A stretch of 64,000 nt of DNA from Nitrospira sp. bin75 (GCA_002238765.1 MPMZ01000006.1:1-64000); one strand, 5' to 3'. Numbered from the stretch's first letter, positions 1 through 64,000 are shown. The notes: generated from the letters alone by a model not told the origin. Made by a program: numbers and translations.

Positions 1-166
1 GCTTTTGCGGGGGCATGCCTAGCTCGGCCTCCCCTTACAAAGGGGAGGGAAAAGAGAGCCCTTCTTTCTGGTTCCCACTTTGTGGGCAGTTCCTCATTCT
101 GTCAACGAATGACTGAACACATACAGGAATGACAGCAGGGAATGTCCAGGATAAATGTGACTGACC
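1..166. repeat. Dispersed palindromic element (family A) and metG leader
   Basis: The first 60 bases carry a 9-bp perfect hairpin (CCTCCCCTT at 28-36, AAGGGGAGG at 40-48, loop ACA), preceded by GGGGGCATGCCTAGCTC. The same extended unit recurs inverted at about 3314-3374. The rest, up to the metG start, contains no gene. No convincing promoter was found. Confidence 0.7.
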
Positions 167-2104
167 ATGCCTGACCCCTTCTATATCACCACCCCCATCT
201 ACTACGTGAACGACGTCCCGCACATCGGGCATGCGTACACCACCATCGCGGCGGACGTGCTGGCACGCCGGCATCGCCTCATCGGCGAAGAGGTTTTTTT
301 TCTGACGGGTCTTGACGAACACGGCCAAAAGGTCCAGCAAGCCGCGGCCAAAGCCGGGATTTCGCCGCAGGAACATTGCGACCGGCTGACCCCGCAATTT
401 CAAACGCTGTGGCACAAGCTCGGGATCTCCAACGACGGTTTCATGCGCACGACGGATGCCCGGCATCAAGCCGTGGTTCAACGATTCCTGCAGGAACTGT
501 ATGACAAAGATCTCATTTATCGCGCGGAATATACCGGCTGGTATTGCACGTTCGACGAGCGCTTCTGGACGGAGAAAGATTTGGACAACGGCCGCTGTCC
601 CGATTGTCAACGGCCGGTCGAGCAACTCAGCGAAAGCAACTACTTCTTTCGCATGAGCCGATTCCAACAACGGCTGCTCGACCATCTCGACGCCAACCCC
701 ACCTTCATCCGGCCGGAATCACGCCGCAACGAAGTGCTGGGGTTCTTGCAGAAACCGCTGGAAGACCTCTCGATTTCCCGTCCCAAGTCCCGCTTGTCCT
801 GGGGTATCGAGCTGCCCTTCGACGCGGACTACGTCACGTACGTGTGGTTCGACGCGCTGGTGAATTACATCTCGGGGCTGGAATACCTGCCTCCCCAACC
901 CTCGGTCGATCGCTGGTGGCCGGCGACCGTGCACCTGGTCGGGAAAGACATTTTGACGACGCACGCGGTGTACTGGTCCACCATGCTCATGGCGCTGGAG
1001 ATCCCCTTGCCCCGTACGATTTTTGCGCACGGCTGGTGGACGGTGGACGGAGAAAAAATGTCCAAGAGCCGGGGCAACGTCGTTGATCCGTATGCCGTGG
1101 TGGACCGCTTCGGCGCCGATGCGTTCCGCTACTTTCTGCTCCGCGAAATCCCGTTCGGGCAGGACGGAGATTTTTCGCACGAGTCCTTTATCGGCCGCAT
1201 CAACGGCGACTTGGCCAACGGCCTGGGCAACTTGCTGAGCCGGACCGTGACGTTGATCCAGCGGTCTTGCCATGGCGCCGTGCCGGCGTCAGATCCTTCC
1301 ACGGTCACCGAACTCGAAACCGGTCTGCAATCCGCCGCCCAAGCCCTCATTCACGAAACGGTGCCCCACCATGTACAGCGGATGGAATTCAATCGCGCAC
1401 TCGAAGCGATGTGGGGACTGGTTCAACTCGGCAATCAATACATCGACAAGACCGCGCCCTGGGTGCTTGCCAAAGATCCCGGCAACGAGGCACGACTCCG
1501 GACCGTGCTCTTTCACGCAGCGGAAACGCTCCGGTTCCTCTGCCTGGCCACGTATCCCTTCATGCCCGATACCGCGCGGGAAATGGCCCGGCAACTGGGT
1601 CTCTCCTATGATTTCTCAGAAGCGCTCCTGAAGTCCCCCGTCGTCTGGGGCGATGGCACATCCGGCGCCACCGTGGTCAAAGGGAACGCCTTGTTCCCCA
1701 GAGTCGACGCACCCGCACCGCCGTCACCTGCCAAGCCTCAATCCGACACATCCGCTTCTTCTTCCAAAGATGAGGACAACCGAATCGGCATACAGGACTT
1801 TCAAAACGTCGAGTTGAAAGTCGCCAAAATCCTCACGGCCGAACGCGTCCCCAAGTCAAACAAACTCCTGAAACTCCAGGTCGACCTCGGCGCCGAACAA
1901 CGACAAATTGTCGCGGGCATCGGGAAAAAATACGGTCCGGAGGACGTCGTCGGAAAGACGGTCGTAGTGGTGGCGAATCTGAAACCGGCCAAACTGATGG
2001 GCGTGGAATCTCAGGGCATGGTCCTGGCGGCCGGAGATGAAGAAGTCGAAGGGCTGGTCACGTTCAAGGACGTTGACCCTCAGCCCGGCACGAAGGTGAA
2101 ATAA
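167..2104 (+). CDS. metG: Methionyl-tRNA synthetase (MetRS)
   Basis: Class I aminoacyl-tRNA synthetase charging tRNA-Met with methionine in the cytoplasm. The 645-residue protein has the HIGH-type motif PHIGHAYT near residue 18, a cysteine-containing connective segment around residues 125-150 (CTFDERFW, CPDC), and KMSKS near residue 297 (EKMSKSRGN). From about residue 540 it carries an appended EMAP-II/Trbp111-like tRNA-binding domain (QNVELKVAKILTAERV), which is known in dimeric MetRS enzymes. A Pro/Ser/Ala-rich linker (about 510-535) joins catalytic body and tail. The length is normal for the two-domain form. The ATG at 167 begins MPDPFYITTPIYY, the expected N-terminus. Apparently monocistronic, followed by repeats. 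Confidence 0.97.
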   Translation: MPDPFYITTPIYYVNDVPHIGHAYTTIAADVLARRHRLIGEEVFFLTGLDEHGQKVQQAAAKAGISPQEHCDRLTPQFQTLWHKLGISNDGFMRTTDARHQAVVQRFLQELYDKDLIYRAEYTGWYCTFDERFWTEKDLDNGRCPDCQRPVEQLSESNYFFRMSRFQQRLLDHLDANPTFIRPESRRNEVLGFLQKPLEDLSISRPKSRLSWGIELPFDADYVTYVWFDALVNYISGLEYLPPQPSVDRWWPATVHLVGKDILTTHAVYWSTMLMALEIPLPRTIFAHGWWTVDGEKMSKSRGNVVDPYAVVDRFGADAFRYFLLREIPFGQDGDFSHESFIGRINGDLANGLGNLLSRTVTLIQRSCHGAVPASDPSTVTELETGLQSAAQALIHETVPHHVQRMEFNRALEAMWGLVQLGNQYIDKTAPWVLAKDPGNEARLRTVLFHAAETLRFLCLATYPFMPDTAREMARQLGLSYDFSEALLKSPVVWGDGTSGATVVKGNALFPRVDAPAPPSPAKPQSDTSASSSKDEDNRIGIQDFQNVELKVAKILTAERVPKSNKLLKLQVDLGAEQRQIVAGIGKKYGPEDVVGKTVVVVANLKPAKLMGVESQGMVLAAGDEEVEGLVTFKDVDPQPGTKVK

Positions 2105-2269
2105 CCTCTACCCCACCCTGCCCTCCCCTTACCCTTCGACTACGCTCAGGGCAGGCAAAAGGGAGGAACAAGTTCCATGTCGGGGCACGGCTTCGGGGAA
2201 CCCGACCTTCACCTCTCCCCCTCACCCCAGCCCTCTCCCGCCAGGGTAGAGGGAGAAAAGAGTCTCGCC
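2105..2269. repeat. Nested repeats: family A palindrome split by family C, then family E
   Basis: Directly after the metG stop, the left arm CCCTCCCCTT (2121-2130) and right arm AAAAGGGAGG (2157-2166) of a family A palindrome are separated by a 26-base unit, CCTTCGACTACGCTCAGG plus GCAGGC, which is a separate dispersed repeat (family C). A third common intergenic repeat (family E: CTCCCCCTCACCCCAGCCC, then CTCTCCCGCCAGGGTAGAG) lies at about 2213-2253. No gene is seen. Confidence 0.75.
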
Positions 2270-3235
2270 TCAAAGCCCGCGGGCCACGAGGTCATGAAGG
2301 TGGATCATGCCCACGACCTCTTTTTGACGATTCAGGACCGGCAAGACTGAAATGGGTTTCGCTCGTTTTTCCATCTTTTCCAGGGCCGCGTATGCGTTCT
2401 CGTCCTCGAACACACATTCCGGAGTCGCGTTCATGATGTCCTGGACCGTGAGGCCGAACACGTCTTTATGCGCCTCCAACACCCGGCGAACGTCATAGTC
2501 GGTGACCAAACCCAGCAACCGTTGCGCATCATCAATGATCGACACGGCTCCCGCCCGTTGCCGCGTCATTTCCGTCAACATGAAGCGCACGTCTCTCGTC
2601 CCGTGCACAACCGGGTTCGCCTCACCGGAGCGCATGAGATCACCGACCGTCAGCAGCAGCCGTTTCCCCAGTTGTCCCCCGGGATGATTGATGGCGAAAT
2701 CATCGGGTTGAAAATCACGTAATTTCATGAGCGCCACGGCCAAGGCGTCGCCGACCACCAGTGCCGCGGTCGTGCTGCACGTCGGCGCCATGTTGAGCGG
2801 GCAGGCTTCTTCCTCTATCGGCGTATGCAGGACCAAATCGGAATGCTTGGCCATCTTTGAATTCGATTGGGCGGTAATCGAAATGACCTTCGCCCCGATT
2901 TTTCCGGCGACGGGGAGAATCGCGAGCAATTCATCACTCTCGCCCGATTTCCCGACGGCCAGCACGATGTCGTCTTTCTCGATGATCCCGACCCCGCCGT
3001 GCATGCCGTCGGCACTGTGCAGGAACAACGCCGGCGTCCCCGTGGACACCATCGTCGCCGCAATTTTCTGCGCGATGATGCCGGATTTTCCCACCCCCGT
3101 GACCACGACTTTCCCCCGACAGTCGAAGATCCATCGCACGGCTTCTTCGTACGCCGGACCCAGGGACGGCTTGAGCGCATTGATCGTTTGCACCTCGAGA
3201 TCAATCACTCGTTTGATTTCAGCCAGGATATCCAT
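2270..3235 (-). CDS. kdsD: Arabinose-5-phosphate isomerase (KdsD/KpsF/GutQ family)
   Basis: Interconverts ribulose 5-phosphate and arabinose 5-phosphate, the first step towards Kdo for lipopolysaccharide. An N-terminal SIS sugar-isomerase domain is visible (GVGKSGIIAQKIAATM, then LFLHSADGMHGG and GKSGESDE), followed by a linker and two CBS domains in the last 120 residues (GDLMRSGEANPVV..., VQDIMNATPECVF...). I prefer the ATG at 3235 (MDILAEIKRV, 321 residues), the usual family start. A GTG at 3280 would add 15 residues lacking family character. No other Kdo gene lies nearby. Function is assigned from domain order and motifs; the paralogue GutQ cannot be excluded by sequence alone. Confidence 0.9.
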   Translation of the reverse strand: MDILAEIKRVIDLEVQTINALKPSLGPAYEEAVRWIFDCRGKVVVTGVGKSGIIAQKIAATMVSTGTPALFLHSADGMHGGVGIIEKDDIVLAVGKSGESDELLAILPVAGKIGAKVISITAQSNSKMAKHSDLVLHTPIEEEACPLNMAPTCSTTAALVVGDALAVALMKLRDFQPDDFAINHPGGQLGKRLLLTVGDLMRSGEANPVVHGTRDVRFMLTEMTRQRAGAVSIIDDAQRLLGLVTDYDVRRVLEAHKDVFGLTVQDIMNATPECVFEDENAYAALEKMEKRAKPISVLPVLNRQKEVVGMIHLHDLVARGL

Positions 3236-3605
3236 GAACAAACTCTTACAAGAATCGCTCTTGCAAGCTTGCCGGTTCACACCAAGAAATGAAAAAAGTC
3301 ATGGTTCTCTTTGCCTCCCTTTTGTAAGGGGAGGATGAGCTAGGCATGCCCCCGCGAAAGCGGGGGTGGGGTAGAGTTGAATGCCCATAGAGCACAAGGT
3401 TTCGCCATCTTATCCGCAGGGTGTACCTCCCCTCACCCCTCCTTACAAAGGAGGGGAACAGGGAAACCGGCCTGATTAGGGCTATTTTCGTATCAAGACG
3501 ATGGAGATTGCCTTTTTGAGGCATAACAAAGAAAATATTTCAGCATATTCTCCGATTGGGAGTCAACGACACATAAGATTTTAACCTTAAGTTATTTTAC
3601 TCTAT
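3236..3605. repeat. Intergenic stretch with two head-to-head family A elements
   Basis: An inverted family A copy lies at 3314-3374 (CCTCCCTTTTGTAAGGGGAG, then a GAAA-tetraloop hairpin of CCCCCGC/GCGGGGG at 3349-3366, then TGGGGTAGAG). A forward copy lies at about 3422-3456 (stem CCCCTCCTT/AAGGAGGGG at 3436-3456). From about 3490 the sequence becomes AT-rich up to the next start codon and probably holds the promoter of the following gene. No coding sequence is seen. Confidence 0.7.
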
Positions 3606-4319
3606 ATGCGAAACGCCCACGATCATGCCCTTCCAAGCCGAACCAGGCAGGCGATCAAAGACGTCTTCTCCAAGCTGGACTATGCCGCGCTTGGCGACAT
3701 TTATTGCGAGGAGGGCGGTGAGGCTTTTTGGAAAGCTCATCAGAAAAAATGCCAAACCATGGGAGTCAGGATCGCCGAAGCCCTTGAGCGGAGGCTCCCC
3801 CAAAACGGAAGAAGCCTCTACGTGGGAGCGGGCGTGGCTGAACTTCCCATGCTGGTGCTGGAAACTCTTGATATGGATCGGACCGTCGAGGCTCATAACC
3901 TTCGGGAACGGGAAGTCAGCGTTCTCAACGAGGCGTGTCACGGCCTGCCTTTTACCATTCAGGCGAGCCGTGCCCAAAGAGCCCGTGGCACCTTTGATCA
4001 CCTCTGGATGGCCAGCGTACTCAATGATCCCGAGTGTTTTCCGGAAACGTCGGTGTTAGCGTATGGCCGGGCCGATCCCGTGCGATTCGATCCCCTGGCC
4101 TTTCAACGGGAGCGGACACGCATCCGAAGACTGTTGGATTCGTGTTTATCCAAACTCACGCGCCCCGGACTCCTCTCCACTTCAATTGAAGAAGTGCCGT
4201 GGATGACGGATTGGCTTACCCGTAACCGGATCCCGTTTCACGTGGAAGAACAACTCTACCCGACGGCTATCGTCGGCGACCCGCTGTGCTTTATCCGCCT
4301 TGAGCCGGGCAGGAAATGA
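3606..4319 (+). CDS. Conserved hypothetical protein, possible SAM-dependent methyltransferase
   Basis: This 237-residue soluble protein is not recognised as a named family. Around residues 68-90 it has a segment resembling a class I methyltransferase motif I (LYVGAGVAELPMLVLETL), followed by FDHLWMASVLNDPE at a place where motif IV would fall. No catalytic signature is obvious. No signal peptide or membrane helix is visible. The ATG at 3606 lacks a clear Shine-Dalgarno but follows an AT-rich probable promoter, and no other in-frame start precedes the conserved-looking part. It converges on the small gene at 4520-4786, with a strong hairpin between. Confidence 0.65.
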   Translation: MRNAHDHALPSRTRQAIKDVFSKLDYAALGDIYCEEGGEAFWKAHQKKCQTMGVRIAEALERRLPQNGRSLYVGAGVAELPMLVLETLDMDRTVEAHNLREREVSVLNEACHGLPFTIQASRAQRARGTFDHLWMASVLNDPECFPETSVLAYGRADPVRFDPLAFQRERTRIRRLLDSCLSKLTRPGLLSTSIEEVPWMTDWLTRNRIPFHVEEQLYPTAIVGDPLCFIRLEPGRK

Positions 4320-4358
4320 AGGACTCTCAATACAGATTCTTCGCTTTGCTCGGAACCT

Positions 4359-4378
4359 GTCCAGAGTCTGTCGAAGGA
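4359..4378 (-). repeat. Family C dispersed repeat, inverted copy
   Basis: CCTGTCCAGAGTCTGTCGAA is the reverse complement of the family C unit (TTCGAC...CTCAGGACAGG) seen at 2131-2156, 8697-8735 and 49455-49480. Confidence 0.6.
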
Positions 4379-4396
4379 TGACCACGCTGGTGCGGT

Positions 4397-4430
4397 CCGC
4401 CGCTCCCCCCTTCTCAGGGGGGAGCGGCGG
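4397..4430. terminator. Perfect 14-bp hairpin between convergent genes
   Basis: CCGCCGCTCCCCCC (4397-4410), loop TTCTCA, GGGGGGAGCGGCGG (4417-4430). It lies between a plus-strand gene ending at 4319 and a minus-strand gene ending at 4520. Because it is symmetric it could stop transcription from either side, but no T-tract follows, so a repeat-element origin is equally possible. Confidence 0.45.
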
Positions 4431-4519
4431 GTACCGGAGTCTTGGGACGACTTGGATGCAAGCCTGAGCCGGAGAAGAAGTACGACAATGGGTTTGGCTC
4501 ACTCACTGAAGCACGATTT

Positions 4520-4786
4520 CTACGGCTTCTCGATGAATTTACAGACGGAATTGATTCCCCGTTGCAGGTTTTCTTCGGCCGGGTTCGACGGCTTCTTCGT
4601 CCGTTCCTCCCATTGTTGGAAACGGGCGAGGATGGCCGCTCGTTTATCGGGAGGTTGTTCCTGTATGAGACACTTGACGGCATTCGCGAGCGCAAGGCCG
4701 TATCCTGCGAGAAAGTTAGAATCGACAAGGTAATTGTGTGCGAGCTTGCGAGAAGCATTTGGGGTCAAACGAGTTCGTTTAGCCAT
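4520..4786 (-). CDS. Small hypothetical protein (88 aa)
   Basis: Not recognised. It is a basic, helix-prone cytoplasmic protein (MAKRTRLTPNASRKLAHNYL...) without membrane segment or cysteine motif. The start is well supported by a Shine-Dalgarno AAGGAGG seven bases before the ATG, which is better than for most genes here, so I accept it as real. It stands alone, convergent with the gene ending at 4319. Confidence 0.6.
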   Translation of the reverse strand: MAKRTRLTPNASRKLAHNYLVDSNFLAGYGLALANAVKCLIQEQPPDKRAAILARFQQWEERTKKPSNPAEENLQRGINSVCKFIEKP

Positions 4787-5074
4787 GCTGGTTCCTCCTT
4801 CTGGAATAGGGTGGGAGTGTGCGAATGATGGTGGATAACACAGCGTATGCTGTCAGACAGAGTAAAGAGGACGGAAACGAGTAAAGACGCCGTTACGTAT
4901 AGCAATCCCTCTGCAAGGGGGACAACATGTTCATGGAGCAGATTAGTCGGCAGTATACTGCATTCTGTATCGAACGACCAATGTCATTTTCAGAAGACTT
5001 TTGTACGTCACAAGACAGCAGGGGGTCGGCCTTGGCTTGTAAAGCATACGAAGGGCCATGGGATGTATTCGTTG
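4787..5074. other. Intergenic region, nothing recognised
   Basis: This is upstream of the small gene at 4520-4786 and downstream of the Kelch gene. It is noticeably less GC-rich than the neighbours. No RNA gene, repeat family or good ORF is seen; the ORFs crossing it lack ribosome-binding sites. Confidence 0.5.
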
Positions 5075-6625
5075 TCAGCGAGGAGTGCGTCGGGCGCCGG
5101 GCATGGATGCCCGCTGGGCGGCGAACACCGCGTGCACCTGTTTCCCCTGTTTGAGCAACTCTTTCCTCGCCTGTGCGAACACCTGCCCGACGAACGTCCA
5201 ATCGGTGATGGTGACGTTATAGTCGCGGAATATTTCCGCCACATGCGGTTCATCGGCCGGCGGCCGTTGCGCGGGATAGTCCACCAGCGCCTCAAGCGTC
5301 TCCGAAGTCCAACCCGTCTCGGCAAACGCCTGCGTCAACGATGCCGCTTTCTCCGCGTCGAATTTCTCGGCCAGGGCGGATGAAAAGACTTTCCGCACAA
5401 CGGGATCGGAACTCTTGAGAAACACCGACTGCGACTGGATCAGGGCATGGATGAGTCGATCGGCTTCAGGGCTGGATTCCGGCGGTAACACTCCGGCCTC
5501 GTGAAAGGTGGCCAGGATGGCCATGACCGATCCGATATGAGCAGCCGGCGTTCGTCCTGACCGGATCGGGCGAGCCGGGGAAGGTGGAATAAAAATCTCA
5601 TTGAGCCGGCTATACGATCCTCCGGGTCGAGGGCCGCCGCTCACCACGTAGATGTCTCCATCCACGGCCGCGGCCCCCAGGCCATGACGTGCCGTGGGCA
5701 TGGGCGCCATGGCCTGCCAACGATTCAATTGTGCGCTATACCGTTCGTTCTGATGAAAGGTTCCCTCACCGGATTCTCCGCCAAAAACGTAGATCCACCC
5801 GTTTACCACACTGGCCGCGATGCCACTCCTGGGGGTCGGCATATCGGCCTTCGCAACCCATTGATTCGACTCCGCATCATACGCCTCGACCGTGGACAGG
5901 TTTTCCCGGTAGTTCAATCGCACACGGCCTCCGATCGCGTAGAGGGTCTTGCCGATCGTGACCGCCGCCAGATGATCGCGGGGAGTGGACAACGGCGCCA
6001 CCGCGGCCCATTGATCGATGGCCGGATCATAGACCTCCACGGCCGCGGGGTTCTCCTGCCCGTCATAGCCGCTGACGGCAACCAATTTCCCCTGTAACGT
6101 CGTCACGGCCAAGCCCCCGCGAGCCGTGGGAAGCGGAGCCCGTTCCGTCCACTCTTCTCCGGACGGATCGAACCGAAAGACCCGGTCTGACGGACTCCAG
6201 ATCGTGTCATCCGATTTCGTAAACCCTCCGGCGACGTACAGGGCGCCATCAAGCACCGCGGCGCCGGCGTGATGCAGCGCCACGGGAAGATCCGGCTTTG
6301 CAGACCAGCGATTGGCGGCCGGATCATACGCCTCGACCCTGGTGCTCACGGACGATTGCCAAATCCTCCACGAACCCGATCGTTCAAACCCGCCGACGAC
6401 GTAAATCAATCCATCCCACGCAGCCACGGCCACCTCGGTTCTTGCCGTCGGCGCCGGAGCTCCGGTCATCCAATGGCCTGAACCGGCTTCACCGGCCCCA
6501 TGCGGCGCGTCCTGGGCCGTGACCCTCGATGAAGCCCCGCACCATAAGCAAGCAAACAACAAGACATACAACCAAACACTCCCGTCAGGCTTTCGAGGCC
6601 GGTCATGTCGGCGATTCGTCATCAT
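5075..6625 (-). CDS. Exported Kelch-repeat protein
   Basis: This 516-residue protein has an N-terminal signal peptide (about residues 15-38: SVWLYVLLFACLWCGASSRV, then TAQDA). Six consecutive Kelch motifs span about residues 60-340, each with the DGxIYVVGG-type strand (DGLIYVVGGF, DGALYVAGGF, QGKLVAVSGY, GKTLYAIGGR, NGWIYVFGGE, DGDIYVVSGG), enough for one closed six-bladed beta-propeller. The last roughly 150 residues form an unrelated helical tail with no recognised domain. Predicted periplasmic or surface-exposed. The ligand is unknown, though Kelch propellers commonly bind proteins or carbohydrates. The start has GAGAG four bases upstream. It is divergent from the ComM gene, with about 110 bases between starts. 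Confidence 0.8.
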   Translation of the reverse strand: MMTNRRHDRPRKPDGSVWLYVLLFACLWCGASSRVTAQDAPHGAGEAGSGHWMTGAPAPTARTEVAVAAWDGLIYVVGGFERSGSWRIWQSSVSTRVEAYDPAANRWSAKPDLPVALHHAGAAVLDGALYVAGGFTKSDDTIWSPSDRVFRFDPSGEEWTERAPLPTARGGLAVTTLQGKLVAVSGYDGQENPAAVEVYDPAIDQWAAVAPLSTPRDHLAAVTIGKTLYAIGGRVRLNYRENLSTVEAYDAESNQWVAKADMPTPRSGIAASVVNGWIYVFGGESGEGTFHQNERYSAQLNRWQAMAPMPTARHGLGAAAVDGDIYVVSGGPRPGGSYSRLNEIFIPPSPARPIRSGRTPAAHIGSVMAILATFHEAGVLPPESSPEADRLIHALIQSQSVFLKSSDPVVRKVFSSALAEKFDAEKAASLTQAFAETGWTSETLEALVDYPAQRPPADEPHVAEIFRDYNVTITDWTFVGQVFAQARKELLKQGKQVHAVFAAQRASMPGARRTPR

Positions 6626-6734
6626 ACGTCTCTCACAAACGCTTAAATTGACCGTTCAGTTGAAAAACATCAGAGGCCGCCACTATAATCTCCGTGCACC
6701 TGATATCCTGTTCACCCTCCCACACGAGGCAGCC

Positions 6735-8258
6735 GTGCTCGCAAAGGTCTTCAGTGCCGGACTGCTCGGCTTAGATGCTCATTTGATCGAGGTCGAAGTC
6801 GATATCGGGGGCGGCCTCCCTCAATTTTCCATCGTGGGCCTGCCTGATGCAACCGTCAAGGAAAGCCGGGACCGGATCAGGGCGGCCCTGAAAAATATCG
6901 GCTTTGCCTTTCCTCCCAAGAAAATCACGATCAACCTGGCCCCGGCAGGCTTGAAAAAAGAGGGGGCCGGGCTCGAATTGAGCATGGCGATCGGCCTATT
7001 GGTGGCCGAAGGCATCATCACCCAGGAAACGGCTCAACGCTACGTGTTAGTGGGCGAATTGTCCCTGGACGGTCGAATCAAGCCCATCAGAGGAGGACTA
7101 TCCATCGGGATGTTATGCCGGAACCGTCATCCGCTGATTCTCCCTTCCGAGAACGCCCATGAGGCTGCGGTCGTTGACCGGGTCGACGTGTATGGTGTCC
7201 ATACGCTTCCCGAAGTCGTGGAACTGTTGACCTGGAAACAGCAGGTCGCCCCGCTCGTCGTCGATCCGCAGTCGTTTTTCCAGTCCGCCACCGCCCCGGA
7301 AGAAGATTTTGCTGACGTCCGCGGCCAGTTTCACGCCAAACGCGCGTTGGAAATCGCCGCAGCCGGTGGGCACAACGTGCTTCTGATCGGACCACCGGGT
7401 TCCGGGAAAACCATGTTGGCCCAACGCCTCCCCGGGATCCTGCCTCGCCTCGGCGTCCCGGAGGCCCTGGAAACCACCCGGGTCCATAGCGTGGCCGGCA
7501 CCTTGCCGGCCAACCAATCGCTCATGACCACCAGACCCTTTCGCGCCCCCCATCACAACGTCTCGGACGCGGGCCTCATCGGAGGCGGCACCATTCCCAA
7601 ACCCGGCGAGGTCTCTTTAGCCCATCACGGCGTGTTGTTTCTGGATGAGGTGCTGGAATTCAAGCGGTCGGTCCTGGATGGATTACGACAGCCGCTCGAA
7701 GAGGGGACTGTGACCATCACGCGGGTCAATGCCTCGCTTCGATATCCGGCCAGATTCATGTTGGTCGTCGCCATGAACCCCTGCCCGTGCGGGTACCATG
7801 GGGACCGGACGCATGACTGCATCTGCACTCTTCACCAAATCCGGCGGTATCGGGGCCGCCTGTCAGGCCCGCTCCGGGACCGGCTTGATATTCACGTGGA
7901 AGTGCCCGCGGTTCCCGTGTCCGACCTGGGGCACGATCAACCCGCTGAATACTCGGACTCCATTCGAACGCGCGTGGCCGCTGCCCGTTCTATTCAAACG
8001 AACCGCTATACAACCGACAAGCTGTTTACCAATGCCCAACTCAAACCCAGACACATGAAAACCCATTGCCGGGTCGACCAGGCCGGCAAGCAACTTCTGG
8101 ATCACGCCGTGACCCGATTGGGACTCTCGGCCCGGGCGTATGGGCGAATACTTCGTGTTGCACGAACCATCGCGGATTTGGCAGACTCGGAGACGATCGA
8201 ACCATCACATCTGGCCGAAGCCATACAATACCGGAACCTGGACCGGACAACCACGTAG
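6735..8258 (+). CDS. comM: ComM/YifB-type Mg-chelatase-family AAA+ ATPase
   Basis: This family includes ComM, a hexameric helicase promoting branch migration during natural transformation. The N-terminal domain (AKVFSAGLLGLDAHLIEVEV, then GGGLPQFSIVGLPD) has the usual ChlI-like S5 fold. Walker A is GPPGSGKT near residue 220, and a Walker B-like LFLDEVLEF follows. A zinc-like CPCGYHGD...CIC segment and the Mg_chelatase C-terminal domain complete the protein. The longest reading frame begins at 6519 but overlaps the divergent gene. I choose GTG 6735, preceded by GAGG, where family similarity begins (507 residues). The next gene starts 8 bases after its stop. Confidence 0.92.
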   Translation: MLAKVFSAGLLGLDAHLIEVEVDIGGGLPQFSIVGLPDATVKESRDRIRAALKNIGFAFPPKKITINLAPAGLKKEGAGLELSMAIGLLVAEGIITQETAQRYVLVGELSLDGRIKPIRGGLSIGMLCRNRHPLILPSENAHEAAVVDRVDVYGVHTLPEVVELLTWKQQVAPLVVDPQSFFQSATAPEEDFADVRGQFHAKRALEIAAAGGHNVLLIGPPGSGKTMLAQRLPGILPRLGVPEALETTRVHSVAGTLPANQSLMTTRPFRAPHHNVSDAGLIGGGTIPKPGEVSLAHHGVLFLDEVLEFKRSVLDGLRQPLEEGTVTITRVNASLRYPARFMLVVAMNPCPCGYHGDRTHDCICTLHQIRRYRGRLSGPLRDRLDIHVEVPAVPVSDLGHDQPAEYSDSIRTRVAAARSIQTNRYTTDKLFTNAQLKPRHMKTHCRVDQAGKQLLDHAVTRLGLSARAYGRILRVARTIADLADSETIEPSHLAEAIQYRNLDRTTT

Positions 8259-8265
8259 GACTCGC

Positions 8266-8688
8266 ATGGACATTCAAATCGGACCTCATCTGTATCGCAA
8301 CAGCAACGGCACGGTTGAAGTCGAAGGCGTCCCGCAGATCGACATCGAACCGCATCCCTCCGGCGGATTCCCGAAAGTCAACTTCGCGCTCTTTGACAAT
8401 GGGAAAATGCCGGCGAAACTGACCAACAGCACGTTGGCCATTAATGAAGGGCAAGCCTATTCACTGGAAAGAAGTCCTTCGAGTCTGGTGCTGCGGCATC
8501 AGGAGAGCGGGAAGGAAATCCTCCACATGACTCTGGAAGAGAACGGCCGGCTCGTGATTGCACAGGGCGAGTTCGCCAGCTTGAAAGGGCACACCGTCAC
8601 GATTACTCCCTCGGAATGGAACTTGGAACAGTCAACGGGACAGGAAGGGGAAACCGACGTTCAGGGGAAAGCCGTTCCCCTGGAATAG
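8266..8688 (+). CDS. Hypothetical protein (140 aa)
   Basis: Not recognised. The start ATG lies 8 bases after the comM stop, with AGGA in between, so it is probably co-transcribed and translationally coupled. The protein is soluble with no signal peptide. It is rich in short beta-prone segments (MDIQIGPHLYRNSNGTVEVE..., HTVTITPSEWNLEQ) and resembles a small beta-sandwich. No catalytic residues stand out. The reading frame extends upstream to 8140 inside comM, but that part is not expected to be translated. Confidence 0.65.
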   Translation: MDIQIGPHLYRNSNGTVEVEGVPQIDIEPHPSGGFPKVNFALFDNGKMPAKLTNSTLAINEGQAYSLERSPSSLVLRHQESGKEILHMTLEENGRLVIAQGEFASLKGHTVTITPSEWNLEQSTGQEGETDVQGKAVPLE

Positions 8689-8696
8689 CGGTGGCC

Positions 8697-8756
8697 CTTC
8701 GACTTCGCTTTGCTACGCTCAGGACAGGCCCTTGGACAGGCTCAGGACGGGCCTAC
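8697..8756 (+). repeat. Family C dispersed repeats, two degenerate copies
   Basis: CCTTCGACTTCGCTTTGCTACG plus CTCAGGACAGGC is followed at once by CTTGGACAGGCTCAGGACGG. Both are variants of the TTCGACxxxCTCAGGACAGGC unit. They lie between convergent genes. Confidence 0.6.
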
Positions 8757-8963
8757 TCAAATCTCCGCGGCGGAGACCTTTTTCGATCCATTACAGTTCA
8801 CGCACGTTTGGCTGCGAATCCCTTCACTGGCCGTAGCCGGCCCCAGGGCGAGGTTACGGTCCAAACAGACCACGTCCGCACCCTGATAGGTCCAGAGCCG
8901 CTCGCAGCCCGGACAAAAAAACCAAACTGTATACCCCGGCCAATCCCGGTCACGCGTTGCCAT
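8757..8963 (-). CDS. Small zinc-ribbon-like protein (68 aa)
   Basis: Two CxxC pairs (FFCPGCERLW near residue 16 and TCVNCNGSKK near residue 52), spaced about 36 residues apart, suggest a single zinc ribbon. The rest (MATRDRDWPGYTVW...) is not recognised. No clear Shine-Dalgarno precedes the ATG, which lowers certainty, but the four-cysteine pattern is unlikely by chance. It is flanked on both sides by dispersed repeats. Confidence 0.5.
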   Translation of the reverse strand: MATRDRDWPGYTVWFFCPGCERLWTYQGADVVCLDRNLALGPATASEGIRSQTCVNCNGSKKVSAAEI

Positions 8964-8980
8964 AACGGAAAAGAGGAAGC

Positions 8981-9013
8981 TGTCGGGTTACGCTCCGCTA
9001 GCCCGACCTACAA
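8981..9013. repeat. Palindromic dispersed element (family D)
   Basis: TGTCGGGTTACGCTCCGC followed by TAGCCCGACCTACAA has arms GTCGGGTTA/TAGCCCGAC around the inner GCTCCGC. It resembles the GTCGGGTTA-type intergenic palindromes found across many bacteria. It sits upstream of the zinc-ribbon gene and downstream of the threonine aldolase gene. Confidence 0.6.
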
Positions 9014-9045
9014 TCCTGCGCTTGCACTGCTTGTCCTGAGTTGTC

Positions 9046-10077
9046 CTATGCGTCCGCCAACACGTTGCCGATCGCGTGCGTCGCCTGTTCCACGTCCGCA
9101 TTCGACACGTCCAAATGGGTGACCGCTCGAAACAGATGATCGCCGATGGCATTCAACAAGAGCCCGGCTTCCTTGAACGCGTGCAGGAGTTCCCGCGTCG
9201 AACGGTCGCTTCGCACGACCTCGAACACGACGATATTCGTCTCAACACGGTCGGGGTCCACGAATACCGTCGGGATCTGTTGCAACTGCAACGCGAAACT
9301 CTTGGCGTTGTCGTGGTCTTCCTGAAGCCGGTTGACGTGGTGCTCCAAGGCATAGATACCCGCGGCCGCGAGAATGCCCGCTTGCCGCATCCCGCCGCCG
9401 AACATTTTCCGCAAACGCCGGAGCTTGGCAATCCGATCTCCGGTCGACGTGATCAATGAGCCCACCGGAGCCCCCAACCCCTTGGACAGACAGAACGACA
9501 CGGTATCGAACGGCTGTGCAAACTCGGCGGCGGACACCCCGGATGCCACCACGGCATTGAACAATCGCGCGCCATCCAAATGCAACGCGAGGCCCTGGTC
9601 TCCCGCCAACTTCGTGATCTCCCGGATCGTGGACAGCGGATAGACCGAACCTCCGCCGAAATTGTGCGTTTGCTCCAGACACAGCAGCGTCGTCGGCGGG
9701 TTATGCACGTCTTTCGGCCGGATGGCTGCCAGCACGCGATCCGCCGTCAACAGCCCCCGGTCTCCTTCGATGCAACATAATTGGACTTGCGACAAGGCCG
9801 AGGCCGACCCGCCCTCATAACGAATAATATGGGCTGTGCCTTCCACGAGTACTTCGTCGCCCGGACGGGTATGAAGGCGTAGGCACAGTTGATTCGCCAT
9901 CACTCCGGTGGGCACGAACAAACCCGCTTCTTTGCCCAACAACCGGGCAGCCGTGGCTTCCAGGGCATTGACCGTCGGATCTTCACCATAGACGTCATCG
10001 CCGACCTCGGCCTGAGCCATGGCTTCTCTCATGCCCGGAGTCGGCTTGGTGACGGTATCGCTTCGCAAATCAATCAT
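9046..10077 (-). CDS. ltaE: Low-specificity L-threonine aldolase
   Basis: PLP enzyme of the beta-eliminating lyase family that cleaves L-(allo-)threonine to glycine and acetaldehyde. The N-terminus [20 protein letters not shown] is the family hallmark. [15 protein letters not shown] and the PLP-lysine context [14 protein letters not shown] (lysine near residue 200) are both present. I choose ATG 10077 (343 residues), preceded by GGAGAG; a start at 10113 would add 12 non-family residues. No linked glycine/serine genes are adjacent. Substrate stereospecificity cannot be judged from sequence. Confidence 0.93.
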
Positions 10078-10424
10078 CGTCGGCTCTCCACTGAGCGATG
10101 GTATCGCGCTCAACGTTCCTCTCTCTATTCTACGGCACTCCCCCGGACGGGAACAAGAAGCCGGGTGAATTCATGTAGCTTGCCGCATCCCAATTCTTAG
10201 AAAACCCTCTCCCCACCGTGGGAGAAGGCAGGGTGAGGGGGGATTAGGCTTCCCCCCGGACTTGATCCGGGGTAGAGGCTATGACCAAGACGGCGAACCC
10301 ACAGGCTTCATGAACGGTTGGCTCTACCCCACCCTCCCCTCCCCTTACAAAGGGGAGGAAAAGAAGGCCCTTCTTAGTTCCCTTCCTTTATAAATTCAGA
10401 TCTGAAACCGGCACCATGAAAGCC
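10078..10424. repeat. Intergenic repeat mosaic
   Basis: From left to right: an inverted family E unit at about 10202-10245 (CCCTCTCCCCACCGTGGGAG, then AAGGCAGGGTGAGGG), a CCCCCGGACTTGATCCGGGG hairpin at about 10254-10272, and a family A copy at 10322-10358 (stem CCTCCCCTT/AAGGGGAGG at 10338-10358). There is no gene. Confidence 0.7.
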
Positions 10425-11087
10425 TTACGGTTTCTGAAGCAATTCGATACCTTCAAGCCCGATTTTCGACAATGCCCGTTGAATCTCCTCGACGGCAACG
10501 GGGCCTGCACGAAGGACGGCCGGCTCGTCCACCACGCTCAACAGGGTGGAAGGCCGGTTCCCGGAAGCCGGGCCGGTATCCAGAATCAGATCGACGTCAT
10601 GACCCAATGCCGCGTCCACCTCCTCGGCGGTCAGGCATGGGGCCTGCCCGGAGCGATTGGCACTCGTCCCGGTCAACGGACCCGTGTGTCGTAATAGGGA
10701 CCGCAGGAAAGCCGGCGCGGGCTCTCGAACCCCGATGGTCCCGGTCCCGGCCGTCAGCACAGGGGAGACCTCGGGTTGGGCGGGAACAATCACGGTCAAT
10801 GGCCCGGGCCAGAATTCGTCGACCATCGGGTGAAACCAGGCTGGAACGGGCCCGGCCAGGGCATCGAGTTGGCTCCGTTCCCCGATCAGTACGAGCAGGG
10901 GTTTGCCGGAGGGCCGCCCTTTCGCCTCGACCACCCGTTCCAGGGCATGAGGGACAGACACCGATGCGGCCAATGCATACGAACTTTCCGTGCCGACTGC
11001 CAGCAGCCCGCCGCGACGAACAAGGTCCACGACCGGGACAAAAAAGGAAGGAGGAGGATCGGAAGGGACTGGAAGGATCCTGGCCAC
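10425..11087 (-). CDS. Sua5/YciO/YrdC-family protein, probable L-threonylcarbamoyladenylate synthase
   Basis: Makes threonylcarbamoyl-AMP from threonine, bicarbonate and ATP for the t6A37 modification of ANN-decoding tRNAs. Single-domain form of 220 residues. Motifs: GGLLAVGTESSYALAASV near residue 26, the KGRPSGKPLLVLI segment with the nucleotide-binding KxR/K..KP pattern, FWPGPLTVIVPA, GTIGVREP and PLTGTSANRSG. Start is GTG at 11087, and the gene follows purD on the same strand after 27 bases, so it is probably in the same transcript. YciO-type paralogues look similar, so the exact role is a family inference. Confidence 0.85.
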   Translation of the reverse strand: MARILPVPSDPPPSFFVPVVDLVRRGGLLAVGTESSYALAASVSVPHALERVVEAKGRPSGKPLLVLIGERSQLDALAGPVPAWFHPMVDEFWPGPLTVIVPAQPEVSPVLTAGTGTIGVREPAPAFLRSLLRHTGPLTGTSANRSGQAPCLTAEEVDAALGHDVDLILDTGPASGNRPSTLLSVVDEPAVLRAGPVAVEEIQRALSKIGLEGIELLQKP

Positions 11088-11114
11088 GCGCGTTTTGCTC
11101 GAATGGGAGGTTTC

Positions 11115-12383
11115 TTACGTCAACACTCGACCGGCAATATCGGTTCGGCAATATTGCCCTTCAAACCGGATGCCTCTGCCCGCTTCATAGGCCCGGTCAT
11201 GCGCCGCTCTGAGGGACGATCCCCAGGCCGTGACCCCCAACACCCGGCCGCCGGCCGTCACGACGTCTTGACCGTTCCAGGCCGTCCCGGCGTGAAAGAC
11301 TGCAACCCCGTCCCGTTCGGAGACATCCTGAAGCCCGGCGATCGGCAGGCCGGTCGGATACCGGCCCGGGTACCCGCCCGAGGCCAGGACCACACACACC
11401 GCCGACTCTTCGGACCATTCGAGATGGATCTGATCCAACCGATGTTCCACGACGGCTTCCAGGACATCGGCGAGGTCCGTTTTCAACAACGGCAGCACCA
11501 CCTGCGTCTCGGGGTCCCCGAACCGCGCATTGAATTCCAGGACGTACGGCGTCCCGTCCTTGACCATGACGCCCGCGTACAGGACTCCAAAAAACGGACT
11601 GCCCACGCGCGACAGCCCTTCGATCGCCGGCTGCAACACGTCTCGCATGATCGCATAGCGTAACGACGGCGAGGCCAACGGCGCCGGTGCATAGGCTCCC
11701 ATGCCACCGGTGTTGGGGCCCGCATCGCCCTCCCCCAGCCGCTTATGATCCTGGGCGGCCAGCATAGGCACCACGGTTTTCCCGTCGGCAAAGGCCATCA
11801 GGGTCACTTCTTCCCCTTCAAGACACTCTTCGATAATCACTCGCTTGCCGGCGTCGCCGAATGCGTGATGCTCAAGCATGTTCACCACCGCATCCTTGGC
11901 ATCCTGCACGGTCCGGGCCACCACCACACCTTTCCCCTGGGCCAACCCATCCGCCTTGACCACGATGGGAAGCGAGCTTTGCTCCAGGTAATCCAACGCC
12001 GGCCGGACGCTCTCGAACGTACGCGCTTCCGCCGTCGGAATCCGCTGGCGCATCATCACGTTCTTGGCAAACGCTTTGCTCGATTCGATTTTGGCGGCGT
12101 TCTTGGTGGGGCCGAAGACCTTGAGTTTGCTCTCCCGAAACAGATCCGCAATGCCCAAGGCCAAGGGCGCTTCCGGACCGACCACCGTGAGATCCACGGC
12201 TTCCCGTTCGGCAAACGATTTCAGACTTTTCAGGTCCGTCGCCGGAATAGGCACGCACGTGGCGAGTTGCCCGATTCCCGCGTTCCCCGGAGCGCAATAG
12301 AGCTTGCTCACGCGAGGGCTTGCGGCGAGTTTCCAGATCAGTGCATGCTCGCGTCCGCCATTGCCGATGACCAGGATCTTCAT
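11115..12383 (-). CDS. purD: Phosphoribosylamine--glycine ligase
   Basis: ATP-grasp enzyme joining glycine to 5-phosphoribosylamine (step 2 of de novo purine synthesis). Recognised by the N-terminal MKILVIGNGGREHALIWKL, the GPEAPLALGIAD segment, ATP-grasp strands (PIVVKADGLAQGKGVVVA), VIIEECLEGEEVTLMAFADG, GGMGAYAPAP and the metal-site region LEFNARFGDPETQV. The 422-residue length is normal. It is downstream of purH on the same strand (gap about 170 bases), an order common in bacteria, and is followed by the Sua5-family gene. Confidence 0.97.
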   Translation of the reverse strand: MKILVIGNGGREHALIWKLAASPRVSKLYCAPGNAGIGQLATCVPIPATDLKSLKSFAEREAVDLTVVGPEAPLALGIADLFRESKLKVFGPTKNAAKIESSKAFAKNVMMRQRIPTAEARTFESVRPALDYLEQSSLPIVVKADGLAQGKGVVVARTVQDAKDAVVNMLEHHAFGDAGKRVIIEECLEGEEVTLMAFADGKTVVPMLAAQDHKRLGEGDAGPNTGGMGAYAPAPLASPSLRYAIMRDVLQPAIEGLSRVGSPFFGVLYAGVMVKDGTPYVLEFNARFGDPETQVVLPLLKTDLADVLEAVVEHRLDQIHLEWSEESAVCVVLASGGYPGRYPTGLPIAGLQDVSERDGVAVFHAGTAWNGQDVVTAGGRVLGVTAWGSSLRAAHDRAYEAGRGIRFEGQYCRTDIAGRVLT

Positions 12384-12552
12384 ACCGTTCTACAACCCTG
12401 AAAAACGCCTCGTTGAGCCTTTGATTTATTGTGATAGCGGGATGCAGGGCAAGGCGTCCCGCAACGAAACCCGAAACATATCAAACCGGATAGTCGAGGG
12501 TTGAGCGAGGACACCACGCCGCCATGCGCCCGATGGTGCAATACATCACGGC

Positions 12553-14109
12553 TCAATGTCGGAAGTGGCGCATGCCCGTCATCACCATCGCCACGTTCTG
12601 TTCATCGGCGGCCTTGACCACTTCGTCGTCCCGGATGCTCCCTCCCGGTTGAATGACGGTGGTCACGCCGGCTTGGACAGCCGCATCGAGCCCGTCCCGG
12701 AACGGGAAAAAAGCGTCCGAGGCCATGACGCAGCCCTGGACCGGCAGATTGGCCTTCATCTCGGCCAATTTGACGGAATCCACCCGACTCATCTGGCCGG
12801 CCCCCACGCCCACGGTCTGTGTGGCATTCGCAAACACGATGGCGTTGGACTTCACGTGTTTACACACCTGCCACGCAAAGGCGCAGGCCGCGTATTCGTC
12901 ATCCGTGGGTTTTCGTTTGGTCGGCACCGTCAACGTTTTCACGTCCGCCAGGGCACCCAGGTCACGATCCTGCAGGATCAAGCCCCCGACGAGTTTTTTC
13001 AAATCATAGCCGTCACGGGTCCGGCTTTCGAGCGAACCCACCGTCAACAACCGCAAGTCCTTTTTCCGTTGCAACTCGGCCAGGGCCTCTTCGGTAAACG
13101 CGGGAGCGATCAGGACTTCGACGAACGTCGACGTCACTTCCCCGGCCATGTCCAGATCCACGGGCCGGTTACAGGCGATCACTCCTCCGAAGGCGGAAAC
13201 CGGGTCGGTTTCCCTGGCCTTCCGATAGGCTTCGACCGGCGTCGCGCCGAGGGCCACTCCACATGGATTGTTGTGTTTGATGATGACCACGGCCACGTCG
13301 GCAAATTCTTTCGCCAATTCCAGCGCCGAGTTGGCGTCCAGATAATTGTTATAGGACATGGCTTTGCCGTGCAGTTGGCGACCGGCGGAAATCGACGGCT
13401 CCGTACTACCGATCTCCCGATAAAACGCTCCTTCCTGATGAGGATTTTCGCCGTATCGCAGGATTTCCGCCCGCTCATACGTCAGAGACAATCGCGTCGG
13501 AAATTTGTCGGTGGTGCCGTCGTCAGCCTGCCGGCCGAGATAATTTGCAATCAGGCCGTCGTACCGTGACGTGTGTTCAAACACTTTCCTGGCCAATTCA
13601 CGACGCAACGTCAATGGAACCGCTCCGGCCTGCAAGGCCTCCAGTATCCGACCATAGTCGCCAGGATCGACCACCACGACGACGTCTTGATGATTCTTTG
13701 CGGCCGACCTCAACATCGAAGGACCTCCGATATCGATGTTTTCAACGGCTTCCTCGAAGGTACAGTCCGGTTTGGCAATGGTCGATTCGAACGGGTAGAG
13801 ATTGACGACCACCACGTCGATGGGTTCAATCCCCTGCTCCTGCATTTGTTTGACGTCTTCGTTTCGTCCTCGCCGGCCCAGCAAGCCCCCATGAATCTTT
13901 GGATGCAGGGTCTTGACCCGCCCGCCCAAAATCTCCGGAGACCCGGTATGCGAGGAGACTTCCGTGACCGGAACCCCGGCCGTGCGAATGGCGTTGGCCG
14001 TGCCCCCCGTGGACAGAATGGTGGCGCCCAGTTCGACCAGTCCCCTGGCGAACTCCACGACACCCGTCTTGTCAGACACACTGATCAACGCATGGTTCAA
14101 CTTGCCCAT
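12553..14109 (-). CDS. purH: Bifunctional AICAR formyltransferase / IMP cyclohydrolase
   Basis: Carries out the last two steps of de novo purine synthesis. The N-terminal MGS-like cyclohydrolase domain (about residues 1-200) shows ALISVSDKTGVVEFARGL, LSTGGTANAIR, GGRVKTLHPKIHGGLL and NIDIGGPSMLRSAAKNH. The C-terminal transformylase domain has KHNNPCGVALG (KxNNPCG catalytic Lys), VGAGQMSRVDS and SDAFFPFRDGLD. I choose ATG 14109 (518 residues) with GAGGGG upstream, over a TTG at 14130. First gene of the purH-purD-Sua5 run. Confidence 0.97.
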   Translation of the reverse strand: MGKLNHALISVSDKTGVVEFARGLVELGATILSTGGTANAIRTAGVPVTEVSSHTGSPEILGGRVKTLHPKIHGGLLGRRGRNEDVKQMQEQGIEPIDVVVVNLYPFESTIAKPDCTFEEAVENIDIGGPSMLRSAAKNHQDVVVVVDPGDYGRILEALQAGAVPLTLRRELARKVFEHTSRYDGLIANYLGRQADDGTTDKFPTRLSLTYERAEILRYGENPHQEGAFYREIGSTEPSISAGRQLHGKAMSYNNYLDANSALELAKEFADVAVVIIKHNNPCGVALGATPVEAYRKARETDPVSAFGGVIACNRPVDLDMAGEVTSTFVEVLIAPAFTEEALAELQRKKDLRLLTVGSLESRTRDGYDLKKLVGGLILQDRDLGALADVKTLTVPTKRKPTDDEYAACAFAWQVCKHVKSNAIVFANATQTVGVGAGQMSRVDSVKLAEMKANLPVQGCVMASDAFFPFRDGLDAAVQAGVTTVIQPGGSIRDDEVVKAADEQNVAMVMTGMRHFRH

Positions 14110-14341
14110 TGTTCGCCCCTCGATAGTCAATTCGACAGTGAATGAAAGGAAAAGAGAACGTGGGAAATAAGCTTACCAAATGCGTCTCGCCAGCATCAAC
14201 GAAACGTCCGCCGGGGAGGCCCCGGGCCGCGAGCCGTCGTCCATCCTGCGATCCGGTTTCTTGCGCCTCGGGGTGTACGTCTCCCGCACATTCGTTATAT
14301 ACTCAAGAGAAACTCTTCGATCCGGTCAGGGGTGTCGACCC

Positions 14342-14677
14342 ATGCCCATTCCATTAATTGTGACCCTCGTTATCGTGTTCTTTACCGTCGCCTTTTCTCT
14401 CCAGAATGACCAAACGGTTTCGATCACGTTCTTCAAGTGGACGTTTGAAGGGTCGCTCGTCCTGGTTTTGTTGACGACTCTGTGTCTGGGCATGGTGATA
14501 CACATCCTGGCTTCCATGCCGGCCCGCATCCGGAAGGCGAAAGAACTCGCGGGACTCAATAAACGGGTAATGGAATTGGAAGGGACGCACCAATCCGAGG
14601 TTTCTCCTCCTCCGCCTCACATACGCCGCTTGCCCACCGACCCCCGTCAGGACCTTGACAGGGACCCGGGAGACTGA
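14342..14677 (+). CDS. LapA-domain (DUF1049-like) membrane protein
   Basis: This 111-residue inner-membrane protein has two transmembrane helices (about residues 2-20, IPLIVTLVIVFFTVAFSLQN, and 38-60, SLVLVLLTTLCLGMVIHILA) separated by the characteristic QNDQTVSITFFKWTFEGSL periplasmic loop of the LapA family. A basic, coiled cytoplasmic stretch (RIRKAKELAGLNKRVMEL) and a Pro-rich tail follow. LapA-type proteins take part in envelope homeostasis with LapB in E. coli, but the role here is unproven. The start ATG 14342 fits the family; the longer frame from 14180 is not supported. Confidence 0.8.
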   Translation: MPIPLIVTLVIVFFTVAFSLQNDQTVSITFFKWTFEGSLVLVLLTTLCLGMVIHILASMPARIRKAKELAGLNKRVMELEGTHQSEVSPPPPHIRRLPTDPRQDLDRDPGD

Positions 14678-14730
14678 CACCATACCGGCATCTTTCAACC
14701 GACGCCCATAGCCATCATGGAGCGAATATC

Positions 14731-14985
14731 ATGACGTCTTATACTTCAGGAGGGATGAATCATGCCGACCATCACTCATCGGCGGACAATCCCACCATTG
14801 ATGAAGCCCTGGGCTGGGAGGGGCACGTCAATCTCCCGCCGTCTCCGGCATTAGCCAACCTGCTGCGCAACTGGTCCGAAGTGCAAACGGGCCTGACCTT
14901 CGGCATGGTGTTCGTGGTCGGCGTGTTGGTCGGAGGCATCCTGTTTTCCGCGTTGGGTTCCGGAAAAAAGAACTCGAACAGCTAA
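14731..14985 (+). CDS. Small single-pass membrane protein (84 aa)
   Basis: Not recognised. A hydrophilic His/Asp-rich N-terminus (MNHADHHSSADNPTIDEAL) leads to one transmembrane helix at about residues 53-77 (GLTFGMVFVVGVLVGGILF) and a short basic tail, giving an N-out or tail-anchored arrangement. It follows the LapA-like gene by 53 bases on the same strand. ATG 14731 has GGAG at good spacing. A second in-frame ATG at 14755 has AGGAGGG directly abutting it, too close to be efficient. Confidence 0.6.
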   Translation: MTSYTSGGMNHADHHSSADNPTIDEALGWEGHVNLPPSPALANLLRNWSEVQTGLTFGMVFVVGVLVGGILFSALGSGKKNSNS

Positions 14986-15083
14986 CCACGGCACAATGGC
15001 GCTTCCTTTCGCGGGCTCTTGAATCGCGGTTTTTTCTCGAAGAAAGAAGGAAGGAAGAAGCCCCCGCCGCACGGGCGCGAACT

Positions 15084-15356
15084 TCAGAAAAAACGGTCTT
15101 TGAACAACAGCCGCTGCCACAGTCCGGCTTTGCCCAGGCGATGATCGCCGGGCGTCAAAGTACGCCGTTTCCCTCGCCGGGTTTCGACTTCAATGGTCTC
15201 ATCCTCACAGACCCGGAGCACTTTCCAGAATTTTCTGATCACGTAGGAATAGGTGTCACCGTGTTGGGCGGGGAAAACTTTTTCGGCTCGCGGGCTGGGG
15301 TGGGTCGAGGTTTTCTCTTTCTCATACACGACAAAATTTCCGGCTTTCAATTTCAT
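15084..15356 (-). CDS. Small conserved-type hypothetical protein (90 aa)
   Basis: A basic, beta-rich protein, MKLKAGNFVVYEKEKTSTHP..., whose length and composition recall SH3-like small domains (KFWKVLRVCEDETIEVETRR). No named family is recognised. The start at 15356 is chosen because AAGGAGG lies five bases upstream; the in-frame start at 15374 has no such site. It lies on the same strand as, and downstream of, the tRNA-Thr gene. Confidence 0.65.
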   Translation of the reverse strand: MKLKAGNFVVYEKEKTSTHPSPRAEKVFPAQHGDTYSYVIRKFWKVLRVCEDETIEVETRRGKRRTLTPGDHRLGKAGLWQRLLFKDRFF

Positions 15357-15501
15357 CGATACCTCCTTACCCAAGGTGAACAGGGGTTCACCGCGTCACC
15401 GTCAAACGGCTTATCGTCTTATGATGCCACATTTTCCGTATATTGCAAACCTTATTCTTCAGGCCACAATCAGGTGGGAGGCACCCCACGGATGAAGATT
15501 A

Positions 15502-15576
15502 TGGAGCCGGCGAGTGGGATTGAACCACCGACCTGCTGATTACGAATCAGCTGCTCTACCACTGAGCTACGCCGGC
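15502..15576 (-). tRNA. tRNA-Thr (anticodon CGU)
   Basis: A cloverleaf can be drawn on the minus strand: acceptor GCCGGCG/CGCCGGC, D-arm TAGCTCAGTGGTAGAGC, anticodon stem-loop CTGAT TCGTAA TCAG with anticodon CGT (reads ACG), T-arm GGTGG TTCAATC CCACT, discriminator T, and an encoded CCA. Decodes threonine ACG. Confidence 0.95.
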
Positions 15577-15700
15577 CTCGGAGAGAATGGGTCGTGAATT
15601 CGGCGGGAGACTGCTGTTGCCGACCCGACGGCCATCTTATTTTCTGAAACGAGGCGTGTCAACTTTGACAGCATTTTTTCTTCTCCGCTACCGTGACACG

Positions 15701-16594
15701 ATGTCCTCTCCGGCCGACAGATCCGATTCGGCATCGATCCCCCGTTCTTCGTTTGCTCAGTTGTGTTCCCTGATCAGGCTTTCGAATCAAACGGGAACGA
15801 TCCTGCTCATGCTTCCGGTCCTGTGGGCCCTGGTCCTGGCGTCGCAAGGCCGGCCCTCCGGTCTGCTGCTCGTCCTGTTCATTGCGGGATCGTTCATCAT
15901 GCGAAGCGCCGGCGTCATTATCAACGACCTGGCCGACCGTACATTCGACCGGCAGGTCACCCGCACCCAAACCCGTCCTCTCGCCAGCGGGGCCCTTCGC
16001 CCCTGGCACGCCGTCCTGTTCCTCTGTGTCCTTCTTGCGGTGGCCGTGTGCCTGCTGTTGTTCCTGAATCCGTTGGCCATACGGCTCGGACCGGCCGCGT
16101 TGCTCCTGGCCGGGCTCTATCCCTTCACGAAACGGTTCTTCCGCGTGCCGCAGCTCTTTCTCGGACTGGCGTTCGGGTGGGGCGCCGTGATGGCCTGGGT
16201 TGCCGTTCGCAATCAGCTCGATCCCGCGGTCTGGTTGCTTTATGCCGCCGTGATCTGCTGGGCCCTGGCCTACGATACGATCTACGCGCTCCAGGACATT
16301 GAAGATGATCTTCGTATTGGCGTGAATTCGTCGGCGATTCTCTTCGGTTCCCGCGTATGGATTGCCGTGGCCATCATCGAGACGGCCATGCTGGCGCTGT
16401 TGGCCACGGCGGGTTGGCTGGAGAATCTCAATTACGCCTTCTATGGCGGACTGGCCGGCGTCGCGGGGTTCTTGAGCCAGCAGACCCTTCGCCTGCGCGG
16501 TGACGTGGCTCCTTCAGAGGCCTTTGCCATGTTCAAACAACACACGGCTGTCGGGCTTATTATTTTGATCGGGATTTGGGTGGGAACGCTGTAG
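15701..16594 (+). CDS. ubiA: UbiA-family prenyltransferase, probable 4-hydroxybenzoate polyprenyltransferase
   Basis: Integral membrane enzyme transferring a polyprenyl chain to an aromatic acceptor in quinone synthesis. Both Asp-rich motifs are present: NDLADRTFDRQVTRT (about residues 79-93) and YDTIYALQDIEDDLRIG (about 190-206). Roughly eight hydrophobic segments follow. Length 297 residues, typical. ATG 15701 is chosen over upstream in-frame starts because the N-terminal region before it overlaps the tRNA promoter side and lacks family similarity. If the organism uses menaquinone, the acceptor could instead be a MenA/MqnP-type substrate, so the precise acceptor is inferred. Confidence 0.85.
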   Translation: MSSPADRSDSASIPRSSFAQLCSLIRLSNQTGTILLMLPVLWALVLASQGRPSGLLLVLFIAGSFIMRSAGVIINDLADRTFDRQVTRTQTRPLASGALRPWHAVLFLCVLLAVAVCLLLFLNPLAIRLGPAALLLAGLYPFTKRFFRVPQLFLGLAFGWGAVMAWVAVRNQLDPAVWLLYAAVICWALAYDTIYALQDIEDDLRIGVNSSAILFGSRVWIAVAIIETAMLALLATAGWLENLNYAFYGGLAGVAGFLSQQTLRLRGDVAPSEAFAMFKQHTAVGLIILIGIWVGTL

Positions 16595-16600
16595 GTGTGT

Positions 16601-16800
16601 CGTGCGGGGTCTCGCCCCCGCACGACGAGGTCCTTTTGTTTCGGCAAAAGGACCCAAAACCATTGGCGCCCGGGCGCGGCCCTTCGAGTTCCTTTACCCC
16701 AGTCCCGTTTGCTTGGGCTGCGGAACTCGCTTCGCTCAGACAGTCTCGCCCCTCAATAGAATTTTCGGGACCGGGGCGCAGCCACGCCCGAAGGCGCCGG
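16601..16800 (+). repeat. About 200-bp dispersed repeat (family B), full copy 1
   Basis: Begins with a GTGCGGGG...CCCCGCAC stem, then AGGTCCTTTTGTTTCGGCAA and AAGGACCCAAAACC, and ends GCAGCCACGCCCGAAGGCGC. It is nearly colinear with 30743-30941, and a deleted copy lies at 60157-60230. It sits just after the ubiA stop. Reading frames through it (for example ...DEVLLFRQKDPKP...) recur between copies only because the DNA is conserved. Confidence 0.8.
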
Positions 16801-16906
16801 GAATGCCGGGAATCCAGCGTTTGTATCGAAGGAAAAGGAAAAGACCCTGGATCCCCGATCAAGCATCGAGGGTGACAGAAGGAGCAACGACGTGGCGTTG
16901 ACGCCG
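16801..16906. other. Intergenic remainder with small hairpin after the cytochrome operon
   Basis: Contains AATCCAGCGTTT and GATCCCCGATCAAGCATCGA, further short repeat debris, and GGCGTTGACGCC (16894-16905), a short palindrome directly after the stop of the diheme cytochrome gene. It may be a weak terminator; no T-tract follows. Confidence 0.35.
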
Positions 16907-17989
16907 TTATTCCGGCGGGAGGATGGGCTTGTCGGGTTTGGGCGCCCGCAAGGTTTCGAGATACGACGTCACGGCTCGCGCGTCACCGTCATCGAGGCCC
17001 AGGTTCGGCATTCGCGTGTGCTTTTTCATGCCTTGCGGGTAACGGACCCAGCGATAGACCCACGTATCATTGAGACGGAACCCGGCACGGTCCAAGGCCG
17101 GTCCGACCAGACCACCAACGTCTCCGATACTGTGACACCCGTTACACCCATATTTGTTGAAGTACAGGTTTTTTCCTTTTGCTTCCAGGGCGCCTCTTTC
17201 CTCGTCCGCCACGGTCAGGTCCGGACGAGAAATTTGACTCATTCTCGGACGTTTCGAGAAATTTTCCATGGCGGTCTTGGCGGCTTCGAATTGTTCCGCC
17301 ACTTTTTCATAGGCTTCTTCTTCGGGAAGCACGATCTCTTCTTCTTCCTCTTCGTAGTCCTCCAGATCGTCCTCCTCGTCTTCCATATCCATATCTTCGT
17401 CGTCTTCTTCAGCTTCTTCTTCAGCAGCGGCCCTGGCGGCTTCCTCGGCTTCCAGTTTCGCCAAAGCTTCGTCCATGGCCTGTTTGGCTTGATCATGTTC
17501 CGCGCTGACGGCTTGGAATTTGGACTCCAGCTCGGCTTTCCGTCCGTCCACGTCGAACGTCAACGACCCTCCGTGAAGCGTCCGGACGTATCCGACCACG
17601 GCCCACAGTTCCTCTTCGGACAGGGTATATTTGAAGGTCGGCATCGTGGACACCGCGAAGTAATTTTCATCGTCGATCACTTCCTGCAACGAGGTATCCC
17701 GCATGTCGCGCGAGATCGTGTCGAAGATTTCCTTGTCTGAAAAGGTCGACATCGCCGCGTCTTCCGACAGGTCGCGAGGACGGGGGTCCGGCATGCGTCC
17801 CCAATTGAAGCCTTCCTGCTGTCTTCCACTTTCGCCGTGACAGTGCATGCAGTAATGACTATAGATCTTGCGGCCTTTCGCCGTCCGTTCATCTTCAAAC
17901 AAGGCGCATCCGCTCGTCACGGCAAACACGGCGACGACCACGACGGCGACCTTGCCCCATACCTGCTGCATGCCTCGTTCTCCCTTCAT
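16907..17989 (-). CDS. Diheme c-type cytochrome lipoprotein with acidic linker
   Basis: Last gene of the redox operon, 360 residues. An N-terminal hydrophobic segment ends in a lipobox-like VFAVTSGC, so it is probably membrane-tethered on the periplasmic side. Two class I cytochrome c domains flank a central helical linker: heme site CMHCH near residue 47 with distal Met in STMPTFKYTLSEEE, and heme site CNGCH near residue 286 with Met in THTRMPNLGL (written KKHTRMPNLG). The linker (about 160-250) is coiled-coil-like and extremely acidic, with long Glu/Asp runs around residues 190-225. Electron transfer between docking partners is the likely job. The start overlaps the stop of the upstream gene (ATGA-type). 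Confidence 0.85.
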   Translation of the reverse strand: MKGERGMQQVWGKVAVVVVAVFAVTSGCALFEDERTAKGRKIYSHYCMHCHGESGRQQEGFNWGRMPDPRPRDLSEDAAMSTFSDKEIFDTISRDMRDTSLQEVIDDENYFAVSTMPTFKYTLSEEELWAVVGYVRTLHGGSLTFDVDGRKAELESKFQAVSAEHDQAKQAMDEALAKLEAEEAARAAAEEEAEEDDEDMDMEDEEDDLEDYEEEEEEIVLPEEEAYEKVAEQFEAAKTAMENFSKRPRMSQISRPDLTVADEERGALEAKGKNLYFNKYGCNGCHSIGDVGGLVGPALDRAGFRLNDTWVYRWVRYPQGMKKHTRMPNLGLDDGDARAVTSYLETLRAPKPDKPILPPE

Positions 17990-18822
17990 GATTCGTTACC
18001 CCTCCGAATTTTTCTCACCAGGAAAAACTGAAAGCCGGCGGCAAGTACGATACCCAACACGACGTATCCATAAATGGAATTGTCCGGTGGCGGCTCGGCC
18101 CGAAAGTACCACCATGATGAAACGGCTTTCTGCGACCCTCTTTCCTTCACCGCCCCATCCACGATTTCCCCATCCCAAAACGCGAATGCCACGTTTCGCC
18201 ATTCACCGGGCGTGACTTGCACGTCATGTTCATCACCCGTTTGTAACGGCCTGGAAAACACGACGCGCCAGGTTCCGTCCTGCCAGGCGCCCGTTGCCGA
18301 GACGTTCTGATCGTCCTGCGCCCGGATCGTTTTGAACCCCTTGGCGCTCATATCGGTGGCTTTGCCGTCTTCCTTTTTCCAGTACCAGATATTGACCGCC
18401 CCTCCTTCGACCTGGAGCATTTCCTGCCCATGGGCGAAGTGGGCCATTTTATCGCCGACCATAAACTCGATCGCGGCGGCATCGGCGGCATCGTTCGACG
18501 GATCGGCGTACTCCAGCAGGATGGCCAGATCCTGTCCGTTATGGATCCCGCGAACCTTGACGGACTTCACCGTGACTTCCTGAATGCGGTCCGGCCAATG
18601 AACCTGTGGAGCCAATTTGAATTCCGCCGGCTGGATCGTGTCCCACACCGCGGCGTTCGGATCATCGGCAGGAATCGCGTCGTCCGTCAAATGCAACCGA
18701 ACGGCCACACTGCCGGCGCCGCTTTCCGGGGGCGGGTCGCTCGCGAACACGCAGGAAACCCCGGCTCCCGTCACCGTGAGGATGAGTCCAAGCGCGACGT
18801 TGAAGATCTTCTGATATCCCAT
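17986..18822 (-). CDS. Ethylbenzene-dehydrogenase gamma-like (NxrC-like) heme-b binding protein
   Basis: This 278-residue protein has a Sec signal peptide (about 1-27), a beta-rich domain typical of the EB_dh/DMSO-reductase gamma-subunit family (VRLHLTDDAIPADDPNAAVWDTI, then FKLAPQVHWPDR, VRGIHNGQDLAILLEYADPS, WRVVFSRPL, NVAFAFWDGE), and one C-terminal membrane helix (YGYVVLGIVLAAGFQFFLV). Family members bind one heme b and relay electrons from a molybdoenzyme. In Nitrospira related proteins are candidate gamma subunits of nitrite oxidoreductase (family knowledge). No NxrA/NxrB is in this window. It overlaps the diheme cytochrome gene by 4 bases, so it is co-expressed with the bc/bd-like genes. 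Confidence 0.8.
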   Translation of the reverse strand: MGYQKIFNVALGLILTVTGAGVSCVFASDPPPESGAGSVAVRLHLTDDAIPADDPNAAVWDTIQPAEFKLAPQVHWPDRIQEVTVKSVKVRGIHNGQDLAILLEYADPSNDAADAAAIEFMVGDKMAHFAHGQEMLQVEGGAVNIWYWKKEDGKATDMSAKGFKTIRAQDDQNVSATGAWQDGTWRVVFSRPLQTGDEHDVQVTPGEWRNVAFAFWDGEIVDGAVKERGSQKAVSSWWYFRAEPPPDNSIYGYVVLGIVLAAGFQFFLVRKIRRGNES

Positions 18823-18901
18823 TTTCCTGCTCCTTGGATCCTTTTCTTCGACAAAACCAACGATCGTTGGACTCTACGAGGGCGCAACCTCCCCTCAGTC
18901 C

Positions 18902-19627
18902 TTATTCCTCTTCCTCCCAGGTCCGTGGAGACTGGCCGGCGCCGTCATATTCACCCATGATAATTTTCCAGATCCATTCGTCCGGCAATTCCACTTCCCA
19001 ACGCGGCATGGCTGATTTCCATGGCATCGCTTCGACCGGAAGGCCGACGCCGCCTTTTTTGATCCGCCAGAAGAGATAGGATTCCTGCAATTGGGCGATG
19101 GTGCCGGGATCGCCGAAATTCGCCGGAGGCGGGTTGAAGCCGACCGCTGCCGGACCTTTCCCGTCGAAATTGGCTCCGTGACAGGGAGAACAAAACGCCG
19201 CATAGAGGCCTTTCCCCATCATGATATTGTTCTGCGATCTTTCATAAGGATTCGCCAGACCGACAAACTCCCCCGGAGGCGCGGGATGAATGGTCCGATT
19301 TTCCGCCGGCGGCATATCGCTTGGGGCGAGCCTGGTATACGTTTGCCACCCCACCAACACGGGGAACAACACGAACACCAGAATGCGCGCGGTCCCGGCA
19401 ATGCCCGTCTGCCCCGTGCCGGTGAGGAACCGCCCGATGGGTCCCATGAATTCGTCGAGACTTCCCCCGCTCATGGTATAGAAAATCATCGCAGAGGCCA
19501 GGGTGAGCGCCAGATACAGGAAAATCAGACTGGCCGGGAGCGGCGCGGTGAACAACGGGAGTATGAATTTGAGAAACACATACATTCCCACCAACAGGAT
19601 GACTGTTTTCGCAAGGGAACCTTTCAT
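18902..19627 (-). CDS. Membrane-anchored monoheme cytochrome c (CSPCH)
   Basis: This 241-residue protein has three N-terminal hydrophobic helices (about residues 6-27, 32-52 and 80-97), then a periplasmic monoheme domain with heme motif CSPCH near residue 146. Downstream are a candidate distal Met (AMPWKSAMPRWEVELPDEW) and a very acidic end (WEEEE). It resembles the membrane cytochrome subunits of alternative quinol oxidoreductase modules more than a soluble class I cytochrome. It is co-directional with and 15 bases from its upstream neighbour; 79 bases separate it from the NxrC-like gene. Confidence 0.85.
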   Translation of the reverse strand: MKGSLAKTVILLVGMYVFLKFILPLFTAPLPASLIFLYLALTLASAMIFYTMSGGSLDEFMGPIGRFLTGTGQTGIAGTARILVFVLFPVLVGWQTYTRLAPSDMPPAENRTIHPAPPGEFVGLANPYERSQNNIMMGKGLYAAFCSPCHGANFDGKGPAAVGFNPPPANFGDPGTIAQLQESYLFWRIKKGGVGLPVEAMPWKSAMPRWEVELPDEWIWKIIMGEYDGAGQSPRTWEEEE

Positions 19628-19642
19628 ATTTCACCCTTCCGG

Positions 19643-20251
19643 CTAAGGTGTTCCATTGACGGTAAGGGAGGCGACATCCACCTCGCTTTCCTTGCCGATA
19701 TTCATCACGTCTTCGACCTTGACGCTAATGGGTTCGCCGCTCATTTTCTGCAAAAACGAAATCACCGAATAAATCTCCTGTTGCGACAAGGCAATCGGAT
19801 TCTTGTGGATATAGGGCATGCGGGCCGGATATTCCTTGGGCAGGCCTTCATGCCTGAAATCCAGATAAATATAGGCTTGCGGCTCGGTCAGGCTTTCATA
19901 GATGAACTCCGGAGCGAGCTTGGCTCCGATGCCCTTCAGATCCGGACACCTGGCTGATTCACTCGGACCGATGGAATGACACAAGGCGCACTGCCCTTTG
20001 CTGAAAAAAATCTTTTGACCGATCGCGGCCAAATCATCAGGCGTTTTGACTTCGGCAATATCGAAGGTCTCGATGGCCGGAGGTAGAGAGGCCATCTGCG
20101 GCACCCCCAGCGCAATCAAGGTAAACGTCCCCAGGACGATCACCACGAAGCCGACCACCCTGAGAAATTTCGACTTGATGAAGAGCAGGATGCAGATTCC
20201 GACTCCTACGACAGTGAGACCGATCAATTGGAGTATTGCGACTTCACTCAT
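19643..20251 (-). CDS. Membrane-anchored monoheme cytochrome c (CALCH)
   Basis: This 202-residue protein has two N-terminal membrane helices (about 5-26 and 29-50), followed by a cytochrome c domain with heme motif CALCH near residue 90 (FFSKGQCALCHSIGP) and likely distal Met in YPARMPYIHKN. The C-terminal tail is short and has no second heme. It lies between the first CydA-like gene and the CSPCH cytochrome in the operon, and probably passes electrons between periplasmic carriers and the membrane subunits. Confidence 0.85.
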   Translation of the reverse strand: MSEVAILQLIGLTVVGVGICILLFIKSKFLRVVGFVVIVLGTFTLIALGVPQMASLPPAIETFDIAEVKTPDDLAAIGQKIFFSKGQCALCHSIGPSESARCPDLKGIGAKLAPEFIYESLTEPQAYIYLDFRHEGLPKEYPARMPYIHKNPIALSQQEIYSVISFLQKMSGEPISVKVEDVMNIGKESEVDVASLTVNGTP

Positions 20252-20323
20252 GGGTCCTCGCTCCGTTCGGTAATGCCAGCGTCAATGGTTTCTCAAGCAA
20301 GACGTCCCATCCCGCCTGCGTTT

Positions 20324-22207
20324 TCACACCTTTTCCCGTGGGGCTCCACCGGCCATGGCAGGCGCCACGCTTCCCGGGATCTCGGCCGGTGCGGGTTGTT
20401 CCTGCCCCGGGCTTTTCTTCCCTTTGTCACCCATCGTGGCCACCCAAAAGATAAACGCCACCAGCAAACAAAACACAAAGGTATTGAGGGACATGAACGC
20501 GGCCGCGTATCCCAACGCAGGAGAATAGGCGTACTCCGAGGTGTCTCTTATCACGCCGTACACGTGCCAGTGTACCCGGGAGGATGAGCGGGCATAGCCC
20601 ATCAGCGACATCAACAGGATCACCATCACCGCATTGGACACCAACGAATAGCCGGCCCGAATCGGCATTTGCCCCCAGATCATTTCCGTCGTGGTTTTGG
20701 CGCTTTTCATCAGGATGGCCGTCAAGGGCGTAAACGTCACCATCACGAACAGAACGATCAACACCTGGGCGACGGAGAAATAGTTGATCCGGATAATGGC
20801 CGGAACGAAATACCCCCAGACCCCCAGCACAATAACCGCGATCCCGGCTAGCACCAACAAGGCGCCCATGACCGATTTGGCGATCTTCGCCCACGCGGCC
20901 GTTTCCTGCTTTCCGGCCCGCCAATACATGATGAAACTCATGAACGTGACCAGAATCATGAGATTGGCCACCGTCATTTTTGCGGACATCACCCCGAATA
21001 CGCCAAGCAGCGGATGATGGGTCCCGCCCATTTTTCTGGCTTCCTCGAGACTGGCGACAAGGGAGTGGGGGGTCATCCAGACGCCCAGACACACCATGAG
21101 CACAACGAGCATGGCAAGGATCGGTCGCCTGTAGGTTCGCTCGGAGCCCGGAATCCGGTAGGTAATGCCCATCCAGAAATAGTAGTTCGCCCCGAGGAAC
21201 AACACCCCGATGAGCATCGCCTGCAGGATAAAGAGCCAAGCCAGAAATCCGCCCATGAGGGTAATGCCCATTTGCTGGTTATATTGGTAAATCTCCCGCA
21301 TGAGCCAATACCCGGCGAAAGGCAGGGGGAGCATGCCGAACACGCCGATGAAATTTCCGACGTAGCCCATCCAATCATAATGTTCCCGTTCCTCCTGGCT
21401 GGCCGCCAGGAGATACCGGATGCCGGCATAGGCACCGCAAATGAACCCGCCCAAGACCACGTTTGCAATGAGTCGATGAATGTTGACCGGCCACCACGTG
21501 GGATTCCACGTGGCCGCCCATGCCCGCTCAATCGCCGTGCCTTCCGCCACCACGACGGGACTGGCCTGGAACGTCGCCCAGGCGTTGGGGACGATCATGA
21601 TAAACAGGGCAAAGACGTTCAGCAGGAAGCCCAAGAACAGATGAAACGTCTTTTTATTTCCCTGCATGGCGTCCCATCCGTACCAGTACAGGTACAGCGT
21701 GACCGTTTCCAACAGGAATAACAGGCAGTACACGATGAAGGTCGGGAAAAAAATGTCGGACAGATACGCCATGAGCTTCGGGTACAGCCCGATCAACAGA
21801 AAGAGCAGGATGCCCCCGAACAGCGCCGTCGTGGCGTACGCGGACGTCAACAGCTTGGTGAACTCTTTTGCCAGCTTGTCGTACCGGGCTTCCTTGGTCT
21901 TCCATCCCACGATTTCGCACACCCAGGCGAAGATCGGCACGCCCAACACGAAGCCCGCCAGAAGTAAATGCTGCTGGGCCACGACCCAGACGACGTTCCG
22001 GCTGCCGACTCCGGGAATATCCCGATACTCGACGGACATCGCTTGTGACGCCGCATCCTGGGCCCAAACCATCGCAGGCAGGAGGACCAAGGCCCAGAAG
22101 ACACTCCATCCGAAGAGGGACGAGGGTTTCACCGCAGGCACCCGGGACTTCAGCTTTTCGATCATGCCGTGGTTTTTCATATGCGATCCCTCATTGAACG
22201 GTTTCAT
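20324..22207 (-). CDS. Cytochrome bd-like oxidase subunit (CydA-like), paralogue 1
   Basis: This 627-residue polytopic protein has about 14 hydrophobic segments. CydA-like features are the first-helix pattern VVAQQHLLLAGFVLG (His near residue 77) and NIHRLIANVVLGGF (His near 240), which correspond in position to known heme ligands of subunit I. The quinol-site GRQPW motif of canonical CydA is not found, and no CydB gene is adjacent. An N-terminal hydrophobic segment ending in VWAQDA looks like a signal peptide, which is unusual for CydA. Two starts (22207 and 22180) each have GAGGG upstream. In Nitrospira such bd-like proteins are candidates for the terminal oxidase (family knowledge). Paralogue of the gene at 26320-28032. 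Confidence 0.75.
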   Translation of the reverse strand: MKPFNEGSHMKNHGMIEKLKSRVPAVKPSSLFGWSVFWALVLLPAMVWAQDAASQAMSVEYRDIPGVGSRNVVWVVAQQHLLLAGFVLGVPIFAWVCEIVGWKTKEARYDKLAKEFTKLLTSAYATTALFGGILLFLLIGLYPKLMAYLSDIFFPTFIVYCLLFLLETVTLYLYWYGWDAMQGNKKTFHLFLGFLLNVFALFIMIVPNAWATFQASPVVVAEGTAIERAWAATWNPTWWPVNIHRLIANVVLGGFICGAYAGIRYLLAASQEEREHYDWMGYVGNFIGVFGMLPLPFAGYWLMREIYQYNQQMGITLMGGFLAWLFILQAMLIGVLFLGANYYFWMGITYRIPGSERTYRRPILAMLVVLMVCLGVWMTPHSLVASLEEARKMGGTHHPLLGVFGVMSAKMTVANLMILVTFMSFIMYWRAGKQETAAWAKIAKSVMGALLVLAGIAVIVLGVWGYFVPAIIRINYFSVAQVLIVLFVMVTFTPLTAILMKSAKTTTEMIWGQMPIRAGYSLVSNAVMVILLMSLMGYARSSSRVHWHVYGVIRDTSEYAYSPALGYAAAFMSLNTFVFCLLVAFIFWVATMGDKGKKSPGQEQPAPAEIPGSVAPAMAGGAPREKV

Positions 22208-22214
22208 CGTTCCC

Positions 22215-22442
22215 TCAATAGTTGTGTGGTAACAGCGGCGCGACAGTCTGACAGGTCGCCCGCAGGATCATCAAGTCCCGTGAGTAGGCCCCATACTCAT
22301 GGCGCTGCAACGGGCGCTTGAACGACGGTTGATTACAGGCCCCGTCCAACGCGCTGTTGACCATCAGGTGCAGGTCGTCGAACGTCGGATTGCCCACACA
22401 CCCGGTCACCGCCAACACCAGGCACATCGCCGCCAGTCTCAT
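22215..22442 (-). CDS. Small lipoprotein (75 aa)
   Basis: MRLAAMCLVLAVTGCVGNP is a short type II signal with lipobox AVTGC (Cys 15). The mature part of about 60 residues has two more cysteines (GACNQ, RATCQT) that could form a disulfide. It is not recognised as a family. It lies within the redox operon between the unknown membrane protein and CydA-like paralogue 1, starting a few bases after the former. ATG 22442 is preferred over a TTG at 22472. It may be an accessory or structural subunit. Confidence 0.7.
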   Translation of the reverse strand: MRLAAMCLVLAVTGCVGNPTFDDLHLMVNSALDGACNQPSFKRPLQRHEYGAYSRDLMILRATCQTVAPLLPHNY

Positions 22443-22468
22443 GATTTTTTCCCAAACATCTCCAATCG

Positions 22469-23416
22469 TCAATGCGTGTGATCGGCGGGGTTGTGCCCGC
22501 TACCGGAGGAACCGGGGGCAGCCGAAGCCGCCGGTTTCTCCTTGGGAGCCGCCTTCTCCAGAGCCTTCTCCAGAGCCTTCTCCGGGGCCTCCGCCGGCTT
22601 CTCCGCCTTCGGCGTCGCCCCCTCGGGATTCTCTTTCTCCAACTCCTTCAACGTGGCCTCGGCGCGAGCCAGGACCTGTTCCGCGCTCTTGATGACCTCC
22701 TTGGGAACGATCTCCTTTTCCGCCTTTTTCGCGTCAATGAATTCGTATTCTTCATGGGGATGCGGGGTGCTCACGGGGAGCAAGCCCCAAAACAAAAAGA
22801 TCAGCACGACGCCGGTTCCCGTAAAGGCCGTCAGCCAGAGCGGTTGGTCCCGCGGAATCCTGAGGAGATCCCATTTCGACACGATATCCTGGAACGCCCC
22901 GTCGACGGGCGCAGACGCGCGAACGAAGCGTTGCGCCAAGGCACCCAGGCCGAACAACCAGCCATACACCAGGACGATCAGGACGATGGTGACCGGCAGT
23001 CCCCACATGACCAATTCCAGGCTGATTTTTTCAGCAATTGGAATCACGAGGACGTTTTCTTCGACAACATGCAGCGTGGCGTGGACCGCTGATAGTGAGA
23101 GGGACTTGACGCCACTCACGATCATGAACAACAGGGGAAGATAGATCACGGAAAAGACCGCCCACATCCCCCACAAGCGAAGGCCCGTCCCCTTGGGAGG
23201 ATCTACGCTCAACCGTTCAAGAAAGACCGTGCGGGAGCACAGGCCGAGCGCCCAAATGTCAATGGGAATGGACAGGACGAGCAATGCTTCAAGACCGACA
23301 CCTTCCCACGGATGAACACCGGCCGCCAACATGAGAAACGCGGCGACCAGTTTCAGAGGGAAACCCGTCCAGAACGTCGGCCAAGCGACCAACAGACCGA
23401 GTTTGGCGTTCGACAT
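22469..23416 (-). CDS. Membrane protein of the redox operon with Glu/Lys/Ala-rich tail
   Basis: Unrecognised 315-residue protein. About five transmembrane helices occupy residues 8-215, then a cytoplasmic or periplasmic charged tail (about 225-315) containing low-complexity repeats (EKALEKALEKA) and a His-containing end (HNPADHTH). The stop lies one base from the cytochrome b reading frame region, in tight operon spacing. There are no obvious heme-ligand motifs, though conserved-looking His occur in the helices (AVHATLHVVEENV). Its position next to cytochrome b and CydA-like genes suggests a structural subunit of the same complex. Function is inferred only from context. Confidence 0.7.
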   Translation of the reverse strand: MSNAKLGLLVAWPTFWTGFPLKLVAAFLMLAAGVHPWEGVGLEALLVLSIPIDIWALGLCSRTVFLERLSVDPPKGTGLRLWGMWAVFSVIYLPLLFMIVSGVKSLSLSAVHATLHVVEENVLVIPIAEKISLELVMWGLPVTIVLIVLVYGWLFGLGALAQRFVRASAPVDGAFQDIVSKWDLLRIPRDQPLWLTAFTGTGVVLIFLFWGLLPVSTPHPHEEYEFIDAKKAEKEIVPKEVIKSAEQVLARAEATLKELEKENPEGATPKAEKPAEAPEKALEKALEKAAPKEKPAASAAPGSSGSGHNPADHTH

Positions 23417-23417
23417 C

Positions 23418-24524
23418 TTAATCCAAAAATTCCCTGTTGAGGATCGCGGAAACGGTGAAAATCAAAATCACCGCCATAATGGCAATCCAGCCGATCAACG
23501 CTATCGGCCGTTTAAAAATATTCCGTTCCGGATTCCTGTCGAGAAACGGTAATGCCGCCAGGAAGCCCATAAACGCTCCGGGGATCGCGACGGCCCCCAA
23601 AAACTGGCCGAATTCTCCGCCAAAGATCTTCAAGCGCAACAGTTGAAAGAGAAACAGAAAATACCATTCAGGTTCAGGATGGTAGTCCCCCGGATCCGGT
23701 GTGGCCTCTTCCAACAACACCACCGGCTCGATAAACGCCAACGTACAGATAATCAGAAAGACCGTGGCCATGGCCACGATATCCTTCCAGATCTGCCTGG
23801 GAAAGAAATAATCCGTCTTCGCCTTGATTTGTTCGGGGGTTCCACGGAACGGACCGGCGGGTCCGGCTTTGCGGAACAGGAACAGGTGGAGACCGGCCAA
23901 ACCCATTAATGCCGCCGGCAGAACCATCACGTGAATGACGAAGAACCGGCTCAGGGTCATTTGGCCCGGGGTCGGCCCCCCTTTCAGAAAACGACTCAGG
24001 AAATCCCCGACGAGCGGGGTCTTGTCCATGATCTCGACACCCACGACCGTGGCCCAATACGCCCGTTGATCCCATGGGAGCAGGTAGCCCGTAAAGCCGA
24101 ATGCCATGACCAGTCCGAAGAGAGCCAGCCCGACCAGCCAAATCAGTTCCCTGGGCTTTTTATAGGCTCCCCACAGGAACACTTGAGACATATGGGCAAA
24201 CACCATCACCACCATGGCCGAAGAGCCCCAGAAATGGTAACTCAGCAGAAACCATCCGTAATCCACTTCGTGAATGATGTATTGCGTGCTGGCATACGCG
24301 TGGTCGGTGCTCGGCACGTAGTAAAACATCAACAGAATCCCCGTCACCACCTGCATAATGAAGATGAACAGCAAACACGAGCCGAACGCATAGGCCCATC
24401 GAGACCCGCCGGGAACGGGCTCGTTCAACATTTTGGCCTGAATGGTTTTCAGCCCGACTCGTTCATCGACAAAGTCGACGACTTTTTCAAAGACATTGGG
24501 TTGGTTGGTGGTATCGCCGTTCAT
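23418..24524 (-). CDS. Cytochrome b of a bc/b6f-type complex (fused b6 + subunit IV)
   Basis: Quinol-oxidising membrane subunit, 368 residues. The N-terminal four-helix domain has both heme-ligand His pairs: YHFWGSSAMVVMVFAH (spacing 14) and IHVMVLPAALMGLAGLH (spacing 15). The 15-residue spacing in helix D is the cytochrome b6-type value. The C-terminal domain carries the Qo motif PEWY (HPEPEWYFLFLFQLLR), so the b6 and subunit-IV parts are fused in one chain, as in bc1-type proteins. It directly follows the Rieske gene (6 bases apart). Together with the c-type cytochromes this would form complex III. Confidence 0.93.
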   Translation of the reverse strand: MNGDTTNQPNVFEKVVDFVDERVGLKTIQAKMLNEPVPGGSRWAYAFGSCLLFIFIMQVVTGILLMFYYVPSTDHAYASTQYIIHEVDYGWFLLSYHFWGSSAMVVMVFAHMSQVFLWGAYKKPRELIWLVGLALFGLVMAFGFTGYLLPWDQRAYWATVVGVEIMDKTPLVGDFLSRFLKGGPTPGQMTLSRFFVIHVMVLPAALMGLAGLHLFLFRKAGPAGPFRGTPEQIKAKTDYFFPRQIWKDIVAMATVFLIICTLAFIEPVVLLEEATPDPGDYHPEPEWYFLFLFQLLRLKIFGGEFGQFLGAVAIPGAFMGFLAALPFLDRNPERNIFKRPIALIGWIAIMAVILIFTVSAILNREFLD

Positions 24525-24530
24525 AACGCG

Positions 24531-25475
24531 TTACAGCAGTCGGATTTGCCCTTTCACCCCGGCCTTGTATTCAACGTCGATGATTTGCACTTCTCCGGCG
24601 GCATTGACCTGCATCGGCAGGACGTCGAGCGGACGCGGCGCCGGGCCGTCCAGCACCTTGCCCGCCTCGTCATAGATGCTTAAATGACAGGGACACAAAA
24701 AGACCCCGTCGGGAAAATTCTTCGTTCTGCGCCACTTGTACCCGCATCCCAGATGCGGGCATTTTCCGGAAAATCCGATGTAGGGCGCCTTGGCTTTATT
24801 CACCCACACCAACTCGCCCTTGTGGTCGTAAAACTTCTTGTCTTTCCCGCCGTAGACGGCCTTTTGCACTTCGGGAGTCGCCTTCACCACCCAGATGTTT
24901 TTCTCGATCTGCTGTTCGGGCATAAAGGCTTCCTTGAAGCCCCGCGTGAACTTGAACTGGTAGCCGATGTTATCTTTTCGGATCTTGCGGACGTTACCCA
25001 CGGAAAACCACGAATTGTCGAACGGCTTGTACATGGGCTTCATGACGTATTTCAAAACGGGGAAGACCAGGGGAAGGGCGATCAACGTGCCGATCGCGTG
25101 CGTCATGTTCATGAAAAAGTTACGGCGGGGCACCCCCTGTTCGAGTTGGGGGCAGGGCACGAGAATTTCGCCGGGCTCCACGTGCAGACGATCTTCCAGG
25201 TGGGCGATTTCCACGTCGTGATGCGTGACGTAAGCGTCGCGGTCCAGCACGGGAAACGCCCTGAATTCCTCCAGCGAACCCCGCAGCACGATTTCTTCCT
25301 CATTCGGGATTTCCTGGATTTGGCCGACCGGGACCTGTCGGTCCACGCCTTGCCCGGGCCCCTCCCTGACCACCACGTGACTGATCTCGAGGGAGAGAGG
25401 ATCGACAATGACCTTGGAAATGCTGCCGACTTCCCCGTCGGCACACCGCGCTTTTGCCTTGATTTTCGGTTGCAT
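24531..25475 (-). CDS. Rieske iron-sulfur protein with N-terminal PRC-barrel-like domain
   Basis: This 314-residue protein. Residues about 1-85 look like a PRC-barrel-type beta domain (GEVGSISKVIVDPLSLEISH, VPVGQIQEIPNEEEIVL), unusual for Rieske proteins. One membrane anchor helix follows at about 120-145 (MTHAIGTLIALPLVFPVL), then the Rieske domain with both 2Fe-2S ligand boxes: CPHLGC near 237 and CPCHLS near 259. The insert between anchor and cluster is larger than in minimal Rieske proteins. It lies between a cytochrome c gene and the cytochrome b gene, so it is almost certainly the complex III Rieske subunit. Confidence 0.92.
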   Translation of the reverse strand: MQPKIKAKARCADGEVGSISKVIVDPLSLEISHVVVREGPGQGVDRQVPVGQIQEIPNEEEIVLRGSLEEFRAFPVLDRDAYVTHHDVEIAHLEDRLHVEPGEILVPCPQLEQGVPRRNFFMNMTHAIGTLIALPLVFPVLKYVMKPMYKPFDNSWFSVGNVRKIRKDNIGYQFKFTRGFKEAFMPEQQIEKNIWVVKATPEVQKAVYGGKDKKFYDHKGELVWVNKAKAPYIGFSGKCPHLGCGYKWRRTKNFPDGVFLCPCHLSIYDEAGKVLDGPAPRPLDVLPMQVNAAGEVQIIDVEYKAGVKGQIRLL

Positions 25476-25494
25476 CGAACGTCCTGAAATGAGG

Positions 25495-26301
25495 TTATTT
25501 CATTTTGATAGGCTTCGGTGTCTTGACCGAGGTATCTTTCAACGTCGCCAAAAAGGCCACCAACGCGTCCACTTCTTCATCGAACATCAAGTCCTTATAT
25601 TTGTCCGGCATTTTGCCTTTCTTGTACTGCTTGTCGAATCCTTCGGCCTTCCAGCTCTTGGGGTCGAGGATTTTTTGCCGAAGGGCGTCAGGCGTCATGA
25701 GATTGCCGATATTGTCCAACTCCGGCCCCCGCTTCTTTCCGCCTTTTCCAAAGAGTTTGTGGCAGTTGTAACACTCCTGCAGTTCCCATTGCTCCTTGCC
25801 GAGCGCCACCAGGTCGCCCGCCGCGGCCGATGACGCGGGAGTCGCGGCTTCCTCCACGACCTGCACGCCGCCGCCGAGAATTTTCAATTGTTGCTCGATC
25901 GAGACGGCCCGCGCATTCAGGGCTTTGGCCCGCGCGACCAGTTCCTCGGCTTTCCCCTGTTGGGTCCTGGCCCGGCGCGCTTTCAGGACCTTTTCAATTT
26001 TCCCTTTTTCGATTTCCGGATCGTACTGCGGCAGGCCGCTCGCCCCGCCGATGTACACGCCCGACAGCACCAGGTAAAACAACACCAGGCCGATGATCGC
26101 CTTGATGCCCTCGAGACGATTCAGGGAAGGGGCATCGAGCAGGATAAACACGCCGGCGCCGAGCATGGCATAAATAAAGAACATAACCTGGAACACGAGG
26201 GGAAAATGCGTGGCTCTTGCCACCGCCACCAGCACAATCCCCAGGATGACGCCTATGACGCCTTTTTTGACGATGTTTCGGATCAAACTTTGCTCAGCCA
26301 T
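25495..26301 (-). CDS. Membrane-anchored monoheme cytochrome c (CYNCH) with coiled coil
   Basis: This 268-residue protein has three N-terminal membrane helices (about 13-30, 35-55 and 65-85), a predicted helical coil (about 100-140, KIEKVLKARRARTQQGKAEE...), then a C-terminal cytochrome c domain with heme motif CYNCH near residue 180 and distal Met in KKGKMPDKYKDL. It is 20 bases upstream of the Rieske gene. Positionally it corresponds to the cytochrome c subunit of a bc-type complex, although the multi-helix anchor is unlike classical cytochrome c1. Confidence 0.87.
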   Translation of the reverse strand: MAEQSLIRNIVKKGVIGVILGIVLVAVARATHFPLVFQVMFFIYAMLGAGVFILLDAPSLNRLEGIKAIIGLVLFYLVLSGVYIGGASGLPQYDPEIEKGKIEKVLKARRARTQQGKAEELVARAKALNARAVSIEQQLKILGGGVQVVEEAATPASSAAAGDLVALGKEQWELQECYNCHKLFGKGGKKRGPELDNIGNLMTPDALRQKILDPKSWKAEGFDKQYKKGKMPDKYKDLMFDEEVDALVAFLATLKDTSVKTPKPIKMK

Positions 26302-26319
26302 ACTCGCTTTCCACCTCCG

Positions 26320-28032
26320 TTACTCCGCACCGGCCGGCACCGGAGCCCCTTGCGAAGCCTCCGCCTTTTGGCCGGTGTTCCTTAACGTCACGATAATGGC
26401 AAAACTCACGACGAGATAAAAAACCAGCGTGACAGCCGTAATCCACCAGGCGGAATAGGCCAGCGTGGGCGTATAGGCTTCCCGGGTAAAGTCCGGCACC
26501 AGGTTGTACACGTGGTAATACTTTCTCGTGAGGGATCGAACCGTCCCCATCAGGCCCATCGTCCAAATCGCACTGAACGCCAGGAAGATCAGCACGAATT
26601 GGGACGTGAAGTCGATCTTCCCCCAAATGATAGTTCCGCTCCTGATGGCCCGGTTATAGAGAATGTAGTTCACGACGGTCAGAAAGACCAGGGTAAACGC
26701 GGCCGCGTTCTTCGCCGGCATCAGCGCCAATTCACTCGCCCAGGAGGGAAGCTCCAATTCCTCGGTGGCCAACCCCTGTGTGGCCACAAATCCGTGAGGT
26801 GTCATCCAGATGGCATTGGCGACCACGATCATCAGAAAGCCGACCTTGATCATGGTGAAGGACGACACGGTGAATCGCAAACCCGGAAGCCTGCTCAGGA
26901 TAGGCGGGAGCACGATCAGTAACGCCAGGAAAATCAGCGACTGCCATTCCGGCGGCGGGAACATCTTCCAGGCGATACCCATGACCACCGGAATGAGGAT
27001 GACGGCGATCATGACCATCCCGGACATTCGAACCTGCTCCACGCCTTGAATCCGCTTCATACTCAGCCAGATGTAGTAGTTACTGGCCAGGAAGATCAGG
27101 CCGACCATCGCCCCCTGCATTTCAAAGAACATCGAAAGCTGATCCGCCATCATGTACGGGCAGATGGACGCGTCATAATCACACAGTTCATAGGCCAGGA
27201 GATACCCCATGAAGGGGAGAAACAGGAGGGCGCCGACGCCGATCATATTCCCCACGAACCCCATCCAGTCGTAGTACGAACGCTCCTCGTCCGTCTTGGC
27301 TCCCATATACATATACGCCGCCACCAAACCCGCAATGAACCCGCCGAACGTCACGTTTCCGACCAGCCGGTGGAGATTCAGGGGCATCCAACTGTAATTG
27401 GCGACCTTGTCCCACAAGCCCGCCGTTTGGACGAATTGAATCAGGGAGACGCCCTCCGCGGACTTGGCTGGCGTGTTCATAAACGACGTCGGCCCGTCAA
27501 TCACGAACAACGTGACCGTTCCCACCACGTTCAACAGGACCCCGATGGCGATATGCCGGGCTTTCTTTTCGCCCTTCAGCGAATCCCACGAGTAAAAATA
27601 TGCGTACAGGATAATGGTTTCGAGAATAAACAGGAGCGGATAGATCACGGCGAACACAAGGAAAAAATGTTGGATGAGCCAGGTGGTGAAACCGGGATAG
27701 GTCGCCAGCAGGACAAAAATGAACAGCCCGCCCGTCAAGGCGGTCATGCTGTACAGGATCACCGTGACTTTGGTGACCTCCTTGGCCAGTCGATCATATT
27801 TCGGGTCTTGGTTCTTGTAACCGAGCCACTCCGACACCACGGCGAATATCGGGGCGCCCAGAATAAACGCCGCAAACAAAATATGGAGTTGGGCCACGAT
27901 CCACACCCCTGTCCGGTTCCCGGTATACGGGAACTCGACGGGTGGAGGAGCCGGAGCTTGGGCATAGGCGACGGCAAGCCCTCCGAACACAAGACCTAGC
28001 AAAATCACAAGGCTGCGGGTTGAGGTTTTCAA
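26320..28032 (-). CDS. Cytochrome bd-like oxidase subunit (CydA-like), paralogue 2
   Basis: This 570-residue polytopic protein is homologous to the product of 20324-22207. They share QxHxLxAxFxLGxPIFA (VAQLHILFAAFILGAP; His near 49), NLHRLVGNVTFGGF (His near 219), a YDWMG..GN segment and WMTPH. Canonical GRQPW is absent; instead both paralogues have an HVY motif in a late loop (KYYHVYNLVPDFTREAY). A clear signal-peptide-like N-terminus ends in AVAYAQAP. No CydB partner is nearby. The second gene of the operon. It could be a terminal oxidase or a quinone-reactive membrane subunit; the sequence does not decide which. Confidence 0.75.
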   Translation of the reverse strand: MKTSTRSLVILLGLVFGGLAVAYAQAPAPPPVEFPYTGNRTGVWIVAQLHILFAAFILGAPIFAVVSEWLGYKNQDPKYDRLAKEVTKVTVILYSMTALTGGLFIFVLLATYPGFTTWLIQHFFLVFAVIYPLLFILETIILYAYFYSWDSLKGEKKARHIAIGVLLNVVGTVTLFVIDGPTSFMNTPAKSAEGVSLIQFVQTAGLWDKVANYSWMPLNLHRLVGNVTFGGFIAGLVAAYMYMGAKTDEERSYYDWMGFVGNMIGVGALLFLPFMGYLLAYELCDYDASICPYMMADQLSMFFEMQGAMVGLIFLASNYYIWLSMKRIQGVEQVRMSGMVMIAVILIPVVMGIAWKMFPPPEWQSLIFLALLIVLPPILSRLPGLRFTVSSFTMIKVGFLMIVVANAIWMTPHGFVATQGLATEELELPSWASELALMPAKNAAAFTLVFLTVVNYILYNRAIRSGTIIWGKIDFTSQFVLIFLAFSAIWTMGLMGTVRSLTRKYYHVYNLVPDFTREAYTPTLAYSAWWITAVTLVFYLVVSFAIIVTLRNTGQKAEASQGAPVPAGAE

Positions 28033-28085
28033 GGGTCGTGGCCTCCTTATGGTTTATGCCGCAAAGAACGCGGAAAGGGCCCGGG

Positions 28086-28697
28086 TTACTGGGGAGCTTC
28101 TTCGGAAGATTCTCCTCCGGCCGTTTCTCCATTTGGAGCGGCTGCTTCTTCAGCCGCCGGGGCCGCCGCCTCTCCATTCGCCGGAGCCGCCGCCTCATCA
28201 GCCGCCTGAGCGCCGGCGGTTCCCTGATGCACCCATTTCTTTGCCGCAACGTCGTATTCCATGCCCTTCAAGCCAAACGTGGCCTCATAGGCAATCGCCT
28301 TCCACCGGTCGTCCTCGGAAAGCTTGGATTTCCAGGCCTTCATTTTCGTGCCCTTGACCCCTTCGGACACGCGCCAGAACCATTGGGAATCGGAGAACAG
28401 CTTCATGTGTTCGCCATTACGGAAATCGCGGGCCCCGGCCTTGACGGGCTTCCCATCCTTGCCGTGGCAACTGGCGCAATTCACGTCGATGTTTTCCACG
28501 CCGGTAAAGATCGCTTTCCCCTGCTCGAGTATCTCCGGATTATTCCAATAGCCTTCCGGCATATGCATATCGGCGTATTCCGGCGGCGCAGGCGGCGGCG
28601 GAGCCGGCGGCTTGGCCTCTCCACAGGCCGACAACGTCACGGCCATCGCCACCACGGCAACGGCACCCAGCAAGCTGTGATATGTATCCTTCTGCAT
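28086..28697 (-). CDS. Monoheme cytochrome c lipoprotein (CASCH), first gene of the redox operon
   Basis: This 203-residue protein. The signal peptide with lipobox VTLSAC anchors it to a membrane. A Pro-rich spacer (PPAPPPPAPPEYADM) leads to a cytochrome c domain with heme motif CASCH (VNCASCHGKDG) near residue 75 and a candidate distal Met in GTKMKAWKSKLSEDD. The last 50 residues are an Ala/Glu/Pro low-complexity tail (AAAPANGEAAAPAAEEAAAP). ATG 28697 is chosen over a GTG 12 bases upstream. Genes downstream are separated by 1-80 bases, so one promoter in the upstream 460-base gap probably drives all twelve. Confidence 0.85.
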   Translation of the reverse strand: MQKDTYHSLLGAVAVVAMAVTLSACGEAKPPAPPPPAPPEYADMHMPEGYWNNPEILEQGKAIFTGVENIDVNCASCHGKDGKPVKAGARDFRNGEHMKLFSDSQWFWRVSEGVKGTKMKAWKSKLSEDDRWKAIAYEATFGLKGMEYDVAAKKWVHQGTAGAQAADEAAAPANGEAAAPAAEEAAAPNGETAGGESSEEAPQ

Positions 28698-29160
28698 GAC
28701 AACCCCCATTTTCGATTTGGTCTATGTGTCAGTAAACGGTCCGAGCGTCAAAAACCCGGCTCTTTTTTTTTCTTCCTCTGAGAAGTCTTTCTTTCAGCCT
28801 CACAAGGGAAGCCCTTTCTCCATCACCATAAATATCGGACAAACTTTTCCCTTGGCCTTCTTCCTCCTATCTGCCTGCACAGTCAGGATGACCGACGGTC
28901 ATGTTCTCAAGCGCCATGGCCCCCTCGACGAGCCACAACCTGGTAATAATAGGGTGGGATAGCGTATGACGGGCTGCCTAAAATTGAGTCCGGGTCTTGC
29001 CACTTGTGAGAGCCTTTCCAGATGATGCGCTTTTCCTTTGGAGAGACCACACCTCAATCCTTAAGCAACTGTTTTACAGGAAGGAAATTTCCAGGCAAAA
29101 GGTCCGTGACTTCTAGCATAAGGGGCTTTGATCTGTCAATCATCAAGCCCCTGAAAAGGT
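28698..29160. other. Long intergenic region containing the redox operon promoter
   Basis: A gene-free 460-base stretch. On the minus strand, TTGACG (28746-28751) lies upstream of a weak CATAG-type box near 28722-28727, about 25 bases before the operon start. A T9 tract (A9 on the minus strand) lies at about 28765-28774. No repeat family was recognised and no small ORF has a ribosome site. The length fits a regulated promoter, but no operator is identifiable by eye. Confidence 0.4.
29121..29152 (-). terminator. Hairpin terminator after the hpnH operon
   Basis: On the minus strand AGGGGCTT ... AAGCCCCT (stem 29121-29128 with 29145-29152; partly extended by TGAT/ATCA) lies about 9 bases after the stop of the gene at 29161. 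It is followed by only two Ts, so it is a moderate candidate. Confidence 0.5.
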
Positions 29161-29547
29161 CTATTTCCTCTCCTCCTGGCGTTTCCGTACCCAAGCTTCC
29201 CAGGATTCTCCGGAAGCCGTATCCTGCCCCGTAAAATGGAAGGCGTGAATCTCGCGGCAGGGGATTTTTCGGGAATCGGAATGATCGGGTTGAAACAACT
29301 CCACGTAGGAACGCGGCCCATCCCACACGCGATTAAAGAGATAGCCGCTGACGTATTCCCGGGACTTCAGTTCCAGGGTCATATCGCCCCGGTACCCAAA
29401 AGCCAATTCAATGACTCTGCGCAACTCCTGCTCGGAGTTTGGACGAAACACGGCTCCCTGGAGACTTCGATCAGACGGCTCTGCAAGTCCATCCTGAGAC
29501 ATGGGCACCGTGACAGCTAAGCCGGCAAGAGGGCCGTCAGGTCGCAT
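29161..29547 (-). CDS. Hypothetical protein downstream of hpnH (up to 128 aa)
   Basis: Not recognised. A soluble, mixed-charge protein containing RPNSEQELRRVIELAFGYRG and GPRSYVELFQPDHSDSRKIP. The frame overlaps the end of hpnH by 11 bases, so the two are translationally coupled. A second candidate start (MSQDGLAEPS) lies at 29502. Coupling to hpnH hints at a hopanoid-side-chain or membrane-lipid context, but nothing in the sequence shows function. Confidence 0.6.
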   Translation of the reverse strand: MRPDGPLAGLAVTVPMSQDGLAEPSDRSLQGAVFRPNSEQELRRVIELAFGYRGDMTLELKSREYVSGYLFNRVWDGPRSYVELFQPDHSDSRKIPCREIHAFHFTGQDTASGESWEAWVRKRQEERK

Positions 29548-30553
29548 TGGGGAACAGCATGGCCTTCACGGTTCCGGTAAGCCCGGACCACGAACTGAAC
29601 GTTTCCGCCACGGCCGAGGCTTCGAACCCGCAATGCACCATGCAGTCCCGACATTTCTCATTGCGCCCGACGCCGTACTGCTCCCACGCCGTTGTCTCGA
29701 GCAATTCCTTGAAACTCGACACGTATCCGTCCTGCAAAAGGTAGCAGGGCTTCTGCCAGCCGAAAATATTGTAGGTAGGATTTCCCCAAGGCGTGCATTG
29801 ATACTCACGCTTGCCCATGAGAAATTCCAAAAACAGGGGGGACTGGTTAAACCGCCACCGGCGTTTCCGCTTCGTGAGCACGTGCGAAAACAGTTCCTGC
29901 GTCCGATGTCGTTTTAAAAACCCATGTTGGTCCGGCGCCTTTTCGTAACTGTAGCCGGGTGAGATCATCATCCCCTCCACTCCGAGATCCATCATCTCGT
30001 CAAAAAAGGCCCGGACCCGCGGAGGATTCGCGTCGTTGAACAGGGTCGTGTTGGTGGTCACCCGGAATCCTCTTTTCAACGCGGCTTTAATCGCTTTCGT
30101 CGCGACGTCATAGACCCCGTCACGACACACCGCGAGATCATGCTCATCGCGCAACCCGTCCATGTGGATACTGAAGATCAAATGGTTGGAGGGTTTATAT
30201 TCGTCCATCTTGCGTTCCAACAGAAGCGCGTTGGTACACAAATAGACGAATGTTTTACGGCGCACCAACCCTTGAACGATCTCCGCCATCTCGGGATGAA
30301 TGAGTGGCTCCCCACCGGGAATGCTGACAATGGGCGCTCCGCATTCTTCAACCGCCGCCCAACATTGTTCAGGCGTCAACCGCCGGTCCAACACGTGCTC
30401 GGGATACTGGATCTTTCCACAACCGGCACAGGCCAAATTGCACCGAAAGAGCGGCTCCAGCATCAAGACCAGCGGATAGCGCTCGACGCCCTTGAGTTTT
30501 TGCGAGATCACGTAGCTGACGACCGTCAGCATCTGGGAGAGAGGAACAGCCAT
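29537..30553 (-). CDS. hpnH: Adenosyl-hopene transferase HpnH (radical SAM)
   Basis: Adds a 5'-deoxyadenosyl group to diploptene, the first step in making extended C35 hopanoids. The 338-residue protein has the radical SAM 4Fe-4S motif CNLACAGC (CxxxCxxC) near residue 38, SIPGGEPLIHPEM after it, and a Cys-containing C-terminal region (CRDCMVHCGFE) typical of HpnH. The N-terminus MAVPLSQMLTVVSYVI and overall length agree with the family. It lies on the same strand as shc, hpnG, dxs and ispG a few kb away, which supports the hopanoid assignment. Confidence 0.95.
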   Translation of the reverse strand: MAVPLSQMLTVVSYVISQKLKGVERYPLVLMLEPLFRCNLACAGCGKIQYPEHVLDRRLTPEQCWAAVEECGAPIVSIPGGEPLIHPEMAEIVQGLVRRKTFVYLCTNALLLERKMDEYKPSNHLIFSIHMDGLRDEHDLAVCRDGVYDVATKAIKAALKRGFRVTTNTTLFNDANPPRVRAFFDEMMDLGVEGMMISPGYSYEKAPDQHGFLKRHRTQELFSHVLTKRKRRWRFNQSPLFLEFLMGKREYQCTPWGNPTYNIFGWQKPCYLLQDGYVSSFKELLETTAWEQYGVGRNEKCRDCMVHCGFEASAVAETFSSWSGLTGTVKAMLFPNAT

Positions 30554-30600
30554 GGTTGCCCAGGGGGCCTTTCTATTCGACTTACAGGATGAAATGCTAA

Positions 30601-30676
30601 TGGAGGCGCCGAGCGGGATCGAACCGCTGAATCGCAGTTTTGCAGACTGCTCCCTTAGCCACTTGGGTACGGCGCC
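30601..30676 (-). tRNA. tRNA-Cys (anticodon GCA)
   Basis: On the minus strand the acceptor GGCGCCG pairs with CGGCGCC, and the D-arm is CCCAAGTGGCTAAGGG. The anticodon stem GCAGT/ACTGC encloses CTGCAAA (anticodon GCA), and the T-arm contains GGTTCGATCCC. An encoded CCA ends the gene. The family B repeat lies upstream. Confidence 0.95.
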
Positions 30677-30742
30677 CGCCCGACATTATAACGACGCCCC
30701 CGAACCCTGACAAGGCAGGGATGAGGCCTAAAGGATGTTTTC

Positions 30743-30941
30743 TTGCGGGGTTTCGCCCCCGCCCGACGAGGTCCTTTTGTTTCGGCAAAAGGACCCAAAA
30801 CCATCGGCGCCCGGGCGTGGCCCCAGGGGTGCCTTTGCCCCAGTCCCGATTCGTTGGGCTGCGGAACTCGCTTCGCTCAGACAGTCCTCGCCCCCCACAG
30901 ACGTTTCGGGACTGCGGCGCAGCCACGCCCGCAGGCGCCGG
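30743..30941 (+). repeat. About 200-bp dispersed repeat (family B), full copy 2
   Basis: Colinear with 16601-16800 with scattered substitutions and essentially no net length change: TTGCGGGG...CCCCGC, then AGGTCCTTTTGTTTCGGCAA, then a GGCTGCGGAACTCGCTTCGC core, then GCAGCCACGCCCGCAGGCGC. It fills most of the gap between tRNA-Cys and ispG. The rest of the gap (30677-30742, 30942-31001) shows nothing recognisable. Confidence 0.8.
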
Positions 30942-31001
30942 GACATGGCGCGACTGAAAAGACGTCATGTTGTTTTGTTGTTCAGGAGGCCCGGGGGCGG
31001 A

Positions 31002-32159
31002 TCAGGAGAGCACGGGAAGTTCGCGATTGGGCGATGCGGGAGGACCGGCAACCTCGGAGACATCCGAGGAGGAGGAGGTTTCTTCACGTGCGTCATGCTG
31101 TTCCAACGCCATCAACTCGACTTCCTCGATGAGGACATCCATCAATTGTTCCGACGGGACTTTTTTGACCAGCTTCCCTTTCTTGAACAGGATTCCCATG
31201 CCCTGCCCGCCCGCAATGCCGATATCCGCTTCCTTCCCTTCGCCAATGCCATTTACCACACAACCCAGGACGGACACGTTCAAGGGCATTGTAACGTGAC
31301 TCAACCGTTTTTCCAGTTCGTTGGCCAATCGCACGACATCAATTTCGACCCGGCCACAGGTCGGACAGGCAATGACGTTCACGCCGCGATGACGAAGCTC
31401 AAGGGACTTGAGAATTTCAAAGCCGACCTTCACTTCTTCGACGGGATCGGCAGCCAGAGACACCCGCAAAGTATCGCCGATCCCGTGGGACAACAACCAA
31501 CCCAATCCGATGGCGGATTTGACGGCACCGGTACTGACTGTTCCCGCCTCGGTAATACCGATGTGAAGCGGATAATCCGATTGATGGGCAAACAACCAAT
31601 ACGCGTCAACCGCCATATGCACGTCGGAGGCTTTTAACGACACTTTCATGTTCGTGAAACCCATATCCTCGATGGCGTGGACGGCATTCAACGCCGATTC
31701 CGACAAGGCTTCCGCCGTGGGATACCCGTACTTGTCCAACAGCGGGCGCTCCAACGAACCGCCGTTGACGCCGACCCGGAGCGGAATACCTTGGTCTTGC
31801 ACCGCTTTGATCACTTCGGCCAATCGCCACCACGGCCCGATGTTTCCGGGATTGATACGAACGCAGTCCACGACTTCGGCTGCCTTGAGCGCCAACCGAT
31901 GATCAAAGTGCACGTCCGCTATGAGAGGAATCGAAATCTGCGCCTTGATCTTGGGAAGGGCTGCAGCGGCGTCCTGATCGGGCACGGCCACCCGGACCAG
32001 TTCACATCCCACCGCTTCCATCTGATGAATTTGTTCGACGGTTCCCTGGACGTCGCTCGGATGCGGGACGGTCATGGACTGAACCGCAATGGGCGCTCCG
32101 CCTCCAATCTTGACGGAACCCACCTGGATCTGTCTGGTTTTTTTTCGAGTGATCCTCAT
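31002..32159 (-). CDS. ispG: 4-hydroxy-3-methylbut-2-enyl diphosphate synthase
   Basis: MEP-pathway enzyme (GcpE) converting MEcPP to HMBPP with a 4Fe-4S cluster. The N-terminus RKKTRQIQVGSVKIGGGAPI and AVQSMTVPHPSDVQGT, the TIM-barrel core (IPLIADVHFDHRLALKA, RINPGNIG), and the cluster-binding C-terminal domain (ACPTCGRVEIDV, VLGCVVNGIGEGKEADIG) are all present. It is 385 residues in length with an extra Ser/Pro-rich tail of about 25 residues (DVSEVAGPPASPNREL). It lies 12 bases after the dxs stop; the two probably form one transcript. Confidence 0.96.
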   Translation of the reverse strand: MRITRKKTRQIQVGSVKIGGGAPIAVQSMTVPHPSDVQGTVEQIHQMEAVGCELVRVAVPDQDAAAALPKIKAQISIPLIADVHFDHRLALKAAEVVDCVRINPGNIGPWWRLAEVIKAVQDQGIPLRVGVNGGSLERPLLDKYGYPTAEALSESALNAVHAIEDMGFTNMKVSLKASDVHMAVDAYWLFAHQSDYPLHIGITEAGTVSTGAVKSAIGLGWLLSHGIGDTLRVSLAADPVEEVKVGFEILKSLELRHRGVNVIACPTCGRVEIDVVRLANELEKRLSHVTMPLNVSVLGCVVNGIGEGKEADIGIAGGQGMGILFKKGKLVKKVPSEQLMDVLIEEVELMALEQHDAREETSSSSDVSEVAGPPASPNRELPVLS

Positions 32160-32171
32160 GGAACCGCTTCT

Positions 32172-33380
32172 TCAGGTCAAGACCGATCCAACTGAGACGC
32201 GAGCGAACAGTTGTTTGGCTTGTTGATAAATACCGTCTCCCGTCAAGCCGTATTTCTCCCGCAGCAAATCCTGAGGTCCCTGTTCAATGAACCAGTCAGG
32301 TAATCCCATACACTTCGCCGGCACGTTGGTCAGGCCTTCCTCGGAGAGGAGTTCAAGAACCGCGGACCCGAACCCACCCATGGCCGAGCCCTCTTCTACG
32401 GTGAGCAGACACTTCACCTGCTTCGCCACGGTTCCGATCAAATCACCATCGAGCGGTTTGACGAATCGGGCATTCATCACCGCAACGGAAATGCCTTCCT
32501 GCTCCAACCGCTCGGCCGCCGTCATCGCGAGATGTACCGTCACACCGATTGCCACGATGGCGACGTCCGTGCCTTGTCGTAACAATTCACCTTTGCCCAG
32601 TGGCAGCACTTCCGGGACCTGATCCAGTTTCACCCCCAACCCCGAGCCACGGGGATAACGAACGGCGGCAGGCTTATCGCAACTGATACACGACTTGACC
32701 ATATGCTGTAATTCATTTTCGTCCTTGGGGGCCATAATGACCATGTTCGGCATGTGCCGCAGATACGCAAAATCAAACACCCCATGGTGGGTCGTCCCGT
32801 CCTGTGCCACCAGTCCGCCGCGATCGATGCAAAACGTCACCGGAAGATTTTGCGTGGCCACGTCATGAATCACCTGATCGTAGGCACGTTGCAGGAAGGT
32901 CGAATAGATGGGAATCACCGGCCGCATGCCCTGCGTGGACATTCCTGCGGCAAACGTCACGGCATGTTGTTCGGCGATCCCGACGTCATAGAGCCGGTCG
33001 GGAAAGATCTTTTCAAAGGCGTTCAATCCCGTTCCTTCACACATCGCAGCCGTAATCGCCACGATGCGAGGATCTTCCTGGGCCAATTGAATGAGGGTGT
33101 TGACGGCGACGCTGCTGTACGAGGGCCCCGCGGATTTGCCCTTGGGCTTTCCCGTATCGAGGTCGAAGGGTGAACTGGCGTGAAACCACACGGGATCGTT
33201 CATCGCGGGTTTGTAGCCCAATCCCTTTTTGGTAAGCACGTGCAATAACGTCGGGCCCTCCAGCTTGAGCACGTTCTCCAGGGTGGGCAGCAGATAGTCG
33301 AATTCGTGGCCGTCAAGGGGCCCGACGTACCGGAACCCCAATTCCTCGAACAGCATCCCGGGCGACACCAACCCCCCCAA
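32172..33380 (-). CDS. dxs: 1-deoxy-D-xylulose-5-phosphate synthase, C-terminal part (frameshifted)
   Basis: C-terminal two-thirds of Dxs. It starts in the family context [20 protein letters not shown] (GHE follows), then runs through the pyrimidine-binding domain ([32 protein letters not shown]) and the transketolase C-terminal domain ([16 protein letters not shown]). It is in a different frame from the N-terminal part (33313-34098), and the two overlap across a G/C homopolymer stretch. The ORF start here is only the open frame, not a plausible initiation site. Taken together the parts account for a whole Dxs of about 640 residues. It supplies the C5 precursor for hopanoids and quinones. See the finding on the break. 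Confidence 0.85.
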
Positions 33381-34098
33381 CCACCACCCGGGCCCCCCCC
33401 CCCCCGTGGCCCGGCGTTGGCCCCCGCCCGGCCACTTTCTTCACCGATCCGCCGATGCGGGGGATCGTCTCCAGAAGCCGGTTCGCCTTTTCCTGGAGGC
33501 GAACGCCCAACTCACCGGTAATGGTCCGATTCAGATAGGCGGAAATCGCCCCGACGTTCTTCGAAATGGACATTTGATTGTCGTTCAAAATCACCAACAG
33601 GTCCTTCTGGCTATCCCCTGCTTGCTGAAGGCCCTCGAGTGTCAGCCCCGAAGTCAACGCGCCGTCTCCCACGACGCAGACGACCTTATGCGATCGTTTT
33701 TGTTGCTCGCGGGCTTCCACAAAGCCCACCGCGGCAGAGACACCTGTGCCCGCATGACCGGCATTAAACGTGTCGTACACACTTTCTTCCCGTTTGCAAA
33801 ACCCGCTGATTCCACCGTATTGCCGAATGGTATGAAACTGTTCACGACGCCCGGTCAACAACTTATGGGCATAGGTCTGATTGCTGGTATCCCAGACAAT
33901 CAGGTCATCAGGAGTGTTTAACAGGTAATGAAGCGCGACGGTCAATTCGACCACGCCAAGATTGGACGCGAGATGCCCGCCTACGTTCGAGATAACGGCA
34001 ATAATCTGATCGCGAATTTCCTGGCACAAATCCGGAAATTGTTCAGGAGATAATTTTTTGAGGTCGGACGGCCCTTCGATCCCTTTCAGGAGAGACAT
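33313..34098 (-). CDS. dxs: 1-deoxy-D-xylulose-5-phosphate synthase, N-terminal part (frameshifted)
   Basis: N-terminal third of Dxs with the TPP-binding features: [37 protein letters not shown], and the GDGAL...NDNQMSIS diphosphate/Mg motif ([31 protein letters not shown]). Similarity is good to VKKVAGR (about residue 225) and then becomes a Gly-rich nonsense sequence. Start ATG 34098; GAGGGGG precedes it. A probable promoter (TTGACA, 17 bases, GAAACT) lies upstream. Real protein length would be restored if the homopolymer stretch were corrected. Confidence 0.85.
33372..33425. other. Homopolymer-rich stretch breaking dxs
   Basis: Contains C7 (33372-33378) and C13 (33393-33405) amid CCACCACCCGGG and GTGGCCCGGCGTTGGCCCCC. 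On the coding strand this is almost pure G. About 52 bases separate the last good N-terminal residue from the first good C-terminal residue, where families usually have about 21-24. Confidence 0.8.
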
Positions 34099-34180
34099 AA
34101 TTCGATTCCCCCTCTTAGTAATGCACTAAAATGCACTGGCACTTTTCAGGCTCAGGGAAAATTTACTGAGGCGGAAACCT

Positions 34181-34209
34181 AGTTTCGCAAAATCAGGGTA
34201 TGCTGTCAA
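34181..34209 (-). promoter_or_regulatory. Candidate sigma-70 promoter for dxs
   Basis: On the minus strand a perfect TTGACA (34204-34209) is followed after 17 bases by GAAACT (34181-34186), a weak -10 match. It lies about 83 bases before the dxs ATG. It is downstream of the hpnM stop, so dxs may be transcribed independently. Confidence 0.4.
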
Positions 34210-34218
34210 GAAATCCCA

Positions 34219-34313
34219 CTAGGAGATGCTACCGAAACATTCCAATCAGGTTCAGCCGGAACCCGTTGAAAGACATGGCATTCACGATGCACGCCGGCGA
34301 CTGGATCTCCTAG
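34219..34313 (-). other. Inverted repeat with long loop between hpnM and dxs
   Basis: Nine-base perfect arms CTAGGAGAT (34219-34227) and ATCTCCTAG (34305-34313) are separated by 77 bases. One arm contains the hpnM stop codon. The loop also contains GCCGG/CCGGC arms and a small GCAT/ATGC hairpin. It may be a structured RNA or a stop region for hpnM; no T-tract is present. Confidence 0.35.
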
Positions 34314-34966
34314 GACTGAGGTCTGGCGGTCTTGATCCGTAATTTCTCAAGAAGACCTTCAACCGACTCGGCCTCAATGATCCGTCCGAATTGGCTTCGA
34401 AAATTCTTGACCAGACTGACGCCGTCCAGGACCACGTCATACACCTGCCAGCCATTCGAACTCTTCAGCATGCGGTAATAGATGGAGAGGGTTGACTTGT
34501 CGGAGGTCACCGCCGTTTGAACCTCGGCAAAATCTCCTTTTCTCCGCTCTTTGAGGTATTCAACCTGTTCACCGGAATAGCCATCAACGTTTCCGGCATA
34601 TGTCTTGGAGAGAAAACGTTGAAAAAGGTGCACGAATTCTTCCCGGTCGGCTTCGCTGGCTTGCTGCCAATGCTTCCCCAAGGTTCTTTTCCCCATTTCC
34701 TGATAGTTGAAACGCTTTCCGATGATGTCTTCGAGGATTTTCACACGCTCCTGGGCTCTATCCGGCGCCTTGAGAGACTCATCACTCAAGATCTCCAAGG
34801 CTTGATCAATGGTCCCTTTCATCGCCTCCGTGGCGGAACCCGGCGACACCTCCGCTGCCAGGAGTGAAAAACATCCAAAAACCGACAACCCAAGAATCAA
34901 TGCACCGATCAGGGTTCGGACTCGTGGCTCAACCGTTCTTGCGATTCCTTGAGGAAACTGAGGCAT
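34310..34966 (-). CDS. hpnM: HpnM/MlaC-type periplasmic lipid-transport protein
   Basis: MlaC/Ttg2D family (PF05494 type): soluble periplasmic carriers of phospholipids or, in HpnM, hopanoid-associated lipids. A signal peptide occupies roughly residues 1-40 of the mature start (TLIGALILGLSVFGCFSLLA, then AEVSPGS). The domain shows ALEILSDESLKAP, KILEDIIGKRFNYQEMGKR, LGKHWQQASEADREEFVHLF and YSGEQVEYLKERRKGDFAEV, which are typical. ATG 34966 is chosen since AAGGA lies seven bases upstream; an ATG at 34972 abuts the same site. No Mla ABC partners are nearby, so the hopanoid neighbourhood (hpnG, shc) makes HpnM the better name. Confidence 0.85.
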   Translation of the reverse strand: MPQFPQGIARTVEPRVRTLIGALILGLSVFGCFSLLAAEVSPGSATEAMKGTIDQALEILSDESLKAPDRAQERVKILEDIIGKRFNYQEMGKRTLGKHWQQASEADREEFVHLFQRFLSKTYAGNVDGYSGEQVEYLKERRKGDFAEVQTAVTSDKSTLSIYYRMLKSSNGWQVYDVVLDGVSLVKNFRSQFGRIIEAESVEGLLEKLRIKTARPQS

Positions 34967-35038
34967 AACCATTTCCTTTCTTGGCAACACACACGGTATT
35001 TCTCAACCCTTACACAAATGAAGGGGTTGATCTATGGT

Positions 35039-35794
35039 TCAGGCTCTCTCGTCCGTTCTCGAGAAGAAGGCTTCAAAAAATTGAGTCAGCCTGGCCGACG
35101 CCACGTTTTTTTGGCGGCGCAGTCGATTCAACCCCGGCCATAGGCCAGGGGTTGTGGCAACGGTCCACACCCCCTGCAAAAACGTACCTGTCCGGCAAAA
35201 CAGATTAAGATCAAGGGGCAAATCTTCCTCTACACGATCTGAAACCGACCGGACCACGAAGAAGGGGATGCCCCGTCGAGCAGCCACCGTCCCGATTGCC
35301 GCACTTTCCATATCCAGACTGCTCGCCTCAAAGGCCCGGCCAAGCGCCTGCTTGTCTCCGGCCAACCACACGATGTGTCCTACCGTGACCAACCGTCCGG
35401 ACAGAACCGTGTTCTCTGATAATTGTGCCGCGTTCCAAGCTTGTAGTCGATACGGGGCACTACACGACATCGTGGCGGACAAACCCGTGATACCCCGGTC
35501 CTGACAGACGACCTGCTCGGGAATCACCAAATCGCCGATTTGTGAGGGAACCAAGGCACCGGCAAATCCTGATGCAATACACACGGTCCAGCGTCTCTTA
35601 TCGAAAGCCGCTTCACACGCGCCCTGTGCCCTCATCCACCCGATACCGGTTTGGATCACGGCCACGAAACAGGACGCATTCGCCCACCAACGCCATTTGA
35701 CGCCATCCATCCTTTCGACACGACTCCCGGGCAACGCACGCGCTACGGCGTTAAACTCCCAAGGGGTCGCGGCGAAGACGGCGATATTCTCCAG
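35039..35794 (-). CDS. hpnG: Hopanoid-associated phosphorylase/nucleosidase HpnG
   Basis: Purine-nucleoside-phosphorylase-like enzyme removing adenine from adenosylhopane to give phosphoribosylhopane. Core motifs include VCIASGFAGALVPSQIGDLV, the SSLDMESAAIGTVAARRG active-site Glu-Ser segment and FFVVRSVSDRVEEDLP. The conserved N-terminal strand ENIAVFAATPWEFNAVARA is encoded upstream of the first ATG/GTG/TTG in this frame (TTG 35734). I therefore propose initiation at CTG 35794, which has GGAG six bases upstream (251 residues). It lies about 50 bases after the shc stop. Confidence 0.82.
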   Translation of the reverse strand: MENIAVFAATPWEFNAVARALPGSRVERMDGVKWRWWANASCFVAVIQTGIGWMRAQGACEAAFDKRRWTVCIASGFAGALVPSQIGDLVIPEQVVCQDRGITGLSATMSCSAPYRLQAWNAAQLSENTVLSGRLVTVGHIVWLAGDKQALGRAFEASSLDMESAAIGTVAARRGIPFFVVRSVSDRVEEDLPLDLNLFCRTGTFLQGVWTVATTPGLWPGLNRLRRQKNVASARLTQFFEAFFSRTDERA

Positions 35795-35844
35795 AAAACG
35801 CTCCGGAATCTGTTGAAGTGAGAACGGACGACGCCAATCAGCGG

Positions 35845-38007
35845 CTATTGCCGTTGCCTGGCCGATTGCGCGATGTGTTGCAACGCTTCGGCTTTCGTTT
35901 CCCCGTGCATCCGGATGTTACGATACATGGCCAGCGCCCACATGGGGAAATATTTGCTGTAGCCATGATAGCGAAGATAGAACACGCGGGGGAAGCCGGT
36001 GCCGGCGTGGAACGGTTCGGCCCAGGTTCCGTCGCCCTGTTGACGGCACAGCAAAAAGTTGATTCCTCGCACGACGCTTAAGGAATCGGACAGCCCCGCG
36101 GTCAATAAGGTCAGGAGAGCCCACGACGTCTGTGAGGGAGTACTTTCGCCTTGTCCGGCCCACGCCCGGTCGGCGTATGACAAGCAGGATTCTCCCCACC
36201 CGCCATCCATATTTTGTTTGGATTCCACCCAGGCGACGGCCCGTCGAATCCACGGAGCGGTCATGTCCTCCCCAATCGCCTGAAGGCCGACGATCACGCA
36301 CCAGGTCCCGTACAAGTAATTGACGCCCCATCGCCCGTACCAACTGCCGTTGGGTTCCTGCTCTCGCCGCAGAAACTCCAGCGCCGGGGACACGGCAGGG
36401 TGGGACCGGTCATATCCCATGGCGCCGAGCATCTCCAGGCACCGGCCCGTGAGGTCGGCCGTGGGAGGATCAAGCAACGCTTCATGATCCGCGAAGGGGA
36501 TCTTGTTGAAAATCAATTGATCGTTATCCCGGTCATAGGCGCCCCACCCGCCGTTGGAGCTTTGCATGGCCAACGCCCATTTCATCCCGCGCTGCACGGC
36601 CTCATCCCGGTCGGCAGGTTGAAGAGGCGAGAGTTTCGCCAAGGCGGTCAGGACGGCGGCCGTATCGTCGACGTCGGGATACAACTCATTTTCAAACTGA
36701 AAATACCATCCGCCGGGCGCGGCTGCGGGAGAAGACACGATCCAATCCCCCACTCTCTGCGTTTGCCGGGAACGCAGCCAGGACGAGGCGTGCGACAGTG
36801 CTTCATCGTCCACGGGAAGGCCTCGTTCGACGAGCGCATTGATGGTTAAGGCCGTGTCCCAAATCGGCGAATGACACGGCTGCAGATGCAGCGTGGACGG
36901 TCCATCGGCTGACGCCGGCGTGTCGATTTCCAGGGCCTCGATTTCCCGAAGAGCCTTTTGAATGAACGGATGCGTCGCAGGATATCCGAGGGCCATCAAG
37001 GCAAAGATCGAATTGGCCATGGCCGGGTATATCGCCCCAAGGCCCCCGTCACCTTGCATGTGATCCAGCAACCAGGCCTCGGCTTTCTTGATCGCTCTGT
37101 TCCGTACACAACGAACCGGAGACTTTTCATAGATCTTGAGAATCCGGTCGACCCAGACAAAAACGTTCCGCCAACTAATGAACTCGGGATCCTTTTGAAA
37201 GGGCGGGGCGTGGCGATAGTTGATTTGATCCCGTGGCGTGCAGAACAACTCTTGGATCCCTTGTTCTGCGGGGATCCGGCACTCCCGTCGCAAGGCAAAA
37301 ATGATCAACAGCGGGATCACGACGGCTCTGGACCAGTACGAGATCGCGTACATGTTAAACGCAAACTTCTTGGGCGCCAGCACGATTTCGGGAGGCATGC
37401 TCGGCAGCCCTCTCCACTCGTATTGCCCGAACAAGGCCAGCGTAATTTTCGTAAACACGTTGGCCGACACGACGCCGCCTCTGGCCATGATGGCTTGCCG
37501 GGCTCGACGCATCCCCGGATCATCCTGGTGGACTCCGGCCAATTTCAAGGCAAAGTAGGCTTTGACCGAGGCACTGACGTCCATGGGGGCTCCGGTGTAG
37601 ATGGGCCACCCGCCGTCTTCGAGTTGCGCGCCTTGCAGATAGCGAATCATTCGGACTTCCCGCTCTTTTTCGACGGCGCCTATATACCGGCGCAACATGA
37701 TATACTCCGAGGTCAACGTCGTATCCGCCTCCAATTCCTGCACCCAATAGCCGTGTTCGGGATGTTGTTGCTCGAGCAGCCACCTCGTGCTCCGCGACAA
37801 GGCTTCTTCCACGGCTTCCGCATGGCCGACGGTGGACGGGGCGGACCGGCCCCGAACGAACTCCGGCCCGGGCGACACGCCCGGGTTGTTCGAGATCAGC
37901 TTGAGGGAAGGGCTGTGCGGTTTCCGATGGCGAGGCTGTGCCTCATGGGGGGCAGAGGGGAAAAAACTCTCAGACAGCCGCCCCAGGAAATTTATGAGGA
38001 GATCCAT
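35845..38007 (-). CDS. shc: Squalene--hopene cyclase
   Basis: Membrane-associated terpenoid cyclase folding squalene into hopene/hopanol (HpnF). Two alpha-alpha barrel domains carry QW repeats (QLEDGGWPIY, QSSNGGWGAY, QNMDGGWGES, QGDGTWAEPF). The catalytic DxDD acid motif appears as YPDVDDTAAVL near residue 445. Length 720, longer than many (about 630-680) owing to a roughly 60-residue hydrophilic N-terminal extension (HEAQPRHRKPHSPSLKLI). It is first in the shc-hpnG-hpnM run. Its own promoter would lie in the 230 bases before it. Confidence 0.96.
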   Translation of the reverse strand: MDLLINFLGRLSESFFPSAPHEAQPRHRKPHSPSLKLISNNPGVSPGPEFVRGRSAPSTVGHAEAVEEALSRSTRWLLEQQHPEHGYWVQELEADTTLTSEYIMLRRYIGAVEKEREVRMIRYLQGAQLEDGGWPIYTGAPMDVSASVKAYFALKLAGVHQDDPGMRRARQAIMARGGVVSANVFTKITLALFGQYEWRGLPSMPPEIVLAPKKFAFNMYAISYWSRAVVIPLLIIFALRRECRIPAEQGIQELFCTPRDQINYRHAPPFQKDPEFISWRNVFVWVDRILKIYEKSPVRCVRNRAIKKAEAWLLDHMQGDGGLGAIYPAMANSIFALMALGYPATHPFIQKALREIEALEIDTPASADGPSTLHLQPCHSPIWDTALTINALVERGLPVDDEALSHASSWLRSRQTQRVGDWIVSSPAAAPGGWYFQFENELYPDVDDTAAVLTALAKLSPLQPADRDEAVQRGMKWALAMQSSNGGWGAYDRDNDQLIFNKIPFADHEALLDPPTADLTGRCLEMLGAMGYDRSHPAVSPALEFLRREQEPNGSWYGRWGVNYLYGTWCVIVGLQAIGEDMTAPWIRRAVAWVESKQNMDGGWGESCLSYADRAWAGQGESTPSQTSWALLTLLTAGLSDSLSVVRGINFLLCRQQGDGTWAEPFHAGTGFPRVFYLRYHGYSKYFPMWALAMYRNIRMHGETKAEALQHIAQSARQRQ

Positions 38008-38240
38008 ATCTAACTATCGACAGGATACGTCGCAAGACGCGTGCAGGTTCAACGACTCGACATGTGGCTCATTCTCCCCCATGAACACGGGGTTGACGGC
38101 TTATAACAGACCCTCTGGAAGAGAGTCAAGGACATTACTATTGCAGACCGAAGGACGAGGGAAGACATTGATGGAACAGCGGCTCCAGATACCGCCGGAC
38201 GGCTCTCCGGGACGCCCTGCGTCAACCGGCGGGAACGACC

Positions 38241-38687
38241 CTACAAGGCCACGTCGTTCGTGACGTTCACCAGCGTCTTGTTCTGATCGATGGTCCACAC
38301 GTCACAGGTCGCATCACCGTCGATGTTGCCGGTTGCCGCGGCCGTAAACCCGGTCGCCGACACGCTGTCCAGGGTCGAAGCCGTGCATCCGGACGGCAGG
38401 GTTCCGGAACTGCTGCTTCCCAACTCATAGTAATACAATCGAGAGGAGCCCATGACGGCAAACCCGATCGCATCGAAATCGTCAACATAGGTATTCTTCT
38501 CGGCAAAATAGGCCAACTCGCTGGTATGAATCGCCACCAGGTTGTTTTTGGCTTCCGATTGTTTGGCCCGGGCTTGATATTTCAGAAAATTCGGAATGGC
38601 AATCACCGCCAAAATGCCGATGATGGCCACGACGATCATCAACTCGGTCAAGCTGAACCCCCGCCGGTTGCAAACGGTATACACCAT
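38241..38687 (-). CDS. pilA: Type IV pilin-like protein (PilA/PilE type)
   Basis: Prepilin with a type III signal: short leader [10 protein letters not shown], cleavage before [20 protein letters not shown], with Glu at mature position 5. The mature globular part of about 135 residues has a C-terminal cysteine pair (SGCTAS..., ATCDVW) that could form the D-loop disulfide. ATG 38687 is chosen (GGAGG nine bases upstream); the frame extends to 38753 but that overlaps the upstream gene end. It could be a major or minor pilin or a type II secretion pseudopilin; no assembly genes are in the window. Confidence 0.85.
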
Positions 38688-38745
38688 GCGTTCCGTCCTC
38701 CACCATTCCTGCTTTGCTGCGGTCATCACGTCGAGCCTCCGGTGT

Positions 38746-40626
38746 TTACTCAATGAAGGTTGCCCGGGGAAGGGGGGATCCGGGAATGACGGGGTCCGCG
38801 TATTGGCTCACTTGAGCGCCGTCCTTCAACGTTTCCTTTTGCAGATGGGGCGGATTCCCGAAACCCACTTCACGAAATCGTTTGATTAATTTTTCATTGT
38901 GAGGATCCAATTCCAGCGCCCGGAGCCAAGCATCCTTGGCCGCCGTTTGATGCTCCTGCGTCAAATAAATTTCTCCCAAGTGTTCGAAAATGACCGGATC
39001 ATCTTTGACGAGTTCGGCTGCTCGCTGAATTTCTTGAAGCGCTTCAGCCACCCGCCCGATTTTAAACAACGCCCACCCCAAGCTATCCACGTACGCCCCA
39101 TTGTCCGGCTTGAGCGCGACGGCGCGTCGAGTCAATTCCACGGCTTCTTCCCCATTGATGCCTCGATCGGCGTAACTGTAGCCCAGGTAATTGAGCGCGT
39201 CGGCATGATCGGGATTGAGGGCCAGCACCGCTTCCATTTCCCGGACCACGTCGGGGAAGCGGTCGAGTTTGTCATACGCGGCGCCAAGATTGAACCGCAA
39301 GTCTTCATCGTCGGGGTGAAATTCCACTCCCTTTTCAAACGCGGACGACGCTTGTTCAAATTTCTCCGCTTGCAGGTAACTCAATCCCAGTAAAAGATGC
39401 GTCTCCGGATTACCGGGTTTCAGCCCGACCGCCAGTGCCAAATGCCGCGTCGCTTCCTCATAGCGCGTGAGTCGATACAGCAGAATGCCCAGGTGAATAC
39501 GACTGTCGTAAAACGTCGAATCCATATCGATATTGGTCCGATACGCGTCAATCGCCCCTTCAACGTCGTCGTTTTGTTCGTACAACCATCCCAGATAATC
39601 GCGAACCCGAAGCTCGGCGGGATGGGCCCGGACGATCCGTTCCAACTCCGTCACGGCGCGGGCGTAGTCTTTCATCTCGACGTAGACCAGAGCCCTTTGG
39701 ATTTGCACCTTCACGTCCCGGGGGTCATCCGCAATCATCTGGTCCAGTATAGTCAAGGCCTGCTCGTAGTCCTGGTGTTTCACCAAAAGACGGACAAAGT
39801 CCTTACGGAACGTCTCGTCGCGAGACGTGACCGACGACTCGAACTGCCGGTACAGTTGAATCGCTTCCTGAAGATCCCCGTCGGACTCATACAACTTGAG
39901 CAAGGCTTGGTATGCCGGTTCAAACCGGTCGGCCCTTTCGATCGCTTGGCGGTAGGCTTCCTTGGCTTCAGGGCCCTTTCCTTGGTCCTCCAAGGCTTTG
40001 CCCCGGTAGAAATATCCGAAATGAGATTCCGGTGCCTGGGCGATACCTTGGGCGAAGACCGCTTCGGCCTCCCGGGGTCGCTTGAGATTGAGCAGCAAGA
40101 CTCCTTTGTCAAAGTAGGTCTCCCCACGTTCATGGTCCATGTCGATCGCTACGTCATACAACCCTAACGCGCGGTCGAATTGTCCTCCGCCCGCGTAAAT
40201 TTTGGCCATTTCGACCAGCACGGCCGCATCCCGGACTCGACTGGACTGGATTTGATCCAACGTGGCCACGGCTCTTTGCATATTCCCCGACAAAAATTGC
40301 AGGGCGGCCAACCTCACGCGCAGGAAGGCCGACTTCGGGTCGAATTGAAGGGCGGCGCGATACTCCGAGACGGCCTTGGGGACGTCACGCACAAGTTCCG
40401 CCAGATAGCCTTGTAAGAAATGATAATACGCCGGAGCCGTCAGGGGTGGTGCGACGAATTCGGGCCGGGTGCTCGTGTCGGATTCAGGTTCGGGGACTGC
40501 GGCACAAGACACCACCGCCAAGGGAACCAGAAGGAACATGACCAGTACGCGTTCCCGCCATCCACCGGGCAACACGCCCGCTCTTGGAGAAAACCACCGT
40601 CGTCCTGGCTGCATCATGTCCCCCAA
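38746..40626 (-). CDS. TPR-repeat lipoprotein
   Basis: This 626-residue protein has a signal ending in the lipobox LAVVSC (near residue 41), followed by an array of more than a dozen tetratricopeptide repeats covering the rest (for example [60 protein letters not shown]). Such outer-membrane or periplasmic TPR lipoproteins act as scaffolds, for instance PilF-like in pilus assembly. It ends shortly before the pilin gene on the same strand, which suggests but does not prove a pilus-related role. Confidence 0.85.
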
Positions 40627-40635
40627 TCCACGGGA

Positions 40636-41982
40636 TCAGGAGTGCTGAGTTTCAAGATCAGCAAATTTCGCATACTGCTCCTGGAAAGTCAGTTGCCGGT
40701 CACCCGTCGGGCCATTGCGATGTTTCCGAATCAAAATATCGGCAATACCCCTTTTTTCCTCCGTGTCCGGATTATAAACCTCCTCACGATAAATGAACAT
40801 CACCACGTCCGCGTCCTGCTCAATGGCCCCGGATTCCCGCAAATCAGAGAGGACGGGCCGTTTATCCGTCCTGTTTTCTACGGCCCGGCTCAACTGGGAA
40901 AGCGCCACCACGGGCATCTCCAATTCCTTGGCCAAGGCCTTTAACGATCGACTGATGTCGGAAATTTCCTGTTGGCGCGATTCGGAATCACTGCGTCCCT
41001 GCATGAGTTGGAGATAATCGATAATCAGGAGATCCAGGCCGTGCTCTGCTTTCAGGCGACGGGCTTTGCCACGCATTTGTTGCACGGTGAGCCCTCCGGA
41101 ATCATCGATGAAGATTTTGGCCCCTTCCAGGCGGTCGGCCGCGGCACAGAGCGCATGCCAATTGTCAGAAGTGAGCTGTCCCGTCCTCAAGGCATGAGAG
41201 TCCAGAAAGGCCTGGGAACTGAGCATCCGAAGGACAAGCTGGGCCTGAGACATTTCCAGGCTGAAAATGCCCACCGTTAAATTCGCGCGAATCGCGGCAT
41301 ATTCGGCCATGCCCAGGGCCAGACTGGTTTTCCCCATACTCGGGCGGCCGGCAATGATAATGAGATCGGACGGCTGCAGCCCGGCTGTCACATCGTCAAT
41401 CACGCGGTACCCGGTGGGCACGCCCGTAATACGTTCTTTGCGACTGAAGAGGCGATCGACAATCTCAATGCTTTCCTTGACGATTTGATGCATCGGGACA
41501 AAAGCCCGGCCCAAACGACCTTGGGCCAGTCGGAAGATCTCCCGTTCCGCATATTCCAGGAGATCTTCCGACTCGCCGAGTCCGTCATACCCTTTCGTCA
41601 CGATTTCAGTGGCGGTTCGGATCAACCCGCGTAACAGGGATTTTTCCCGCACGATCTTGCAGTGGTGTCGGATGTTCGACGCACTGGGAACCGCCTGCAC
41701 CAATTCAGCCACGTACGCCGCCCCGCCCACTTGCTCCAATTGGCCTTTGGTTTTCAGGAGTTCCGTCAGCGTGATCTGATCAACCACTTCATTCCGGTCG
41801 GCCAGTTCGATCATCCCGACAAAAATGGTCCGATGCGCCCCCCGATGAAAGTCTTCTTCGACAATGACCTCGAGCGCCTTGTTGAGCGCGCTGTTTTCCA
41901 GCAGCACCGCCCCGAGGATGGATTGCTCGGCATCGAGGTTCTGAGGAGGCAGACGAAGGTCGGAGACGTCAGACGTGAGCAT
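40636..41982 (-). CDS. dnaB: Replicative DNA helicase DnaB
   Basis: Hexameric 5'-3' helicase at the replication fork. N-terminal domain RLPPQNLDAEQSILGAVLLE. RecA-like C-terminal domain from about residue 180 with Walker A AGRPSMGKTSLALGMA, Walker B LLIIDYLQLM and the arginine-finger region LSQLSRAVENRTDKRPVLSD plus LRESGAIEQDADVVMFIYRE. 448 residues, normal size and no intein. It overlaps hisZ by 14 bases and is followed closely by the TPR gene, so it is embedded in a serC-serA-hisZ-dnaB-TPR-pilin transcription run. Confidence 0.97.
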   Translation of the reverse strand: MLTSDVSDLRLPPQNLDAEQSILGAVLLENSALNKALEVIVEEDFHRGAHRTIFVGMIELADRNEVVDQITLTELLKTKGQLEQVGGAAYVAELVQAVPSASNIRHHCKIVREKSLLRGLIRTATEIVTKGYDGLGESEDLLEYAEREIFRLAQGRLGRAFVPMHQIVKESIEIVDRLFSRKERITGVPTGYRVIDDVTAGLQPSDLIIIAGRPSMGKTSLALGMAEYAAIRANLTVGIFSLEMSQAQLVLRMLSSQAFLDSHALRTGQLTSDNWHALCAAADRLEGAKIFIDDSGGLTVQQMRGKARRLKAEHGLDLLIIDYLQLMQGRSDSESRQQEISDISRSLKALAKELEMPVVALSQLSRAVENRTDKRPVLSDLRESGAIEQDADVVMFIYREEVYNPDTEEKRGIADILIRKHRNGPTGDRQLTFQEQYAKFADLETQHS

Positions 41983-43330
41983 GCGTACCTTTGAGGATCA
42001 GCGGTGGAAGGTCTTGGATGCGGACGGTTCGCGGGGCTCTTGCTTTTTTCGCCATGACCACGGCTTCCCGGCTTGAGACTGAAGGCACGCCCACCATCAC
42101 GACCCAGGACGCGCCGGACGCCCGGAGACGGGCTCGCATCCTTCGGAGCCTGGTCGCATCCCACCGGGGCACGGTTTCCTGACACACCACCAACCCGTGC
42201 GAACGAAGCGACCGGCTCGTTTGAAACGCCTGTCCAAAATGAGAATCAGGCGCGGCCACCAGCACGCTGGGGGTGTCCGAGGCCCATTGTTCCACCCCTC
42301 GCCCGAACGCCAGGAAGACACGATCGATATCCAGGGCAAATCCCGTCGAAGGGAGATCCTGTCCAAATTGGCCGATCAAATGGTTATATCGGCCGCCCCC
42401 GCCCAGTTCACAGCCGACATTGGCGGAAAACACGTCGAACACGACCCCGTCATAGTAATCAAAGCCCCGGAATTCTCCCAGATCCAGGAGCAGATGCTCT
42501 TGGACACCGGCCGCGTCGAGCAGCGCATAGACCTTGGTCAACCGCTCGATGGGGGTCAGCAACCGGGCATTACGACCGGCGACGGTCCTTCCCCATTGCA
42601 ACACTTCTTCCCGCCCGTACCGCCCCGGAGCTTCAAGGATGGGCCTGGCCTGCCTGGGCGACACGCGTTCGGTTTTCAGGATTCGTTCAAGTTTCGGCAG
42701 GTCTTTATGCGCCGCCGCGAACTCCGCTTGCTTGCGCCCCTGTTCCGAGAGTCCCGACTGTGCCAGTAACGCCTGGTAGAAACCGACGTGTCCGAGTGAA
42801 ATTTTAAAATTCGACAGCCCCACGGCCTTCAGGGACTCGATGAGCAAGGTCAGGATTTCGGCATCCATCGACGCATCGTCGGCCCCGATCAGTTCGACCC
42901 CCAACTGAAACACTTCCCGTTCCCGGCCGGCATGTTCGGGCTCATATCGAAACACCGTGGAGCGATAACTCAACCGGAGAGGCAACTGCCGCCCGGCCAT
43001 CCCCATCGCCACAATTTTCGCAATCTGCGCGGTCACGTCGGGACGAAGAACCAGAATGCGGCCGGTTGTCCAATCGGCGACCTTGTAACACTTTTCGAGG
43101 ATATCGGCCGGCAAGCCGGCGGAGAGCACGTCCAGGTATTCAAAGGTCGGCGGGATGATTTCGCGATAGCCCCACCGGGCAAACCCCTCGAACAAGGCGT
43201 GTTCCAAATGTCGGACGCGTTCAGCGGCATCGGGCAACAGGGTCGTCATCCCGATCGGGATAAGGGAACGGGGCGTTGTCCCTGAAGAAACCGTGTGGCG
43301 CTCCGATCGTGGTTGGAGACGGCGAGCCAT
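41969..43330 (-). CDS. hisZ: ATP phosphoribosyltransferase regulatory subunit HisZ
   Basis: HisRS-like non-catalytic partner of the short HisG, needed for the first step of histidine synthesis. It shows the class II synthetase core (LLPDAAERVRHLEHALFEGF, GYREIIPPTFEY, LRPDVTAQIAKIVA, GGGGRYNHLIGQFG) but has no anticodon-binding domain of a true HisRS; the C-terminal tail is HisZ-like. The frame upstream to 43372 overlaps serA. I prefer ATG 43330 (MARRLQPRS, 453 residues), though no good Shine-Dalgarno is visible. It directly follows serA. Confidence 0.85.
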   Translation of the reverse strand: MARRLQPRSERHTVSSGTTPRSLIPIGMTTLLPDAAERVRHLEHALFEGFARWGYREIIPPTFEYLDVLSAGLPADILEKCYKVADWTTGRILVLRPDVTAQIAKIVAMGMAGRQLPLRLSYRSTVFRYEPEHAGREREVFQLGVELIGADDASMDAEILTLLIESLKAVGLSNFKISLGHVGFYQALLAQSGLSEQGRKQAEFAAAHKDLPKLERILKTERVSPRQARPILEAPGRYGREEVLQWGRTVAGRNARLLTPIERLTKVYALLDAAGVQEHLLLDLGEFRGFDYYDGVVFDVFSANVGCELGGGGRYNHLIGQFGQDLPSTGFALDIDRVFLAFGRGVEQWASDTPSVLVAAPDSHFGQAFQTSRSLRSHGLVVCQETVPRWDATRLRRMRARLRASGASWVVMVGVPSVSSREAVVMAKKARAPRTVRIQDLPPLILKGTHAHV

Positions 43331-43346
43331 CGGAAAGAGTGAACCG

Positions 43347-44939
43347 TTAAGACACGCGTGAAAGATCGACAAGGCGAGCCGACAGAACGTCCGATTCGCT
43401 TTTGATGTTGTCCAACGCGGGAAGCGGCGGCGTCTGGTCCAAACACAGGATCAAGAGCGAACTGCCGCCTTTCTGCGGACGGGAACACTGCATCTGGGCA
43501 ATGTTCACGGCGTGTTCCCCGAGAATACGCCCAACCGTGCCGATGACGCCGGGACGGTCGACGTTGTGGATCAACAGCATGTGGCCCTCGGGATTCACCT
43601 CGACGGCGTACGCGTTGCTTTCGACGATGCGAGGCTCCTTTTTGTTATACAGGGTTCCGGCCGTTTGCTGCGTCTGCTTGCCGGCTTTCACGTGCAGCCG
43701 GATCAAGCTCGTATAATCCCCCGCGTCGCTCCACTTCACTTCCTTGACCTCGATGCCGCGTTCCTTCGCGATAAAGGGCGCATTCACGGCGTTGACCGTA
43801 TCGTGCAAAATCGGCGTCAACAAGCCCTTCAGGACCGCAACCGTCAGGGGCGCCAGGGAGAATTCCGTGACTTCTCCACGATATTCCACGGTGACCTCTT
43901 CAATGCCTTCATCGAGCAGTTGCGCCTGAAACAACCCCATCCGCTCGGCCAACGCGAGGTAGGGATTGAGTTGCTGCAAGGCGTCGGGGGGCACAGACGG
44001 AACGTTCACCGCGCCCCGGGCCACGCCCTTCTCGAAATAGTCGACGAATTGTTCGGCGATCGAAACGGCGACGCTTTCCTGGGCTTCCTCGGTGGAGGCG
44101 CCGATATGAGGCGTACAGATGAAGTTGTCCAGGGTGAGCAGGGGATGATCGGGGTTCACCGGCTCCTCCTCGAACACGTCGAAGGCCGCGGCCACGACTT
44201 TTTTGCTCTTGAGGGCTTCATAGAGATCGTGTTCATGGATGATACCGCCACGCGCGCAATTGACGATCATGACTCCGTCTTTCATCTGCCGGATGGCCTG
44301 GGCGTTGATCAAAGACCGGGTCTCATTGGTCAACGGCGTATGGACCGAGATGAAATCGGCCCGTCTGAACAGCTCGTCCAAGTCCACGGTTTGGATACCC
44401 AACTCCCGCGCGCGACCCGGAGCCAGGTAGGGATCATAGCCGACCACCTGCATGGCCAGGCCCTGCGCCAACTTGGCCACGTAGGTGCCGATCTGCCCTA
44501 TCCCCACGAGGCCGAGGGTCTTGTTGTACAACTCCGTGCCCATGAATTTGGTTTTCTCCCACTTGCCCGCCTTGGTCGACACGACGGCCTGGGGAATTTT
44601 ACGGCTCATGCTCACGAGCAGGGCTATCGTGTGCTCCGCCGTCGTGATCGTATTCGCGCCCGGCGTATTCATCACGACGATGCCGCGCCGGGTGGCGGCT
44701 TCACAATCCACGTTGTCGAGCCCCGTCCCGGCGCGCCCGATGATCTTGAGACGGTCGCCGGAGTCAATCACGTCCGCCGTCACCTTCGTTCCCGACCGAA
44801 CGATGATGCCGTCATACGCCTTGATTTCTTCCAGGAGCCGTTCCTTGGGCAACTTGAGTTTCACGTCGACGCCGAATCCGCCCTGTTCGAGAACGGCGAC
44901 GCCTCGTTCCGATAAACTGTCACTGACCAGAATCTTCAT
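43347..44939 (-). CDS. serA: D-3-phosphoglycerate dehydrogenase
   Basis: First enzyme of serine synthesis. Long (530-residue) type with three domains: NAD-binding 2-hydroxyacid dehydrogenase (GLVGIGQIGTYVAKLAQGLA near residue 145; catalytic Arg/Glu/His in NCARGGIIHE, EPVNPDHPL and CTPHIGASTEEAQ), an intervening allosteric domain (about 315-450) and a C-terminal ACT domain (HMLLIHNVDRPGVIGTVGRI) that normally senses serine. It lies 10 bases downstream of serC and overlaps hisZ's upstream region. Confidence 0.97.
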   Translation of the reverse strand: MKILVSDSLSERGVAVLEQGGFGVDVKLKLPKERLLEEIKAYDGIIVRSGTKVTADVIDSGDRLKIIGRAGTGLDNVDCEAATRRGIVVMNTPGANTITTAEHTIALLVSMSRKIPQAVVSTKAGKWEKTKFMGTELYNKTLGLVGIGQIGTYVAKLAQGLAMQVVGYDPYLAPGRARELGIQTVDLDELFRRADFISVHTPLTNETRSLINAQAIRQMKDGVMIVNCARGGIIHEHDLYEALKSKKVVAAAFDVFEEEPVNPDHPLLTLDNFICTPHIGASTEEAQESVAVSIAEQFVDYFEKGVARGAVNVPSVPPDALQQLNPYLALAERMGLFQAQLLDEGIEEVTVEYRGEVTEFSLAPLTVAVLKGLLTPILHDTVNAVNAPFIAKERGIEVKEVKWSDAGDYTSLIRLHVKAGKQTQQTAGTLYNKKEPRIVESNAYAVEVNPEGHMLLIHNVDRPGVIGTVGRILGEHAVNIAQMQCSRPQKGGSSLLILCLDQTPPLPALDNIKSESDVLSARLVDLSRVS

Positions 44940-44949
44940 GGAACCTTCC

Positions 44950-46032
44950 CTACGCTTTCCGTTTTTGAAAATCCGCCATATAGTCGATTAACGCATCCAC
45001 GCCAGCCTCCGGCATCGCGTTATAGATACTCGCGCGCATCCCGCCCACCGACCGATGACCCTGCAACGTGGTCAGGCCGGCCCGGGCCGCTCCATCGAGA
45101 AACTCGCGGTCCAATTCCGGATCGGCCAGCACGAACGGCACGTTCATCCAGGATCGACACGACGGGTCCACCGGGTTCCGATAGAAACCGGACCCGTCGA
45201 TCGCGGCATACAGCTTCCCGGCCTTGCGTTCGTTGCGTGCGGCCATGGCCGGCAGCCCGCCCTGTTCCTTCACCCATTTAAATACCAGGCCCGCCATATA
45301 CAGGCTATAGGTCGGCGGGGTATTCAGCATGGAATCCGCCTTGGCCTGTTGCGCGTAATCGAAGACACCGGGCGTCGCCGGCAGCACGTCACCGATCAGG
45401 TCGTCCCGCACGATCACCAACGTCACGCCGGCCGGGCCGATGTTCTTTTGCGCGCCCGCGTAAATCAGCCCAAACCGGCTGACCTCGATGGGCCGCGAGA
45501 AGATGGTGGAAGAAAAATCCCCCACGAGCGGAACGTCCCCGGTCTCGGGTATCCAGTGAAACTCGACGCCGTCAATCGTTTCATTGGGGGTGTAATGCAC
45601 GTACGCCGCGTCCGGATTTAACGTCCAATCTTCAAACGCGGGAATCGTGGCGAATTTCCGGCTTTCGGAAGAAGCCGCGACGTTCACTTCGCAATATTTT
45701 TTGGCTTCTCCAATGGCTTTTTTACCCCAGGCCCCGGTCAAAATGTAATCCGCCTGGCTGTTTCCGCGCAACAGGTTCATGGGAACCGCGGCAAATTGCC
45801 CGGTGGCTCCCCCTTGCAAAAAGAGCACCTTGTACGAATCGGGAACGCCCAATAAGTCACGGACGTCCCGTTCAGCCTCGGCATGGACCGAGACAAATTC
45901 TTTTCCGCGGTGGCTCATCTCCATGATGGATGCCCCGGCCCCGTGCCAATCCGTCAATTCAGCTTGGGCTCGTTGCAACACGGCCTCAGGCAACATGGCC
46001 GGGCCGGCGCTGAAGTTATACACTCGCGACAT
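44950..46032 (-). CDS. serC: Phosphoserine aminotransferase
   Basis: PLP enzyme converting 3-phosphohydroxypyruvate to phosphoserine (also used in pyridoxal synthesis). N-terminus MSRVYNFSAGPAMLPEAVLQ; EMSHRGKEFVSVHAEAE; PLP-lysine in IYAGAQKNIGPAGVTLVIV (near residue 197); GGMRASIYNAMPEAGVDAL at the end. 360 residues, standard length. It heads the serC-serA run. The 180 bases before it hold only unrecognised sequence and presumably the promoter. Confidence 0.97.
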   Translation of the reverse strand: MSRVYNFSAGPAMLPEAVLQRAQAELTDWHGAGASIMEMSHRGKEFVSVHAEAERDVRDLLGVPDSYKVLFLQGGATGQFAAVPMNLLRGNSQADYILTGAWGKKAIGEAKKYCEVNVAASSESRKFATIPAFEDWTLNPDAAYVHYTPNETIDGVEFHWIPETGDVPLVGDFSSTIFSRPIEVSRFGLIYAGAQKNIGPAGVTLVIVRDDLIGDVLPATPGVFDYAQQAKADSMLNTPPTYSLYMAGLVFKWVKEQGGLPAMAARNERKAGKLYAAIDGSGFYRNPVDPSCRSWMNVPFVLADPELDREFLDGAARAGLTTLQGHRSVGGMRASIYNAMPEAGVDALIDYMADFQKRKA

Positions 46033-46211
46033 GAAAAACTCCTGGATGAAATAACGTGAATGGACCCCAAGGCCACCGTGCGACCATGAACGCCAACTGA
46101 GTCATGAACCTGAAGACTGGTAGATCAGGAGGTCTCGTGAAGATGAAGACCGAAAAAAGGCTACGCTATCATATGGTCTATGGGGGGTCAAGAATCGTGA
46201 GAACCAGGTCC

Positions 46212-47048
46212 TTACGTCGCAACCTTTGCCCGGGCGGTGATGTGCGGCGCCAGAACGACCGGGTATTTCGAGGCAACGATTTCTTTTCGAACCCGCTCGG
46301 CCAGCGTATTGACGTCAACTTCTTCGGCAGTCACAATACCGAACTCTTCCAAGAGCGGGAGGAGGCTTCGAAAGGAATTGGCGATGTATGGATACCCTGC
46401 CCACGTTTCCGAACCGCCCATCGGAGCCTCAAAATGCAAGACGGGCTCGGGCAGACCGGCTTCGACAAACGTACGGTACAGATCGGAACCCATGGCCACG
46501 TGCGCCCCTGAACGCTCAAACACGGCGAGCAACCACTCCGCCAGTTTATTCATCAGGGGTGTATCCGGACGAGAAGACGACCTGTAGATCGTAAAATCAG
46601 TCTCCTCAAAGGCAACAATTCCCCCCGGACGCAGGCGTTGGGTCAGGTGTTTCAGGGCGGCTGCGGGGTCGGCCATATACATCAGCACCAGCCGGCCGAC
46701 CAGGGCATCAAAGTCGCCCGCTAACTCCAGCATTCGGGCGTCCCCCGCCAGGAATTCCACGTTGGCAAATCCTGCTTCCTTCGCCCGTGCTCCGGCCGTC
46801 TCGAGAATCTCCGCATTGCCATCCACGCCTATGACCTTCCCTTCCGGACCGACCAATTCGGCCAGGATCAATGAGACGTCTCCGGCACCACTCCCAATAT
46901 CGAGAACCTTCATCCCGCTCCTGATGCCGGCGTCGTTGAAAAGTTGCCTGGTCAGACCATCATACAATCGCGACTGCTGAATCAACCGATCCGTCTCTTC
47001 TTTGTCGCGTCCCATCGTATATCTGGGGTCGCCGGTAAGTTCATTCAT
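46212..47048 (-). CDS. Class I SAM-dependent methyltransferase
   Basis: This 278-residue soluble protein has SAM motif I VLDIGSGAGDVSLILAELVG near residue 48, motif II VIGVDGNAEILETA, and motif IV VGRLVLMYMADPAAALKHL, followed by GGIVAFEETDF. It resembles UbiE/COQ5-type and small-molecule methyltransferases, but the substrate cannot be read from the sequence. It stands between serC and the accessory cassette and shares neither promoter nor close spacing with serC. Confidence 0.85.
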   Translation of the reverse strand: MNELTGDPRYTMGRDKEETDRLIQQSRLYDGLTRQLFNDAGIRSGMKVLDIGSGAGDVSLILAELVGPEGKVIGVDGNAEILETAGARAKEAGFANVEFLAGDARMLELAGDFDALVGRLVLMYMADPAAALKHLTQRLRPGGIVAFEETDFTIYRSSSRPDTPLMNKLAEWLLAVFERSGAHVAMGSDLYRTFVEAGLPEPVLHFEAPMGGSETWAGYPYIANSFRSLLPLLEEFGIVTAEEVDVNTLAERVRKEIVASKYPVVLAPHITARAKVAT

Positions 47049-47277
47049 GTGGCTCTTTTTCCCTCCCTAAGATGAAATGTGTCCATTCAATGGGCCATGG
47101 AAGATCAACGCCCGAACTGCCGCCTGTGTCAACGATAGCGCATTCCCCGCCATTGAGGTACACGTTCCCGCCACCAACTACATATGGTGCGACATTGCGA
47201 ACGGCACACCCCTTGTCTCAATAGATTCGTTGATTTTCGGCGCTATCGCGATTCACCGGGCGGTTACAGCAGAAGGG
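47049..47277. other. Boundary region of the accessory cassette
   Basis: A 230-base gap between the methyltransferase start and the stop of the 160-aa gene. An open frame crosses it on the plus strand but resembles no protein and has no ribosome site. The base composition begins to fall here towards the AT-richer cassette. No attachment-site repeat was found by eye. Confidence 0.35.
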
Positions 47278-47760
47278 TCAAAGGTGGCTTTGTTGTCCGA
47301 CGTTCTCGATCTCGTTGGCTATGACGGAAAGCGACTTGGAGGGGCCATAAAGCCCCCGCGTATTCAGCTCCCGCAGTTTCTGCGTTTCCCAATCCGCAAG
47401 ACATTTGAATACGATTGATACAACCTGTTGCCTGGATTTAATACGAGAAATATCTTCTCCCTCTTTCTCCAAGAAAGCGCGTACATGATTGACATTCGGC
47501 ATGAACATCTTTTCCTCATATTTTCTTGCAAGTACCATCATGATATTCTTTTTCTCTTCATCTGGCAGAGCCAGAGATTCCACTGCAGTAACCGCATTCG
47601 GTCTTGTTCGTGGTTTTCTCGAGCGCTTGACAGAGGAATCTCTTGAAGTATGGGTGGCCGCCAGTGTGGGAACACAATCCTCCAAGGATTGGCGGACTGT
47701 GTCATATCCACAATCGTCAATGAGAGTTGATAAGAATTTTCGCAAGGTTTCTTTTTGCAT
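47278..47760 (-). CDS. Unknown protein of the ParA cassette (160 aa)
   Basis: Not recognised. A mainly helical, charged protein with a basic central region (SSVKRSRKPRTRPNAVTAVE) and a second helical half (KKNIMMVLARKYEEKMFMPN, then VNHVRAFLEKEGEDISRIKS). No membrane segment. The ATG has GGAG five bases upstream, lying inside the last codons of parA (stop at 47763), so the two are translationally coupled. Its position suggests a partner of the ParA-like ATPase, possibly DNA-binding, but no ParB motif is seen. The gene is visibly AT-richer than its surroundings. Confidence 0.6.
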   Translation of the reverse strand: MQKETLRKFLSTLIDDCGYDTVRQSLEDCVPTLAATHTSRDSSVKRSRKPRTRPNAVTAVESLALPDEEKKNIMMVLARKYEEKMFMPNVNHVRAFLEKEGEDISRIKSRQQVVSIVFKCLADWETQKLRELNTRGLYGPSKSLSVIANEIENVGQQSHL

Positions 47761-47762
47761 GA

Positions 47763-48629
47763 TTACTCCTTATATGGCAACAGCCCTACCATCCTCACAA
47801 ATTCATCAGCGATTCTTCGGAATTCACCCACGGCATTGCCAGTGTAGACAGGATATTTGTCACTCATCAACTTGGGGTATCCCCTAGAATGAAACATCTG
47901 ATTTCTCATGAGAGGCCAGTGGTATTCGCTGGCTTTTTTCTTGATATCTCTCAAGGCAGACTGGTGATGAGGCCCACGAGCGCTCCGTTTTGTTTCGCTG
48001 TTGTTAATCAGAACGCCACACACATCAATAGCATGGCTTGGATTAACAAATTTGAACTTGTCTAGGGATTCTTTCAACAAGGGAAACCCGATAGTGGAGA
48101 AGAATTCCGTCCGCACTGGAACGAGAATATAACGTGAAGCATAATACGCAGTTCTAGTGATTATTGATTCAGTCGGGGCGCAATCAATCAGAACAAGATC
48201 TTTTTTTCTCAGTTCACTTTCATTGGAAAGAAATTTTGCCAGGACTCTCTCATCAAGATTTATGGAACGAATCAGATTATCGGAAAAATCAAATCTCGAC
48301 GGAATGAGATGAAAATTTTCTCCGAGACCCACTTCTCTTATGACCTGATCCAAAGGTGCAGGGGCTGGTTGTCTGCGAGATGGTGAAAGATAGCCGTTGA
48401 AAAGCTACACAATAGAGGACTCTCCGTTCTCCATGAACTGTTTGTAATCGTTTTCAGTCATGAGGGCCTGGCTCAAATTTGCTTGTGGATCCACATCTAC
48501 TGCCAGCACACTCAAATTCATCTTCACGGCGTATCTCGCCAACAGTGCCGAGACGGTTGTTTTTCCAACGCCGCCTTTCAAGTTGATAACCGATACCACG
48601 ACAGGATTTTTCTTGCTTTCTTCAGCCAC
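47763..48629 (-). pseudogene. ParA/Soj-like partition ATPase with an in-frame amber codon
   Basis: Deviant Walker A of the ParA/MinD family: INLKGGVGKTTVSALLARYA near residue 15, then VDVDPQANLSQAL, and later LVLIDCAPTESIITRTAYYA (Walker B-like) and RYILVPVRTEFFSTIG. The frame is open from GTG 48629 (GGAGG upstream) to 47763 except for one TAG at 48405-48407. Both flanks are ParA-like and in the same frame; a change from CAG or GAG would explain it. It is either a recent pseudogene, a readthrough site or a base error. It lies between the RHH gene and the 160-aa gene. Confidence 0.75.
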
Positions 48630-48659
48630 TTTCCCCTCCGTCGTTATTAGTAGCCGGTA

Positions 48660-48920
48660 TCAGCCAGCACCATGTTTGTTCTCGAGATCCCGCGCCAGAT
48701 AGTGCTTGTACCGGCCGGCCAGGTCTTCGGGGCCTTCGGCGCAGCCCACGAAATCACTCGACAACAAGGCATCAAGTTTGTCCCGTGAACGCCTTGACTG
48801 TTGCCGGTACAAAAGATCGATGGCGCGCTTCACAATTTCGCTTACGCCAAGCCGTGTCAGCGATTGAAGTTGCTTCAGTTTTTCAGCACGGGCATCATCC
48901 AGTCTGGCATTGATTCGCAT
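48660..48920 (-). CDS. Ribbon-helix-helix (CopG/ParD-like) DNA-binding protein (86 aa)
   Basis: MRINARLDDARAEKLKQLQS is the typical beta-strand plus helix of RHH proteins, followed by LGVSEIVKRAIDLLYRQ and a basic/acidic tail. As a dimer it would bind operator DNA. No toxin gene follows; instead a ParA-like gene begins 31 bases on, so it may serve as a centromere-binding partner or autoregulator rather than an antitoxin. GAGG lies nine bases before the ATG. Confidence 0.7.
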   Translation of the reverse strand: MRINARLDDARAEKLKQLQSLTRLGVSEIVKRAIDLLYRQQSRRSRDKLDALLSSDFVGCAEGPEDLAGRYKHYLARDLENKHGAG

Positions 48921-48942
48921 ACGGCTCTGCCTCGGATTTCGT

Positions 48943-48963
48943 TATCCTACCATGCATGATAAG
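48943..48963. promoter_or_regulatory. Possible operator upstream of the RHH gene
   Basis: TTATC and GATAA arms flank CTACCATGCAT, containing a CATG...CATG inverted pair, 23 bases before the RHH start. The symmetry is imperfect. An autoregulatory site is a guess from position. Confidence 0.25.
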
Positions 48964-49121
48964 GGCATACAATTCTGATCATATTGCGCAATTCTGTCGG
49001 TCCCAAGCACCGTCCAACGTGCAGTCGCTCCCAACCGAACACGTTCCTCCCTTGTCATCGCCTGGTCGGTTTGCATACAATGCGGCTCGGTTCACCAGCC
49101 TGAGGAGCGGAAGAGACGAAC

Positions 49122-49391
49122 ATGGACGGGTTACGATTCGAACGTCGCGGTGAGGGAGATTATTACAAGGTCATCCTGCACGTCGGAAGTACGTATGTGC
49201 CGATCAGTGACGAGGACGTCGAAGAATTAAAAAGGAACAGCACGATGTTGGGTGGTCAATTTCTGGAATTTTTCCTGGACCGGATAGGCTATTCCTCTTA
49301 CCTCAAAGACCAAATCAAGGCCGAATTACTGAAAATCGGCGATTCCTCCCAACAGATATCCATGCTCCGGCAATCGTTGCAAGAACTCTGA
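49122..49391 (+). CDS. Small hypothetical protein (89 aa)
   Basis: MDGLRFERRGEGDYYKVILH begins a soluble protein that has a beta-rich first half and helical second half (YLKDQIKAELLKIGDSSQQI, then SMLRQSLQEL). No family is recognised. The ATG has GGAAGAG nine bases upstream. It is a single gene between the ParA cassette and a repeat, convergent with the following TPR gene. Confidence 0.6.
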   Translation: MDGLRFERRGEGDYYKVILHVGSTYVPISDEDVEELKRNSTMLGGQFLEFFLDRIGYSSYLKDQIKAELLKIGDSSQQISMLRQSLQEL

Positions 49392-49427
49392 CCCCGCATC
49401 CGGGCGGGGAGATCGCCTTTACGAATG

Positions 49428-49489
49428 CCTCTACCTCCCCTTCACCCCTCCCGATCCTTCAGCTACGCTCAGGACAAGCAAAGGAGGGG
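49428..49489 (+). repeat. Family A palindrome with a family C unit in its loop (second nested case)
   Basis: CTCTACCTCCCCTTCACC, then left arm CCCCTCC (49445-49451), then an inserted GATCCTTCAGCTACGCTCAG plus GACAAGC, then right arm GGAGGGG (49483-49489). The arrangement matches 2121-2166. It lies between convergent genes. Confidence 0.75.
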
Positions 49490-49509
49490 AAAAGTGGGAT
49501 GCCGCCCCC

Positions 49510-50535
49510 TCAATCGTGATACCCACCCAGGATCTTGTCGATAAAATTCAGGATGGCGGTTTTCTTGGCGGGGTCCTTTTCCAGTTGCAGGGCCTGTTGA
49601 TAATGATCCCCCGCAATGTCGGGTTTGCGTTTGAGATCGTAGACTCGCCCCACGCCGAAGGTGGCCCTCGCGTCGTTGGGATCGACCTTGATCGCCACGC
49701 TGAAACTGTCGAGCGCCGAATCCACCTGCCCCTTTTCCATTAAAATCCATCCGACTTCCGTTGCGGCCGCGGCGAAATCCGGCTTGATCCGCAGGGCTTC
49801 CTGATATTCCCGCAGGGCGAGGTCGCGCCGCCCCTTTTGGTCATGGATCCCGGCCAGCGCATAGTGCACTTCGGCGTCGTCCGGATTGAGCGTCAGCGCG
49901 GTTTTATATTCGCGAACGGCCGCGTCGATCTTTCCCTGTTCGGCCAGCGCACAGGCTAAATTGACGTATCCCAACGCTTCGCCGGGCGCGAGTTTGATCA
50001 GTTCCCGGTATTGGGGAATGGCCATTTCCAACTGACCGTTTTGCTGATACGCCGCCCCCAGGTTCAAGCGGGCAGCCGCGTAGGCGGGATCCAGTTTGAC
50101 GGCCTGGCGATACGCCTTGATGGCCTGATCCGTTTGGGCCATCCGTTGATAAATCTGGGCCAGAAAAAAATGCGGAAAGGGCGAATCGGGGGTCAGTTTC
50201 ATCGCCGTTTGGTAACTTTTGATGGACTGCTCCGACTGGCCGGACTGCGCCAGAAACATGCCATGGAGCAAATGCACGGAGCCTTCCTCCGGATACGACG
50301 CGCACAGGTGATCGACCCATTCGCGGACGTTCGCAATATCCGCCTCTTCCTGTAACGACTTCGCATACATCTGCCACGCCAGGGCAAACTCGCCTTTCAA
50401 CAGATACACGATATTCAAGACAAAAAACGCCCTGGGCCCGGCGGTCTCACTCTGTGTCCAATGCGTCGCGGCGATCAGCACCGCATCCCAATCCCCTTTA
50501 AGGATGGCTTGTTCGATCGTCTGTTCTTCGCTCAT
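49510..50535 (-). CDS. TPR-repeat protein (341 aa)
   Basis: Cytoplasmic, no signal peptide. From about residue 60 there are at least seven consecutive tetratricopeptide repeats of 34 residues (SPFPHFFLAQIYQRMAQTDQ, AAARLNLGAAYQQNGQLEMA, ALGYVNLACALAEQGKIDAA, AEVHYALAGIHDQKGRRDLA, ATFGVGRVYDLKRKPDIAGD). A protein-protein interaction scaffold; the partner is unknown. ATG 50535 (MSEEQTIEQ) is preferred over 50541. It is downstream of thyX on the same strand (45 bases), possibly co-transcribed. Confidence 0.85.
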   Translation of the reverse strand: MSEEQTIEQAILKGDWDAVLIAATHWTQSETAGPRAFFVLNIVYLLKGEFALAWQMYAKSLQEEADIANVREWVDHLCASYPEEGSVHLLHGMFLAQSGQSEQSIKSYQTAMKLTPDSPFPHFFLAQIYQRMAQTDQAIKAYRQAVKLDPAYAAARLNLGAAYQQNGQLEMAIPQYRELIKLAPGEALGYVNLACALAEQGKIDAAVREYKTALTLNPDDAEVHYALAGIHDQKGRRDLALREYQEALRIKPDFAAAATEVGWILMEKGQVDSALDSFSVAIKVDPNDARATFGVGRVYDLKRKPDIAGDHYQQALQLEKDPAKKTAILNFIDKILGGYHD

Positions 50536-50585
50536 GCCCACGTGTACCTTTCATCCCACAACAGTATGACGCATCGCCATTCGGC

Positions 50586-52079
50586 TCAACGCGTCAGCGT
50601 ATCCTCGACGTCGGGTGAAGTGGCGACAATCAGTTCACCCAGGTGAGGGTACTGCTTCATGATTTGTTCTTTCATGGCCCAGGCCACCGTGCGGTAGGAC
50701 CAATGGCCTTTGACCCCCGACCGGAGTTGGCACATGTACTCGGCCTGGGCATAGTCCATTTTAAAAACACACCGCACCTTGAACCCGAAGGGAATCGCGT
50801 AAATCGAGGCTTCCTGATCCATGCCCCGCAACCGTTCTATATCTTGTTGAACCGCGTCCATGGCCAGTTGATACTCGCGATCCAGTTTGGCCTCATACAA
50901 CGGTTGAGGGATCTCATAGCCATGCACGGTGGTAAAATTCTGTTGGATCTGCTGGCACCGCCGGTGCCGGTGCAGGTCCCGCCACCCGCCGATATCCATC
51001 AACACGTCGAAGATGAGGGGATAGCCGCATCGAAACTCCTTGATCAATTCGTCATAAGGCCCTCGACGGCGCAAGGCCACGTCAAGGGTCTCCTGCTTTT
51101 CTTTTTCCGGCCAGTCCCGCACCAATTCCAGAATCCGGCGATACGGCGCATGACTGACGCGATACAACACACTCGTGACCAGTTCATCCATCAGCGAATG
51201 CGGCTCGATGAGATCGACCGGCACCACCTGATCGGCCCAAGCCGACGGCAGATCCAAGCCGGCCTTGCGAAGGATCTTCTTGGCGTGCCTCGACAGATCC
51301 CGATAGACCTCCGTTTGATACTCGTTGGCCTTGGCGTAGCGAGCCAACGTCGGCGCGAGCGGCTCCGCCTGTTTCCCTATCTCCCCGCACAACTCACCCC
51401 ACACGTTCGAGGGAACTTTCGCGCAGGCTTCTTTCAATTCTTGGCCAAGGGTCAGGAGTTCGGGAAGTTGCGTCGATAAGAACCGGATGATCTGTTTTTC
51501 CAGCGTCCGGATACTCACCACCTGTCCGACGTTCGTCGTGGAGGCCAAGGGCAACAGATAACGAGTGATATCGTACACGCGCGCGGCAAGGGTTCGCCCG
51601 TAACTCGCTTCGCTCATGGAATCGGGCCTGGGATACTGCCGTCGAAGATGTTCGAGAAGCGGATCATGAAACGTTCGATAGAGATTGAACAGGCTGCCGA
51701 GAATCCCGCGATAGAACGCCTCGGGTTCGGAATCCCGAATGGTTGACGGCACGTAACAGCCGGACACGGCAAAGTTCTGATACCGGCTGGACTTGGCCTG
51801 CCCATCCCACAGCGGTTCATCTTCCAGGCGAATGGCCGCCAATTCGGAAATGCCTTCCAGGCACACGGTCACGTGCCCAAGGTCGGCGATGGACGCATGG
51901 CCATAGGCAAAATAGAACTGCTCCCAAAACTTCTCGGACGAGTGCCCATGGACCCACTGCAAACTGTCTTCAATGGAATCAGGTGAACGGCTGTACCGGG
52001 CAAGGGCATAAGCCGCTTTCTCGGGCGGCATCGGGGCAAGGACGACCACCCGTCGTGTATTTTTTTCCTCGACGGACAT
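50586..52079 (-). CDS. thyX: Tandem-domain ThyX-like FAD-dependent thymidylate synthase
   Basis: ThyX makes dTMP from dUMP using FAD and methylene-tetrahydrofolate. This protein is 497 residues, about twice a standard ThyX (about 220-250). Residues 1-240 resemble one ThyX unit: FAYGHASIADLGHVTVCLEG, an SSRYQNF at the place of the family SxRY, and TRYLLPLASTTNVGQVVSIR. Residues about 300-480 resemble a second: WRDLHRHRRCQQIQQNFTT (RHR present near 368) and IPFGFKVRCVFKMDYAQAEY. Each half keeps only part of the RHR(x)7S signature. Fused ThyX-like proteins exist in other phyla. Activity is inferred from family. No thyA is seen here. Confidence 0.8.
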   Translation of the reverse strand: MSVEEKNTRRVVVLAPMPPEKAAYALARYSRSPDSIEDSLQWVHGHSSEKFWEQFYFAYGHASIADLGHVTVCLEGISELAAIRLEDEPLWDGQAKSSRYQNFAVSGCYVPSTIRDSEPEAFYRGILGSLFNLYRTFHDPLLEHLRRQYPRPDSMSEASYGRTLAARVYDITRYLLPLASTTNVGQVVSIRTLEKQIIRFLSTQLPELLTLGQELKEACAKVPSNVWGELCGEIGKQAEPLAPTLARYAKANEYQTEVYRDLSRHAKKILRKAGLDLPSAWADQVVPVDLIEPHSLMDELVTSVLYRVSHAPYRRILELVRDWPEKEKQETLDVALRRRGPYDELIKEFRCGYPLIFDVLMDIGGWRDLHRHRRCQQIQQNFTTVHGYEIPQPLYEAKLDREYQLAMDAVQQDIERLRGMDQEASIYAIPFGFKVRCVFKMDYAQAEYMCQLRSGVKGHWSYRTVAWAMKEQIMKQYPHLGELIVATSPDVEDTLTR

Positions 52080-52365
52080 GAATCACGTTCTTCTTCCGCT
52101 CACCGGCGACAGGCAACCCGCCGGGAGCGGTTCACTATAGTCAGGCAACCGCTCCAATCTCAAGTTGGTCAGGATTCCCCTGTCTTCCTCTCTTCACAGC
52201 AACGTCACGAAAGCCTCTTGAAACACGAGGCTCGGCTGTCCACGCTCCGATTCCAATACGGAAATGCCTTGGGGGAACCCGGGTCGACACAGAGAGGCCG
52301 CCCGCCTATGGTTGCATGGGCAAAACCGACTATGGTTGCATGGGCAAAACCGAAAGTGCACGGGC
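52080..52365. other. Intergenic region with a 24-bp tandem duplication
   Basis: Contains two adjacent copies of CTATGGTTGCATGGGCAAAA plus CCGA at about 52307-52352, ending 14 bases before the start of the transporter gene. The remainder is unrecognised and probably holds promoters for divergent thyX and the transporter. Confidence 0.6.
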
Positions 52366-53730
52366 ATGATCACTCACGATCGACAATCCATCCACGGCCA
52401 ATGGTCCTCCCGGTTGACCTTTGTCATGGCGGCGACCGGCGCCGCCGTCGGACTCGGCAATATCTGGAAATTCCCATACCTGACGGGCATCCACGGCGGA
52501 AGTGCCTTCGTGCTGGTGTATATGCTCTGCGTGGTCTTCCTGGGCATTCCCATGATGATGGCCGAGGTCATGCTGGGCCGTCGCGGCCGGCAGACGCCGA
52601 TCAACACCATGCGGACGCTGGTAGAGGAAACCAAGGCCGGCCAGGGCTGGCAACTCATCGGGTGGTCCGGCACCCTGGCCGGCATCCTGATCCTGTCGTA
52701 TTACAGCGTCATCGGCGGATGGACCATCGGGTATATTGTTCACGCGGCCGTCGGCGATTTCTCGGGTCTCAGTGGAGACGGGGCCTCGAGCCTCTTCGGA
52801 GACTTCGTCGGAAGTCCCTTGATTCAGGTGGGCTGGCATACGGCCTTCCTGATCTTCACCATGGCCATCGTGGCCCGGGGCGTGCAAAACGGACTGGAGA
52901 AAGCCGTCACCTATCTGATGCCGGCCCTCCTGGTGCTCCTCCTCATGCTCGTGGGCTACGCCATGACCACCGGCTACTTCATGAAAGGACTCGCCTTTCT
53001 GTTCACGCCCGACTTCACCCATTTTTCGAGTACCAGCATGCTCACGGCCATGGGCCAGGCATTTTTCAGCATGAGCCTGGGCATGGGCGCGATCATGGTC
53101 TACGGCTCGTATCTCCCCAAGAACGTCTCCATCGCCGGCACCTCCGTGGCCGTCGCCCTCGCCGACACCATGGTGGCCCTCATCGCGGGCATGGCGATCT
53201 TTCCCATTGTCTTTGCGAATGCCCTCACGCCCGGAGCCGGCCCCAGTCTCATTTTTGAAACCCTTCCCGTGGCCTTCGGTCACATGGCAGGGGGAACGTT
53301 CTTCGGCACGCTCTTTTTCGTCCTGCTCCTGATCGCGGCCTGGACCTCATCCATTTCATTGATCGAACCCGCGGTGACCATGATGATCGAAAAATTCAAC
53401 ATGACGCGCCGCACGGCGGCCGTCTGGACCGGTCTGGTCGCGTGGCTCCTGGGACTCGGCACGGCCTTTTCCTTCAACGTCTGGGCGGACGTCACGATGT
53501 GGGGGCTGACCTTTTTCGAACAGATCGACTTCCTCACTTCGAATCTCATGCTGCCGATCGGCGCGATCGGCATGGCCATCTTCGCCGGATGGGTGATGTC
53601 CAAGAGCATAAGCCGCGAGGAACTCGCCATGAAGAGCCCGGTCAACTATTTCATCTGGCACGCCTTGATCCGCGTCGTCGCCCCGATCGCGGTCTCGATT
53701 GTCCTCCTGCACGCCGTCGGCCTGTTCTGA
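52366..53730 (+). CDS. Neurotransmitter:sodium symporter (NSS) family transporter
   Basis: LeuT-fold Na+-coupled amino-acid transporter of the inner membrane, 454 residues, 11-12 helices. The family signature in TM1 is clear (VMAATGAAVGLGNIWKFPYL), with GGSAFVLVYMLCVVFLGIP in TM2 and FFSMSLGMGAIMVYGSYL in TM6. ATG 52366 (MITHDRQSIHGQW) fits; upstream in-frame residues come from the tandem repeat. Substrate is unknown; bacterial members take up hydrophobic or aromatic amino acids. It is followed by a GCGGGC/GCCCGC hairpin (53735-53750). Confidence 0.92.
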   Translation: MITHDRQSIHGQWSSRLTFVMAATGAAVGLGNIWKFPYLTGIHGGSAFVLVYMLCVVFLGIPMMMAEVMLGRRGRQTPINTMRTLVEETKAGQGWQLIGWSGTLAGILILSYYSVIGGWTIGYIVHAAVGDFSGLSGDGASSLFGDFVGSPLIQVGWHTAFLIFTMAIVARGVQNGLEKAVTYLMPALLVLLLMLVGYAMTTGYFMKGLAFLFTPDFTHFSSTSMLTAMGQAFFSMSLGMGAIMVYGSYLPKNVSIAGTSVAVALADTMVALIAGMAIFPIVFANALTPGAGPSLIFETLPVAFGHMAGGTFFGTLFFVLLLIAAWTSSISLIEPAVTMMIEKFNMTRRTAAVWTGLVAWLLGLGTAFSFNVWADVTMWGLTFFEQIDFLTSNLMLPIGAIGMAIFAGWVMSKSISREELAMKSPVNYFIWHALIRVVAPIAVSIVLLHAVGLF

Positions 53731-53734
53731 ACAC

Positions 53735-53750
53735 GCGGGCGACGGCCCGC
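53735..53750 (+). terminator. Short GC hairpin after the NSS gene
   Basis: Perfect GCGGGC (53735-53740) / GCCCGC (53745-53750) with loop GACG. No T-tract; weak terminator candidate. Confidence 0.3.
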
Positions 53751-53821
53751 ATTCACGGGGTCCCGGCCCGGGAACGAGCCTGCCTTGCAACGACCCGTGG
53801 TTTCCCCTACCGTACGATCTT

Positions 53822-55426
53822 ATGTCAAAAACACGTGTGTGGTTCTATAGTCTGCTCGCGGGTACGGCGTATTCACTCTCGGTTTGCAATCTGGTTGACG
53901 GATTCCCCTGGGGTCTTTTCGCCTGGGTTGCGCTCCTGCCCCTTCACCGGGTGCTGATCGGCGTCACCCCGGGTCAAGCCTTCTTGCGCGGATGGCTGAC
54001 GGGCTTTCTCGCGTTTGCGGGCACGATGTATTGGGTGGTGATCGCCATGCATCTCTACGGCAAAGTCCCCCTGCCCGTCAGCATCGCGCTCATGCTGGTC
54101 TTAGCGGCGTATCTGGGGCTCTATGTCGGCCTGTATGCCTGGGGATTTATCCGGCTCGAACGGCGATGGGCCGCCGCCACCTGGATCGCGGCGCCCTGTT
54201 TGTGGGTCTCACTGGAGTACGTGCGCACGCACGCCTTCAGCGGATTGCCCTGGGGCCTGCTGGGCTATTCCCAATTTCAATGGTTGCCGCTCATCCAGGT
54301 CGCCAATATCACCGGCGTCTACGGCGTCTCGTTTCTCATCGTGCTGGTGAACGTCTCGTTGTTTCTGCTGATCCGTTGGGGCCTGACCGAATACCCGCAA
54401 CGCCTCCCCCGGCCCTGGATTCCACTCGCTTCGGTCGTGGCGGCCATCCTCGGTGTCTGGCTCTATGGGCTGAGTCAACTGCATCTTCCGCCTTCGGGCA
54501 GACTCACGGTCGGAGTCGTTCAAGCCAATATCGATCAAGCCCGTAAATGGGACACGGCCTATCGCAAGGAAACGTTGGAACGATACCGCCGGCTCACGGA
54601 AACCGTCCGGCCCGAGTCCGACCTGATCCTGTGGCCTGAAGCGGCCACGCCCTTCTTGTTCGAACAGGAACCGGACTATCGATCGCTGGTGACCGGAATG
54701 ACGAAGAAGGCCGGGGTACCGCTCGTATTCGGCAGTCCGGCGCTCGGGCGTGAACCCGACGGCACCCCGTACCTGCTGAACAGCGCGTATCTGCTGAACT
54801 CCACCGGGGACATCGCCGGCCGGTACGACAAGCAACATCTCGTCCCCTTCGGTGAATATATTCCACTGAAACGGATTCTCTTTTTCCTGGACAAGCTGGT
54901 CGTCGGCATCGGCGATTTTCAGCCGGGACCGGGCCCGACCCTGCTGTCCTTTGCACACGGGCCGGATCAACGGCAAACCCGATTCGGGGTCGCTATTTGC
55001 TTTGAGGTCATTTTTCCGGATCTTGTGCGACGACTCACCCGTGAAGGCGCCAATTTTCTGGTCACGATCACCAATGACGCCTGGTTCGGTGACACGGTGG
55101 CCCCACATCAACATTTCGGGATGGTCGTCTTCCGCGCCGTCGAAAACCGAATGGCCTTTGCCCGCGCCGCCAACACCGGCGTGTCAGGATTGATCGATCC
55201 GACCGGGCGCATTCTGACGGAAACGCCCGTGTATACGAAAGACTCCTTCATCGGATCGATCCCCTTGAGCACACCCTCGACGTTCTATACACAATTTGGC
55301 GATGTGTTTGCGTGGGTCTGTGTTATAATGGCCCTGTTTCTGTTATCGTTTGCTCGTTTTATCTACGGACCATCCGCGGTTGACATCCGCTTTTCAATGC
55401 GACGCAAAGGAGCCAGGCATGCTTGA
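53822..55426 (+). CDS. lnt: Apolipoprotein N-acyltransferase
   Basis: Inner-membrane enzyme adding the third acyl chain to lipoproteins, 534 residues. N-terminal membrane domain of about seven helices, then a periplasmic nitrilase domain with the catalytic triad Glu ([11 protein letters not shown]), Lys ([15 protein letters not shown]) and Cys ([14 protein letters not shown]). The C-terminus returns to the membrane ([19 protein letters not shown]). ATG 53822 ([10 protein letters not shown]) is the sensible start. It overlaps prfB by 8 bases and belongs functionally with lolC/lolD a few kb downstream. Confidence 0.95.
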
Positions 55427-56526
55427 GGACATTCGCACCCGTCTGCACACCACCGGCAACCACATCAAAGACTTACGGAGGCGTCTTTGACCTGCCTCGA
55501 CTGTTGAACGAACTGGAGGAACTCGAGCAGGAAAGCGCCCAACCCGATTTCTGGAAAAATGCGCACATCGCCACCAAAGTGGGGCAGCGCAAAGCCACGA
55601 TTGAACGGGACATCGCCCGCGTCGCCGACTTCGAGCAAAGACAGGCCGACCTGGAAGCCACGCTCGAACTCATCGGGGCAGAGGATGATGCCGAACTCCA
55701 CGCCGAATTGACCCAGGGCATCGAGACGCTGGAAACGCTCTTGGAGGACCTGCGCACGGAGCAGTTACTGGCCGGCGAGCATGATGGTCGATCCGCCATT
55801 CTGGGAATCAACCCCGGAGCCGGCGGCACGGAATCGCAGGATTGGGCCCAAATGTTGATGCGGATGTTCGTACGATGGGCCGAAAACAAAAAATTCAGGG
55901 TCGGGAGCATCGATATCCAGCCCGGTGATGAAGCCGGCATCAAGAGTGCCACGCTGAGTATCGAGGGCCCCTATGCCTACGGCTATCTGAAATCGGAAGC
56001 CGGTGTGCACAGGTTGGTACGGATCTCTCCGTTTGACGCCAACAAACGTCGCCATACGTCGTTTGTCGCCGTTGCGGTGTATCCCGAACTGGATGACGAC
56101 GTCGAGGTCGAGATCGACGAAAAAGATCTGAAGATCGATACGTTTCGCGCGGGCGGGGCCGGCGGACAAAACGTCAACAAAGTCGAAACCGCCATACGCG
56201 TGACGCACCTTCCCAGCGGGATCGTCGTGCAGTGTCAAAACGAGCGCTCGCAGTTGCAAAACCGCATGGGCGCCATGCGCGTCATGAAAGCGAAGTTGTA
56301 CGAATTGGAACAACGAAAAAAGGAGTCCGAATTTCAAAACATCGTCGGCGAAAAAAAGGAGATCGCCTGGGGCAGCCAGATCCGGTCGTACGTGTTCCAG
56401 CCGTATCAAATGGTCAAGGACCACCGGACGAACCAGGAATCCGGGAACATCGCGTCGGTCATGGATGGGGATCTCGACCCCTTTATCGATGCCTATCTGA
56501 AACAGGCCGCATCGAGGGCATCGTAA
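55419..56526 (+). CDS. prfB: Peptide chain release factor 2, with programmed +1 frameshift
   Basis: RF2 terminates at UGA/UAA. Translation starts at ATG 55419 ([20 protein letters not shown]), runs 23 codons to CTT at 55485, and meets TGA at 55488-55490. A +1 slip at CTT TGA C continues as [16 protein letters not shown]. The Shine-Dalgarno-like GGAGG ends 3 bases before the slip codon, the classic autoregulatory arrangement. The GGQ hydrolysis motif is in [26 protein letters not shown] precedes the ATG. It overlaps lnt by 8 bases. Confidence 0.97.
55479..55491 (+). promoter_or_regulatory. prfB programmed frameshift signal
   Basis: GGAG (through 55481), spacer CGT, slip codon CTT (55485-55487), in-frame TGA and C. 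When RF2 is scarce the ribosome pauses at UGA and slips to GAC, so the factor controls its own level. Confidence 0.95.
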
Positions 56527-56699
56527 GGGACGCATGCGCGTCTTTTCCCTCCCCTTTGTAAGGGGAAGTCAGGTGGGGTAGAGCCCGATCGCCGGGTGCC
56601 TGCTAATGCCTCTACCTCCCCTCGCCTCTCCTTACAAAGGAGGGGAACTAGGACACGGCGGTGGAAATTGTCGACGATTGAGTAGACGGGAACGACATA
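56527..56699. repeat. Head-to-head family A pair between prfB and lysS
   Basis: An inverted copy (CCTCCCCTTTGTAAGGGGA at about 56550-56568, then GTGGGGTAGAG to 56583) and a forward copy (CTCTACCTCCCC, ..., CTCCTTACAAAGGAGGGG to 56646) are separated by about 25 bases, the same arrangement as at 3314-3456. Confidence 0.75.
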
Positions 56700-58187
56700 A
56701 TGGATGAATCGAACGAACAACGCGCGCAACGCATTCAAAAACTCGACGTGCTCAAGGCCATGGGGGTCCAACCCTATGGCACCCGCTTCGAGGCGACTCA
56801 CCAGGCTGAAGACCTCCTGACGGCGTATGGGGCAACGGCCAAAGACGACCTCGAGCAACGGCCAATCAACTGTCGCATCGCGGGACGCATCGTGGCGCTT
56901 CGCCGCTTCGGCAAGGCAGCATTTGCCTCGCTCCAGGACGGAGCCTGCCGGCTCCAGGTCTATTTGAAAAAAGACGTGCTGGGAGACGACGCCTTTCGCC
57001 TGTCCCAGGAATTGGATTTGGGTGACTGGATCGGAGTGGAAGGCCGGCTGTTCCGCACGAAAACCGACGAGTTGACCGTTGAAATGTCCACGCTGACGTT
57101 TCTGTCGAAAGGACTGCGACCCCTACCTGAAAAGTGGCACGGCTTGACGGACATTGAGATCCGGTACCGGCAACGCTACGTGGACCTGATTGCCAACCCG
57201 AACGTCCATGCCGTGTTTGAAACGCGCAGCAGGATCATGTCGGGCATCCGCGCCTATCTGACCGGACAGGGGTTTCTTGAAGTGGAAACCCCGATGATGC
57301 AACCGATACCAGGCGGGGCCGCGGCCCGTCCCTTCGTAACGCATCACCATGCCCTCGATACGAATCTCTACCTGCGCATCGCGCCGGAGCTCTACCTCAA
57401 ACGGCTGGTTGTCGGCGGATTCCGGCGCGTGTTCGAAATCAATCGAAATTTTCGCAACGAAGGCATTTCGACCATCCATAACCCTGAATTCACCATGCTG
57501 GAGTTTTACCAGGCCTACGCCGACTACCGGGACCTCATGGCGATGACCGAAGACCTGTTCGGCACCCTCGCGCGGGATCTCCTCGGCGCCGGCACGCTGG
57601 AATATCAAGGCCACGAGATCAACCTGACTCCCCCGTGGCAGCGTCTGCCCTATTTCGAAGCCATTGTCGAGTACAATGCCCTTGACCGAAACGTTCTCGA
57701 AGACCAGGCAGCGGCGGCGGCCGCGGCCCTGCGACTCGGATTGGACGTTCCGAAGGACGCCTCGCTGATCGGAATCCTGAACCTGATTTTTGAAGAAACC
57801 GTGGAAAACCGGCTCACGCAACCCACGTTTATTACGGACTACCCCACGGAGATCTCTCCGCTCTCGCGCAGGAAGGACACGGACCCACGCCTCACCGACC
57901 GGTTTGAATTGTTTATCGCCGGACGGGAACTGGCGAACGGGTTTTCCGAGTTGAACGACCCCCTGGACCAACGCCAACGCTTCGAAACCCAAGTTGCTCA
58001 ACGGGAAGCCGGAGACGATGAAGCGCATTACTTTGATGAAGATTTTCTGCGCGCCCTGGAATACGGGATGCCCCCGACAGCGGGGGAAGGCATCGGCATC
58101 GATCGCCTGGTCATGTTGTTCACGAACCAGGCCTCGATCCGCGACGTCATTCTCTTTCCGCAACTTCGACCGGAGAAACCGTTGTGA
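56700..58187 (+). CDS. lysS: Lysyl-tRNA synthetase (class II)
   Basis: Charges tRNA-Lys. N-terminal OB-fold anticodon domain ([20 protein letters not shown]), then class II motifs: motif 1 [20 protein letters not shown], motif 2 [20 protein letters not shown], motif 3 [19 protein letters not shown]. 495 residues, standard. It ends in TGA that overlaps the GTG start of lolC (GTGA), so translation is coupled. Confidence 0.97.
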
Positions 58188-59428
58188 CCTTGCCGTATGA
58201 AATTTTCGTAGGGCTCCGGTATCTCCGGGCCAAACGTCGAACCCGGACCATTTCGCTTAACACCTTTATTTCCATCACCGGCATTACGTTGGGTGTCGCC
58301 GCGCTCATCGGAACCCTCGGGATCATGACGGGTTTCAAGGAGGACATGCAGGCGAAGATTCTGGGGACAACCTCGCACGTGGTGGTCCAGCCCAGGGGGA
58401 AGCAGACCCTGGCGGGCTATTCGGAGTTAATTCGGCAAATGGCGGAAGTACCGGGAGTGGTGGCGGCCACGCCCTACATTTACCAACAAGTGCTGCTCAC
58501 TTCGAAATCCGGGGTGCGCGGGGTCGTCCTGCGCGGCATCGATCCGGATAAAGAGCCCGAGGTCACGGAAATCGTTAAGAATGTGAAATCCGGCGCCGTG
58601 CAGGATTTGGCCGTTCCCGACGCCTCCGCCCGAACCGACTCGAAACCCGGCATTATCCTCGGCAAGGAATTGGCCAGGCGTCTTGGGGTTGACGTCGACG
58701 ACCGGATCAACGTCGTCTCCCCCGTGGGCCCTATCAGCGCGTTGGGGATGACGCCGAAAATTCGCCCGTTTCGAGTTGTCGGCCTGTTCGAGTCGGGCAT
58801 GTACGAATACGACGCCTCACTGGCCTACATCTCGTTGGAGGAGGCCCAGCGGTTTTTCAGCCTGGGCAAGACTGCAACAGGGATCGAAGTGAAAGTGGAA
58901 GACGTGTTTACCGCCGATGCCGTGGCCAAACGGATCGACGCACGACTCGGGACCGGGTACATGGCGAGAGATTGGATGCTCTTGAACCGCAACCTGTTTT
59001 CGGCGTTGCGCCTCGAAAAAACCATGATGTTCCTGTTGTTGGTCCTGATTACGCTCGTGGCGTCCTTTAACATCGTGGGCACGCTCACCATGATCGTCAC
59101 CGAAAAGCAACGCGAGATCGCCATTCTGAAAGCCATGGGCGCCACGCCCCAAGCCATTATGCGCATCTTCATGTTGAACGGCCTGGTCATCGGCCTCACC
59201 GGCACGGCGCTCGGCATTCCCCTGGGGTACACCTTTCTCTACCTCATCGAAAATTATTTTACCTTCGATCAAACCGTGTATTTCCTCTCGAGCATTCCGG
59301 TCCACGTGAAAGCCCTGGACGTGATCCTGGTTTCGTGTTCCGCCATTCTGATCAGTTTTGCCGCCACGCTGTATCCTTCGTGGCAGGCCGCCAAACTGGC
59401 GCCGGTCAGCGCCCTTCGATACGAGTAA
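58184..59428 (+). CDS. lolC: Lipoprotein-releasing ABC transporter permease LolC/LolE
   Basis: Inner-membrane permease of the Lol system that extracts mature lipoproteins for transfer to LolA. 414 residues: a short N-terminal helix ([20 protein letters not shown]), a periplasmic MacB-like domain (about 50-260) and three C-terminal helices ([20 protein letters not shown] and others, FtsX-like). Start is GTG 58184 overlapping the lysS stop by 4 bases. Only one permease gene is seen here, consistent with a LolF-type homodimer in many bacteria, but another could lie elsewhere. Followed by lolD after 5 bases. Confidence 0.92.
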
Positions 59429-59433
59429 GACCC

Positions 59434-60141
59434 ATGAGCCCGTCTCCTGCTCCAGCGCCGCCGTTTCTTCGAGTGACCGATTTGTCCAAGTCGTTCGTCC
59501 TGGGCAATCAAACCGTCGACGTCTTGAAAGGCATCAATCTCGAAGTCCGGCAAGGTGAACTCCTGGCCATGCTGGGGGCGTCGGGAGCGGGGAAAAGCAC
59601 CCTGCTCCATATTCTGGGAACATTGGATCGACCGACGCGGGGCACGGTGTTCTATGAATCCCAGGATATCTTCCGTTTGTCGGAACAGGAATTGGCCCGG
59701 TTTCGAAACCGGCGCATCGGGTTCGTGTTCCAATTTCATCACCTCCTGCCTGAATTTTCGGCCCTGGAAAATACCTACCTCCCCAGCCTCATGCAAAAAC
59801 GACCGAAGGCGCAATGTGTCGAAGAAGCGAGTACGCTCCTGTCGGAAGTCGGTCTGGGACACCGCTTGCATCACAAACCCGGCGAACTCTCCGGAGGCGA
59901 ACAACAACGAGTGGCCGTGGCACGCGCGCTCATTCACAATCCGGACCTTGTCCTGGCGGACGAACCCACGGGCAATCTGGACACGCACACCGGTGAAACC
60001 TTGTTCGCCCTGTTGCGAACGCTCAACGAACAACGCAAGACGGCATTCGTGATCGTGACCCACAACGAACGCCTCTCGCAGCAAGCCGATCGATCTGTCC
60101 ACGTGGTGGATGGACGGATCGTGAGCGGACGCGTGGAGTAA
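59434..60141 (+). CDS. lolD: Lipoprotein-releasing ABC transporter ATPase LolD
   Basis: ATPase subunit of the Lol exporter, 235 residues. Walker A GASGAGKSTLLHILG, Q-loop FQFHHLLPEFSALEN, signature LSGGEQQRVAVARALI, Walker B DLVLADEPTGNLD and the H-switch VTHNERL are all present. The QFHHLLPEF context is typical of LolD/MacB-type ATPases. ATG 59434 follows the lolC stop by 5 bases. A deleted family B repeat begins after the stop. Confidence 0.95.
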   Translation: MSPSPAPAPPFLRVTDLSKSFVLGNQTVDVLKGINLEVRQGELLAMLGASGAGKSTLLHILGTLDRPTRGTVFYESQDIFRLSEQELARFRNRRIGFVFQFHHLLPEFSALENTYLPSLMQKRPKAQCVEEASTLLSEVGLGHRLHHKPGELSGGEQQRVAVARALIHNPDLVLADEPTGNLDTHTGETLFALLRTLNEQRKTAFVIVTHNERLSQQADRSVHVVDGRIVSGRVE

Positions 60142-60156
60142 AGCGGATACGCGCGA

Positions 60157-60230
60157 GTCCGGGGTTTCATCCCCGCCCGACGAGGCTCTCTTGTTTCGGC
60201 CAAAGGACCCAAAACCATTGGCGCCGGGGT
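60157..60230 (+). repeat. Family B repeat, internally deleted copy 3
   Basis: GTCCGGGGTTTCATCCCCGC, the CGACGAGG...TTGTTTCGGC core and CAAAGGACCCAAAACCATTG match the first 70 bases of copies 1 and 2. The sequence then jumps from GGCGCC directly to GGGGTCGGGGATGCC, the end of the unit. The joint falls in a GGCGCC that occurs twice in full copies. Confidence 0.7.
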
Positions 60231-60284
60231 CGGGGATGCCAGACAAAGACAAAACGCTGGATCCTCGCTTTCCCGGAGCTACTC

Positions 60285-60313
60285 TTGTCAGGCGTGAATC
60301 TTTTAACTATCCT
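60285..60313 (+). promoter_or_regulatory. Candidate sigma-70 promoter for the barrel gene
   Basis: TTGTCA (60285-60290), 17-base spacer, TATCCT (60308-60313). This gives a leader of roughly 60 bases before the ATG at 60380. Confidence 0.45.
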
Positions 60314-60379
60314 ACGGGCGTTTAGTTTGCAGGGTCGCCTCAGAGAGCGGAGAAATCGGGAAAAAAGGAGACGACACCC

Positions 60380-61219
60380 ATGCGAAACGATCGACACTGG
60401 AAATCCAGTCCGTTGACCACTGTAGTGCTGGCCATGCTCCTGGCGCTCCCGGTCATATCGGCCCGGACAAACACGGCGTTCGCCCACGAGGGGCACTTGT
60501 TCTACGTGGGCGTGACGGTCCCGGTAGAACGGGTGGATGCGTCCTACGACAAGACCGTCGACAATACCGGGGCGAGCCACCCGCAAAGGGGCCAGGTGTT
60601 GCACGACAATGATGCCGACGATACCTTCGCGTATGGAATCGGGTTCCTGGCCGGTCACCGGATCCCGTTGCTCACCAAGGAGGACGGATTTTACATCAGC
60701 GGCGAGGTGGACCTCGCGTTTCACGGCAGCCAGGCGAAGGGACAGCTTCCGGGAGTGGGAGACTCACCCGGACGCAATCAACCCGGGGAAAGCTGGCCGG
60801 ACCGCTGGTCCTTTGAGAAAAACAGGAGCTACGGCTTCACGCTCAAGCTGGGCGGCAGTCCCGGCGTGCTGCGGTCATGGGACACGAGCGTCTACGTCCT
60901 CGGAGGCATCCGCCTCATCCAGGCGCAGTTTCAGAATCACTTTCGAGGCTGCCTGTCCGACATGAACTGTACCTCGACCGACCAGCCCGAGTTCGTCTCG
61001 GGAACGACCAGCCGAAACCTGGATTATACGGCCTGGACGTACGGCGCCGGCGTGGAAAGGATGCTGAGCGAACATCTCGGTCTTCGCATCGAAGCGCGCT
61101 ACACGCAGTACAACAGCAAACGCTGGGTCGAATTGTTCGACACGGTGGGAGTCAGGATCCCGACGCGTATCGACGCGGATGACGTCGGCATGCTGATGAG
61201 CCTGGCGTGGTATTTCTGA
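60380..61219 (+). CDS. Outer-membrane beta-barrel protein
   Basis: 279 residues with a Sec signal peptide (MRNDRHWKSSPLTTVVLAML..., cleavage after NTAFA) followed by AHEGHLFYVGVTVPVERVDA. Alternating hydrophobic strands and the C-terminal strand MLMSLAWYF, ending in Phe, suit a BAM-assembled 8-stranded barrel of the OmpA/Opa-like class. A pair of cysteines (RGCLSDMNCTS) could form an extracellular loop disulfide. AAGGAG lies before the ATG. Function unknown; it could be a porin-like or adhesion barrel. Confidence 0.75.
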   Translation: MRNDRHWKSSPLTTVVLAMLLALPVISARTNTAFAHEGHLFYVGVTVPVERVDASYDKTVDNTGASHPQRGQVLHDNDADDTFAYGIGFLAGHRIPLLTKEDGFYISGEVDLAFHGSQAKGQLPGVGDSPGRNQPGESWPDRWSFEKNRSYGFTLKLGGSPGVLRSWDTSVYVLGGIRLIQAQFQNHFRGCLSDMNCTSTDQPEFVSGTTSRNLDYTAWTYGAGVERMLSEHLGLRIEARYTQYNSKRWVELFDTVGVRIPTRIDADDVGMLMSLAWYF

Positions 61220-61288
61220 AGCACCGGCCCGATTGACCGTCGCACAAGCGTCAACACCTGCCAGACCCGTGCCCCATGATGACCCGGC

Positions 61289-62113
61289 TTATTGGGGCGC
61301 TGCCGTAATTCTGTCTTTGATCACGTCGAAGGTGGCTTTGGACACAACTCGTTTGGAGACCAGTTCTCCGCGAAGACGATAGGGGCGATGCGAGACGACC
61401 TTGTCCGCCAAGTCCTTGGTGAGCCCCAAAAACAAGACCAGGTCATTGGCGGATGCCGCATTGATATTGACGGGTGTTGCCGTCCCATTGAAAGGTACGG
61501 CAACCGGTGGCGGAACCGGCTTGGGTGAAGATTTCTTGGCCGCCACGGGTGGGGCCTCGGGCGCGCGCTCTTTCGGTTTCACGATCTTGGGAGTCCTGCT
61601 TTTCGCTTTGGCTTTACGGGCTTCTTCGAGCTCCTTCTGATAGCGGCCCACCGTATCCCGTAACGCGCGGTTCTGGCTTTTCACCCTCTGATAGACGTGC
61701 TGAATTTCTTGCAGTTTACTGACCATGGCTGCACGGTCCCTCTCCAACTCAGCCTCACGAGTCGCGAGCAGGTCTCGTTCGCTTTTTTGACCTTCCTTGA
61801 TCTGCTGAATTTCGGCACTCAGCATTTCCAAATCAAAAGCCGCCTGTTCATGCTCGGCTCGCAATTGCTCATTTTCCTGTTTCAGGGATTCATACTGCCT
61901 CCGGCTCTTTCCCAGTTCCATTTTGGCGGTTTCCATGTCCGCCACGGCCGTTTCATATGTGCCTTTGCCAACGACACAGCCTCCCAGGAACAGGCCGGTC
62001 ATGCAAAGGAGGCTCGCTCCCCACGTGCCCTGCCGCCACATCCGTACGCGCCTGGAGTCCTCGTCCCCTCTTCTCAGCACCAAAACCGCCTCCGTTCGTC
62101 CGGCAGACAACAT
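61289..62113 (-). CDS. Coiled-coil lipoprotein with C-terminal helix-hairpin-helix
   Basis: Up to 274 residues. The second start (MWRQGTWGASLLCMTGLFLG, ATG 62041) gives a good lipoprotein signal with lipobox FLGGC; the first ATG (62113) would make the signal internal. A long coiled coil spans about residues 65-175 (KLQEIQHVYQRVKSQNRALR), then a Pro/Lys-rich linker and a ComEA-like HhH motif at the end (VNINAASANDLVLFLGLTKD, then LADKVVSHRPYRLRGELV). It is probably envelope-bound with a DNA- or peptidoglycan-facing tip. Convergent with the barrel gene. Start uncertain. Confidence 0.7.
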   Translation of the reverse strand: MLSAGRTEAVLVLRRGDEDSRRVRMWRQGTWGASLLCMTGLFLGGCVVGKGTYETAVADMETAKMELGKSRRQYESLKQENEQLRAEHEQAAFDLEMLSAEIQQIKEGQKSERDLLATREAELERDRAAMVSKLQEIQHVYQRVKSQNRALRDTVGRYQKELEEARKAKAKSRTPKIVKPKERAPEAPPVAAKKSSPKPVPPPVAVPFNGTATPVNINAASANDLVLFLGLTKDLADKVVSHRPYRLRGELVSKRVVSKATFDVIKDRITAAPQ

Positions 62114-62249
62114 GATTTTTTTCGATCATGGTCCATGGCATTTACTATGAAAGCACTGGTATGTTTTGTCAACGATTCGCGTGGCGAGGACTCGTCCTCA
62201 TCATCACACCATTCCCCACGGACTCACGCATGAACCGTCGCCGTCACCC

Positions 62250-63119
62250 ATGGAACAATTCGGACCAGGTTTAGCCGTCCTGCTCGGCATCGTGGAGGGA
62301 CTCACGGAGTATCTCCCCATCTCGTCGACGGGCCATCTCATTCTTTTCGGACACTGGTTGGGATTTACGGGTCACGCGGCGACCAGCGTCGAAATCTGTA
62401 TCCAGTTGGGGGCCGTGTTGGCCGTCGTAGCCTACGAACGCACCAAGATCCTTTCCTTATTGAGTCATGCCAACCAGGAACGGCGCAACTTGCGACGCCA
62501 CCTGCAAACCTCCACCTCTTCCTCGATGCACGTGGTCAGAACTTCCGCCGGCACGCATCACCATCTCTGGTTTCTCATCGGCTTGTGCGCGGCGTTTCTG
62601 CCAGCGGCAATGGTGGGATTATTGACTCATGAGTGGATCGAGGAGCACCTCTTCTCTCCTCGAACCGTGGCTCTGGGTCTCATCATCGGCGGGATCATCA
62701 TCCTGATCGTGGAAACCCGGCCCGGAATTGTTCGTTGTACGGTGTTGGAACACATCGGCCTGTCGCGGGCCGTGGGAATCGGGCTCGCCCAGTGCGTGGC
62801 ATTGATCCCGGGCATGTCACGTTCGGGATCGACCATTGTCGGAGGGCTTCTCCTGGGGTTGGAGCGAAGAGTCGCCACGGAATTTTCCTTCTTCCTCGCG
62901 CTTCCGACCATGTTCGCCGCCACCGGCTACAAATTCGTGCAGTCCTACCATCTCTTCAACACCCAGGATCTCCTGGCCTTGGGCATCGGCTTGATAGTTT
63001 CCTTTCTGGTGGCCTGGGCCGTCATCGCGGCGTTTCTCACCTACGTCAAACGACATACGCTGAAGGTGTTCGGCTATTACCGCGTGGGCCTGGGAACGAT
63101 TATTCTCCTCGTGGTGTAG
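62250..63119 (+). CDS. uppP: Undecaprenyl-diphosphatase UppP/BacA
   Basis: Integral membrane phosphatase recycling undecaprenyl pyrophosphate for wall and LPS synthesis. 289 residues; motif 1 GIVEGLTEYLPISSTGHLIL (catalytic Glu region) and motif 2 ALIPGMSRSGSTIVGGLLLG (Ser/Arg) are exact. Between helices there is a hydrophilic insertion of about 30 residues (NQERRNLRRHLQTSTSSSMH...) longer than in many homologues. ATG 62250 (MEQFGPGLAVLLG) is chosen over upstream starts. Nothing else related is adjacent. Confidence 0.96.
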   Translation: MEQFGPGLAVLLGIVEGLTEYLPISSTGHLILFGHWLGFTGHAATSVEICIQLGAVLAVVAYERTKILSLLSHANQERRNLRRHLQTSTSSSMHVVRTSAGTHHHLWFLIGLCAAFLPAAMVGLLTHEWIEEHLFSPRTVALGLIIGGIIILIVETRPGIVRCTVLEHIGLSRAVGIGLAQCVALIPGMSRSGSTIVGGLLLGLERRVATEFSFFLALPTMFAATGYKFVQSYHLFNTQDLLALGIGLIVSFLVAWAVIAAFLTYVKRHTLKVFGYYRVGLGTIILLVV

Positions 63120-63209
63120 TCACCTGATCATACGGACCGAGCAAACGGAACAGGGCATGAGGAAGATGAACGCTTGACACCTGACGTCTGGACGTCTACT
63201 CTGCGGATT

Positions 63210-64000
63210 ATGGAAGGGCAAGAGTCTCGACATTACCCCGGGCAAGTACGAGACGCCATCCTGCAGGTGCTGGCGTTGACATCCAAGCCATTGCCGATCA
63301 AGGAAATCGAAAACCGAGTTGAAAGAATTGCCGGGCCAATGCCCCCGTCGTCCATCCGGTCCTACTTGAGACTCAATACGCCGGACACCTTCGTTCGTGA
63401 GGAACGTGGAGTCTACAGTCTCCGGGCGCGAAGCTCCGAAGGCATCCAGCGGGAACTCGCGTATCCCCAACGGTGGGAAGAGCCGTTCGATTACGGAAAA
63501 TCCACCATGGTGAACGCCGATTGTTTTGATTGGATAGAAAGCCGGGAACCGAACAGTATCCATGCGGTGGTCACCGATCCGCCTTATGGTTTACACGAAT
63601 ACACGCCGGCGCAACAGCAAAAACTGCGTAAGGGCAAGGGCGGCGTCTGGCGAATACCCCCGTCTTTCGATGGCAACAGGCGTTCACCAGTTCCCCGCTT
63701 TACGACCTTGACGCAGCAGCAGTTGGAAGAGTTGGGTTCGTTTTTCTTTGTATGGGGGAAGTTGCTGCTTCCAAAACTCGTTCCCGGCGCACACGTCGTC
63801 GTTGCCTCCAACCCCCTTGTTTCCTACATCGTGTCGAACGCTCTGGTTGACGCCGGTTTGGAAAGGAGAGGAGAAATCGTACGCTTGACCATGACCATGC
63901 GCGGCGGCGACCGACCCAAGGGCGCTCACAAAAGATTCGGCGAGATCAGCGTCATGCCCCGCTCGATGTGGGAACCATGGATAGTGTGCAGAAAACCCAT
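63210..64000 (+). CDS. DNA methyltransferase (N6-adenine/N4-cytosine type), truncated by window end
   Basis: At least 263 residues, open to the window edge. The N-terminus (about 1-75) looks like a winged-helix domain (PGQVRDAILQVLALTSKPLP, IKEIENRVERIAG, EERGVYSLRAR). The catalytic part has the motif IV HAVVTDPPYGLHEYTPA near residue 123, followed by FFVWGKLLLPKLVPGAHVVV and ASNPLVSYIVSNALVDAGL. Motif IV before the SAM-binding motif I (not yet reached) suggests a beta-class enzyme. Whether a restriction partner follows cannot be seen. The start ATG 63210 has no strong ribosome site. Confidence 0.8.
   Translation, partial: MEGQESRHYPGQVRDAILQVLALTSKPLPIKEIENRVERIAGPMPPSSIRSYLRLNTPDTFVREERGVYSLRARSSEGIQRELAYPQRWEEPFDYGKSTMVNADCFDWIESREPNSIHAVVTDPPYGLHEYTPAQQQKLRKGKGGVWRIPPSFDGNRRSPVPRFTTLTQQQLEELGSFFFVWGKLLLPKLVPGAHVVVASNPLVSYIVSNALVDAGLERRGEIVRLTMTMRGGDRPKGAHKRFGEISVMPRSMWEPWIVCRKP

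Follow-up and report, generated by a model that had tools for sequence, protein, structure and literature searches.

The closest described counterpart of the gene cluster analysed here is a region of Nitrospira moscoviensis, in which Mundinger et al. (2019) recognised CIII_1, bd-like_1, bd-like_2 (putative complex IV), alt_nxrC_1 and several cytochromes c, and which was strongly and consistently highly transcribed throughout (PMC6606698). A III/IV supercomplex, possibly meeting nitrite oxidoreductase (NXR) via alt_NxrC_1, was proposed in 2019 (PMC6606698). The NIDE0901-like protein has been named OR-N2 and its partner OR-N1, the two together being CydAA' (PMC12342949). OR-N enzymes, whose subunit composition is unproven, likely take electrons from cytochrome c, not from quinol, and complex III is probably reversed for CO2 fixation (PMC10839748, PMC12324825). 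The literature searched yielded no biochemical proof that an OR-N enzyme reduces O2. The gene sets TO_1 to TO_4 of 'Ca. Manganitrophaceae' share a bd-like protein, cytochromes c and an EB_dh protein with the present cluster, and some are accompanied by cytochrome b/Rieske genes (PMC9040806).

The window, that is, the whole stretch of 64,000 nucleotides from Nitrospira sp. bin75 (GCA_002238765.1 MPMZ01000006.1:1-64000), carries twelve consecutive minus-strand ORFs at 16907-28709, as established from ORF calls and translations; the reading direction is from 28709 to 16907. Intergenic gaps are mostly shorter than 80 bases, and 4-base overlaps are present at 17986-17989 and 22469-22472. The genes were designated A to L in transcript order (5' to 3'):

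A: 28086-28709, minus strand; monoheme c-type cytochrome with a lipobox-like signal and the motif CASCH (Pfam Cytochrome_CBB3, 6e-9); opens the conserved order.
B: 26320-28032, minus strand; bd-like membrane protein of 570 aa, of the bd-like_1/OR-N1 type by position (PF01654, 1.3e-20, N-terminal half).
C: 25495-26301, minus strand; monoheme cytochrome c with three N-terminal hydrophobic segments (Pfam Cytochrom_C, 1.7e-11).
D: 24531-25475, minus strand; Rieske protein with an N-terminal PRC-barrel-like domain (about residues 1-88), an RR-x-F-F motif and one TM segment (Pfam Rieske, 1.1e-7).
E: 23418-24524, minus strand; cytochrome b, a single polypeptide with b6-type His spacing and PEWY (PF00033, 1.1e-50).
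F: 22469-23416, minus strand; membrane protein, no match in the Pfam scan.
G: 22215-22472, minus strand; 85-aa ORF with a lipobox-like start, present in three near relatives only.
H: 20324-22207, minus strand; bd-like oxygen-reductase candidate of 627 aa, bd-like_2, NIDE0901-like, OR-N2 type (PF01654, 1e-19).
I: 19643-20251, minus strand; membrane-anchored monoheme cytochrome c with the motif CALCH (Pfam Cytochrom_C, 2.1e-7).
J: 18902-19627, minus strand; membrane-anchored monoheme cytochrome c with the motif CSPCH (Pfam Cytochrome_CBB3, 3.4e-7), in the conserved order.
K: 17986-18822, minus strand; NxrC-like/EB_dh protein of the alt_NxrC_1 type, with a signal peptide-like start and a C-terminal TM segment (EB_dh, 2.9e-21).
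L: 16907-17989, minus strand; diheme c-type cytochrome with a lipobox-like signal and the motifs CMHCH and CNGCH (Pfam Cytochrome_CBB3, 4.3e-17, two stretches).

A preliminary description of this DNA had reported a tightly spaced twelve-gene minus-strand run with short gaps and two overlaps, and the ORF calls and translations bear this out. Its parts list was also correct: five CxxCH proteins with six heme sites were counted (A, C, I and J, one each; L, two), and the cytochrome b with PEWY, the Rieske protein with both boxes, the two CydA-like proteins and the EB_dh-like protein agree with Pfam and with the residues described below. In the Pfam scan of the cluster, Cyt_bd_oxida_I was matched twice, each time partially and over the N-terminal half alone (1e-19, 1e-20); Cytochrome_B (1e-50), Rieske (1e-7), EB_dh (3e-21) and cytochrome c domains were matched as well, and NCBIfam likewise fitted the gene list. 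The 'lipoprotein' gene of that description stands as an ORF (G) and falls as a conserved member of the cluster: it was found in L006-L008 only, two of which have in-frame stops in its upstream extension. G is a doubtful or accessory gene, and because it is restricted to these three near relatives the conserved unit consists of eleven genes.

The genes are those of the N. moscoviensis region (PMC6606698), with small ORF G as an addition in the present cluster. A search of genome contigs with H yielded 80 loci, and tblastn with the twelve proteins recovered the same order throughout, up to the end of each contig, including N. moscoviensis (L033; 39-87% identity per protein) and N. defluvii (L055). 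By profile mapping 47 Nitrospirales loci span the whole region. In 42 of these the genes follow one another as A-B-C-D-E-F-H-I-J-K-L without interruption, and the remaining five show only divided or duplicate calls of a single gene, merged frames or missed calls; in L025, F and I lack separate calls. In L032, L023, L074 and L076 the matches to B, H or K are split inside otherwise intact clusters, likely through frameshifts in metagenome assemblies. The arrangement is conserved far beyond chance, and since it recurs in N. moscoviensis and N. defluvii as well, the cluster is standard equipment of Nitrospirales. The gene-order comparison that the preliminary description called for thus shows a conserved order; its view of the combination of parts as unusual did not hold, because this respiratory core is carried by practically all Nitrospira-type nitrite oxidisers, has already been described and is ordinary for Nitrospirales.

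Upstream of the cluster (29161-30553, minus strand) lie genes for a radical SAM protein with DUF3463, which we take to be HpnH-like, and for a 128-aa protein with no Pfam match; this pair precedes the cluster in nearly all loci reaching that far. At the other end, a UbiA-family prenyltransferase gene (15587-16627, plus strand) converges on the cluster and is followed immediately by a 12-pair stem and then T-rich sequence. A promoter scan returned 10 sites against 7.2 expected and was uninformative.

With cytochrome b6f/bc1 the cluster shares the four heme His, PEWY, the Rieske boxes and the b6-type His spacing; it differs in having no recognised c1/f, no b6 Cys for heme ci, an unsplit cytochrome b and a Rieske protein with a PRC-barrel. 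In E, His97, His111, His198, His213 and PEWY (residues 285-288) are invariant in 66 orthologs, and the second His pair is spaced by 15 residues. The place of the b6 Cys (heme ci), residue 46 of E, is taken by Ala, Val or Ile in a by-eye alignment to b6. E is accordingly classed, from its residues, as a b6-type, unsplit cytochrome b predicted to lack heme ci. The cluster boxes of D (C239-P-H241-L-G-C244 and C261-P-C263-H264) are invariant in 19 orthologs. PF05239 (PRC) matches residues 1-88 in 14 of the 19 (best 2.2e-4), the window's own copy not being among the reported matches. The PRC-barrel part is followed by a twin-arginine-like motif and a single TM segment and should lie on the cytoplasmic side; mean identity is 53% for the PRC part vs 72% for the Rieske part. 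No match to c1/f was obtained for the five c-type cytochromes with Pfam, nor for four of them with NCBIfam. C adjoins the Rieske and cytochrome b genes in every cluster mapped and is by position the candidate cytochrome-c subunit of the bc module, a substitute for c1/f.

Heme ligands of the bd-like proteins were mapped by profile alignments with E. coli CydA and 23 canonical CydA of the phylum, which covered the N-terminal half; these were used instead of a plain alignment to E. coli CydA, which placed H186 and E445 wrongly in H. The profile alignments show that the equivalents of CydA H19 and H186 are kept (H80 and H244 in H; H50 and H221 in B). E107 is also kept, the equivalent of E99 is lost, and the Q-loop residues K252 and E257 have no equivalents in H or B. 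No CydB-like gene was recognised by Pfam among the twelve. In a restricted alignment the GRQPW box falls on SRVHWHVYG of H (E 1.9e-6) and is weak in B (0.003); over this region H and B align with each other at 6.5e-21. The equivalent of CydA E445 (heme b595 ligand) is an invariant Ser, Ser541 in H and Ser500 in B, the alignment of B again being weak (0.003). M407 and M438 are conserved near the place of CydA M393 (heme b558 ligand), in a C-terminal half that is not reliably alignable. In 35 true-H rows, His 276, 397, 398 and 546 vary little or not at all, and none of them has a counterpart among the conserved His of B.

The homology of H and B is nearly full-length (hhalign E 3.5e-98). Of the two bd-like proteins of the cluster H is by a wide margin the better conserved: identity reaches at least 95% in 370 of its 627 columns and in 136 of 570 for B, for which the family rows exclude H paralogs. 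AlphaFold2 models reached a pLDDT of 79 for H and 63 for B, and for both the top Foldseek matches were CydA chains, with modest TM-scores. In the tree B forms its own clade, and both proteins lie outside the canonical CydA clade. Tree and residues together fit the OR-N feature of two non-canonical CydA-like proteins with no quinol site, and the published OR-N1/OR-N2 CydAA' likewise comprises two CydA-like proteins in one cluster without quinol-site residues (PMC12342949, PMC10839748). H was taken as NIDE0901-like via its N. defluvii ortholog (L055, 77%), and the OR-N labels rest on that locus and on PMC12342949. The phylum-level homologs in L136-L139 were rejected as true H, since they group with bd-like_3/4 proteins in the tree. 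Elsewhere (L182:326-6391), a ferredoxin-like protein and a molybdopterin oxidoreductase of the TAT type have a divergent B-like protein and a diheme C-like one as neighbours, which suggests that a bd-like protein serves a Mo enzyme as its membrane partner.

H and an I-type cytochrome c form one polypeptide in 12 distinct loci (L125, L126, L128-L135, L169 and L218); the fused I parts keep the CALCH motif and match the I model at E 1e-51 to 1e-74. Because of this fusion, I is probably the donor of electrons to H, and the fusion is the strongest sequence evidence here for physical contact. In the tree L126 and L128-L135 form one clade, L125 stands beside the unfused L123/L124 and L218 derives from the window's own order, and these scattered places indicate that fusion or fission probably occurred more than once. 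A 1077-codon frame joining F, H and I (L025:7122-10352) retains the start Met of I and was left uncounted, as a misassembly could have produced it, although a genuine triple fusion is also possible.

K matches PF09459 (EB_dh) with 77 bits against a cut-off of 33, and the NCBIfam model of heme-b subunits, TIGR03477, at 8e-31, yet under its curated cut-off. Its PDB relatives are Kuenenia NxrC and EbdC. At the place of the heme b ligand, the Met of the xMG[DQ] motif, K has His131; a conserved Met135 lies nearby. Docking of K to NXR is speculative.

Profile mapping of stretches from 20 places, in relatives at class and phylum level, showed the cluster coming apart in some of them. In the sister families f8/f9 it is complete in L120, L121 and L122, and in L126 with H and I fused; F is shortened in these families to about 90-126 aa, with one segment and a charged tail. 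Nine genomes (G120, G140, G156, G164, G166, G222, G236, G274 and G294) encode a true H, as judged by the tree, and have no B-level match and no close relative of cytochrome b E (best 46% identical, in G120). Several of them resemble TO_2 of 'Ca. Manganitrophaceae' (PMC9040806), with two MrpD/NuoL-like pumps. TO_2-like loci differ from the present cluster in these pumps (PF00361), in a short cytochrome b and in the absence of B; compared with the 'Ca. Manganitrophaceae' terminal oxidases (PMC9040806), L129-L135 contain H in all cases and homologs of J, K and L in most. The opposite case is L180 (G290, a genome of the window's own taxonomic order), where I and L come after A-F and H, J and K are absent, the best H match of G290 being a 46% paralog. 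L218 (G148) has A-F and the fused H-I, with no J-L in the 13 kb read. G006 and G025 possess a 57% relative of the cytochrome b and lack B, so that the association of B with bc genes is one-way there.

In this small sample, then, B occurs with bc genes rather than with H, which is also where it departs from the published OR-N1/OR-N2 CydAA'. An obligate OR-N1/OR-N2 pairing was not found, H occurring without B in nine genomes and B without H in L180, in assemblies that are a few percent incomplete. Since the modules are separable in relatives, co-transcription alone is no proof of a single complex.

The assembly of the window is 97.8% complete. In this genome neither a heme-copper oxidase (PF00115, COX1) nor the NrfD-like protein of Alternative complex III (PF03916) was matched, and none of its four PF01654 proteins is a canonical CydA: all are bd-like, namely B, H and two on contig C76. 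E is the only PF00033 match. N. moscoviensis, in contrast, has a second cytochrome b and a canonical bd oxidase (PMC6606698), both absent here. Genes of nxrA/nxrB size (alpha and beta) are located on contig C33, outside the cluster; nxrAB lies apart from it in other Nitrospira too (PMC6606698). The C76 region (G000:C76:33001-54000; L140, L148) encodes, besides the two bd-like proteins, a pair of cytochromes c and an EB_dh protein of 609 aa with two heme sites at its start, and is probably the counterpart of bd-like_3/4 and alt_NxrC_2. As no other oxidase was found, one bd-like protein would have to reduce O2 if the organism respires O2; the two C76 proteins could be the oxidase instead of those of the cluster.

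We consider it probable that the cluster encodes the central chain of respiration in a nitrite oxidiser of the Nitrospirales, a chain composed of a quinone module and an oxygen module. The quinone module (A-F) would be a bc-type complex III with E, D and, in place of c1/f, C, plus B and F; the oxygen module (H-L) would be a bd-type oxygen reductase without a quinol site. H would reduce O2 using electrons from its own cytochrome c, I, itself presumably fed from nitrite oxidoreductase by J, L and the NxrC-like K. Forward flow would run from nitrite through cytochrome c, I and H to O2, conserving energy; we infer a reverse, pmf-driven flow from cytochrome c through C, the Rieske protein and cytochrome b to quinone, which would feed CO2 fixation. 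The two-module reading is favoured because parts and order are conserved, H and I are fused in relatives, no other type of oxidase, no NrfD and only one cytochrome b are encoded, nxrA/nxrB-sized genes are present on C33, and the H19 and H186 equivalents persist in H and B, the Q-loop residues being lost and E445 replaced by Ser; further, the orthologous N. moscoviensis region is highly expressed (PMC6606698) and cytochrome c is the presumed OR-N donor (PMC10839748, PMC12324825). Against it count the lack of J, K and L near the fused gene of L218 and the two bd-like proteins on C76 as alternative candidates for the oxidase. That electrons from NXR are linked to the quinone pool and to oxygen, as the preliminary description had suggested, is the accepted reading, and the 'switchable module' it envisaged would be a reading of the parts list. 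Its supercomplex had already been published by Mundinger et al. (2019).

A pairing of B and H (OR-N1 and OR-N2) as one heterodimeric CydAA' oxidase, the bc genes being mere neighbours, is the proposal of the literature (PMC12342949, PMC10839748), and a serious one that falls somewhat short of an even chance. The nearly full-length homology of the two proteins and their joint presence in Nitrospirales and f8/f9 speak for it; against it stand nine relatives that have a true H and neither B nor this cytochrome b, L180, in which A-F, I and L occur without H, and the absence from B of four His that are strongly conserved in H (276, 397, 398 and 546). That the published pairing is wrong, the oxidase being H with its dedicated I (a bd-fold cytochrome c oxidase with extra conserved His) and B a subunit that serves electron transfer within a modified bc complex, is put forward tentatively, as rather unlikely.

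A related idea is that all eleven products might assemble into a single stable supercomplex, with K docking it to NXR. Order and spacing conserved over Nitrospirales and joint high expression in N. moscoviensis (PMC6606698) would agree with this, but shared regulation of separate complexes would yield the same order, and the losses of modules in relatives weaken the idea, also as a part of the two-module reading; we regard it as possible and somewhat doubtful. Finally, H might be an electron-transfer or quinone-reducing membrane protein, with another bd-like protein reducing O2. The Ser at the E445 position of H and B, the loss of the E99 equivalent, a C-terminal half without a Pfam CydA match and the divergent B-like protein next to a Mo enzyme in L182 all point that way. 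This is nevertheless unlikely, given a genome without heme-copper or canonical bd oxidase and the standing of H as the most conserved bd-like protein of the cluster, fused to cytochrome c in relatives.

Beyond published work, the present analysis adds the H-I fusion, the separation of the modules and the Rieske PRC-barrel, each of which may be known already although none came up in the open-access papers searched, together with the oxidase and cytochrome b inventory of this genome; in open-access text, no paper on a Rieske-PRC-barrel protein was found and no report of CydA fused to cytochrome c was seen. In the literature consulted, the presumed main oxidase of Nitrospira is a putative bd-like OR-N enzyme. 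From the H-I fusion its likely electron donor can be read, and the fused protein is a single-polypeptide relative suited to expression and testing; the separate occurrence of the two halves of the cluster makes both the 'one supercomplex' and the 'OR-N1 plus OR-N2' models testable.
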